Shown piece after piece: positions 1 to 43,891 of a stretch of 43,891 bases of DNA. Each line of letters starts with the position of its first letter. Within the stretch, counting starts at the first letter, position 1. The DNA lies in the NCBI GenBank assembly GCA_938030745.1, contig CALHIP010000006.1, positions 1-43,891 on the forward strand, given 5' to 3'. The notes beneath the pieces were generated by a model. That model was given only the letters and a program-made list of their open reading frames with translations, made no database searches and had not been told where the DNA came from. Made by a program: the position numbers and the translations under genes. Source of the stretch: an uncultured Patescibacteria group bacterium (lineage in GTDB: Bacteria > Patescibacteriota > Patescibacteriia > UBA2591 > CALHIP01).

Positions 1-1
1 A

Positions 2-505
2 GGTTCAGATTATGATTTAGCAAGGATTAATTTAGAGAATAATACAATTATTTTCCGCTCCTTCAACCCCGCAGACGGTGGCGATGGGATTGCTTTGAGT
101 CGAGATGGTCGATATCTTTATTTAAATGTAAGTGAAAGAGACGAAATTATTATTGTTGATACTAACACTCTTTCAGAAGTAGGAAGAGTAGCCAGCTGTG
201 ATCGTCCCAGATGGGCAATAGGAGTCACTCCAGATAATCGATATCTTCTGGTTGGTTGTCCAGGAAGTAACTCTAATAACGTTTGTAAATATGAGATTTC
301 TTACCTTTCTCCATATTTAACCCTCAAAAATTGTACTCCGTATATAGATGATGCAAGATATGATTTAGCCATTACCAATGATAAACAATATGCTATTGTT
401 TCAGATAGTTCTTCTGATAAAATTCATAGAATTAACATCGATAATATGTCCATTTCATCAACTACTAGTTATGTTAATGATCCACGAGGTGTCTGTATCA
501 AATAA
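2..505 (+). CDS. YVTN/beta-propeller-like repeat protein, 5' truncated by window edge
   Basis: Frame open from base 2 through the listed ORF; repeats such as GDGIALSRDGRYLYL and RWAIGVTPDNRYLLVG. Confidence 0.75.
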   Translation, partial: GSDYDLARINLENNTIIFRSFNPADGGDGIALSRDGRYLYLNVSERDEIIIVDTNTLSEVGRVASCDRPRWAIGVTPDNRYLLVGCPGSNSNNVCKYEISYLSPYLTLKNCTPYIDDARYDLAITNDKQYAIVSDSSSDKIHRINIDNMSISSTTSYVNDPRGVCIK

Positions 506-533
506 AAATTATTTTTCTATAATTTAAAAACTT

Positions 534-1043
534 ATGCCTGAAGAATTAAAACCAAAAGAAATAAAACCAGCTGAGCCAGTAAAAATTGCTTTACCAAAAG
601 AATTTATTCGCAAAAAAAGCGGGATTCCAAAACTTTTAGCTTATGCTCTGATTATTTTATTTGTTTTTTTTGGCTTAAGTTTTCTTTTTGCCTATTTTGG
701 TATTTTAAAATTAGGGAAAAAACAACTTTTAGTTAATCAACAAATTACTCAAGAAAGACAAACAAGAATTGAGGCTTCTTCAGTTTTTGATTCAGATGGT
801 GATGGTTTGACTGACGAAGAGGAAAAAACTTTAGGAACAAATGTCAATTTGGTTGATTCGGATCAAGATGACCTTTTTGATTATGAAGAAGTAAAGGTTT
901 ATCAAACAGATCCATTAAATCCTGATACAGATAATGATGGTTATTCAGATGGCAATGAGGTTAAAGCAGGTTATAATCCAAAAGATCCAACAAAAGGTGC
1001 AAAACTTCTTGATTTATTAAAAGAAATAGAAAAGTCAAAATAA
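534..1043 (+). CDS. Single-TM protein with thrombospondin type 3-like Ca-binding repeats
   Basis: TM helix then DSDGDGLTDEEE...DSDQDDLFDYEE...DTDNDGYSDGNE. Confidence 0.75.
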   Translation: MPEELKPKEIKPAEPVKIALPKEFIRKKSGIPKLLAYALIILFVFFGLSFLFAYFGILKLGKKQLLVNQQITQERQTRIEASSVFDSDGDGLTDEEEKTLGTNVNLVDSDQDDLFDYEEVKVYQTDPLNPDTDNDGYSDGNEVKAGYNPKDPTKGAKLLDLLKEIEKSK

Positions 1044-1048
1044 AATTT

Positions 1049-2362
1049 ATGTTTGAAGAAAAAGAAAATTTAAAATCCGACCAGGAAACTCCAGAAGAAA
1101 TTCATGTCATGCCTGACTATCTAAAAGAAAAGAAAAGACCTAAAATTTGGTTAGAAAAAAAGCCAAAGAAAAGTTTTCCTTTTTGGCTAATTTGGATTTT
1201 GATTAGTTTACCAATTATTGGTTTTGCTATTGTTTTTTATTTCCAGCCAAATCTAATTTTTTCCCTTTTTACTGAAAAAGAAAGGCCAAAATTAATTAAT
1301 CAGCCAATTATTGTTAATCAACCAATTATTAATCAACCAGAAGTTCCCTCTCCTTCATTAGTTTCTCCAGAACAAACTATTAAAGCCGAATTAAAAAAAG
1401 ACGATGAAATTATTCTTTCAGCTGAGCTCTATTTACCAGAAGGAGCATTAAAGAGTAATGAAAAATTAAATTTAACAATTGATCTTTTTGAAGGACCTGA
1501 GGAAAAATACAAAATTGTCGGTGGTCTAATTAAGACTTCTCCTTTGATTGAAATTTTAAAACCATTGAAATTAAAAATTTTTTATTCAGAAAAGGAAATA
1601 GAATCTTTTTGGGAAGATGATTTAAAGATTGGTTATTTAAGAGACAATTTCTGGCTGATTCTTCCAACAGAGATTGATATTGAAAATAATATTTTAACAA
1701 CAGATCTTTCTTCACTTTATTCTGGAATATTTGCTCCTTTAGTTTTAAAAGAAAAAACTATAAGAACAAAAGAAACTCAGGAAATCGCGCCAGGAATTTT
1801 TTTTGCTGAAGATACTGATAATGATGGTTTAACTGATAAAGAAGAAGAGATCTTTAAAACTGATAAAAATAATCCTGATACTGATAATGATAGTTTCTCA
1901 GATGGTTCAGAGATAATTAATTTGTATAATCCATTAGAAGGAAGTGGAGCAAAATTAGCTGATTCTGGTTTAGTTAAAATTTATAGTAATGAAACCTTCA
2001 ACTATTCTCTTTTTTATCCTGAACCATTTTTGCCAAAGATGATGCCTGAAAGTGAAGATAAAGAATTAATCATTTCTACTGAGACAGGTGAATTCTTCTC
2101 TTTAGTTGTTATTGATAATCCAGAAAAAATTTCTGTTGGAGATTGGTATAAAAAACAGGTCAAAGAATTAGAACCAGAGAAATTTAAAAAAACAACTGTT
2201 GATGGTTATGAAGCTGTTTGGAGTTTAGATGGTCTAACTTTATATTTTGGCAAAGAAGATAAAATCTTTGCTTTTACTTATAATATTGGTGCAGAAAAAA
2301 AAGCAAATTTCAAATCAACTTTCTTAATGATGATAAAAAGTTTTAGATTTCTATCAGAGTAA
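1049..2362 (+). CDS. Membrane-anchored protein with thrombospondin type 3-like repeats
   Basis: N-terminal TM, DTDNDGLTDKEEE...DTDNDSFSDGSE motifs. Confidence 0.7.
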   Translation: MFEEKENLKSDQETPEEIHVMPDYLKEKKRPKIWLEKKPKKSFPFWLIWILISLPIIGFAIVFYFQPNLIFSLFTEKERPKLINQPIIVNQPIINQPEVPSPSLVSPEQTIKAELKKDDEIILSAELYLPEGALKSNEKLNLTIDLFEGPEEKYKIVGGLIKTSPLIEILKPLKLKIFYSEKEIESFWEDDLKIGYLRDNFWLILPTEIDIENNILTTDLSSLYSGIFAPLVLKEKTIRTKETQEIAPGIFFAEDTDNDGLTDKEEEIFKTDKNNPDTDNDSFSDGSEIINLYNPLEGSGAKLADSGLVKIYSNETFNYSLFYPEPFLPKMMPESEDKELIISTETGEFFSLVVIDNPEKISVGDWYKKQVKELEPEKFKKTTVDGYEAVWSLDGLTLYFGKEDKIFAFTYNIGAEKKANFKSTFLMMIKSFRFLSE

Positions 2363-2377
2363 ACTTATGCCATAAGA

Positions 2378-2782
2378 TTGGTGGTTATGGTTGAAATTAA
2401 TAATTTAACAAAAAATAAAATTCCAAAATTTTTTCTTGAAAAATTTATTAAAAAAATTTTAAAAAAATTAAAAATAAAAAAAGATCTCTCGGTTGCCTTC
2501 GTTAATGAAAAAGAAATTAAAAAACTTAATAAAAGATATCTTAAAAGAAATAGGGCAACCGATGTTTTATCTTTTCCTGGAGAAAATAAATTTTTAGGAG
2601 AAATTGTTATTTGCCTGCCACAAGCAAAAAAACAAGCAAAAAAAGAAAAACATCCACTAATTAAAGAAATAAAAATTTTAATTATCCACGGTATCCTCCA
2701 TTTGATAGGTTTTGATCATCAAAAAGAAAAAGATAAAAAGAAAATGTTTGAAAAAGAAAAAGAATTATATGAAGTTTGTTGA
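2378..2782 (+). CDS. ybeY: Endoribonuclease YbeY
   Basis: Motif HGILHLIGFDHQKEKDKKKM matches the YbeY HGxLHLxGxDH signature; start could be 2387. Confidence 0.9.
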   Translation: MVVMVEINNLTKNKIPKFFLEKFIKKILKKLKIKKDLSVAFVNEKEIKKLNKRYLKRNRATDVLSFPGENKFLGEIVICLPQAKKQAKKEKHPLIKEIKILIIHGILHLIGFDHQKEKDKKKMFEKEKELYEVC

Positions 2783-3131
2783 TTTTAACCTTCTTAAAAA
2801 AAGTTTTTCTGATGCAAAAAAAGGATTATTTTATAGTTTTCGTCATGAACAAAATTTTCGAATTGGAACAATTATTGGTCTAATAGTAATGATTTTTGCT
2901 TTTTATTTCCCCTTGTCAATTGGCCAAAAAGTTACTATTATTTTATTAATTGCTTTATTTTTGATTTTAGAACTTTTAAATTCAGTTTTAGAAAGAACAA
3001 TTGACCTTTTAAAACCAAAGATAGATCCAGCAATTGGAATAATTAAACAGATGATGTCAGGGATTGTCTTGTTAGTTGTTATTTTTTCTGTTATCATTGG
3101 TCTGATTATCTTTATTCCTTATTTTATTTAA
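2769..3131 (+). CDS. dgkA: Diacylglycerol/undecaprenol kinase (DgkA family)
   Basis: ELLNSVLERTIDLLKP...IKQMMSGIVLL; start placed at ATG 2769 (MKFVDFNLL) rather than the track start 2712. Confidence 0.85.
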   Translation: MKFVDFNLLKKSFSDAKKGLFYSFRHEQNFRIGTIIGLIVMIFAFYFPLSIGQKVTIILLIALFLILELLNSVLERTIDLLKPKIDPAIGIIKQMMSGIVLLVVIFSVIIGLIIFIPYFI

Positions 3132-3135
3132 ATTT

Positions 3136-4347
3136 ATGAAAGAAAAATTTATTGTTGGTTTAGATTTAGGTTCTTCCCAGATAAAAACTGCTGTTGGTTT
3201 AGCTCAAGAAAAGGGAATTGAAATAGTTGCTGTAACTGAAGAATTATCTCAAGGAATAAATAAAGGATTAATTACTGATCTAGAAGAAACTGTTAGTTCT
3301 CTTTCCCGAGCCTTAGAAAAAACAGAAAAAATGATTGGTAGACCAATTAATAGTGCTTGTGTCGGTATTTCTGGTACCCATATTATTTCTCAAACCTCAA
3401 GAGGAGTTGTTGCTGTAAGTGATGCCCATGGCGAAATAAAAGAAGAAGATATCTCCAGAGTTTTAGAAGCAGCTCAAACAGTTGCTACTCCACCAAATTA
3501 TGAGATTTTACATATTATTCCTCTTTCTTTTACTATTGATTCCCAACCAGGAATAAAAGATCCTTTAGGAATGACCGGTGTTCGCTTAGAAGTTGAGGCA
3601 TTAGTTGTTGAGGGTCTTTCTAACCAGATCAAAAATTTTATTAAATGTTTAACTCGAACAGGATTATTAATTGATGATTTAGTTTTTTCTCCTTTAGCAA
3701 CAGCAATTGCTGTTTTAGACTCAAAACAAAAAGAATTAGGAGTAGCAGTTTTAAATTTAGGAGCGACAACCTCAAGTTTAATCGTTTATGAGGAAGGTGA
3801 TATTTTGATGGCTAAAATTTTACCAATTGGTTCAAGGCATATTACTTCTGATATTGCTATTGGTTTAAGAATTCCAATTGAGTTAGCTGAGTCAATTAAA
3901 CTTCTTTACGGCTCAGCTATTCCAAATGAAATTTCAAAAGAAGAAAAAATAGATCTATCTGAATTAGATGAAAAAGAGAAAATTATTTTTTCTAAAAAAC
4001 AAATAGCTGAAATTATTGAGGCAAGAGCAGAAGAAATTTTTAAATTAGCAGATAAAGAATTAAATTTAATAAAAAGAAGTGGTAAACTTCCAGCTGGAAT
4101 TGTTTTAACTGGTGGTGGAGCAAAACTTTATGGATTAGATTCTTTAGCTAAGAAAGTTTTTAGGTTACCGGCATCAATTGGCTATCCAAAAAATGTTATC
4201 TTTTCTATTGAGAAAGCAAATGATCCAGCATTCTCAACAGCTATTGGTTTAGTTATCTGGGCAAAAGAATCAATTAGCAAAAAAGAAAAAAAACCTTCTA
4301 TTTTAAAGAATTTTTTCAAAAATATTTTAAAAAAATTTTTAGTATGA
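3136..4347 (+). CDS. ftsA: Cell division protein FtsA
   Basis: VGLDLGSSQIKTAVG, GIVLTGGGAKLYGLDSLAKKVF; adjacent to ftsZ. Confidence 0.93.
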   Translation: MKEKFIVGLDLGSSQIKTAVGLAQEKGIEIVAVTEELSQGINKGLITDLEETVSSLSRALEKTEKMIGRPINSACVGISGTHIISQTSRGVVAVSDAHGEIKEEDISRVLEAAQTVATPPNYEILHIIPLSFTIDSQPGIKDPLGMTGVRLEVEALVVEGLSNQIKNFIKCLTRTGLLIDDLVFSPLATAIAVLDSKQKELGVAVLNLGATTSSLIVYEEGDILMAKILPIGSRHITSDIAIGLRIPIELAESIKLLYGSAIPNEISKEEKIDLSELDEKEKIIFSKKQIAEIIEARAEEIFKLADKELNLIKRSGKLPAGIVLTGGGAKLYGLDSLAKKVFRLPASIGYPKNVIFSIEKANDPAFSTAIGLVIWAKESISKKEKKPSILKNFFKNILKKFLV

Positions 4348-5435
4348 AAAAGAAAGAGGCTAAAAAAGATATTTTAGTTGGAATTAAGGTTTTAGGAATT
4401 GGTGGTTCTGGTTCAAATATTGTTAATCGTATCTATCGTCAAAAAATTAAAGGAATTGAGTTTTTTGCTTTAAATACTGATCTTCAAGCTTTAAGAAAGA
4501 TTAATGGACCAAAAAAGATTCAAATTGGCAAAAATATCTGTCATGGTTTAGGAACAGGAATGAATCCGGATCTAGGTAGACAAGCAGCTGAAGAGTCAAA
4601 AAGTGAAATTGAAGAGATATTAAAAGGAGCAGACCTAGTTTTTATTACTGGCGGATTTGGCGGTGGAACTTGTTCTGGAGCTGCTCCAGTTGTTGCTGAA
4701 ATTTCAAAAAATTTAGGGATTTTAACTATTGCTGTCATTACTACTCCTTTTTCCTTTGAAGGAAAAATAAGGAAAGAGATTACTGAGACTGCTTTAGATG
4801 AGATAAAAAATAAAGTTGACAGCTTAATTGTTATTTCAAATGATCGTTTACTTTCTTTAGTTAACAAAGAAACTTCTCTTATTGATTCCTTTTCTTTATC
4901 TGATAATATTTTAAAAAATGCAATTTTAGGAATTTCCGATTTAATTATCTCACCTGGCTTAATCAATGTTGACTTTGCTGATATAAAGACTATAATGGAA
5001 AACTCTGGTCAGGCTTTAATAGGTATTGGTCATGGCTCAGGCGAGGAAAGAGCAGTTTTAGCAGCAAAAGAAGCATTGGAAAATCCTCTTTTAAGCTTAA
5101 GTTTAACTGGAGCAAAAAACATTCTTTTTTCTATCAAAGGTGGAAAAGATCTAACTCTTTACGAAGTTAATGAAGCAGCAAAAATTATTACTTCTAATGC
5201 TAATGAAGAAGCAAAAATAATTTTTGGTGCTATTATTGATGAAAATTTAAAAGATGAGGTAGAAATTGTGGTAATTGTTTCTGGCTTAACAAAAGAAGAA
5301 AAAAAAGAATTTATTCCTTTAGGCGAAATTCCTAAAGAAAGTCTCAAAGAGGTAGCCAAAGAAATAGAAGAAAAAACAAAAGAAGAAAAAGAGTTAGAAA
5401 TCCCTGCTTTTTTAAGAAAGAAGATAAAATATTAA
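4344..5435 (+). CDS. ftsZ: Cell division protein FtsZ
   Basis: GIGGSGSNIVNRI, GLGTGMNPDLG, PGLINVDFADIK T7 loop, C-terminal EIPAFLRKK. Confidence 0.95.
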   Translation: MKKKEAKKDILVGIKVLGIGGSGSNIVNRIYRQKIKGIEFFALNTDLQALRKINGPKKIQIGKNICHGLGTGMNPDLGRQAAEESKSEIEEILKGADLVFITGGFGGGTCSGAAPVVAEISKNLGILTIAVITTPFSFEGKIRKEITETALDEIKNKVDSLIVISNDRLLSLVNKETSLIDSFSLSDNILKNAILGISDLIISPGLINVDFADIKTIMENSGQALIGIGHGSGEERAVLAAKEALENPLLSLSLTGAKNILFSIKGGKDLTLYEVNEAAKIITSNANEEAKIIFGAIIDENLKDEVEIVVIVSGLTKEEKKEFIPLGEIPKESLKEVAKEIEEKTKEEKELEIPAFLRKKIKY

Positions 5436-5439
5436 AAAT

Positions 5440-7569
5440 ATGAAAATAACCGAAGTAAAAAAAAGAGATGGTTCAATTGTCCCTTTTGAGCCAACAAAAA
5501 TTCAAGAAGCAATTTTTAAAGCTTTAACAGCAACTGGTGAAGGTGATGGAAGAAAAGCAAAAAGATTGGCTAACAAGGTAATAAAAATTTTGACTCGCAG
5601 ATTTAAAAAAGGTGAAATTCCCCATGTAGAACAGATTCAGGATATTGTCGAAGAAGTCTTAATTTTAGAAGGTTTGGTTGAAACAGCTAAAGCCTATATT
5701 TTGTATCGAGAACAAAGAAGAAGAATTAGAGAAACAGTAGCAATTGTTGATGAATCAACAGAGATGATTGATCGCTATATCCAAGAATTAGATTGGCAAG
5801 TTCAGGAAAATGCTAACATGACTTTTTCTTTACAAGGACTTAATCAATATGCAATCAAAGAAATAACAAAAAAATATTGGTTAAATAAAATTTATCCAAA
5901 AGAAATTAGAGAAGCAGCTTTAAACGAAGATTTTCATATCCACAATCTTGAAACACTTGCTTGTTATTGCATGGGTTGGGATCTTTACGATTTATTAGTT
6001 CGAGGATTTGGAGGTGTTCCTGGCAAATTGGAATCTCGACCAGCCAAACATTTCAAAACCGCTTTAGGTCAATTAGTTAATTTTTTATATACTCTTCAAG
6101 GTGAAAGTGCTGGCGCTCAAGCAGTTTCTAATTTCGATACGCTTTTAGCTCCTTTTATCAGATACGATAACTTGAATTATTTTCAAGTAAAACAGGCAAT
6201 GCAAGAATTTTTACATAACTGCATGGTGCCAACAAGGGTTGGTTTTCAAACACCATTTATAAATGTTTCTTTAGATATTAAAGTTCCTGAATTTTACAAA
6301 AATCAACCAGTAATTATTGGTGGAAAACCACAAGATAAAACCTATGGCGAATTTCAAGAAGAAATGAATATGTTTATTCGAGCTTTCTATGAAGTTTTAA
6401 TGGAAGGTGATGCAAAAGGAAGACCATTTACTTTTCCAATTCCAACAATTTCAATTACCAAAGACTTTGATTGGAATAACCCAGCTTTAGATCCATTATG
6501 GGAGGCAACGGCAAAATATGGTGTAAACTATTTTTCAAATTTCATTCAGTCAGATATGAAACCAGAAGATTTCAGAAGTATGTGTTGCCGACTTCGTTTA
6601 GATAATAAAGAACTTTACAAAAGGGGAGGTGGATTATTTGGTTCAGCACCTTTAACCGGAAGTATCGGTGTTGTCACTATCAATATGCCTCGGATTGGTT
6701 ATCTTTCAAAAACAAAAAAAGAATTTTTTGAAAGATTAGGTTATTTAATGGATTTAGCAAAAAAAAGTTTAGAAATTAAAAGAAAAGCTTTAGAAAACTT
6801 TATGGAAAAGGGGCTTTATCCTTATTCAAGATATTATTTAGAACCAGTGAAAAAAATAAGAGGCTCTTATTTTGGAAATCATTTCTCTACTATTGGTCTG
6901 ATGGGAATGAATGAAGCACTTTTGAATTTTATCGGCGAAAACATTGCTTCAAAAAGAGGAAGAAGATTTACTTTAGAGGTTTTAGATTTTATGAGAGAAA
7001 GATTAGTTAAATATCAAGAAGAAACTGGCAATTTATATAATCTTGAAGCTACTCCTGGTGAAGGAACAGCTTATCGTCAAGCAAAAATTGATAAAGAAAA
7101 ATATCCAGATATTATTACTGCCGGAACGAAAGAAGTTCCTTATTATACAAACTCGACAATGCTTCCAGTAAATTTCACTGATGATATCTTTGAAGCTTTA
7201 GAACTTCAAGATGAGATTCAGTGTAAATATACTGGCGGTGTTGTTTTCCATGTTTTTTTAGGAGAGAAAATCTCTGATCCTCAAACAGCAAAGAATTTAG
7301 TTAAAAAAATTTTTGAGAATTTTAAATTACCATATATCACCCTTACCCCAACCTTTTCAATTTGTCCAACTCATGGCTATTTAGAGGGAGAACATTTTGA
7401 GTGTCCAAAATGTATTATTAAACAACCTTGTGAAGTTTATTCAAGAGTTGTTGGTTATTTAAGACCAGTTGGGCAATGGAATAAAGGAAAACAACAAGAA
7501 TTTCATGATCGATTAGAGTTTAAATTAAAAGAAAAAGCTCCTAAAAAGCAAAAAATTGCTTCAAAATAA
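5440..7569 (+). CDS. nrdD: Anaerobic ribonucleoside-triphosphate reductase
   Basis: N-terminal ATP-cone (VKKRDGSIVPFEPTKI), C-terminal Zn motif (CPTHGY...CPKC) and glycyl-radical-like RVVGYLRPV. Confidence 0.93.
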   Translation: MKITEVKKRDGSIVPFEPTKIQEAIFKALTATGEGDGRKAKRLANKVIKILTRRFKKGEIPHVEQIQDIVEEVLILEGLVETAKAYILYREQRRRIRETVAIVDESTEMIDRYIQELDWQVQENANMTFSLQGLNQYAIKEITKKYWLNKIYPKEIREAALNEDFHIHNLETLACYCMGWDLYDLLVRGFGGVPGKLESRPAKHFKTALGQLVNFLYTLQGESAGAQAVSNFDTLLAPFIRYDNLNYFQVKQAMQEFLHNCMVPTRVGFQTPFINVSLDIKVPEFYKNQPVIIGGKPQDKTYGEFQEEMNMFIRAFYEVLMEGDAKGRPFTFPIPTISITKDFDWNNPALDPLWEATAKYGVNYFSNFIQSDMKPEDFRSMCCRLRLDNKELYKRGGGLFGSAPLTGSIGVVTINMPRIGYLSKTKKEFFERLGYLMDLAKKSLEIKRKALENFMEKGLYPYSRYYLEPVKKIRGSYFGNHFSTIGLMGMNEALLNFIGENIASKRGRRFTLEVLDFMRERLVKYQEETGNLYNLEATPGEGTAYRQAKIDKEKYPDIITAGTKEVPYYTNSTMLPVNFTDDIFEALELQDEIQCKYTGGVVFHVFLGEKISDPQTAKNLVKKIFENFKLPYITLTPTFSICPTHGYLEGEHFECPKCIIKQPCEVYSRVVGYLRPVGQWNKGKQQEFHDRLEFKLKEKAPKKQKIASK

Positions 7570-7594
7570 TTCTTCAATATTTATTTGATTTTAT

Positions 7595-7614
7595 TTAATG
7601 TGTTAACACAATAA
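7595..7614. promoter_or_regulatory. Operator-like palindrome TTAATGTGTTAACACAATAA upstream of the TrpR/YerC-like gene
   Basis: 12-bp perfect core TGTGTTAACACA at 7599-7610, repeated at 7977-7988; ends 4 bp before the ATG. Confidence 0.65.
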
Positions 7615-7618
7615 TTGT

Positions 7619-7897
7619 ATGACTTGGCAGACAAAAGAAACAACAGAACTTTTCAAAGCAATTTTGAAATTAAAAACAGTTGAAGAAGCAGAAAAATTTT
7701 TTCGTGATTTATGTACTCTTCAGGAAATTTATGAAATGTCAAAGAGATGGCAGGCAGCAAAAATGATTGACCAAGGATTACCTTTTCGAGAAATTGCTGA
7801 AAAATTAAAAATGAGTACAACTACAATTGCCCGTGTTGCCCATTGGCTCCATTATGGTGAAGGAGGTTACCGCCTTATTTTAGAAAGGATGAAATAG
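7619..7897 (+). CDS. TrpR-related YerC/YecD-family HTH protein
   Basis: FFRDLCTLQEIYEMSKRWQAAKMIDQGLPFREIAEKLKMSTTTIARVAHWLHYGEGGY. Confidence 0.9.
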   Translation: MTWQTKETTELFKAILKLKTVEEAEKFFRDLCTLQEIYEMSKRWQAAKMIDQGLPFREIAEKLKMSTTTIARVAHWLHYGEGGYRLILERMK

Positions 7898-7972
7898 AAA
7901 ATGAAATAAATTTAATTTATAAATTGGTAGTGATTTATGTTTCATCTTGGCAATTTTATTTTGAGTAATATA

Positions 7973-7992
7973 TTAATGTGTTAACACATTAA
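7973..7992. promoter_or_regulatory. Perfect 20-bp palindrome TTAATGTGTTAACACATTAA
   Basis: Second copy of the operator; lies just upstream of TTTACA (8001-8006)-N17-TAAAAT (8024-8029). Confidence 0.65.
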
Positions 7993-8000
7993 GGAATCTC

Positions 8001-8029
8001 TTTACATTTTTAAAAAAATTTAATAAAAT
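8001..8029 (+). promoter_or_regulatory. Sigma70-like promoter for tRNAHis-nrdG
   Basis: TTTACA-N17-TAAAAT, 10 nt before the tRNA 5' end. Confidence 0.6.
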
Positions 8030-8038
8030 AAAAAAAAT

Positions 8039-8111
8039 GGTGACCGTGGTGTAGCAGTTAGCACAGGAGTCTGTGGAACTCTTAGCACGGGTGCAAATCC
8101 CGTCGGTCACC
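8039..8111 (+). tRNA. tRNA-His(GTG)
   Basis: 8-bp acceptor GGTGACCG/CGGTCACC including the G-1:C73 pair typical of tRNAHis; anticodon loop CTGTGGA; CCA not fully encoded. Confidence 0.9.
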
Positions 8112-8112
8112 C

Positions 8113-8832
8113 ATGATTTTTTATGGTTGGCAAAAGATTTCTTTAATTGAATGGCCAAACAAAATCTCAACAGTTTTGTTTGTTAGTGGCTGTAATTTTA
8201 AATGTCCATTTTGTTATAATCGTGACCTAGTTTTAAATTATGATAGATTACCAAAAATTTCTCAAAGAAAAATTTTAAATTTTTTAAAATTACGCCAAAG
8301 ATTGATTGATGGAGTGATAATAACTGGTGGAGAACCATTATCAGGAGTAGCTAAAACAAAAAATTATTTTAATGATTTATTTAATTTTATTAAAAAAGTA
8401 AAAAAATTAGGATTAAAAATTGGTATAGAAACAAATGGTTCAGATCCAGAAATTTTAGAAAAATTGATTAAAGAAAAATTAATTGATTTTGTGGCGATGG
8501 ATATAAAAGCGCCTCTTAATGCTAAATATGAAGAATTAACAGGTGTAAAAGTTGATTTAAATAAAATAAAAAAAAGTATTGAAATAATTAAAAATTCTGA
8601 AATAGATTATGAATTTAGAACAACAGTAGCACCACTTTTATCAGAAAAAGATATTTTAGAAATTGCTGAAGAACTAAAGACCGCAAAAAAATATGCTCTC
8701 CAAGTTTTCCAGCCAGTTGATACTTTGATTGAGCCAAGTTTAGCAAAAATGAGATTTCTTAATCGTAAAGAATTAGAAGAAATCAGTAAAAAAATAAAAG
8801 ATAATTTTCAAAAATTTGAGATTAGAGGATGA
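8113..8832 (+). CDS. nrdG: Anaerobic ribonucleotide reductase activating protein, radical SAM
   Basis: FVSGCNFKCPFCYNRDLV (CxxxCxxC), GGEPL, near nrdD. Confidence 0.88.
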   Translation: MIFYGWQKISLIEWPNKISTVLFVSGCNFKCPFCYNRDLVLNYDRLPKISQRKILNFLKLRQRLIDGVIITGGEPLSGVAKTKNYFNDLFNFIKKVKKLGLKIGIETNGSDPEILEKLIKEKLIDFVAMDIKAPLNAKYEELTGVKVDLNKIKKSIEIIKNSEIDYEFRTTVAPLLSEKDILEIAEELKTAKKYALQVFQPVDTLIEPSLAKMRFLNRKELEEISKKIKDNFQKFEIRG

Positions 8833-8833
8833 T

Positions 8834-9433
8834 CTAATAATATAATTTCCAACCTAAATTCAATTTATTTTTTTTCAAAATTTTACACAATCTTAAAATA
8901 TTTTCAGCCATAATATCTAAATCTTTCATTCTCCAGCTTCCTTTATATCGGTTATCAAAAAAAGCAGCTCCAAAAGGTGGAGTTATCATTCCATTTTCAT
9001 TGACAAAAGTTAATAAATAATTTGCAACCTCTTCTGATCCTGTTTCATCAGCAACTGTAACAATTCCTGCAACTTTACCTGCCAAAAGGAAGCCACTGTT
9101 TTCTAAACAAGTTAGTCTATCTAAAAAATTTTTCATTATTCCACTCACAGAGAACCAATAACTTGGTGAACCAAAAATTATTCCATCTGCTTTCAACAAT
9201 ATTTTATAAATCTCTTGCATATCATCTTTAACATTACAAGGATATTTACAACTTTTTGGATCATAACTATAGCAAGCTTTACATGGTTTTATTTTTTTAT
9301 CAATCAAATCTATATAAATTACTTTAGCTCCATTTTCTTTACAACCTTTCAAAACTCTTTTGATAAGTTTTGCCGTATTTCCATTTTTTCTTGAAGAACC
9401 ATTAATTCCTAAGATAAGAATTCTTCTTTTCAT
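8834..9433 (-). CDS. NADPH-dependent FMN reductase / iron-sulfur flavoprotein-like
   Basis: LGINGSSRKNGNTAKLIKRV, Cys cluster CKACYSYDPKSCKYPC, GSPSYWFSVSG. Confidence 0.82.
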   Translation of the reverse strand: MKRRILILGINGSSRKNGNTAKLIKRVLKGCKENGAKVIYIDLIDKKIKPCKACYSYDPKSCKYPCNVKDDMQEIYKILLKADGIIFGSPSYWFSVSGIMKNFLDRLTCLENSGFLLAGKVAGIVTVADETGSEEVANYLLTFVNENGMITPPFGAAFFDNRYKGSWRMKDLDIMAENILRLCKILKKNKLNLGWKLYY

Positions 9434-9520
9434 AAATTGACTTTAATAAATAGGTAGTGTAAAATGATTAATTATATTTTATCAAGAATTTTCAAATTTT
9501 GAAAGCAATTTTTTATTTTG

Positions 9521-9826
9521 ATGTTGACAAGGTTTTATCAAAAAGTTTATAATCTTTTAAAGAAAATTCCAAAAGGGAAAATTACAACTTATCAATTATT
9601 GGCTAAAGCAGTTGGTAAGCCAAAGAATTGGCGACAAATTGCTAGAATTTTAGCTCATAATCCTTATCCAGGAAAATTTCCTTGTTATAAAGTAGTAAAA
9701 TCAAATGGTGAGATTGGTGGTTATTTTTGTGGAATCAAAAAAAAGAAAAAACTTCTTCAAAAAGATGGGATAATAATAAAAAGAAATAAAATCCAAACTT
9801 TTAAAAAATATCTTTTCAAGTTTTAA
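9521..9826 (+). CDS. MGMT/alkyltransferase-like DNA-binding protein
   Basis: KIPKGKITTYQLLAKAVGKPKNWRQIARILAHNP...PCYKVVKSNGEIGGY. Confidence 0.82.
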   Translation: MLTRFYQKVYNLLKKIPKGKITTYQLLAKAVGKPKNWRQIARILAHNPYPGKFPCYKVVKSNGEIGGYFCGIKKKKKLLQKDGIIIKRNKIQTFKKYLFKF

Positions 9827-9828
9827 AT

Positions 9829-11118
9829 ATGGAATACTTAAAAAATCCAAATCTTTTTCCTCAATTACCAAAATCAAAAAATAAAAATAAATCTAATTTT
9901 TCTCGTTATATTGTTTTAATTATTATTATTTCTTTTTTAGTTGGCTCAATTTCTGCTTTAGCTGTAAGTTTGATTATTAATAGTTTATATCCTAAAACAT
10001 CATCAACAGTGGTTGAAAAAATTATTGAAAAACCTCAAACTGATCAATCTATTGAAAAAGAAAAAATAAAAATTATTGATGAAGAATCAGCAACAATAAA
10101 AGTTGTTGAAAAAGCTGCTCCAGCAGTAGTAAGTATTGTTGCGACTAAAGAAATTTCTCGTTATCTTTATGAATGGTCACCCTTGGAGGAATTTTTTAAA
10201 GAAGAATGGCCTTTTGAATTTAAATTTCCTAAACCAAAAAGAATTCCAGAAAAACAACAAATTGGTCGTGGAACCGGTTTTATTATTTCTTCTGATGGTT
10301 TAATTTTGACTAATAAACATGTGATTGATGAAAAAGATGCTGATTACTCAGTTATTACTAATGAAGGCAAAACTTTACCAGCTAAAGTTTTAGCTACTGA
10401 TCCTTTTAATGATATAGCAATAATAAAAGTAGAGGGAAAAAATTTGCCAATTCTTCCTTTAGGTGATTCAGATCAAATAAAAATTGGTCAAACAGTTATT
10501 GCTATTGGCTTTGCTCTAGGAGAATTTAGAAATACCGTGACTAAAGGTGTTATTTCTGGAATTGGTCGGAAAATTGTTGCTGGAGGTGGAGGAAGAATTG
10601 AGGAATTAGAAAATGTTATTCAAACTGATGCAGCAATTAATCCAGGAAATTCTGGTGGACCACTTTTAAATCTAAGAGGCGAGGTAATTGGAATTAATAC
10701 TGCTATGTCTTTAGAAGGACAACTTATTGGTTTTGCTATTCCTATTAATACAGCTAAATATGCTATTGAATCAGTTAAAAAATTTGGTAAAGTTGTCAGA
10801 CCATTTTTAGGTATCAGATATATTATTATCAACGAGACAATTAAAAAAGCTAACAACCTTCCAGTTGATTATGGTGCTTTAATTGTAAAAGGTGAATCAC
10901 CAACTGAGTTAGCTATTACTCCTGGTTCAGCTGCTGATAAAGCTGGATTGCAGGAAAACGATATTATTTTAGAATTAAATGGTCAAAAAATTACTCAAGA
11001 AAATCCATTAGCAAAAATGATTCAGAAATTTAAACCAGGTGATGAAATAACTTTAAAAGTTTTATCTAAAGGAAAAGAAAAAATAATAAAAGTAATTTTA
11101 GGAGAATACAAAGAATAA
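9829..11118 (+). CDS. HtrA/DegP-family serine protease with PDZ domain
   Basis: TNKHVID, DPFNDIAIIKV, GNSGGPL triad motifs plus C-terminal PDZ (PGSAADKAGLQENDIILELNGQ). Confidence 0.93.
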   Translation: MEYLKNPNLFPQLPKSKNKNKSNFSRYIVLIIIISFLVGSISALAVSLIINSLYPKTSSTVVEKIIEKPQTDQSIEKEKIKIIDEESATIKVVEKAAPAVVSIVATKEISRYLYEWSPLEEFFKEEWPFEFKFPKPKRIPEKQQIGRGTGFIISSDGLILTNKHVIDEKDADYSVITNEGKTLPAKVLATDPFNDIAIIKVEGKNLPILPLGDSDQIKIGQTVIAIGFALGEFRNTVTKGVISGIGRKIVAGGGGRIEELENVIQTDAAINPGNSGGPLLNLRGEVIGINTAMSLEGQLIGFAIPINTAKYAIESVKKFGKVVRPFLGIRYIIINETIKKANNLPVDYGALIVKGESPTELAITPGSAADKAGLQENDIILELNGQKITQENPLAKMIQKFKPGDEITLKVLSKGKEKIIKVILGEYKE

Positions 11119-11125
11119 AATTAAA

Positions 11126-11223
11126 GAAGGGGTCCTAAGCTCCTGGCCAAAAATTATTACGTCTAACACGGCTGGTAAGCCGTTTAATTTTTATAAATTG
11201 GCTCAGGTAGCTTTGACCCCTTC
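11126..11223. ncRNA. Candidate structured RNA or complex bidirectional terminator
   Basis: Closing stem GAAGGGGTC/GACCCCTTC; AAGCT/AGCTT, CCTG/CAGG, GCCAA/TTGGC helices; apical hairpin ACGGCT-GGTA-AGCCGT. Confidence 0.5.
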
Positions 11224-11267
11224 ATTTCATTTTTCCTTCCTCCTTTTTAATTCATTGCGGATGTTTT

Positions 11268-11456
11268 TTATCTTGTTTTTTCCTCATTTCCTTTTTTATT
11301 TATTTTTTCCATTACTTTAAAGAAACAACCAGGGTAGTCGCCACAAACGGGAATAGAAGAATAGCCTTTTGGCACGAAAGGATCGTGCCCAGGTATTTTT
11401 TTTGTTGCTTCTTGGCCACAACCGCCGACACATTTTGTGTTATTTTTGTTTATCAT
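11268..11456 (-). CDS. Small Cys-rich hypothetical protein (62 aa)
   Basis: ORF preceded by AAGGAGGAAAATATG (strong SD); CVGGCG...VCGDYPGC. Confidence 0.6.
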   Translation of the reverse strand: MINKNNTKCVGGCGQEATKKIPGHDPFVPKGYSSIPVCGDYPGCFFKVMEKINKKGNEEKTR

Positions 11457-11489
11457 ATTTTCCTCCTTTTTATTTTTTAATAAAAAAAA

Positions 11490-11560
11490 TTAGCCGAGTT
11501 TTCCGGCTAATTTCTGCTTATTTTACAGCAAAACAAGCAGAAATCAGCCGTCTCGGCTAA
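11490..11560 (-). terminator. Long hairpin followed by a T tract on the minus strand; candidate attenuator/terminator
   Basis: Outer TTAGCCGAG/CTCGGCTAA and inner CGGCTaATTTCTGCTT/AAGCAGAAATcAGCCG arms; minus strand then reads TTTTTTTTATT. Confidence 0.65.
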
Positions 11561-11612
11561 TGATAATTAAACCAGATCTATTTAATTTTCTTTGATTGTC
11601 CATATGGTAAAA

Positions 11613-11640
11613 ATTATAACTTTTTAAAAGTCATTGTCAA
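11613..11640 (-). promoter_or_regulatory. Minus-strand sigma70 promoter
   Basis: TTGACA-N16-TATAAT on the minus strand (TGTCAA 11635-11640; ATTATA 11613-11618). Confidence 0.65.
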
Positions 11641-11688
11641 GAAAAGTTATCCACACCCTTATTGAAACAACCTATTAAAATTTAATAT

Positions 11689-11716
11689 TTGTCAAATTCA
11701 TTAATATTGTTAAAAT
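11689..11716 (+). promoter_or_regulatory. Promoter before prfB
   Basis: TTGTCA-N16-TAAAAT, 11 nt before ATG 11728. Confidence 0.5.
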
Positions 11717-11727
11717 TAAAAACAGTT

Positions 11728-12492
11728 ATGGAAAATTTAATTCAATACTTAGATGGTCCATACGATAAAAACAATGCGATTTTGTCTCTTCATGCTGGAG
11801 CTGGCGGAACAGATGCTCAAGATTGGACAGAAATGCTTTTAAGGATGTATCAGCGATTTGCCGAAAAAAAGAAATGGAAAGTTTTCTTAATTAATGAGTC
11901 AAGAGGAGGTGAGGCAGGAATTAAAAGTGCTACTTTAGAAATTGTTGGGCCCTATGCTTATGGTCTTTTGAAATCAGAAGCTGGTGTTCACCGTTTAGTT
12001 CGGATTTCACCTTTTGATGCTGAAAAAATGCGACACACTTCTTTTGCTTTAGTCGATGTTTTACCAGAAATTCCTGAACCAAAAATTGAAATCAAGGATA
12101 AGGATTTAAAAATAGAAACTTTCCGGGCTTCAGCTAAAGGAGGTCAAAATGTCCAAAAAGTTGAGACAGCAGTTAGAATAACTCATCTTCCAACAAAAAT
12201 AACTGTGACTTGTCAGGCTGAAAGATCTCAGCATCAAAACAAGGAAAGAGCTTTAAAAATTTTAAAATCAAAATTATATCAATTTGAAAAAGCAAAAAAA
12301 GAAGAAGAAAAAGAAAAAATTCGTGGCCATGTTCCACCAGCTTCTTGGGGTTATCAAATTCGTTCTTATATTTTACATCCTTATAAAATGGTTAAAGACC
12401 ATCGGACAAACTACAAAGAGGATGATCCACAAAAAGTTTTAGATGGTGAATTAGAAAAATTTATTGAAGCATATCTTAAAAAAAATGATTAA
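11728..12492 (+). CDS. prfB: Peptide chain release factor 2, apparently lacking N-terminal domain 1
   Basis: [27 protein letters not shown] (SPF), GGQ motif in [12 protein letters not shown]; start set at ATG rather than the TTG at 11689. Confidence 0.88.
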
Positions 12493-13015
12493 ATCTCCTC
12501 AGGCTATTTTCCTTTTTTTAGTAATTCTCTTGTTAGTTGATTTTTTTGTTATTGGAAAAATTGATAAACTTTCGCGTCAAAAAATTGGTTATGGCTTTAA
12601 TTATCCATTAGGAGCTAAAGAACAGCATTTACTTTATCAAAGATATGGCTGGCAAAGAATTATTTATAATTTTTCTCATTTTTTCCAATTCTGGTTATCT
12701 CCGCCACCAGGAAAAAGTTTTAAAAATCTAAATGAATTCCTTCATCTAGATATACCACCATCAACTTTAACCTTTAATATTCTCCATCTGTTTGCTTTTT
12801 TATTTTTTTCTCTAATCCTTCTTTATTTTTTTCGTTTACCTATCTGGTTAGTTTTTTTGATTGGTATTTTTTTTAATATCTTTCATGAATATGTTGCTGA
12901 AGGAATTTATATTGATCCCTCTTTTAATGATCTTTGGACTAATCTTTTAGGAATAATTTTTGGTTTACTTCTTTTTGAAATTATTCAATTACATAAATTC
13001 CGATCTAAAAAATGA
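12485..13015 (+). CDS. Membrane protein of unknown function
   Basis: Several hydrophobic helices; ATG at 12485 overlaps the prfB 3' end. Confidence 0.65.
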
Positions 13016-14502
13016 AAGAATTAGCTAAACATAAAATTTTTCTTATCTTTTGTTTGGCTTTTATTGTTGGTATTAGCCTTGCTTCTTTTTTAAAAATTTC
13101 TTTTTTTATTTGTTATCTTATTTTTCTTATTGCTTTGCTTTTCTTATTTTTTGGTTGGAAAAACATAAAAATAGTGATAATAGGTTTTTCTTTGATTTTT
13201 ATTATTTTCGGAATTTTAAGATACAATTTCAGTTTTCCTAAAAAGACACCAGAAAAAATTCATTTTTATAATAAAGAAAAAGTTGTTTTTGAAGGAATTG
13301 TTAAAAAAGTTGAAGAGAGATTTAAAATAACAGAATTGATAGTTGAAGCGAAAAGTTTGCTTTTAAATGAAAATTTTAAAAAAATCAAAGGTAAGGTTCT
13401 AGTTTTTGTTTCTTTGTATTCTTCATATCAATATGGTGATAGGTTAAAGATTAATTGTCAGCTTCTTGAACCAAGACCAATTGAAAGATTTGCCTATCAT
13501 GAATATTTAGCTCGATACGATATTTATTCAATTTGTTTTCCAAAAGAAATTAAAATTTTAAAGAGAAATCAAGGAAATTTTATTGTTAGCCAAATTTTTA
13601 AAATTAAAGAAAAAATAAAACTGGCTATTGATCAAAATTTTACCGAACCAGAAGGAGCAGTTATTTCTGCTTTGCTTTTAGGAATAAAAAAAGAAGTACC
13701 ACAGAAAATAAAAGAAGTTTTTTCAAAAACTGGTACTGGTCATATCTTAGCAGTTTCTGGTCTTCATGTTATGATTTTAACCAAAATTTTACTTATTTTT
13801 TTTATTTCTTTTTTCTCTATAAAAAGACAAAATGCTTTTTATTTAGTTTCTTTAGCCTTAATTTTTTATGTCATTTTAACCGGCGCTTCTGCTTCAGCAG
13901 TCAGGGCTGGAATTATGGGATTCTTATTAATTTTAGCTGAAAAAATTGGTCGAAAAAAAGAAAATATAAATTTGATTATTTTTACTGCTTCAATAATGCT
14001 TTTATTTAATCCAAAATTATTAAAATCTGATGCTGGTTTTCAACTCTCTTATCTTGGAATTTTGGGAATAAATTATTTAGAAGATTTTTTTTATCAAATT
14101 TTTAAATTTTTTCCTGAGAAGAAAATAAATATCCGTCGATTATTAGCCATGACTTTTTCAGCCCAAACTTTTGTTTTTCCTTTAGTTTTGTTTTATTGGG
14201 GTAATTTATCTTTAGGTGCGCCAATTGCTAATGTTTTAGTTTTAAGTATTTTATCTTATTTAATGGCTTTAAGTTTTTTGTTTGCTTTTGCTTCTTTAAT
14301 TTTCTTTCCTTTAAGTAAAATTTTATTTTTTCCTGTTTGGTTGGTTTTATATTTTATAATTAAAATTTTAGAATTTTTTTCAAAAATTCCTTTCTTCTCA
14401 ATTAATTTCGGCCAGATTAATTTTATTTTGGTCATTATTTTATATCTAGCTATTATCTATTTTATATTTATAATTAAAAAAAGACCCTCCCTTCCTATAT
14501 AA
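13012..14502 (+). CDS. comEC: ComEC/Rec2 competence protein, transmembrane portion only
   Basis: ALLLGIKKEVPQKIKEVFSKTGTGHILAVSGLHVMIL...SASAVRAGIMGFL; no metallo-beta-lactamase domain, stop codon lies inside the downstream palindrome. Confidence 0.88.
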   Translation: MKELAKHKIFLIFCLAFIVGISLASFLKISFFICYLIFLIALLFLFFGWKNIKIVIIGFSLIFIIFGILRYNFSFPKKTPEKIHFYNKEKVVFEGIVKKVEERFKITELIVEAKSLLLNENFKKIKGKVLVFVSLYSSYQYGDRLKINCQLLEPRPIERFAYHEYLARYDIYSICFPKEIKILKRNQGNFIVSQIFKIKEKIKLAIDQNFTEPEGAVISALLLGIKKEVPQKIKEVFSKTGTGHILAVSGLHVMILTKILLIFFISFFSIKRQNAFYLVSLALIFYVILTGASASAVRAGIMGFLLILAEKIGRKKENINLIIFTASIMLLFNPKLLKSDAGFQLSYLGILGINYLEDFFYQIFKFFPEKKINIRRLLAMTFSAQTFVFPLVLFYWGNLSLGAPIANVLVLSILSYLMALSFLFAFASLIFFPLSKILFFPVWLVLYFIIKILEFFSKIPFFSINFGQINFILVIILYLAIIYFIFIIKKRPSLPI

Positions 14503-14530
14503 TTTTTCACGGCCGTAAAATTTTACATAG
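14495..14530. repeat. 36-bp imperfect palindrome, copy 1
   Basis: CTATATAATTTTTCACGG|CCGTAAAATTTTACATAG; half-sites match 14/18. Confidence 0.8.
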
Positions 14531-14550
14531 TATAATATTTATGATATAAT
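14522..14550 (+). promoter_or_regulatory. Promoter of the PaaX-like gene, -35 inside the palindrome
   Basis: TTTACA (14522-14527)-N17-TATAAT (14545-14550), ATG at 14560. Confidence 0.6.
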
Positions 14551-14559
14551 TGATAGAAT

Positions 14560-15105
14560 ATGAAGAATAAACAGTCATTTAGTGAAAAATTGCTTTTGTT
14601 ATTTGCTGATTTTTTAGATGTTTTTCGTCAACCAGTCACTTTATATTCTTTTAATCGGTGGCTTGAAAAAGATCCTCGTTATCGGCCGTTTAGAATTTGG
14701 TTGGAAAAATATTTTAAGAAGAGAAAAAAACAAAATTTTTATTCAACAATTTATCAATTAAAAAGAAGTGGAAATTTAAAAATAAAAATCACTAAAGATG
14801 GAAAGGGATATATCCTTACTCCGAAAGGTGAAAGAAAAATTTTAAAAATTAAAATTAAAAATTTAAAAAAGAAACTTGATCCTCAAAAATATTGGTTAAT
14901 GGTTATTTTTGATATTCCAGAAAAAAGAAGAAAAGATAGAGACCTTTTTCGATCTCTCCTTTATAATTTAGGATTTCAAAAAATTCAACAAAGCGTTTGG
15001 GTCTCTCCTTACGATGTTTACAAAGAATTAAAAGAAGTAATTAAGAGATTGGGCATTAATCGTTATATTAAAATTCTAAAAGTTAAAGAATTAGGTGAAA
15101 TTTAA
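14560..15105 (+). CDS. PaaX-family-like protein with C-terminal Cas2-like domain
   Basis: N-terminal winged-helix-like region; C-terminal WLMVIFDIPEKRRKDRDLFRSLLYNLGFQKIQQSVWVSPYD. Confidence 0.8.
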   Translation: MKNKQSFSEKLLLLFADFLDVFRQPVTLYSFNRWLEKDPRYRPFRIWLEKYFKKRKKQNFYSTIYQLKRSGNLKIKITKDGKGYILTPKGERKILKIKIKNLKKKLDPQKYWLMVIFDIPEKRRKDRDLFRSLLYNLGFQKIQQSVWVSPYDVYKELKEVIKRLGINRYIKILKVKELGEI

Positions 15106-15106
15106 A

Positions 15107-15142
15107 CTATATAATTTTTCACGGCCGTTAAAAATTATATAG
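15107..15142. repeat. 36-bp near-perfect palindrome, copy 2
   Basis: CTATATAATTTTTCACGG|CCGTTAAAAATTATATAG; half-sites match 17/18; left half identical to copy 1. Confidence 0.85.
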
Positions 15143-15147
15143 GAAGG

Positions 15148-16038
15148 ATGAGTGAAAGAAATAAAAAAATAAGGCGGTTTAATTGGTTGATAATTTGTTT
15201 GGCTGGACTTTTACTTTTAGACTTATTTTTAATTAGTTATTTTTATTTTCAGAAAAAAAATTTTAGAATCATTTTCTTAGATGTCGGACAAGGTGATGCA
15301 ATTTTAATTATTACCTCCTCTGGGAAAAACATTTTAATTGATGGCGGACCAGATAAAAGAATTATTTATAAACTTGACCAATATATTCCTTTTTATAAAA
15401 GAAAAATAGATTTGATGATCTTAACTCATCCTGATCCAGACCATTTAAATGGATTAGTTGAGGTTTTAAAAAGATATAAAGTTGATCAAGTTTTCTACAA
15501 TGGCGTAAAAGATGAAAGTCTTATCTATTTAGAATTTTTAAAAATAATAGAAGAAAAAAAAATTAAAAAAGAAATTGTTTATTCAGAAAAGAATTTTATT
15601 TTTCAAGAAGGAAAGGAAAATGTTCAATTAGAAATTCTTTATCCAATTAGAGATTTGACTGGCAAAAGTTTTAAAAATGATAATGAAGCATCAATTGTTT
15701 TAAAATTAATTTTCGGAAAAATAAAGATCCTTTTAACTGGTGATGCAACAAAATCAGTAGAAAATGAATTAATTTCTTATAACCCAGCAAAATTAGAAGC
15801 TGAGATCTTAAAAGTTAGCCACCACGGAGCAAAAGATGCAACAAGTTTAGAATTTTTAGAAAAAATTAAACCAAATTATGCAATAATTTCAGTTGGCAAG
15901 AATCGTTTTGGTCATCCATCTTTAAGGGTTTTAAAAAATTTAGAAAAAATTGGCGCCAAAATCTTGCGAACCGATCAGTTAGGTGATATAATATTTGAAA
16001 TTAATAACCATCAATTAAGATTAAAAACAAAAAAATAA
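15148..16038 (+). CDS. ComEC C-terminal-type metallo-beta-lactamase-fold hydrolase with one TM helix
   Basis: FRIIFLDVGQGDAILIITSSGKNILIDGG, LTHPDPDHLNG, SHHGAKDATS. Confidence 0.9.
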   Translation: MSERNKKIRRFNWLIICLAGLLLLDLFLISYFYFQKKNFRIIFLDVGQGDAILIITSSGKNILIDGGPDKRIIYKLDQYIPFYKRKIDLMILTHPDPDHLNGLVEVLKRYKVDQVFYNGVKDESLIYLEFLKIIEEKKIKKEIVYSEKNFIFQEGKENVQLEILYPIRDLTGKSFKNDNEASIVLKLIFGKIKILLTGDATKSVENELISYNPAKLEAEILKVSHHGAKDATSLEFLEKIKPNYAIISVGKNRFGHPSLRVLKNLEKIGAKILRTDQLGDIIFEINNHQLRLKTKK

Positions 16039-16040
16039 AT

Positions 16041-17105
16041 ATGGATTTTCCTATTTTTAAAACAAAAATTGAAGGAATAAAACAGAGTTTTAATTTAAAT
16101 GATCCAATTGAAAGAAAAAAATATTTTGAATTAAAAGCTGGTCAAGAAATTAAAAAATTAAGAAATTATCTCAAAAAGAATACTTTTGTTGCCTATCTTT
16201 TAGGGAAAAAAAATTCTGGTAAGGGTACCTACTCAAAGTTATTTATAGAAATTGTTGATCCTGAAAATGTTGCCCATTTTTCTGTTGGCGATGTAATAAG
16301 AGCTGTTGATCAAGAATATAAGGATCCAAAAAAAAGAGAGGATTTGATTAAATTTCTTAAGGCAAATTATCGAGGTTTTATTCCAATTGATAAAGCATTA
16401 GAAGAATTAGATAAAAGAAGCACCAAAAGTTTACTTTCAACAGAGTTTATTTTAGCTCTGATTAAAAGGGAAATTGCTAAATTAGGTAAAAAAGCACTTT
16501 TTATTGATGGTTTTCCTAGAGATATGGACCAAGTTTCTTACTCTTTATTTTTCAGAGATTTAATTGATTATCGAGAAGATCCAGATATTTTTATTTTAAT
16601 TGATGTACCAGAAACAGTAATCAATGAAAGAATGAAAGGTCGTCGTGTTTGTCCAATTTGTCAAACACCAAGACATCTCTGGCTCTTACCGACAAAAGAA
16701 ATTGGTTATGATGAAAAAAGGGATGAGTTTTATTTAATTTGTGATAATCCAAATTGTCAAAAAGCAAAGATGATTCCAAAAGAAGGAGATGAATTGGGAA
16801 TAGACTCTATTAAAGATCGTTTAGAAAAAGATGGAAAAATTATTAGTCAAGCTCTTTCTTTATATGGTATTCCAAAAATTCTTTTAAGAAATACTGTTCC
16901 TGTTGAAGTTGCTCATCAATATATTGATGATTATGAAATTACACCAATTTATAATTATCATTGGGATAAAAAAAATAAAAAAGTAAAAATTATCGAAAAA
17001 CCTTGGATTATCCCTGATGATAAAGGTGTGCCTTCTTATAGTTTGTTAGCTCCAGCGGTAACTCTTTCTTTAATTAAACAATTATGCCAAGTTCTTCAAT
17101 TATAA
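16041..17105 (+). CDS. Large adenylate-kinase-like nucleoside monophosphate kinase with Zn-type LID
   Basis: LLGKKNSGKGTYSKLF P-loop, FIDGFPRDMDQ, CPIC...CDNPNC. Confidence 0.8.
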   Translation: MDFPIFKTKIEGIKQSFNLNDPIERKKYFELKAGQEIKKLRNYLKKNTFVAYLLGKKNSGKGTYSKLFIEIVDPENVAHFSVGDVIRAVDQEYKDPKKREDLIKFLKANYRGFIPIDKALEELDKRSTKSLLSTEFILALIKREIAKLGKKALFIDGFPRDMDQVSYSLFFRDLIDYREDPDIFILIDVPETVINERMKGRRVCPICQTPRHLWLLPTKEIGYDEKRDEFYLICDNPNCQKAKMIPKEGDELGIDSIKDRLEKDGKIISQALSLYGIPKILLRNTVPVEVAHQYIDDYEITPIYNYHWDKKNKKVKIIEKPWIIPDDKGVPSYSLLAPAVTLSLIKQLCQVLQL

Positions 17106-17106
17106 C

Positions 17107-17703
17107 TTAAAGATATTTTAAAATAGCAAAAAATATCCTTTCTAAAGCAGAGAAATTTGAAATGATAGCTAAAGCAAAAATAAGATAAGTAGTTAAAGAG
17201 AGATTAAAAATTCCTAAAAGCATTGAGAGAATAATTAAAATCACTCTTTCACCACGACCTGCTAAACTGAATTTTGATTTTTTTATTAAAAGACCCTTTT
17301 CTTTTTGAGCTGCTTTTGAATAAGTAGTTAAAAGTCCACCAAAAAGAGCAAGGAAAATCCAAACTGAAGAAGGGAAAATAAATTTTGGTAAAGGTAGAAA
17401 AAGAAAACCAAGTAAAACAATTCCTTCTACATAACGATCAACAATTGTATCAAGATAAGCACCGATTTTTGTCACTTTTTTTGTAGCTCGAGCAATTTTT
17501 CCATCAAGCCAGTCTAAAAGGGAAGCAATAATAAAAAATATACTTGCGAAAATTAATTTATTTTTTATCAAAAAAATAAAAGATAAAATAGCAAAAATTA
17601 AAGATGAAAGAGTAAAAATATTTGGTGAAATTCGAATTAATGAAAAATATCTATCAGTTTTTTTAGTTAATTTTTCAAAAATCTCTTTTTTCTCTTCAAG
17701 CAT
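17107..17703 (-). CDS. CDP-alcohol phosphatidyltransferase family protein
   Basis: DWLDGKIARATKKVTKIGAYLDTIVDRYVE matches DGxxAR...GxxxDxxxD. Confidence 0.9.
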   Translation of the reverse strand: MLEEKKEIFEKLTKKTDRYFSLIRISPNIFTLSSLIFAILSFIFLIKNKLIFASIFFIIASLLDWLDGKIARATKKVTKIGAYLDTIVDRYVEGIVLLGFLFLPLPKFIFPSSVWIFLALFGGLLTTYSKAAQKEKGLLIKKSKFSLAGRGERVILIILSMLLGIFNLSLTTYLIFALAIISNFSALERIFFAILKYL

Positions 17704-17725
17704 CGATAAATTTGATTATAATCAA

Positions 17726-17796
17726 TCGGGGTGCGGAGAATTGAACTCCGACCATACCCACCCCAAGGGTACGTACTACCGTTATACTACACCCCG
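17726..17796 (-). tRNA. tRNA-Pro(GGG)
   Basis: Minus strand CGGGGTG...CACCCCGA acceptor; anticodon stem TACCC/GGGTA with loop TTGGGGT. Confidence 0.87.
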
Positions 17797-17799
17797 CTT

Positions 17800-17979
17800 T
17801 TATTTTAATTTCTTTGATAAAGTTTTTAAACATTTTGTACAAACTCTAATTCTTTTACCAGAAGGTAACTTTATCCATTGTAAATTAAGATATTGACGTT
17901 TCTTAGTGGCAATGTTAGAATAAGAACGAGATATTTTTATCTTTGTTTTTCTTTGACAGATTTGACAGATCCTTCCCAT
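17800..17979 (-). CDS. rpmB: Ribosomal protein bL28 (59 aa, below the ORF-track cutoff)
   Basis: Translated from the minus strand: MGRICQICQRKTKIKISRSYSNIATKKRQYLNLQWIKLPSGKRIRVCTKCLKTLSKKLK*. Confidence 0.88.
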   Translation of the reverse strand: MGRICQICQRKTKIKISRSYSNIATKKRQYLNLQWIKLPSGKRIRVCTKCLKTLSKKLK

Positions 17980-18021
17980 ATTATTAAATTTAACATAATT
18001 TTAATATTTTTGCAATCAACT

Positions 18022-18630
18022 ATGAATCTATTTTTTTTCTTTTTCATTATCATTCCTTCAGCAATTATTCATGAATATTTTCATGCCTGGAGTGCTAATA
18101 GTTTAGGTGATGATACAGCAAAAAATGCTGGCCGTTTAACTTTAAATCCTTTAGCCCATATTGATCTATTTGGAACAATTTTAATGCCTCTTTTCCTTTT
18201 TTTCTACAGTGGCGGAAGATTTCTTTTTGCTTATGCTAAGCCAGTTCCTTTCAATCCATATCTTTTGAAAAATCAAAAATATGGGCCAGCTTTAGTTGCT
18301 CTAGCTGGTCCTTTAGCCAATTTTCTTGTTGCCTTGATTCTTGGTTTAATTATTCGTTTTTTACCTTTTAGTTCTTTTGTCTATTTTCTTTCGATAGTTG
18401 TTTTTGCTAACCTCCTTTTAGCAGTTTTTAATTTAATGCCAATTCCACCACTTGATGGTTCAAGAATTCTTTTTTCTCTTTTACCTTCCTCTTTTAAGAA
18501 ATATGAAATAATTTTGGAAAGAATGGGGTTTTTCTTGATTTTAATTTTCCTTTTTCTTATCTTTCCTCTTATTTTTTATCTTGTCTCTAAAATTTTCATT
18601 TTAATTGTCGGTCGATCATTCACTTTATAA
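18022..18630 (+). CDS. M50-family (site-2 protease-like) membrane metalloprotease
   Basis: AIIHEYFHAWSAN (HExxH) and NLMPIPPLDGSRIL; start at ATG 18022. Confidence 0.87.
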   Translation: MNLFFFFFIIIPSAIIHEYFHAWSANSLGDDTAKNAGRLTLNPLAHIDLFGTILMPLFLFFYSGGRFLFAYAKPVPFNPYLLKNQKYGPALVALAGPLANFLVALILGLIIRFLPFSSFVYFLSIVVFANLLLAVFNLMPIPPLDGSRILFSLLPSSFKKYEIILERMGFFLILIFLFLIFPLIFYLVSKIFILIVGRSFTL

Positions 18631-18633
18631 AAG

Positions 18634-18661
18634 TTGACAAATAAAAATTTTTCTTTATAAT
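18634..18661 (+). promoter_or_regulatory. Promoter of the rpsL-rpsG-fusA operon
   Basis: TTGACA-N16-TATAAT, ATG 18673. Confidence 0.75.
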
Positions 18662-18672
18662 AAATTATTTAT

Positions 18673-19092
18673 ATGTCTCCAACCATTGCCCAACTTGTTA
18701 AAAAAGGTAGAAAAAAAATAAAAAAGAAAAGTAAAGCACCTGCTTTACAAATGGTTTTAAATATCTTAAAAAGAAAGAAAAAAGAATTACCTAAGGGCTG
18801 TCCTTTTAAAAGGGGTGTTTGTATTAAAGTGACAACAATGACGCCAAAAAAACCAAATTCTGCTTTAAGAAAGATTGCTCGAGTTAGATTATCATCTGGT
18901 GAAGAGGTAACTGCTTATATTCCTGGAATTGGTCATAATCTTCAGGAGCACTCTGTTGTTTTGATCCGTGGTGGTCGAGTTAAAGATCTACCAGGTGTTA
19001 GATATCATATTGTCAGAGGTGTTTATGATGCAGCAGGTGTTGAAGGAAGAAAACAAGCAAGAAGTCGATATGGAGTTAAAAAAGAAAAATAA
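18673..19092 (+). CDS. rpsL: Ribosomal protein uS12
   Basis: [20 protein letters not shown]. Confidence 0.97.
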
Positions 19093-19096
19093 ACTT

Positions 19097-19573
19097 ATGC
19101 GTGGGAAAAGAGCTCCAAAAAGAAAAATTTTACCTGATCCAAAATATCAAAGCGAAAAAATCGCTAAATTTATTAATTATGTAATGAGAAAAGGAAAAAA
19201 AACTTTAGCCCAAAAAATTGTTTATCGAGCTTTTGAAATAATTAATAAAAAAACAAACCAAGATCCTTTAAAAATTTTTGAAAAAGCAATTGAAAATGCT
19301 TCACCAGAAATGGAAGTTAAGGCAAGAAGAATTGGTGGAGCAAATTATCAAATTCCTGTTCCAGTCAGAGAGGATAGAAAATTCACCTTAGCTTGTCGCT
19401 GGTTAATTGAAGCAGCTAGAGAAAAGAAGGGAAAGCCAATGGAAGAAAAATTAGCTGAAGAAATTTTAGAAGCTTTTAATAATCGTGGCTCCGCCATTAA
19501 GAAAAAAGAAGATTTACATAAAATAGCTGAAGCAAATAAAGCTTTTGCCTATTTTGCCCGATTTGTTAAATAA
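19097..19573 (+). CDS. rpsG: Ribosomal protein uS7
   Basis: MRGKRAPKRKILPDPKY...GGANYQIPVPV; start ATG 19097. Confidence 0.95.
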   Translation: MRGKRAPKRKILPDPKYQSEKIAKFINYVMRKGKKTLAQKIVYRAFEIINKKTNQDPLKIFEKAIENASPEMEVKARRIGGANYQIPVPVREDRKFTLACRWLIEAAREKKGKPMEEKLAEEILEAFNNRGSAIKKKEDLHKIAEANKAFAYFARFVK

Positions 19574-19576
19574 AGT

Positions 19577-21652
19577 ATGAGAAGATATCCTTTAGAAAAA
19601 ATAAGAAATATTGGTATTATTGCCCATATCGACGCTGGTAAAACAACAGTTACCGAGCGAATTTTGTATTATACTGGAAAAAAACATAAAGTTGGTGAGG
19701 TTCATTATGGAACAACAGATATGGATTGGATGGAGCTAGAAAAAGAACATGGAGTAACGATTACTTCTGCAGCAACAACTTGTTTTTGGCGAGATGCTCA
19801 AATCAATATTATTGATACACCAGGCCATATTGATTTCACTGCTGAGGTCCAGAGGTCATTAAGAGTCTTAGATGGCGCGGTTGTTGTTTTTGATGGTGTA
19901 GCTGGTGTTGAGCCACAATCAGAAACAGTTTGGCATCAGGCAGAAAAATTTAATGTTCCTCTTATTGCTTTTATTAATAAAATGGATAGAATAGGCGCAG
20001 ATTTTTATTATTCATTAAAGACTATTCATGAGAGATTAACAAAAAATGCTTATCCAATCCAATTGCCAATTGGTGCTGAAGATGAATTTAAAGGAATAAT
20101 TGATTTATTAAAAGAAAAAGCAATTATTTATTTAGATGAAATGGGAAAAGAAATTAAAGAAGAAGAAATACCTTCTGATTTAAAAGAAAAAGCTAAAGAA
20201 TACCGTGAAAAACTGATTGAAGCAATTGTTGAACATGATGAAAAATTAATGGCTGATTATTTAGCTGGTAAAGAAATAAAAATAGAAGATTTAAAAAAGG
20301 TTTTAAGAAAAGCAACTGTTGAGGCAAAAATTGTTCCTGTTTTATGTGGTTCTGCTTTAAAAAACAAAGGTATTCAACTATTACTTGATGCAATTTATGA
20401 TTTCCTTCCCTCTCCTTTAGAAGTTAAACCAATTGAAGGTTTTTGGATCAAATCAAACACAAGAGAGAAAATTATCAGGTATGCTTCTGATGACGAGCCT
20501 TTTACTGCTTTAGTTTTTAAAGTTGCTACAGATCCATTTGCTGGAACATTAAATTATTTTCGAGTTTATTCTGGAAAACTTAAACCCGGCTCCTATGTTT
20601 TAAATGCCAATACTGGCGAAAAAGAAAGAGTTAGCCGGATCTTAAGAATGCATGCTAATAAAAGAGAAGAACTTGAAGAAATTTACGCTGGAGAAATTGG
20701 AGCAACAGTTGGTTTAAAAAATACTTTAACTGGTCATACTATTTGTGATGAAAATTACCCAATTATTTTAGAGGAAATTAAATTTCCAGAGCCAGTTATT
20801 TCGGTGGCAATTGAACCAAAAACAAAGGCTGACCAGGAAAAAATGAGCTTGGTTTTATCAAAATTAGCCCAGGAAGATCCAACATTTAAAGTTAAGACAG
20901 ATGAAGAGACACAACAAACAATTATTTCTGGAATGGGTGAATTTCATCTAGATATTTTAATTGAAAGAATGAAAAGGGAATTTGGTTTAGAAGTTAATGT
21001 TGGTAAACCGCAAGTTGCTTATAAAGAAACAATCACTGTTCCAGTTAAAGTTGAAGGAAAATATATTCATCAATCAGGTGGTCGTGGACAATATGGTCAT
21101 TGTTGGCTCCGTTTAGAACCAGCAGAAAGAGGTAAGGGATTTGAGTTTATTGATGAAATTAGAGCTGGAATTATTCCAAAAGAATACATTCCTGCTATAA
21201 AAAAAGGAGTAATTGAAGCATTACAAGAAGGAGTTTTAGCTGGCTATCCAATTACTGATTTAAAAGTTGCTGTTTATGACGGTTCTTTCCATGAGGTTGA
21301 TTCTTCAGAGCTTGCTTTCAAAATCGCAGCCTCAAGAGCAATTAAAGAAGGAGAAAAATTGGGAAAACCAACTCTGTTAGAACCGATTATGAAACTTGAA
21401 GTCATTGTTCCAGAAAAATTTCTTGGCGGAGTTATTGGTGATTTAAATTCAAAAAGAGCAAAAATTTTAGAAACAAGAACAAGGGGAGAGGTTAAAATTA
21501 TTGATGCTTATGTACCTTTAGCAGAAATGTTTGGTTATGCAACAACTTTACGTTCATTAACCGAAGGAAGAGGTTCTTTTACAATGGAATTTTCCCATTA
21601 TGAAGAGGTACCAAAAAATATTCAAGAAAAAATAATAGGAAATAAGCTTTAA
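19577..21652 (+). CDS. fusA: Elongation factor G
   Basis: [32 protein letters not shown], full length. Confidence 0.97.
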
Positions 21653-21685
21653 TAAATTTAAAATGGGTTGTGGATAAATCCTCCC

Positions 21686-21713
21686 TTGTTTTATCTTAAT
21701 TTCTTGTTATAAT
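21686..21713 (+). promoter_or_regulatory. Promoter of tuf
   Basis: TTGTTT-N16-TATAAT; TGTGGATAA at 21669-21677 immediately upstream. Confidence 0.55.
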
Positions 21714-21743
21714 TTACTTAAATTTATTTATAAGAAAAAAAAT

Positions 21744-22949
21744 ATGGCTGAAAGAGAAAAATTTGAAAGAGTAAAACCACATGTAAACGTCGGAACCATT
21801 GGTCATGTTGACCATGGTAAAACTACTTTAACTGCTGCTATTTTGAAATGCCTCAGATCAGCTGGTTTAAGGGCAGAAGATAAAAGTGTTGAACAGATAG
21901 ATAGTGCACCAGAAGAAAGAGAAAGGGGTTTAACGATTAACATTGCCCATGTTGAGTATGAGTCGCCGAAAAGACATTATGCTCACATTGATTGTCCAGG
22001 ACATGCTGACTATATTAAAAACATGATTACTGGCGCAGCTCAGATGGATGGCGCAATTTTGGTTGTCTCTGCTCCTGACGGAGCAATGCCTCAGACAAGA
22101 GAACATATTCTTTTGGCTCGCCAAGTTGGTGTTCCAGCAATTGTTGTTTTTCTTAATAAAGTTGATATGGTCGAAGATAAAGAATTGATTGACTTAGTTG
22201 AAGAAGAGGTCAGAGATTTATTAAAAAAATATGAATTTCCTAGTCAAGAAATTCCATTTATTCGCGGAAGTGCTTTAAAAGCTCTTGAATGTGGTTGTGG
22301 TAAAGAAGAATGTCAGTGGTGTGGTCCGATCCTAAAATTGGTTAATACTCTCGATTCCTATATTCCTGAGCCAAAAAGAGAAATTGATAAACCATTTTTG
22401 ATGCCAATTGAAGACATCTTTTCTATTGAAGGTCGAGGAACAGTCGTAACTGGGAAAATTGAAAGAGGAACAATTCATTTAAATGAGGAGGTAGAAATTG
22501 TTGGTTTGAGACCAACCCAAAAAACTGTAGTAACTGGAATTGAAATGTTTAGAAAAACTTTAGAAGAAGGGCAGGCAGGAGATAATGCTGGTATTCTTTT
22601 AAGAGGAATTAAAAAAGAAGAGGTAGAAAGAGGGCAGGTTTTAGCCAAACCAGGAACAATTACACCCCACACTGAATTTGAAGCTGAAGTTTATGTTCTC
22701 ACTAAAGAAGAAGGAGGCAGACACACTCCATTCTTTTCTGGCTATAAACCACAGTTTTACATTCGAACAACAGATGTTACAGGAGAGATAACCCTTCCTG
22801 AAAAAGTTGAGATGGCGATGCCAGGCGACACTCTTTCTTTAAAAATCAAACTGATTAAACCGGTTGCTCTTGAAGAAAAACAAAGATTCGCTATTCGTGA
22901 AGGTGGAAAAACTGTCGGTGCTGGTGTGGTGACAAAGATAATAAAATAG
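21744..22949 (+). CDS. tuf: Elongation factor Tu
   Basis: [45 protein letters not shown]. Confidence 0.97.
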
Positions 22950-22991
22950 AATTTACTCAATCATTATAGTCAAGGACGTTTATTTTTTGAT

Positions 22992-23330
22992 ATGGTTAAA
23001 AAAAAAGAAATAAAGAAAGAGGAGTATCAGCCAAAAATTAGAATAAAACTAAAGGCTTACGATCATAAAATTATTGATCAAGCTTTAAAAACAATTTTTG
23101 AGGTAATAGAAAGAACAGGTGCAAAAATTTTTGGTCCTATTCCCTTACCAACTGAGAAAAAAAGATATACTGTTCTTCGTTCAACTTTTGTTCATAAAGA
23201 TCATCGTGATCAGTTCGAAATGAGGATCCATAAAAGATTAATTGATATCGTTGATTTTACACCAAAAACGATCGAAGCCCTGACTGATCTTCACTTACCA
23301 GCTGGTGTTGATATCGAAATAAAAATGTAG
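22992..23330 (+). CDS. rpsJ: Ribosomal protein uS10
   Basis: [16 protein letters not shown]...GPIPLPT...[16 protein letters not shown]. Confidence 0.95.
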
Positions 23331-23406
23331 AAAAAATAATTGATGAATATGAAAAATTTTTTAGTTATTTTTAAAATCTAAAAGAAATAATAAATTAAAT
23401 TGCCTT

Positions 23407-23433
23407 GAAAAACTGGGCAAGGCCCAGTTTTTC
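23407..23433 (+). terminator. Hairpin between rpsJ and rplC (candidate attenuator/terminator)
   Basis: GAAAAACTGGGC-AAG-GCCCAGTTTTTC perfect 12-bp stem. Confidence 0.45.
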
Positions 23434-23449
23434 ATTAGAGAACAATAAG

Positions 23450-24046
23450 ATGAAATTTATCTTAGGTAAAAAAATAGAAATGAGTCAAGTATTTAAAGAT
23501 GATAAAGTAATTCCAGTCACATTAATTGAAGCTGGGCCATGTTTTGTTACCCAAATCAAAACTAAAGAAAAAGATAAATACAATGCAATCCAAATTGGAT
23601 TCATTAAGAAAAAAGAGAAAAAAATAAAGAAGACTGAGAAAGGAAAAGGATTTAAGTATTTAAAAGAGTTCAAAGATGATGATATTTCTAAATATAAAGT
23701 CGGTCAAGAAATAAGAGTAGATATTTTCAAAATTGGTGAGAAAGTAAATGTCTCCGGTATCTCAAAAGGTAAGGGTTTTGCTGGAGTTGTTAAAAGATGG
23801 GGGTTTAAAGGAATGCCTGCCACTCATGGCACAAAGCATGATGCACGTCATCCTGGTTCAATTGGTGCGACTGCACCACAAAGAGTTTTAAAAGGTAAAA
23901 AAATGGCTGGTCGAATGGGTGGAAAAAGAGTAACAATTAAAAACCTAGAAGTAATTGAGGTTAATCCAGAAAAAAATTTACTTGTTTTAAAAGGTGCAGT
24001 TCCAGGAGCAAGAAATTCATTATTAGAAATAAAAAGTGTTAGTTAA
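23450..24046 (+). CDS. rplC: Ribosomal protein uL3
   Basis: GKGFAGVVKRWGFKG...GSIGATAPQRV; ATG 23450. Confidence 0.95.
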   Translation: MKFILGKKIEMSQVFKDDKVIPVTLIEAGPCFVTQIKTKEKDKYNAIQIGFIKKKEKKIKKTEKGKGFKYLKEFKDDDISKYKVGQEIRVDIFKIGEKVNVSGISKGKGFAGVVKRWGFKGMPATHGTKHDARHPGSIGATAPQRVLKGKKMAGRMGGKRVTIKNLEVIEVNPEKNLLVLKGAVPGARNSLLEIKSVS

Positions 24047-24052
24047 TAGATT

Positions 24053-24679
24053 ATGAATATTGATGTTTATAATCAAGATGGTGAAAAAGTTGGAAAAACT
24101 AATGTTTCTTCAAAAGTTTTTGGTATTCAACCAAAACCAGAATTGATTCATTTTGTTGTTGTAGCAATCCTATCCAATTTAAGAAAACCATGGGCACACA
24201 CAAAAACAAGAGGTGAAGTTCGAGGTGGTGGAAGAAAACCATGGCGACAAAAAGGAACTGGCCGAGCAAGGGCTGGCTCAATTCGTTCTCCTTTATGGCG
24301 TGGTGGAGGAGTTGTTTTTGGTCCGAGAAAAGAAAGAGTTTATAAAAAGAAAGTTAATAAGAAAGTTAAAAGATTAGCTTTGAAAATGGCTCTTTCTGAT
24401 AAATTTTTAAATAAAAAAATAATTGTTTTAGATAAAATAGAGTTACCTAAAATAAAAACAAAAGAGATGGAAAAAATTTTAGAAAAATTATCAATTAAAA
24501 AGAATAAAACACTTCTTATTTTAGAAAAAAAAGATGATAAAATCTTTCTTTCTTCAAGGAATTTACCTTATCTTAAATTTAGTTTAGCCAATAATTTAAA
24601 TTTAATTGATATTTTAAACGCTCAATATCTTTTAACTACAAAAGAAGGAATAAAAGAGATAGAAAAAACATATAAATAA
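24053..24679 (+). CDS. rplD: Ribosomal protein uL4
   Basis: TRGEVRGGGRKPWRQKGTGRARAGS. Confidence 0.95.
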   Translation: MNIDVYNQDGEKVGKTNVSSKVFGIQPKPELIHFVVVAILSNLRKPWAHTKTRGEVRGGGRKPWRQKGTGRARAGSIRSPLWRGGGVVFGPRKERVYKKKVNKKVKRLALKMALSDKFLNKKIIVLDKIELPKIKTKEMEKILEKLSIKKNKTLLILEKKDDKIFLSSRNLPYLKFSLANNLNLIDILNAQYLLTTKEGIKEIEKTYK

Positions 24680-24684
24680 TTTAT

Positions 24685-24966
24685 ATGGATCCAAATCAAA
24701 TTTTAATTAGGCCAATCATTACTGAAAAATCAACTCTTTTAGAAAAAGAGAATAAATATGTTTTTGAAGTTCATCCAAAGGCAAATAAAATTGAAATAAA
24801 AAAAGCATTTGAGAAAATTTATAAAGTTAAACCAATTAAGGTCAATATTATAAAATTAAAAGGAAAGCCAATTCGTTATGGGCGAACAAGTGGTCGAACA
24901 AAAAGTTGGAAAAAAGCAATCATTACTTTAAAAAAAGGAGAAAAGATTGATTTAACTACTGCCTAA
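24685..24966 (+). CDS. rplW: Ribosomal protein uL23
   Basis: RPIITEKSTLLEKENKYVFEVHPKANKIEIKKA. Confidence 0.93.
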   Translation: MDPNQILIRPIITEKSTLLEKENKYVFEVHPKANKIEIKKAFEKIYKVKPIKVNIIKLKGKPIRYGRTSGRTKSWKKAIITLKKGEKIDLTTA

Positions 24967-24976
24967 AAATTAATTT

Positions 24977-25804
24977 ATGCCTATAAAATTATACAAACCA
25001 ACAACACCTTCTCGAAGAAAAGCTACGGTTTTAGATAGGAAAATTTTAACCCAAAAAGAACCGGAGAAATCTTTAACTTTTGGAAAAAAATCAAAAGCAG
25101 GAAGATCAAAAGGGAAAATAACAGTTCGCCATCGCGGCGGTGGAGCAAAAAGACTTTATCGCAAAATTGATTTTCGTCAAGATAAATTTGATATAAAAGG
25201 AAAAATAAAATCAATTGAGTATGATCCAAATCGTTCAGCTTTTATTGCTTTAGTTGTTTATCCTGATGGTGAAAAAAGATATATTTTAGCTCAGGAAGGT
25301 TTAAAGGTTGGTGATGAAATCCTTTCTTCAAAATCAAAAATAGAGATAAAAGTTGGGAATCGGATGCCATTAAAATTTATTCCATCAGGAACAATTGTTT
25401 CCAATGTTGAATTGTTTAAAGGAAAAGGTGGAGAAATAGCTCGTTCAGCTGGAAGTGGCGCTATTGTAATGGGTAATGAAAAAGGTTATACTCAACTTAA
25501 ACTTCCTTCAGGTGAAATAAGATTGATTGATGAAGATTGTTTAGCTAGCATCGGTCAAATGAGCAATGTTGATCATTGGTTGATAAGATGGGGGAAAGCA
25601 GGTCGAAAAAGAAAATTAGGAATCAGACCATCAGTTCGAGGAAAAGCTATGAATCCAATAGATCATCCTCATGGTGGAGGCGAGGGTCATACTCCAATTG
25701 GTTTGGTTCATCCTAAAACTTTATGGGGAAAACCAGCCTTAGGAGTAAAAACAAGGAAGAAAAAGAAATGGAGTGATAGATTTATAATAAAAAGACGTAA
25801 ATAA
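24977..25804 (+). CDS. rplB: Ribosomal protein uL2
   Basis: [21 protein letters not shown]...[17 protein letters not shown]. Confidence 0.97.
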
Positions 25805-25807
25805 AAT

Positions 25808-26104
25808 ATGGCTCGAAGTTTAAAAAAAGGTCCCTTTGTTGACCAAAAATTATTGAAAAAAATCTCTAAATTTAAAAGTGGCCTGATTAATGAGATTAAG
25901 ACCTATTCTCGGGATTCAATGATTATTCCAGAAATGGTTGGTTTAACAATTTATGTCCATCAAGGTAAAACTTTTGTTCCAGTCAAAATAAGGGAAGAAA
26001 TGATTGGTCATCGATTAGGAGAATTTGCTCCAACAAGGAAATTTATTAAGCATGGCGGAAAGATGCAAAGAGAATTAGAAAAAAAAGCACAGGCCCAACA
26101 ATAA
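25808..26104 (+). CDS. rpsS: Ribosomal protein uS19
   Basis: [15 protein letters not shown]...[13 protein letters not shown]. Confidence 0.96.
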
Positions 26105-26108
26105 ACCT

Positions 26109-26618
26109 ATGGAAGTAAAAGCAAAATTAAGATATTTAAGAATTGCTCCTTCAAAAGTTAGACCTGTTTTAGATCTTATTCGTGGTCTTGATGTTAATTC
26201 AGCTGAAACTCAGTTAATGTTTTTATCTAAAAAAGCTGCTCAACCTGTTTTAAAACTTTTAAATTCAGCAGTAGCTAATGCCTTAAATAATTATTCAATA
26301 AAAAAAGAAGACTTATATATTAAAGAAATTTTTGCTGATGAAGGGCCAACTTTATATCGATGGACACCTAAAGCATTTGGTCGAGCAGCACCGATTAGAA
26401 AGAGAAGTTCTCATTTAACTATTATTTTAGGAACAAAAAAGAAGGTTTTACCAAGAAAAGAAGAAGAGAAAATTCCTCAACCAGAAATTAAAAAAGAGGT
26501 GAAAATCTCTAAGGAAAAAGAAAAATTTACTGAAGAAAGAAAAAAAGCAAAAGAAGATCTTCGTCTTAAAAGAAAAGAAAGTTTTATAAAAAGAGTTTTT
26601 AGAAGAAAAGCAATTTAA
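26109..26618 (+). CDS. rplV: Ribosomal protein uL22 with charged C-terminal extension
   Basis: LRYLRIAPSKVRPVLDLIRG; Lys/Glu-rich tail after the core domain. Confidence 0.93.
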   Translation: MEVKAKLRYLRIAPSKVRPVLDLIRGLDVNSAETQLMFLSKKAAQPVLKLLNSAVANALNNYSIKKEDLYIKEIFADEGPTLYRWTPKAFGRAAPIRKRSSHLTIILGTKKKVLPRKEEEKIPQPEIKKEVKISKEKEKFTEERKKAKEDLRLKRKESFIKRVFRRKAI

Positions 26619-26626
26619 AATTTGAT

Positions 26627-27277
26627 ATGGGGCAAAAAGTTAATCCGAAAATTTTAAGAATTCCTTATTTATCACAATGGCAATCAAAATGGTTTGCCAA
26701 ACTTTCTTCATTTAGAAAAATTTTAAAAGAAGATCTTTTAATTAAAGAATTCTTAACTAAAAGACTTAAAAATGCTGGGATAGAAAAAATTGAGATTGAA
26801 AGAATAGGAGAACTTTTAAGAATTATTATCAGGACATCTAAACCAGGATTAGTAATTGGTAAAGGAGGGGTGGATGTAGAAAATTTAAAAAAAGAGATTG
26901 AAAATAAATTTTTAAAGAAAAAAGGAAATCTTGAAATTCAAGTTTTTGAAGTTTCTTCAGTTTATCTTTCTGCCCAGATTGTTTTAGAAAGCATAATTTC
27001 AGATTTAGAAAAAAGGATTCCATTTCGAAGAGTAGTAAAAAGAGCGATTGAGCAAGTAAAAAAAGCAGGCGCAAAAGGAGTAAAAATTGTTGTTAAAGGT
27101 AGACTTGATGGAGTAGAAATTGCTCGAAGTGAAAGATTTATTTGGGGGAAAATGCCACTTCATACTTTAAGAGCAGATATTGATTATGCTTCAGGAACAG
27201 CTTTTACTATTCATGGAACAATTGGTGTAAAAGTTTGGATTTATAAAGGAGATGTTTTTGTTGATAAATCAAAATAA
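26627..27277 (+). CDS. rpsC: Ribosomal protein uS3
   Basis: [12 protein letters not shown]...GLVIGKGG. Confidence 0.95.
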
Positions 27278-27285
27278 AAATTTTT

Positions 27286-27699
27286 ATGCTTTTACCAAAG
27301 AAAACAAAATATCAAAAAGCACAAAAAGGAAGAAAAAGATTTAAAGGAAAGGCTTCAGCAAGAACAGAAATTTCTTTTGGCGAATTTGGTTTAAAATCTT
27401 TAGAAACAAAATGGATTACTGATCGCCAAATCGAAGCAGCCAGACGGACTATTTCTAAATTTATTAAAAAAGGCGGAAAAATGTGGCTTCGAATTTTTCC
27501 TGATAAGCCAGTCACTGCTAAATCACCCGAAGTACCAATGGGTGGTGGAAAGGGAAGTGTTGATCATTGGGTAGCGCCAATTAAAAAAGGAACAATTATT
27601 TTTGAATTAGGTGGAGTTGATGAAGATATAGCTAAAGAGGCTTTTAGATTAGCTTCTTATAAATTACCAGTAAAAACAAAATTCGTAAAGAAAATATGA
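27286..27699 (+). CDS. rplP: Ribosomal protein uL16
   Basis: [14 protein letters not shown]...[19 protein letters not shown]. Confidence 0.95.
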
Positions 27700-27893
27700 A
27701 AACATCAGAACTTTATCAAAAAACAAATGAAGAGCTTAAAAAATTACTCTCTGAGCAAAGAGAAAAACTCCGTTCTTTAAGGTTTGATGTTGCTCTAAAA
27801 AAAATCAAAAATGTTCGTGAGATAAGAAAGACAAAAAAAATAATTGCTAGAATATTAACAATACTTAATCAAAGAACAAAATTTAATCAATAA
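27696..27893 (+). CDS. rpmC: Ribosomal protein uL29
   Basis: [45 protein letters not shown]. Confidence 0.93.
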
Positions 27894-27897
27894 AAAT

Positions 27898-28131
27898 ATG
27901 AAAAGAAGATTTCAAGGTATAGTTGTCTCTGATAAAATGGATAAAACCATAGTTGTTAAAGTCGAAAGAATAAAAAAACACCCCAAATATAAGAAGAGAT
28001 ATAAAGTTTTTAAAAAATTTAAAGTTCACGATGAAAAAAATGAAGCGAAAGTTGGTGATAAAGTAATTTTTGAAGAATGTCGGCCACTCTCAAAAGAAAA
28101 AAGGTGGCGACTGATTGAAATTATTAAATAA
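27898..28131 (+). CDS. rpsQ: Ribosomal protein uS17
   Basis: [25 protein letters not shown]. Confidence 0.95.
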
Positions 28132-28132
28132 T

Positions 28133-28504
28133 ATGGTTCAACATCGATCAATTTTAAATGTTGCTGACAATACAGGAGCAAAAAAGGTTATGGTCATTAG
28201 AGTTTTAGGAGGTTATAAAAAAAGATATGCCCGTTTAGGTGATATTGTTACTGTTGTTGTTAAAGAAGCGATTCCTCACAGTTTGGTTAAAAAAAGCGAT
28301 ATCTTACCAGCAGTTATTGTCAGAACAAAAAAAGAGAAAAGAAGAGATGATGGGACTTATATTCGATTTGATGATAATGCCTGTGTAATTATTGATAAAA
28401 AAACAAAGGAACCTAAAGGAACAAGAATTATTGGTCCAGTCGCTAAAGAGTTAAAAGATAAAGGTTTTTCAAAAATTATTTCTTTAGCTCCTGAAGTTGT
28501 TTAA
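28133..28504 (+). CDS. rplN: Ribosomal protein uL14
   Basis: [24 protein letters not shown] 28133. Confidence 0.95.
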
Positions 28505-28515
28505 TTTATTAAAAT

Positions 28516-28833
28516 ATGGCAAAAATAAAAAAAGGCGATCTTGTTGAAATAATTATTGGAAAAGATAAAGGAAAAAGGGGAAGGGTTTTAAAGGTTTGGC
28601 CTAAGAAGAAAAAAATTATTGTCGAAGGATTAAATTTGGTTGTTAAACATATCAAACCAAGAAGAGAAGGAGAAAAAGGTCAGCGAATTAAAATTCCTGC
28701 TCCCCTTTATATTTCAAAAGTAATGCTTGTTTGTCCTCATTGTAAAAAACGAACAAGAGTTGGTTTTAAAATTTTTGAAACAAAAAAAGCAAGAATTTGT
28801 AAAAAATGTAAAGAGATAATTTCTTATGTCTAG
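28516..28833 (+). CDS. rplX: Ribosomal protein uL24
   Basis: KKGDLVEIIIGKDKGKRGRVLKV. Confidence 0.93.
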   Translation: MAKIKKGDLVEIIIGKDKGKRGRVLKVWPKKKKIIVEGLNLVVKHIKPRREGEKGQRIKIPAPLYISKVMLVCPHCKKRTRVGFKIFETKKARICKKCKEIISYV

Positions 28834-29374
28834 ATTAAAAGAATATTATAAAAAAGAGGTAATTCCAAAAATGAAAGAAATTTTTGGTTATAAAAATGAT
28901 TTAGCTGTGCCAAAAATAGAAAAGATTGTTTTAAATATTGGTTTGGGAGATGCCTTAAAGAAAAAAGATCCAAAAATTATCGAATCTGCAAAAGAGACTT
29001 TAATAAAAATTACTGGTCAAAAACCAATTGAGACAAAAGCAAAAAAGTCAATTTCTGGATTTAAAATTAAAAAGGGCCAAATTGTTGGTCTTAAAGTCAC
29101 TTTAAGAAAAGAAAAAATGTATGATTTCTTAGATAAATTAATTAATGTTGTTCTACCAAGAACACGTGATTTTCGTGGCATTCCTTTAACCTCTCTTGAT
29201 TCAAAAGGAAATCTTTCCTTAGGATTAAAAGAGCAACTTGCTTTTCCAGAGATTACTGCTGAAGCAATAGAGAAAATTCATGGATTAGAAATAACAATTG
29301 TAACAACAGCAAAAGATAAAGAAAAAGGAATGACTTTATTAAAATTGTTTGGTCTTCCTTTTAGAAAAACATAG
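28826..29374 (+). CDS. rplE: Ribosomal protein uL5
   Basis: [14 protein letters not shown]...[10 protein letters not shown]. Confidence 0.95.
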
Positions 29375-29375
29375 T

Positions 29376-29561
29376 ATGACAACTAAAGCACAATATGCAA
29401 AATCATTAAAAAAGCCGAAATATAAAACAAGAATTGTAAGACGTTGTTGGCGTTGCGGAAGAAAAAAGGGCTATTTAAGGGATTTTGATCTTTGTCGAAT
29501 CTGTTTTCGTGAACTTGCTTCAAGAGGAGAAATCCCTGGAATAAGAAAAGCATCGTGGTAA
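29376..29561 (+). CDS. rpsN: Ribosomal protein uS14, zinc-binding type
   Basis: [41 protein letters not shown] 29376. Confidence 0.95.
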
Positions 29562-29591
29562 AATATGATAATAACTAATAAATTAAATTTT

Positions 29592-29993
29592 ATGACTGAT
29601 CCAATTGCTGATATGTTAACAAGAATAAGAAATGCCCTGGCAGTGAAAAAACCAGAGGTTTTGATTCCGTTCTCAAAAATTAAATATGCTTTAGCTAAAG
29701 TTTTAGAAAAAGAAAATCTGGTTGAGAAAGTAGAAAAAGTTTTCACTAAAATAAGGAAAAAAAAGAAAAAATTTGAAGAAATAAAAATAATTTTAAAATA
29801 TCAAAATAATGAGCCAGTAATTAGAGAATTAAAAAGAATCTCTAAACCAGGTTGCCGAATCTATGCTCAAGCTAAAGAGCTTAGACCACAAAAATATAAA
29901 ATTTCTATTCTCTCTACTTCTCGTGGGATAATGACTGATAGAGAGGCAAAAAAAAGAAAATTGGGTGGTGAAGTATTAGCCGAAATTTGGTAA
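29592..29993 (+). CDS. rpsH: Ribosomal protein uS8
   Basis: MTDPIADMLTRIRNA...SILSTSRGIMTDREAK. Confidence 0.95.
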   Translation: MTDPIADMLTRIRNALAVKKPEVLIPFSKIKYALAKVLEKENLVEKVEKVFTKIRKKKKKFEEIKIILKYQNNEPVIRELKRISKPGCRIYAQAKELRPQKYKISILSTSRGIMTDREAKKRKLGGEVLAEIW

Positions 29994-30003
29994 TTTTAAA
30001 AAT

Positions 30004-30543
30004 ATGTCTCGAATTGGTAAACAACCAATTGAAATTCCTGAAAATGTCGAAATAAAATTTGAAAACGATTTTATTATTGTTAAAGGTCCAAAAGGAGAAT
30101 TAAAACAGAAAGTCCACCCATGCCTAATAATAGAAAAAAAAGATAATCTTATTAAATTAAGTGTTAAAAATCCAGAAAAGAAAAAAGAAAGAGCAATTTG
30201 GGGAACTTTCCAAAGAATTATTTCTTGGATGATTAAAGGTGTGACAAAAGGTTTTGAAAAAAAATTAGAATTAGTTGGCATTGGTTATCGGGCAACTGTT
30301 TCCGGTAATAAATTGATTCTTAATGTTGGTTTTTCTCATCCGGTTGAATTTAATTTACCAGAAGGAATAAAAGCAAAAGTTGAAAAAAATATTATAACTC
30401 TTGAAGGAATTGATAAATATTTAGTTGGTGAAACAGCTGCCCAAATTAGAAGAATAAGAAAACCAGAACCATATAAAGGTACTGGCATTAGATATTTTGG
30501 TGAGGTTATCAGAAGAAAACAAATTAAAAAAGCAGTTGCTTAA
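30004..30543 (+). CDS. rplF: Ribosomal protein uL6
   Basis: [15 protein letters not shown]...GPKGEL...[10 protein letters not shown]. Confidence 0.96.
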
Positions 30544-30560
30544 TTTTCAGTCTCAATTTT

Positions 30561-30914
30561 ATGGATTGGAAAAGAAAAAAAAGAGAATTACGTCGAAAAA
30601 GAGTTAGAGCAAAAATCTTTGGAACATCTGAAAGACCAAGACTTTCTGTTTATCGGAGTTTAAAGCATATCTATGCTCAAATTATCGATGATGAAAAGGG
30701 TCAAACTATTGTTGCTGCAAGTGATTTAGAATTAAATAAAAAAAATTTAGGTAAAAATAAAACTGATATTGCTTATGAAGTTGGTAAATTAATTGCTAAA
30801 AAAGCATTAAAAAAGAAAATTAAAAAAGTTGTTTTTGATCGAAATGGTTTTAAATATCATGGTCGAGTAAAAGCATTAGCTGAAGGAGCGAGAGAGGCTG
30901 GATTAATATTTTAA
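30561..30914 (+). CDS. rplR: Ribosomal protein uL18
   Basis: [23 protein letters not shown]...[24 protein letters not shown]. Confidence 0.95.
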
Positions 30915-30924
30915 ATTTAAAATT

Positions 30925-31383
30925 ATGGTAGAAGAAGAATTTGAGCAAAGATTAGTTGATTTAGCTAGAGTAACAAGAGTTGTCGCCGGCGGGAAAAGAC
31001 TTTCTTTTCGTGCTTGTGTTATTATTGGTAATAGAAATGGAAAAGTTGGTTATGGGGTTGCTAAAGGAAACGATGTTGCAATAGCAATGGAAAAAGCAGT
31101 TCGTCAGGCAAAGAAAAATATTATTGAAGCACCTATTGTTGATGAGACAATCCCTCATCCAATCAAACAAAAATTTAAAGCAGCAGAAATTATTTTAAGA
31201 CCAGCTAAAAAAGGAAGAGGGATAAAAGCTGGTGGAGTAGTCAGAGTGATTTTAGAATTAGCTGGAATAAAAAACGCTACTGGTAAAATTTTAGGTTCAA
31301 GAAATAAAATCAATAATGTTAAAGCAACTTTTAAAGCATTAGAAAAATTGAAAAAATTTTATGATAGATTTATCTCATCTTAA
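30925..31383 (+). CDS. rpsE: Ribosomal protein uS5
   Basis: RVTRVVAGGKRLSFRACVIIGNRNGKVGYGVAKGNDV. Confidence 0.96.
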   Translation: MVEEEFEQRLVDLARVTRVVAGGKRLSFRACVIIGNRNGKVGYGVAKGNDVAIAMEKAVRQAKKNIIEAPIVDETIPHPIKQKFKAAEIILRPAKKGRGIKAGGVVRVILELAGIKNATGKILGSRNKINNVKATFKALEKLKKFYDRFISS

Positions 31384-31804
31384 ACCATTCCAAAAGAAGA
31401 AAAAGAAGAAAAGAGTTGGTCGAGGTTTTTCTTCTGGTCATGGTCGATATTCTGGTCGAGGTCAGAAAGGGCAAAAAGCACGTTCAGGTGGAAAAAAAGG
31501 ATTAAAATTAAAAGCCCTAAGAAAAATTTGGAAAAAAATTCCAAAAAAAGGTGGATTTAAAAGTAAGAAAGAAAAATTAATTATTGTCAATTTAGATCAA
31601 ATAGAAAAAAAATTCAAAGAAAACGAAGAAGTAAATCCTTCCACTCTTTTTGCTAAAGGATTAATAAAAGATCCTAAAGAAAAAATTAAAATTTTAGCTC
31701 GAGGTAAGCTTTCAAAAAAATTGGTATTTAAAGTCCATAGCCTTTCAAAATCAGCTAAAGAGGCGATAAAAAAAGTAAAAGGTGAAATTGAAATTATTAA
31801 ATAA
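31361..31804 (+). CDS. rplO: Ribosomal protein uL15
   Basis: RVGRGFSSGHGRYSGRGQKGQKARSG; overlaps the rpsE end. Confidence 0.94.
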   Translation: MIDLSHLKPFQKKKKKKRVGRGFSSGHGRYSGRGQKGQKARSGGKKGLKLKALRKIWKKIPKKGGFKSKKEKLIIVNLDQIEKKFKENEEVNPSTLFAKGLIKDPKEKIKILARGKLSKKLVFKVHSLSKSAKEAIKKVKGEIEIIK

Positions 31805-31807
31805 ATT

Positions 31808-33088
31808 ATGACTCAAACTTGGGAAAAAATTAAAACAATTTGGCAAGATAAAGATTTAAGGAATGCTATTTTATATGTTTTATTAATGTTAGCTATTTTC
31901 CGTTTAGCAGCCCATATTCCTTTACCAGGGATAAATTTAGAAGCTTTAAAAACTTTTTTTGCCCAAAATCAAGTTTTTGGTCTTTTAAATATTTTATCTG
32001 GCGGAGCAATGGAAAGATTTTCCATTGTTGCTTTAGGTGTTGCTCCTTATATTACTGCTTCAATTATTTTCCAACTTTTGACAATGATTATTCCTTCGCT
32101 TGAAGCACTTTCAAAAGAAGGTTATGCTGGCTATCAAAAAATCAATCAATATACAAGAATTGCTACTGTTCCTTTAGCTGCTCTTCAGGCTTTCGGTCTT
32201 ATTACTCTTTTACAAAGAACTGGCGAAGGAATTGTTACTTTGACTGGCTTTAAAGAGAAAATTTTAACAGTTGTTACCTTAACAGCAGGAACAATATTTT
32301 TAATGTGGTTAGGCGAATTAGTTTCTGAAAAAAAAGTTGGCAATGGTATTTCACTCTTGATTTTTGCTGGAATTGTTGCTGATCTACCAATTTCAATTCA
32401 AAGAACTTTGGCTACTTTTGAACCAGTCCAGATTATGAATTTAATTATTTTTGTCTTTTTAGGTATTATCACTGTAGCTGGGATAGTAACTTTAAATGAA
32501 GGTCAACGCCATATTCCAATCACTTATGCTCGTCGAATTCGGGGAATAAGAATGTATGGCGGAGCTGATACTTATTTACCATTGAAAGTTAATCAAGCTG
32601 GAATGATTCCAATTATTTTTGCTATCTCTTTAATTTTATTTCCACCTTTAGTAGGTCAGTTTTTATCTCAGATTAAAAACCAAGTGATTGCTTCTGGCGG
32701 AAAATTACTGATTAATCTTTTCCAAAATCAAATTTTTTATGGCTTTATATATTTTGTTTTAGTTGTCGTCTTTACCTATTTTTATACTTCAGTTATTTTC
32801 AAACCAGACCAGATTGCTGATCATTTACAAAAACAAGGTGGTTTTGTTCCAGGAGTTCGACCAGGAAAAAATACAGCTGAATATTTATCAAAAATTAGTT
32901 CTCGAATTATGCTAGCTGGTGCTCTTTCTTTAGGTCTGATTGCTATTTTACCATTAATTACTCAAGGTGTTTTAAAGATTACTACTTTAACTATTGGTGG
33001 TGCTTCTCTGTTGATTGTTGTTTCTGTTGTGATTGAGACGGTCAAACAAATTGAAGCGCAAATTGCAATGAGAGAATACGAAAAATAA
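31808..33088 (+). CDS. secY: Preprotein translocase subunit SecY
   Basis: RLAAHIPLPGIN, ALGVAPYITASIIFQLL, NEGQRHIPITYARRI. Confidence 0.96.
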   Translation: MTQTWEKIKTIWQDKDLRNAILYVLLMLAIFRLAAHIPLPGINLEALKTFFAQNQVFGLLNILSGGAMERFSIVALGVAPYITASIIFQLLTMIIPSLEALSKEGYAGYQKINQYTRIATVPLAALQAFGLITLLQRTGEGIVTLTGFKEKILTVVTLTAGTIFLMWLGELVSEKKVGNGISLLIFAGIVADLPISIQRTLATFEPVQIMNLIIFVFLGIITVAGIVTLNEGQRHIPITYARRIRGIRMYGGADTYLPLKVNQAGMIPIIFAISLILFPPLVGQFLSQIKNQVIASGGKLLINLFQNQIFYGFIYFVLVVVFTYFYTSVIFKPDQIADHLQKQGGFVPGVRPGKNTAEYLSKISSRIMLAGALSLGLIAILPLITQGVLKITTLTIGGASLLIVVSVVIETVKQIEAQIAMREYEK

Positions 33089-33094
33089 TAATAT

Positions 33095-33655
33095 ATGAAA
33101 AAATTAATTATTGGCATTACTGGTACCTTTTCTTCTGGTAAAGATACAGTTGCTGAATATTTAGCAAAAAAAGGGTTTTTTCATTTATCTTTATCTGATT
33201 TAGTAAGGGAAGAATGTCAAAAAAGAAAGCAATATACTTCTCGAGATGATTTAATTAAAGTAGCTAATGAATTGCGTCAAAATTATGGTCCAGGAATTTT
33301 AGCAAAAATAGCTAAAGAAAGAATAAAAGATAAAGAAAAAATTGTTATTTCCAGTATCAGAAATCCAGCTGAAGTTGAGGAATTAAAAAAAGAAGGCTGT
33401 TTTTTTCTTTTAGCAATTGATGCACCAATTAAACTCCGTTATCAAAGAGCAAAAAAAAGAGGAAGAATTGATGATACAGTAACCTTTGAAAAATTTAAAA
33501 AACAAGAAGAATTTGAAAGGAAGGGTAATCAATTCCAACAACAATTGGATAAAGTTATCTTGATGGCTGATTATACTATAATCAATGATAAAACATTAGA
33601 AGAACTCTATCAAAAGATCGATAAAATCTTAAATAAAATAGATAAAAATATATGA
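33095..33655 (+). CDS. P-loop nucleotide/dephospho-CoA-kinase-like protein
   Basis: IIGITGTFSSGKDTVAEYLAKKGFFHLSLSDLVREE. Confidence 0.72.
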   Translation: MKKLIIGITGTFSSGKDTVAEYLAKKGFFHLSLSDLVREECQKRKQYTSRDDLIKVANELRQNYGPGILAKIAKERIKDKEKIVISSIRNPAEVEELKKEGCFFLLAIDAPIKLRYQRAKKRGRIDDTVTFEKFKKQEEFERKGNQFQQQLDKVILMADYTIINDKTLEELYQKIDKILNKIDKNI

Positions 33656-34275
33656 AAATAGCACTTATTGGTCCGCCTGCTTCCGGTAAAGGGACGCAAG
33701 CAGAATTATTATCGAAAGAATTAAAACTACCCTTGATTTCTACCGGCAATCTTTTTCGTTGGCAAATAAGAAGAAAAACAAAATTGGGAAAAATGATAGA
33801 AGAAATAGTTAATAGAGGAGATTTAGTTCCTGATGAAATTGTTAATAAAATAATTAAGAAAGAAACGAAAAATAAAAGAAATTTTATTTTAGATGGTTAT
33901 CCAAGAAATCTTAATCAAGCAATTTTTTTAGATTCGATCACTTCTCTTGATTATGTTTTAGAAATCTGGATCTCTGATCAAGAAGCATTAAAACGTTTAA
34001 CTTTAAGGCGAGTTTGTCAATGTGGCAAAACTTATCATTTAATTTATAATCCGCCAAAAAATGAAGAAATCTGCGATGAATGTGGTCGGACTCTTTTTAT
34101 TAGAGAAGATGATCAAAAAGAAAAAGTTTTAAAAAGATTAGAAATTTATCATCAACAAACAAAACCACTGATAGATTTTTATCAGAAAAAAGGAATCTTA
34201 GTTAAAATTAATGGTGAACAGCCAATCAAAGATGTCTTTTCTGAGATTCTTATAAAATTAAAATTGAAAAAATAA
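33652..34275 (+). CDS. adk: Adenylate kinase
   Basis: IGPPASGKGTQAELLSKE...FILDGYPRNLNQA; Cys-containing LID. Confidence 0.93.
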   Translation: MKIALIGPPASGKGTQAELLSKELKLPLISTGNLFRWQIRRKTKLGKMIEEIVNRGDLVPDEIVNKIIKKETKNKRNFILDGYPRNLNQAIFLDSITSLDYVLEIWISDQEALKRLTLRRVCQCGKTYHLIYNPPKNEEICDECGRTLFIREDDQKEKVLKRLEIYHQQTKPLIDFYQKKGILVKINGEQPIKDVFSEILIKLKLKK

Positions 34276-34280
34276 AATCT

Positions 34281-35048
34281 ATGGTTATTATTAAGACGGA
34301 AAAAGAAATAGAAAAAATGAAAAAGGGAGGATTAATTTTGGCTGAAATTCTGGAAAAATTAAAAAAAGCAGCTAAACCAGGATTTTCAACTACTCGATTA
34401 GAATTAATGGCTCGTGATTTAATTAAAGAAAAAAATGCTGAACCAGCATTTTTAGGTTATCAAAATAAAAAAAATCAAAAACCATTTCCAACTGCTTTAT
34501 GTCTTTCTTTAAATTATGAATTAGTTCATACACCAAGTTTTCCTAATCGAATTTTAAAAGAAGGTGATTTAGTCTCTATTGATTGCGGTATCAAATATCA
34601 AGGACTTTTTACTGATATGGCTATCACTTTTGGTTTAGGAAAAATTTCTCCAGTTGCCAAAAAATTAATTAAAGTCACAAGAAAATCCTTAGAATTAGCG
34701 ATAAAAAAAATTAAAGCTGGAATCTTTTGGGGAGATGTAGCAGAAACCATTCAGAAATTTATTGAAAAAAATGGTTTTTCAGTCATTCGTAATTTAACTG
34801 GTCACGGAATCGGTAGGAAACTTCACGAGGAACCTTCTTTACCAAATTTTGGTCAAGCTGGCCAAGGAACAAAATTGGAAGAGGGAATGACTTTAGCTAT
34901 TGAACCAATGGTTGCTGTTGGTAGTTATGAGATAGAGACTTTATCTGATGGTTGGACAGTTGTGACTAAAGATCGAAGTCTTTGCGCCCATTTTGAAAAT
35001 ACGGTTCTTGTAACAAAAAAAGGAGCAATTGTTTTAACTAAAATATGA
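34281..35048 (+). CDS. map: Methionine aminopeptidase, type I
   Basis: SIDCGIKYQGLFTDMAITF...GHGIGRKLHEEPSLPNF. Confidence 0.95.
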   Translation: MVIIKTEKEIEKMKKGGLILAEILEKLKKAAKPGFSTTRLELMARDLIKEKNAEPAFLGYQNKKNQKPFPTALCLSLNYELVHTPSFPNRILKEGDLVSIDCGIKYQGLFTDMAITFGLGKISPVAKKLIKVTRKSLELAIKKIKAGIFWGDVAETIQKFIEKNGFSVIRNLTGHGIGRKLHEEPSLPNFGQAGQGTKLEEGMTLAIEPMVAVGSYEIETLSDGWTVVTKDRSLCAHFENTVLVTKKGAIVLTKI

Positions 35049-36133
35049 ATTATCTTATTTTCTTTTTCTTATCTTTTTTTCTTTCAGTTTTTTTAACAAA
35101 ACTTGTTCGTCGTTTTGCTTTAAAATATAAAATTTTAGATTATCCAGAAAAAGAACCGCAAAGGAAAATTCATCAAAAGCCAATTCCTTTACTTGGTGGT
35201 TTAGCTTTGTTTTTTAGTTTTTTTATAATTTTATTTTTTTCTTTAGCTATCGGTCTTTTAAAATTAGAAACTATAGTTTTTAAAAATTTGATTGGCTTTT
35301 TTTTAGCCAGTTTTGTTTTAATCATTGGTGGTTTTCTTGATGATCGTTATAATTTATCTCCATTAAAACAACTTCTTTTTTCTTTTTTAGCTATTTTAAT
35401 TATTATTGCTTCAGGAATTGGAATAAAGTATATTAATAATCCTTTTGGTCAAGGTTTAATTTTCTTAGAGATAAAAAAAATTGAAATTTTAAGAATTGGA
35501 GGAATTCCTTATTATTTTACCTTTCCAGCTGACTTAATCACCTTTGTTTGGCTTCTTTTAATGATTTATGCTTTAAAACTCTTAGCTGGTCTTGATGGAT
35601 TAGTTCCAGGTATTACTTCGATTGGTGCCTTAATGATTTTTTTTCTTTGTCTTTTAACAAAATTTTATCAACCCGATGTTGGAAGTTTAGCTATCATCTT
35701 AGCTGGTGCTTCATTAGGTTTTTTAATTTTTAATTTTCATCCAGCAAAAATTTTTTTAGGAACTTCAGGTGAGACCTTTTCCGGTTTTAGTTTGGGAGTT
35801 TTGGCTATTATTTCAGGTAGTAAAATTGCTACCTTATTACTTGTTGTTGGTATTCCAATTTTGGACATGATTTGGGTCATTTTAAGAAGAGTTTTCAAAG
35901 AAAAAAGATGGCCATTTTTAGCTGATAAAAAACATCTCCATTTCCGACTTTTAGATTTCGGTTTTTCCCATCCTGGAGCTGTCATTTTTCTTTGGTGTTT
36001 AGCTCTGATTTTTGGTTTAATTGGGATTATTTTTCCAACAACAAAAATTAAAGTCTTTGCTCTAGTTATTTTGACTCTTTTAATGATCGGCTTAGCTTTT
36101 TTTATAAAAAAAAGAAAACCTCCCTTAAAATAG
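35045..36133 (+). CDS. Glycosyltransferase 4 family (MraY/WecA-like) undecaprenyl-phosphate sugar phosphotransferase
   Basis: KIHQKPIPLLGGLALF, GGFLDDRYNLSPLKQLL, LAGLDGLVPGI, KKHLHFRLLDFGFS. Confidence 0.87.
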   Translation: MNYLIFFFLSFFLSVFLTKLVRRFALKYKILDYPEKEPQRKIHQKPIPLLGGLALFFSFFIILFFSLAIGLLKLETIVFKNLIGFFLASFVLIIGGFLDDRYNLSPLKQLLFSFLAILIIIASGIGIKYINNPFGQGLIFLEIKKIEILRIGGIPYYFTFPADLITFVWLLLMIYALKLLAGLDGLVPGITSIGALMIFFLCLLTKFYQPDVGSLAIILAGASLGFLIFNFHPAKIFLGTSGETFSGFSLGVLAIISGSKIATLLLVVGIPILDMIWVILRRVFKEKRWPFLADKKHLHFRLLDFGFSHPGAVIFLWCLALIFGLIGIIFPTTKIKVFALVILTLLMIGLAFFIKKRKPPLK

Positions 36134-36177
36134 CCAACTATACGATTTCGCGCGGCCGCGTAAAATCGTATAGTTGG
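36134..36177. repeat. 44-bp imperfect palindrome, third member of the family (36-bp core 36138-36173)
   Basis: CCAACTATACGATTTCGCGCGG|CCGCGTAAAATCGTATAGTTGG; half-sites match 20/22. Confidence 0.8.
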
Positions 36178-36179
36178 GG

Positions 36180-36208
36180 TTGACAAGGTATTTAAGATTT
36201 GTCAATAT
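36180..36208 (+). promoter_or_regulatory. Promoter of rplU
   Basis: TTGACA-N17-CAATAT, ATG 36217. Confidence 0.55.
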
Positions 36209-36216
36209 CTTTTATT

Positions 36217-36534
36217 ATGTTAGCAGTTATCAAAACTGGTGGAAAACAGTATCTAGTAAAAGAAGGAGATATTATTAAAATAGAAAAAATTAAAAAAGAG
36301 AAAGGAGAAGTTTTTAATTTTGATGAAATTTTGCTTTTAACTGATGAAAAAGGAGAAAAACTTGAGATAGGTCAGCCAATTTTAAAAAAAGTTAAAGTTA
36401 AAGCTGAAATTTTAGAGCAGGGGAAAGATAAAAAAATTTTGGTTGTCAAATATAAACCAAAAACTCGATATCGAAGGAAAAGAGGTTACCGTCATCCTTA
36501 TACAAAGGTAAAAATTTTAGAGATTTTACATTAA
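36217..36534 (+). CDS. rplU: Ribosomal protein bL21
   Basis: MLAVIKTGGKQYLVKEGDIIKIEK...KRGYRHPYTKVKI. Confidence 0.95.
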   Translation: MLAVIKTGGKQYLVKEGDIIKIEKIKKEKGEVFNFDEILLLTDEKGEKLEIGQPILKKVKVKAEILEQGKDKKILVVKYKPKTRYRRKRGYRHPYTKVKILEILH

Positions 36535-36535
36535 T

Positions 36536-37921
36536 TTACAATTCCTCCTCTTCTTCCGGTTCTATTTCAACTTTAGTAGCTAGATTTTTGAAACTGACTG
36601 AATTTTCGTCAAAAAATAATCTTACCATTCCTGTTGGACCATTTCTGTGTTTAGCAATATAAATTTCTGCGAGATGCCTTTCATTTTCAGGGCAATTTTT
36701 TATTCCTTTATCCATCACCTTCCGATAAATAAACATCACTACATCACTATCTTGCTCAAGCGAACCCGATTCTCTTAGATCAGCAAGTTTTGGAATTGCT
36801 GGTCCACTTCGGTGCTCAACTGCTCGAGAAAGCTGAGAAATAGCTAAAATTGGAATGTTTAATTCTCTAGCAATGCTTTTTAAAGAACGAGAGATTTCTG
36901 AAACTTCCTGGACTCGAGATTCTTTTGGTGTGACTCCTTCCATCAGTTGTAGATAATCGATGATAATTAAACCTAAGCCATGTTCTGCCTGAAGACGCCT
37001 TGCTTTTGTCCTTACCTCAACAACATTTAAAAGAGGTGATTCATCAATAAAAATTGGTGCTTCAGATAAAACATTCATCGCCTGGGCTAATTTTGAAAAA
37101 TCACCATCATCAGAAGAAGAAAGATAGCCAGTTCTCATCTTCCATAAAGAAATACCAGCCTGAGCACAAAGAATTCGATCAACAACCTGATCACGGCTCA
37201 TTTCTAAACAAAAAATAGCAACTGGAACTTTTGCTTGAACAGCAACATTTCGAGCTATATCTAAAGCTAAAGCACTTTTACCAACTGAAGGTCTGGCAGC
37301 TAAAATAATTAAATCTGATTTCTGTAACCCCCCTAACATATTGTCTAAATCAACAAAACCGGTTGGCAACCCCCGAAGTTTTCCTTTCTCCCGATGAAGT
37401 TCATCAATTCTTTCAAAAGTCTCAGTCAAAACATCTTTGATTGGAATAAATGTTTGTTTTAAATACCTCTGAGAGACAGAAAAAAGTTTTCTTTCTGCTT
37501 GATCTAAGATTTTTTCTATTTCTTCATCCTCTTTAAAAGCAAGTTCAGTAATTTCTGACGCTGCTTGGATTAATCTTCGAGCAGTTGCTTTTTTCCTAAT
37601 AATTTCTGCATATGAAAGAAGGTGGGCAGCGGTTGGAACAGTATTGGCTAAACTAACTAAATAACTCCGACCACCAATTTCTTCTAATTTACCTTTTTCT
37701 TCTAATCGATTGGCTAAACTTAAAATATCAATCGGCTCATGCTTTTCAAATAATTCAATCATCGTCTGATAAATGATAGCATGAGCCTCCTTATAAAAAT
37801 CTTCTGGCCTTAATAGATCTCCAACTTTAATAATTGCTTCTTTATCGATTAAAAGACAAGCTAAAAGTGCCTGTTCAGCTTCTAAATTTTGAGGTGGAAT
37901 TTTTTCAAAAAAATTGGCCAT
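36536..37921 (-). CDS. dnaB: Replicative DNA helicase DnaB
   Basis: PPQNLEAEQALLACLL, ILAARPSVGKSALALDIARN, IIIDYLQLM. Confidence 0.97.
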   Translation of the reverse strand: MANFFEKIPPQNLEAEQALLACLLIDKEAIIKVGDLLRPEDFYKEAHAIIYQTMIELFEKHEPIDILSLANRLEEKGKLEEIGGRSYLVSLANTVPTAAHLLSYAEIIRKKATARRLIQAASEITELAFKEDEEIEKILDQAERKLFSVSQRYLKQTFIPIKDVLTETFERIDELHREKGKLRGLPTGFVDLDNMLGGLQKSDLIILAARPSVGKSALALDIARNVAVQAKVPVAIFCLEMSRDQVVDRILCAQAGISLWKMRTGYLSSSDDGDFSKLAQAMNVLSEAPIFIDESPLLNVVEVRTKARRLQAEHGLGLIIIDYLQLMEGVTPKESRVQEVSEISRSLKSIARELNIPILAISQLSRAVEHRSGPAIPKLADLRESGSLEQDSDVVMFIYRKVMDKGIKNCPENERHLAEIYIAKHRNGPTGMVRLFFDENSVSFKNLATKVEIEPEEEEEL

Positions 37922-37934
37922 ACCAATTTAAATT

Positions 37935-37962
37935 ATTATATTTTGAAAAAAAATCTTTTCAA
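37935..37962 (-). promoter_or_regulatory. Promoter of dnaB
   Basis: Minus strand TTGAAA-N16-TATAAT, 13 nt before the ATG. Confidence 0.55.
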
Positions 37963-37969
37963 GATATTT

Positions 37970-37998
37970 TTGCACATTTTATCCACTTATGGTATACT
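37970..37998 (+). promoter_or_regulatory. Promoter of the 73-aa ORF / tRNALys / GH1 unit
   Basis: TTGCAC-N17-TATACT, 8 nt before ATG 38007. Confidence 0.5.
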
Positions 37999-38006
37999 AT
38001 TTTACT

Positions 38007-38228
38007 ATGTTAAGAAAAGCAACAATCCATGGAGCAATTGTTTATTTTGAGGATAATGCTACCACTGGCGTTAATTATTTACTTTATGATCTTCAGTTTG
38101 AAGAAGCAGCTGTTTTTTTTCGCTATGCCAGGGCTCATGGTTCAGCTCAATTTGAAGATGATCATGAAAGGCAATTTACTTTGTTTTATAATTCTGATGG
38201 CACTTATTTACTTAAACGCCGTGGATAA
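38007..38228 (+). CDS. Hypothetical protein (73 aa)
   Basis: MLRKATIHGAIVYFEDNATTGVNYLLYDLQFEEAAVFFRYARAHG; promoter directly upstream of ATG 38007. Confidence 0.65.
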   Translation: MLRKATIHGAIVYFEDNATTGVNYLLYDLQFEEAAVFFRYARAHGSAQFEDDHERQFTLFYNSDGTYLLKRRG

Positions 38229-38237
38229 TTTTCAATT

Positions 38238-38308
38238 GCCCCCATAGCTCAATGGAAGAGCAACTGCCTTTTAAGCAGGAGATGAAGGTTCGATTCCTTC
38301 TGGGGGCA
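38238..38308 (+). tRNA. tRNA-Lys(TTT)
   Basis: GCCCCCA/TGGGGGC acceptor, anticodon loop CTTTTAA, GGTTCGATTCC T arm; CCA not encoded. Confidence 0.92.
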
Positions 38309-38313
38309 AACCA

Positions 38314-39567
38314 ATGGCTAAAATTTATCAATTTCCTAAGGATTTTCTCTGGGGAGTATCAATTTCTTCTTATCAAACTGAGGGAAATAATTTTTACTCT
38401 GATTGGTATGCTTGGGAAAAACTTGGAAAAATAAAAGATGGATCAACTTCTGGTCTGGCTTGCGATTTTTATCATCTTTATCATCAAGATATTGATCTAG
38501 CAAAATCTTTAAATTTAAATGCCTTTCGGTTAAGTGTTGAATGGAGTCGGATTGAACCAGAAGAAGGCAAATTTAATCAAAAAGAAATAGATCATTATAA
38601 AAAAGTTTTAAATTATTTAAAAGAAAAAAACTTTAAAGTTTTTTTAACTTGCTGGCATTTTAGTCTGCCTTATTGGTTAGCAAAAAAAGGAGGTTTTGAG
38701 AATAAAGAAAATATTTTTTATTTTATAAGATTTGTTAAAAAAATTGTTTTTGATTTTTCTCATTTAGTTGATTTTTGGTTAACCCTTAATGAACCATTAA
38801 TTTATGTTGCTTGCTCTTATCTTTTAGGTCTTTGGCCACCAGAGAAAAAAAATTTAATTTCTGCTTTAAAAGTCTTCTTTAATTTAGTTAAAGCTCACCA
38901 ACAAAGTTATAAAATTATTCATCAAATTTTACCTCAGGCAAAGGTTGGTTTAGCAAATAATTTAGTTTATTTCAGAGTTGCAAAAAATAATTTTTTTGAT
39001 AAAAAATTAACAAAAATTTTCCATTCTTTTTACAATTATATTTTTTATTCTTTGACAAAAAATACTCATGATTTCATTGGTTTAAATTACTACACCTCTC
39101 ATCGAGTTGAATTTTTCAAAATTAAAGATCTAATTAAAAGAATGACTTCAGAAAATCCAGAGACAAGAGTTATTCATAAAGAGGTTCATCCAGAAGGATT
39201 ATATTTTCTTTTAAAAGATTTAAAAAAATTTAATTTACCAATTTATATTACTGAGAATGGTATAGCTGATTCTACTGATCATCGACGTCGTCGTTTTATT
39301 TTACGTCATTTAAAATATTTATCTTTAGCAATAAAAGAAAAAGTGCCAGTAAAAGGCTATCTTTATTGGTCATTGATTGATAATTTTGAATGGCGAGAAG
39401 GTTTTAAACCAAGATTTGGTTTAGTAGCTATTGATTATGAAACTTTAAAAAGAAAACCAAGAAAAAGTGCTTTAATGTACTCAGAAATTTGTCAAAAAAA
39501 TGCTTTAACTCAAGAAATAGTAGAAAAATATGATCCGGAAAGAATAAAAGAAATTTTTAATTTATAA
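38314..39567 (+). CDS. Glycoside hydrolase family 1 (beta-glucosidase-like)
   Basis: FPKDFLWGVSISSYQTEG, TLNEPLIY acid/base, YITENGIAD nucleophile motif. Confidence 0.93.
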   Translation: MAKIYQFPKDFLWGVSISSYQTEGNNFYSDWYAWEKLGKIKDGSTSGLACDFYHLYHQDIDLAKSLNLNAFRLSVEWSRIEPEEGKFNQKEIDHYKKVLNYLKEKNFKVFLTCWHFSLPYWLAKKGGFENKENIFYFIRFVKKIVFDFSHLVDFWLTLNEPLIYVACSYLLGLWPPEKKNLISALKVFFNLVKAHQQSYKIIHQILPQAKVGLANNLVYFRVAKNNFFDKKLTKIFHSFYNYIFYSLTKNTHDFIGLNYYTSHRVEFFKIKDLIKRMTSENPETRVIHKEVHPEGLYFLLKDLKKFNLPIYITENGIADSTDHRRRRFILRHLKYLSLAIKEKVPVKGYLYWSLIDNFEWREGFKPRFGLVAIDYETLKRKPRKSALMYSEICQKNALTQEIVEKYDPERIKEIFNL

Positions 39568-39583
39568 ACCTGTGGATAACTTT

Positions 39584-39611
39584 TTGACAAAATAATTTTT
39601 TTAAATATAAT
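39584..39611 (+). promoter_or_regulatory. Promoter of the secreted-protein cluster
   Basis: TTGACA-N16-TATAAT, 6 nt before ATG 39618; TGTGGATAA at 39571-39579. Confidence 0.75.
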
Positions 39612-39617
39612 GAAGAT

Positions 39618-40742
39618 ATGATGAGGACAATCAAAAAATCTTATCAAAAGTTTCTGATTTTAGCTATTTTGATTTTATTTTTTGTTGGTTATTGGCTGAT
39701 ACCGCAGACTAAAGCAGCAACTATTACTGAAAGAGAAGTCAGAATTACTGATTCAAGACCTTCTCAAACAGGTGTGACTTATGATTTTCAAGGTGATACA
39801 TCGAATTCTACTGTTAAATGTATTCGAATGAGATTTTGCACTTCAGCTGATACAGGTGGTTCTTGTACTATTCCAACAGGAATGGATACAACCTCAGCAA
39901 CAAAAGTAACTACAGGTTGGAATGTTTTTAATCAAGCCAACTGGACTCTTGATAATAGCACCAATGGTGATTTAAAATTGACTTATGCTACTGGTGAAGC
40001 TGGTGGAGATGATTCTTCATGGGTAGTAGGTAATATTAAAAACCCATCAAACTCAGGAACTTATTATGTTTGGCTTAACACTTATAACAATACTGATTGC
40101 TCTACTGATCCAGTTGATAATGGAGTAGTTGCTTTTGCGATTGTTGAAGCAGTAACAGTTTCAGCTAAAGTTTTAGAGACCCTAACTTTTTCTGTTAATG
40201 GAGTAAGTGCTGATAATTGTCCGACAACTGGTGGAACAAAAAGAACATCAACAGCTACTACTGTTCCATTTGGTACTGTTGATCCTGATTCATTTTATGA
40301 TTCTTGTCAAGATTTACGAGTTGGAACGAATGCTGGTAATGGTTACGATGTGACTGTTGGTGAAACTGATCAATTAAAAAGCGATTCTTATCAAATTAAT
40401 GATGGTAACTGTGATGGCTCTTGTTCTGAAACAACTGCTGCTCCTTGGAGCAATCCTAATAACAATGGTTTTGGTTATTGTTTAAAAGATCAGCCAGGTT
40501 ATGGTGATGCAGCCCAAACAGCTGACTCAAATTGGGGAACATATTATTGTGGAGCGACTACTCAGTATTTTAAGATTATTCCTGATACTGGTGAAAATGA
40601 ACCAAGAGTAAATATTATGAAAAGTCTTGAACCAGTTTCTGATGATCGGATCTTTATTGGTTTTCGTTTAAGTGTTGACGCAGCTCAACCAGCTGGTAGT
40701 TATTCAACAACAATTGTTTACGTTGCTACTCCAAAATACTAA
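39618..40742 (+). CDS. Secreted protein of unknown function; N-terminal domain shared with the 41771 protein
   Basis: Signal/TM-like N-terminus; SDSRP/TDSRP...YDF[QE]GD...IKCI...FC...VDNGVV motifs; C-terminus AGSYSTTIVYVATPKY. Confidence 0.7.
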   Translation: MMRTIKKSYQKFLILAILILFFVGYWLIPQTKAATITEREVRITDSRPSQTGVTYDFQGDTSNSTVKCIRMRFCTSADTGGSCTIPTGMDTTSATKVTTGWNVFNQANWTLDNSTNGDLKLTYATGEAGGDDSSWVVGNIKNPSNSGTYYVWLNTYNNTDCSTDPVDNGVVAFAIVEAVTVSAKVLETLTFSVNGVSADNCPTTGGTKRTSTATTVPFGTVDPDSFYDSCQDLRVGTNAGNGYDVTVGETDQLKSDSYQINDGNCDGSCSETTAAPWSNPNNNGFGYCLKDQPGYGDAAQTADSNWGTYYCGATTQYFKIIPDTGENEPRVNIMKSLEPVSDDRIFIGFRLSVDAAQPAGSYSTTIVYVATPKY

Positions 40743-40748
40743 TTAATT

Positions 40749-41681
40749 ATGGCCATAAAAAAATTTTCTTTTATTATTTTATTTCTCTTCCTTCTTTTAT
40801 TTTTTCCAATCCAATTATTTTCTTTCAGCATCACCATTTCACCTTTAATTTTTGATCTATCTGCCAATCCAGGTGATGTTTTAAAAAATAGTCTTAGGCT
40901 TTATAATCCAACTGATCAAACTATTAAGGTAGTAATGACTGTTGAAGATTTCAAACCAAAAGGTGAGGAAGGAAGCGTTGAAATTAGCAAATTAGAGCCA
41001 GAGATAGAGAAAATCTATTCTTTAGCCAAATGGGTAGAAATCAAACCTTCCGAATTTGAAATACCTCCCCGTCAAGAAAAATTTGTTGAATTTATTATCA
41101 ATGTACCTAAAGAAGCTGAACCTGGTGGCAAATATGCTGCTTTAGTTGCTAATATTGGTGAAACAATTGCTTTAGAAGGAACAACTGGAGCAAAGGTTTT
41201 ACAAAAAGTTGCTTCTTTGCTTTTAGTTTCTATTTCTGGTCCAGTTTATGAAAAATTATTAGTTTTAGAATTTAAAGGACCAAAATTTCAGGAGTATGGA
41301 CCAATTAATTTTATTCTTCGTTTAGAAAATCAGGGTAATGTCCATCTAAGACCTAAAGGAACAGTTGCTATTACTAATTGGCAGAATAGAAAAGTTGCTG
41401 ACTTAATTGTCCCTCAGCAGGCAGTTATGCCAAAAGCAAAGAGAATCATTAATATAAAATGGCCAAAGAAAAATTTAGTCGGTCGTTTTACTGCTACCCT
41501 AGTTGCAAGTTATGGTTCAACTAATGAACCTTTAAGTGCGGTTTGGACATTTTGGGTCTGGCCTATAAAATTAACGATTATAATTTTGATTGCTTTAATT
41601 TTAATTATCTATTTCTTCTATCGAACAAGAAAAAGATGGTTATTAGCGATAAGAGTTTTATTTAAAGGAGAAAAATCATAA
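40749..41681 (+). CDS. DUF916/WxLIP-like secreted protein with C-terminal TM helix
   Basis: SITISPLIFDLSANPGDVLKNSLRLYNPTDQTIKVVMTVEDF...PGGKYAALVANI; terminal TM and short basic tail. Confidence 0.6.
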   Translation: MAIKKFSFIILFLFLLLFFPIQLFSFSITISPLIFDLSANPGDVLKNSLRLYNPTDQTIKVVMTVEDFKPKGEEGSVEISKLEPEIEKIYSLAKWVEIKPSEFEIPPRQEKFVEFIINVPKEAEPGGKYAALVANIGETIALEGTTGAKVLQKVASLLLVSISGPVYEKLLVLEFKGPKFQEYGPINFILRLENQGNVHLRPKGTVAITNWQNRKVADLIVPQQAVMPKAKRIINIKWPKKNLVGRFTATLVASYGSTNEPLSAVWTFWVWPIKLTIIILIALILIIYFFYRTRKRWLLAIRVLFKGEKS

Positions 41682-41730
41682 AAGAAATACACATCTGGTT
41701 AAACGATAGAGTGTATTTCTTTTTTATTCT
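41681..41730 (+). terminator. Rho-independent terminator
   Basis: AAAGAAATACAC/GTGTATTTCTTT 12-bp stem with 18-nt loop followed by a T-rich tract. Confidence 0.75.
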
Positions 41731-41770
41731 TGTTTTTATTTTAAAAAAGAGTTAAAATTTTTTATAATTT

Positions 41771-43891
41771 ATGATTAAAATGATAAAAAGAAAAATAATT
41801 ATTCTGACAATTATTTTTTTATTTATCTTTTTGATTCCTTGTCAAACTTTATCAGCAAATATTACCAATTCTGAAATTAGATTGTCGGATTCAAGACCCA
41901 ACCAATCAAGTATTTATGATTTTGAAGGAGATCTTAGCGGCCAAGCAATTAAATGTATTTATGTTGATTTTTGTACAACTCCAGATGGAAATTGTTTCGG
42001 ACCAACTGGTTTAACAACAACTGGAGCCGATAAAGCTAATTCTCAACTTTGGCATGGTTTTACTTATAATAATTGGATTTATACCAGTATTGATGCTAAT
42101 ACTTTTAAAATTACCAGCTTAATTGCTGATTCACCAGCAAATGATGCTTCTTGGGCAATTCAGAACATTATTAATCCAAATTCAACTGGAATTTATTTTG
42201 CTCGGATTAATACCTACGCTAACAATGATTGTACTGATTTAGTTGATAATGGCGTAGTTGGTTTTTATATTTCTGAAGGAGTTGGTGTTTTTGCTGTTGT
42301 TCCTGCCAGAGGAGGTGGTCCTACCTCTAATCCTGTTCCAACTCTTACTTCAATTAATCCTTCTTCAAAAATTGTTGGTTCAGATGGCTTTGTTATGACT
42401 TTAGAAGGCACCAATTTTATTCCAAGCTCTGTTGTTCGTTTTAATGGTTCTAATCGGCCAACCACTTATCTTAATCAAAATACTCTTTTAGCTGAAATTT
42501 CTGCCTCTGACTTAACAACAGCAGGTTATTTTAATATCACAGTTTTTAATCCTGGTCCTGGTGGTGGAGAATCAAATCCTTTAATTTTTACAGTCAATAA
42601 TCCTTTACCAATTCTTGATTCAATTTCTCCTTCATCAAAAATTGTCGGCTCAGCAGGTTTTATTTTAACTGTTTATGGCAGTAATTTTGTTTCAAATTCT
42701 GTTGTTCGTTTTAATGGTTCAGATAGGATTACCTATTATTTTAATTCTAATCTTTTAAGAGCAGAAATCCCTTCTTCTGATTTAGAAAGAGCTGGCAATT
42801 TCTATATTACTGTTTTTAATCCTGGTCCAGGTGGTGGTGTTTCAGCACAAAGTCTTGTTTTTTCCGTTGTTTATCCTTTACCAATTCTTAATTCTATTTC
42901 TCCATCTTTTAAAACTGTTGGTTCAGATGGTTTTTTAATGACTTTAACTGGAACTAACTTTTTTCCTAATTCTGTTGTTCGCTTTAATGGTTCTAATCGC
43001 CAAACAATTTATCTTAATTCAGAGACTCTTCAAGCCCAAATTTTAGCTTCTGATTTAGAAGATGTTGGTAACTATCCTATTACTGTTTTTAATCCATCAC
43101 CTGGTGGCGGTCAATCAAATGCTTTAATTTTTAGAGTTATTCCTGAAGAAATACCACCTGAAGAAATACCACCTGAAGAAATACTACCTGAAGAAATACT
43201 ACCTGAAGAAAAACTACCTGAAGAAAAACTACCTGAGGAGAGACCACCTGAGGAGAGACTACCCGAAGAAAAACTACCCGAAGAAAAACCACCTGAAGAA
43301 AAACTACCTGAAGAAATACCAGAACCAATTATTTTAAAACCTCTTGATGGAACAATTACCAATCAACCAACAGTTTTGGTTCAAGGCCTAAGTTTAGCCA
43401 ATCAATCAATCGATATTTTGCTTAATAAAGAAAAAGTAAAAACTGTTGTCTCAGATAATCAAGGAAAATTTGAATTAACTTTAAAATTAGAAGAAGGAAT
43501 TTATGTGATTAATGCTGTTTTAAAAGGAAAAAAGTCAAAAGATGTTAAATTGACTATTGATTTAACTCCGCCTGAACCACCAAAACTTTTAAAAGTAAAA
43601 GTAATTAATCAGGAACCACTAATTGAAAAAATTAAAGCAACTATTTTGATTAAAGGTGAATGTTCAGCTGATACTGTTTCTCTTAAGATAGTTATTAATC
43701 ATTCTGAATTTATTTTTGCTCCATTAAACCAAAAATGGGAAAGAAAATTTATCCCCGATCTTTCAGAAGGTGACTATCAAGTCTATGCTTTAGCTTATGA
43801 TTTAGCTAATAATGAATCAAAACCTTCAAATATTTTGACTTTTAAAATTGGTATTACTCCAGTAAAAAAATTTATTGAAGAGACAATAAAA
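41771..43891 (+). CDS. Large secreted protein with three IPT/TIG-like repeats, PEE[IKR][PL] linker and Ig-like region, 3' truncated by window edge
   Basis: Frame open from ATG 41771 (or 41780) to the end: MIKMIKRKIIILTIIFLFIFLIP...NITNSEIRLSDSRP...; absent from the ORF track because it has no stop in the window. Confidence 0.8.
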   Translation, partial: MIKMIKRKIIILTIIFLFIFLIPCQTLSANITNSEIRLSDSRPNQSSIYDFEGDLSGQAIKCIYVDFCTTPDGNCFGPTGLTTTGADKANSQLWHGFTYNNWIYTSIDANTFKITSLIADSPANDASWAIQNIINPNSTGIYFARINTYANNDCTDLVDNGVVGFYISEGVGVFAVVPARGGGPTSNPVPTLTSINPSSKIVGSDGFVMTLEGTNFIPSSVVRFNGSNRPTTYLNQNTLLAEISASDLTTAGYFNITVFNPGPGGGESNPLIFTVNNPLPILDSISPSSKIVGSAGFILTVYGSNFVSNSVVRFNGSDRITYYFNSNLLRAEIPSSDLERAGNFYITVFNPGPGGGVSAQSLVFSVVYPLPILNSISPSFKTVGSDGFLMTLTGTNFFPNSVVRFNGSNRQTIYLNSETLQAQILASDLEDVGNYPITVFNPSPGGGQSNALIFRVIPEEIPPEEIPPEEILPEEILPEEKLPEEKLPEERPPEERLPEEKLPEEKPPEEKLPEEIPEPIILKPLDGTITNQPTVLVQGLSLANQSIDILLNKEKVKTVVSDNQGKFELTLKLEEGIYVINAVLKGKKSKDVKLTIDLTPPEPPKLLKVKVINQEPLIEKIKATILIKGECSADTVSLKIVINHSEFIFAPLNQKWERKFIPDLSEGDYQVYALAYDLANNESKPSNILTFKIGITPVKKFIEETIK
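43142..43321 (+). repeat. 15-bp in-frame tandem repeat, 12 units, encoding PEE[I/K/R][P/L]
   Basis: Units of the form CCTGAAGAAATACCA / CCTGAAGAAAAACTA. Confidence 0.93.

Follow-up and report, generated by a model that had tools for sequence, protein, structure and literature searches.

Among described systems, the REP/RAYT units are the closest counterpart of the locus analyzed here: RAYT genes are always flanked by two REPs, the palindrome sequence is partner-specific, arm changes are complementary and the distribution is patchy (PMC2817692). Architecturally, a small gene lies between two palindromes and solo copies are dispersed in intergenic gaps; the RAYT itself is an HUH/Y1 enzyme characterized by a His-hydrophobic-His motif, and the palindromes carry a GTAG head. 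Rickettsia palindromic elements are short palindromic repeats of reduced genomes, some of them in-frame inside protein-coding genes, with a length of about 150 bp and a conserved encoded peptide (PMC10969869). Two protein families complete the comparison, the PaaX repressors and the Cas2 proteins of CRISPR adaptation.

The window, a stretch of 43,891 nucleotides, belongs to the 760,600-base genome of an uncultured Patescibacteria group bacterium (G000), for which a congener (G001) is available. It contains a repeat-gene-repeat unit and a solo palindrome:

13012..14502, + strand: comEC Competence-domain ORF, a flanking gene (Pfam Competence, 5e-52), with its stop codon inside palindrome copy 1
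14495..15142, + strand: 648-bp repeat-gene-repeat unit, flanked by the comEC Competence-domain ORF and by the metallo-beta-lactamase (MBL) domain ORF, two ORFs that adjoin in relatives without the PaaX-like gene
14495..14530, no strand assigned: palindrome copy 1, 36 bp, upstream bracket of the PaaX/Cas2-like gene, overlapping the comEC-like stop codon
14560..15105, + strand: PaaX_M/Cas2-like protein, 181 aa, with an N-terminal helical (winged-helix-like) part; presumed partner of the palindromes (Pfam, TIGR, Foldseek)
15107..15142, no strand assigned: palindrome copy 2, 36 bp, downstream bracket, starting 1 bp past the PaaX/Cas2-like stop codon
15148..16038, + strand: ComEC-associated MBL-domain ORF, a flanking gene (Pfam Lactamase_B, 2e-15)
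36138..36173, no strand assigned: solo palindrome copy 3, 36 bp, between a glycosyltransferase gene and rplU
36180..36185, + strand: candidate rplU -35 (TTGACA), kept in the congener without a palindrome
36217..36534, + strand: rplU (ribosomal protein L21), a flanking gene (Pfam Ribosomal_L21p, 5e-35)

The three palindrome sequences reported in the earlier note are letter-exact at 14495-14530, 15107-15142 and 36138-36173. Their pattern occurs three times in the window and in none of 100 dinucleotide shuffles; arm complementarity is 14/18, 17/18 and 16/18 for copies 1, 2 and 3, and among 36-bp palindromes of the window copy 2 ranks best, copy 3 second and copy 1 joint-third. Counting its inverted flanks, copy 3 is 44 bp long (36134-36177), and 2 bp separate its end from TTGACA, in agreement with the earlier placement relative to the -35 of rplU; the overlap of copy 1 with a -35 of the PaaX-like gene, also claimed there, is only putative.

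The C-terminal part of the 181-aa protein matches PaaX_M (PF20803, 76.3 bits against a gathering cut-off of 24, 2e-21), and the protein scores marginally over the cut-offs of CRISPR_Cas2 (PF09827, 24.1 versus 23.8 bits, 4e-5) and TIGR01573 cas2 (29.1 versus 24.5 bits). In common with the PaaX repressors, it has the Cas2-like PaaX_M domain together with an N-terminal part for DNA binding. Unlike them, it is multi-copy and palindrome-bracketed; it is little over half as long as PaaX of E. coli (316 aa from annotated coordinates) and scores far below the cut-off of the PaaX equivalog TIGR02277 (23.5 bits versus 264.55). Foldseek returned Cas2 structures as the top matches of the modelled Cas2-like part, which alone was used, the AlphaFold model being built on two sequences and of low confidence outside residues 110-176; a structure search by sequence profile gave no significant match. 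The resemblance to CRISPR adaptation comprises a C-terminal domain that scores as Cas2 and a 36-bp, palindromic repeat, whereas Cas1 is absent from the order, the loci lack repeat-spacer arrays and the window protein carries an extra N-terminal domain. A CRISPR remnant was rejected on the Cas1 count (0 of 26 genomes of the order). Unlike the RAYTs, the protein has a Cas2-like ferredoxin fold and no Y1 model match: its Pfam matches are PaaX_M and Cas2 only, and it contains no histidine. To our knowledge, no transposase activity has been described for Cas2 or PaaX_M proteins. Plasmid matches to the protein are 27-32% identical and mostly partial, the annotated ones being PaaX regulators; a phage origin was rejected, no relatives being found among viral contigs or phage records.

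The palindrome family extends past the three copies of the window. The whole-genome scan suggested in the earlier note yields 14 copies at no more than 3 mismatches, all of them intergenic, whereas the reversed pattern yields none. The palindromic unit measures 36-40 bp and lacks the GTAG head of REPs. As in REP/RAYT systems, a small gene between two palindromes is accompanied by solo copies dispersed in intergenic gaps. Most copies lie 0-15 bp past stop codons or within genes, not at promoters.

Bracketing recurs at other PaaX-like genes. The source genome encodes three PaaX-like paralogs. Each lies between a pair of repeats of its own variant, and solo copies occur elsewhere in the genome; the window gene's two further paralogs are 73% identical. 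Both brackets of the paralog on contig C19 are CTATACTRTTTTRMGCGGCCGCTGKAAATGGTTTAG, and the brackets of the paralog on contig C4 are two identical ATAGTCTATTTTCTGCGGCCGTCCGAAAAGAG in direct orientation, a variant with four additional copies elsewhere in the genome; the two pairs differ, and each gene therefore has its own repeat variant. Within the same order, 11 of 26 genomes, representing 8 of 19 genera, have homologs, most of which are bracketed by a palindrome pair whose sequence varies from locus to locus; across the phylum, homologs occur in 120 of 380 sampled genomes, often many per genome. Using a strict bracket score of at least 48, 27 of 45 homolog loci are bracketed versus 2 of 322 control genes, both of which are PaaX genes (0 of 320 unrelated genes); the controls were drawn from three genomes within this order and therefore control for composition, not phylum-wide sampling. 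Contig ends cut 7 of the 45 loci, and six pairs added by eye (L017, L018, L033, L162, L166, L183) bring the count to about 33 of the 38 untruncated ones. In genome G006, palindromes cluster in groups of two and three, 57-69 bp apart, either side of a PaaX-like gene (L029:1315, 1372, 2133, 2202 and 2259), an arrangement that resembles a small BIME-type array; a similar tandem pair occurs at L027.

Palindrome sequence follows the protein clade, not the host species. The congener has a single homolog, 40% identical, bracketed by TCTTA...CGATCG...TAAGA palindromes; this family has 11 copies, two brackets and nine further ones, and no near-copies of the CTATA family of the source genome were found in the congener other than two CTAAATA relatives. 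In the protein tree, the three paralogs of the source genome form one clade whose nearest kin are in G007 and G008, members of another family and not of its own genus, and the congener's homolog groups with those of G013 and G017. The palindromes track this tree, the CTA-type with CGGCCG occurring in G000 and G007 and the TCTTA-type with CGATCG in G001. Genome G149, from another class, has paralogs that form their own clade and solo palindromes with the outer arms of particular paralogs; 400 kb of G007, examined as a sample, yielded no clear solo copy. Where G007 and G008 have the unit at an orthologous position, its two brackets differ between the species and agree within each. Specificity co-evolution might predict a faster-changing N-terminal part; between these two homologs that part is not faster-changing than the Cas2 part (63% versus 67%).

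Genomes were compared at 65-85% protein identity, a distance at which exact element ends are not fixed; no target-site duplication or strain-level empty site was shown with the nearest genome that far away. At the rplU junction of the congener, TTGACA is kept and the palindrome is absent. The junction at L084:14442 is about 35 bp shorter there, and the genes at L091:4211 abut with no copy; conversely, neither the palindrome that the congener has at L110:10361 nor its PaaX unit is present in G000. Of the copies that were compared with a congener, most are missing from the matching site, the rplU copy among them. Paralogs expand within lineages, and gene presence is patchy.

The only copy site common to both congeners is the end of comEC. 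Here the congener has a single palindrome (L037) at the place of window position 14495, with similar arm mismatches, and in both genomes the palindrome supplies the comEC stop codon; the palindrome at this site therefore predates the split of the two genomes. The complete unit at the comEC/MBL junction occurs in G000 only, relatives having no PaaX-like gene there, and from this comparison the gene and the second palindrome may either have been gained in G000 or lost in G001. A split comEC was rejected, as the Competence and MBL ORFs are separate neighbors throughout the order.

Congener copies also lie inside genes. In alr (alanine racemase, L105:6323-6358), the palindrome is part of an in-frame addition of 23 aa that neither G000 nor G149 has, recalling the in-frame Rickettsia palindromic elements (PMC10969869); the family differs from these in its 36-40 bp length and its partner gene, and alr is the one clear in-frame length addition found. 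In elp3 (L122:757-792) and rtcA (L122:16428-16463), a family palindrome lies inside conserved coding sequence with no extra codon and one extra codon, respectively, relative to G000. Throughout the order, the elp3 region is natural coding sequence, and G000 carries the left arm exactly (TCTTATAAATTACTGCGA) and lacks the right arm; it thus seems that the right half was altered in place in G001, which could reflect binding-site selection, conversion from another copy or arm correction. For both copies, conversion or in-place change is suggested rather than insertion, and simple insertion does not account for them.

The symmetry of the palindromes was reported earlier as a paired change at arm positions 6-7, and this holds across the 14 copies of the source genome, where own-arm complementarity exceeds mixed-arm complementarity at positions 6, 7, 13 and 15 (overall permutation p = 0.018), but not in the 11 copies of the congener (p = 0.58), which tolerate many arm mismatches. 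Among informative bracket pairs, own arms beat mixed arms in 15 of 21 (p = 0.036). Compensatory arm change is real, but the overall signal is modest because the congener's family shows no such excess. The clustering of arm mismatches near positions 12-14, likewise noticed before, is seen as a matched fraction of 0.43-0.50. Inverted flanks past 36 bp do not form a general rule: they reach significance in the 46 bracketing copies only, not in the 14 copies of the source genome (p = 0.3) or the 11 of the congener. At L024:2076, L030:1446, L169:1304 and L180:2185, these flanks are inverted repeats of 6-12 bp that differ per copy, as though one palindrome had been placed inside another or had grown outward by itself. 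The centers of the two brackets L164:1334 and L164:2059 agree in direct orientation, whereas their outer arms agree when one copy is inverted, as though the center had flipped.

Several other readings of these palindromes can be weighed against the same observations. The earlier note proposed, as one of two possibilities, operators of the PaaX-like protein, with autoregulation and control of rplU; in a fuller form, the repressor would autoregulate through the brackets and control a small regulon through the solo copies, and the cassette would spread by ordinary horizontal transfer. A PaaX_M domain with an N-terminal winged-helix-like part, symmetric sites that suit a dimer, the position of copy 1 upstream of the gene, outer arms that vary with the protein family, and elp3 and rtcA sites that appeared with no gain in length, as is possible for binding sites, are all consistent with this. 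The location of most copies away from promoters argues against it, as do the single site (comEC) common to the congener, the downstream second copy at nearly every homolog, unneeded for autoregulation, and the E. coli paaX gene, which has no such bracket. The link between palindromes and gene proved much stronger than the earlier note had guessed, copies 1 and 2 bracketing the gene and other pairs its homologs across the phylum; the idea of operators with rplU control has weak support, the congener's rplU having its TTGACA without a palindrome. Overall this reading is unlikely, and autoregulation through the bracketing copies may still occur. Terminators or mRNA 3'-end hairpins would account for the position of most copies close behind stop codons; this is extremely unlikely given that the copies sit between tightly packed co-directional genes, are paired with one protein family, and lack the stable RNA stem and U-tract of rho-independent terminators (predicted hairpins of -1 to -18 kcal/mol, mostly about -7). 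The objection to simple terminators raised earlier, that no U-tract follows, is borne out.

It is distinctly improbable that the palindromes are non-autonomous repeats moved by another transposase, such as Y1/RAYT, with the PaaX-like gene as cargo. The source genome does encode one Y1_Tnp gene (L192, G000:C33:7066-7395) and the architecture is that of REP/RAYT, but four genomes with bracketed genes, G001 (with 11 copies), G007, G008 and G017, have no Y1_Tnp; RAYT-driven repeats were rejected on this ground. No gene other than the PaaX/Cas2-like one is common to all units, and the palindromes follow its clade. The compensatory arm changes could reflect a mutational process, the template-switching correction of quasipalindromes known from E. 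coli, instead of selection or the element's own mechanism. Four striking bracket pairs (L030, L034, L177 and L178) have very different arms that are each near-perfect, and some copies have inverted flanks past 36 bp, as correction could produce; it leaves dispersal and protein pairing unexplained, however, and the congener's copies tolerate many mismatches. As an explanation in its own right it is very unlikely, although it could act alongside the main one.

A REP-like element, the second possibility raised in the earlier note, is the better fit, since the copies are dispersed, genome-specific, located after stop codons or in genes, and mostly missing at the congener's sites. Bracketing, dispersal and family-specific pairing associate the palindromes with the gene, as do the missing copies at matching sites, the patchy distribution and the expansion within lineages, and on this basis it is highly probable that palindromes and PaaX_M/Cas2-like gene form one element class. 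It is also probable, with less assurance, that this is a REP-like dispersed family whose dedicated partner is the bracketed PaaX_M/Cas2-fold protein and not an HUH tyrosine transposase. By analogy, the element would work like REP/RAYT without being a member, because the defining HUH enzyme is absent. Its architecture is convergent with REP/RAYT, and its novelty is the partner protein; the open-access papers searched contain no description that links palindromes of Patescibacteria to genes of the PaaX or Cas2-like type.

The most likely mechanism, we infer, is that the PaaX_M/Cas2-like protein itself drives dispersal. The palindrome-gene-palindrome unit (about 650 bp) would be autonomous, and the solo palindromes would be its non-autonomous products. 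The protein may bind the palindrome as a two-fold dimer, with its helical/winged-helix parts reading the outer arms, whose sequence is shared by the members of a family and varies between families, and its Cas2-like core placed over the conserved center (CGGCCG or CGATCG). This core would then nick or remodel the extruded hairpin, and the palindrome, with or without the gene, would thereby be copied into new sites. A broader proposal, which we advance tentatively, is that the PaaX_M/Cas2-fold protein is a DNA-mobilizing enzyme unrelated to HUH, DDE, serine and tyrosine recombinases and independent of Cas1, which copies short palindromes around Patescibacteria genomes, sometimes converts half-sites in place, as perhaps in the congener's elp3, and has a palindrome specificity that co-evolves with the protein.

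If this is right, Patescibacteria would harbor a widespread class of mobile elements, with homologs in about a third of the 380 sampled genomes, that has been hidden by annotation as PaaX regulators or Cas2. Such genes should then be taken neither for phenylacetate regulators nor for a sign of CRISPR. The Cas2 fold would gain a role outside CRISPR and toxins, and REP-like evolution would become open to study with an unrelated protein.
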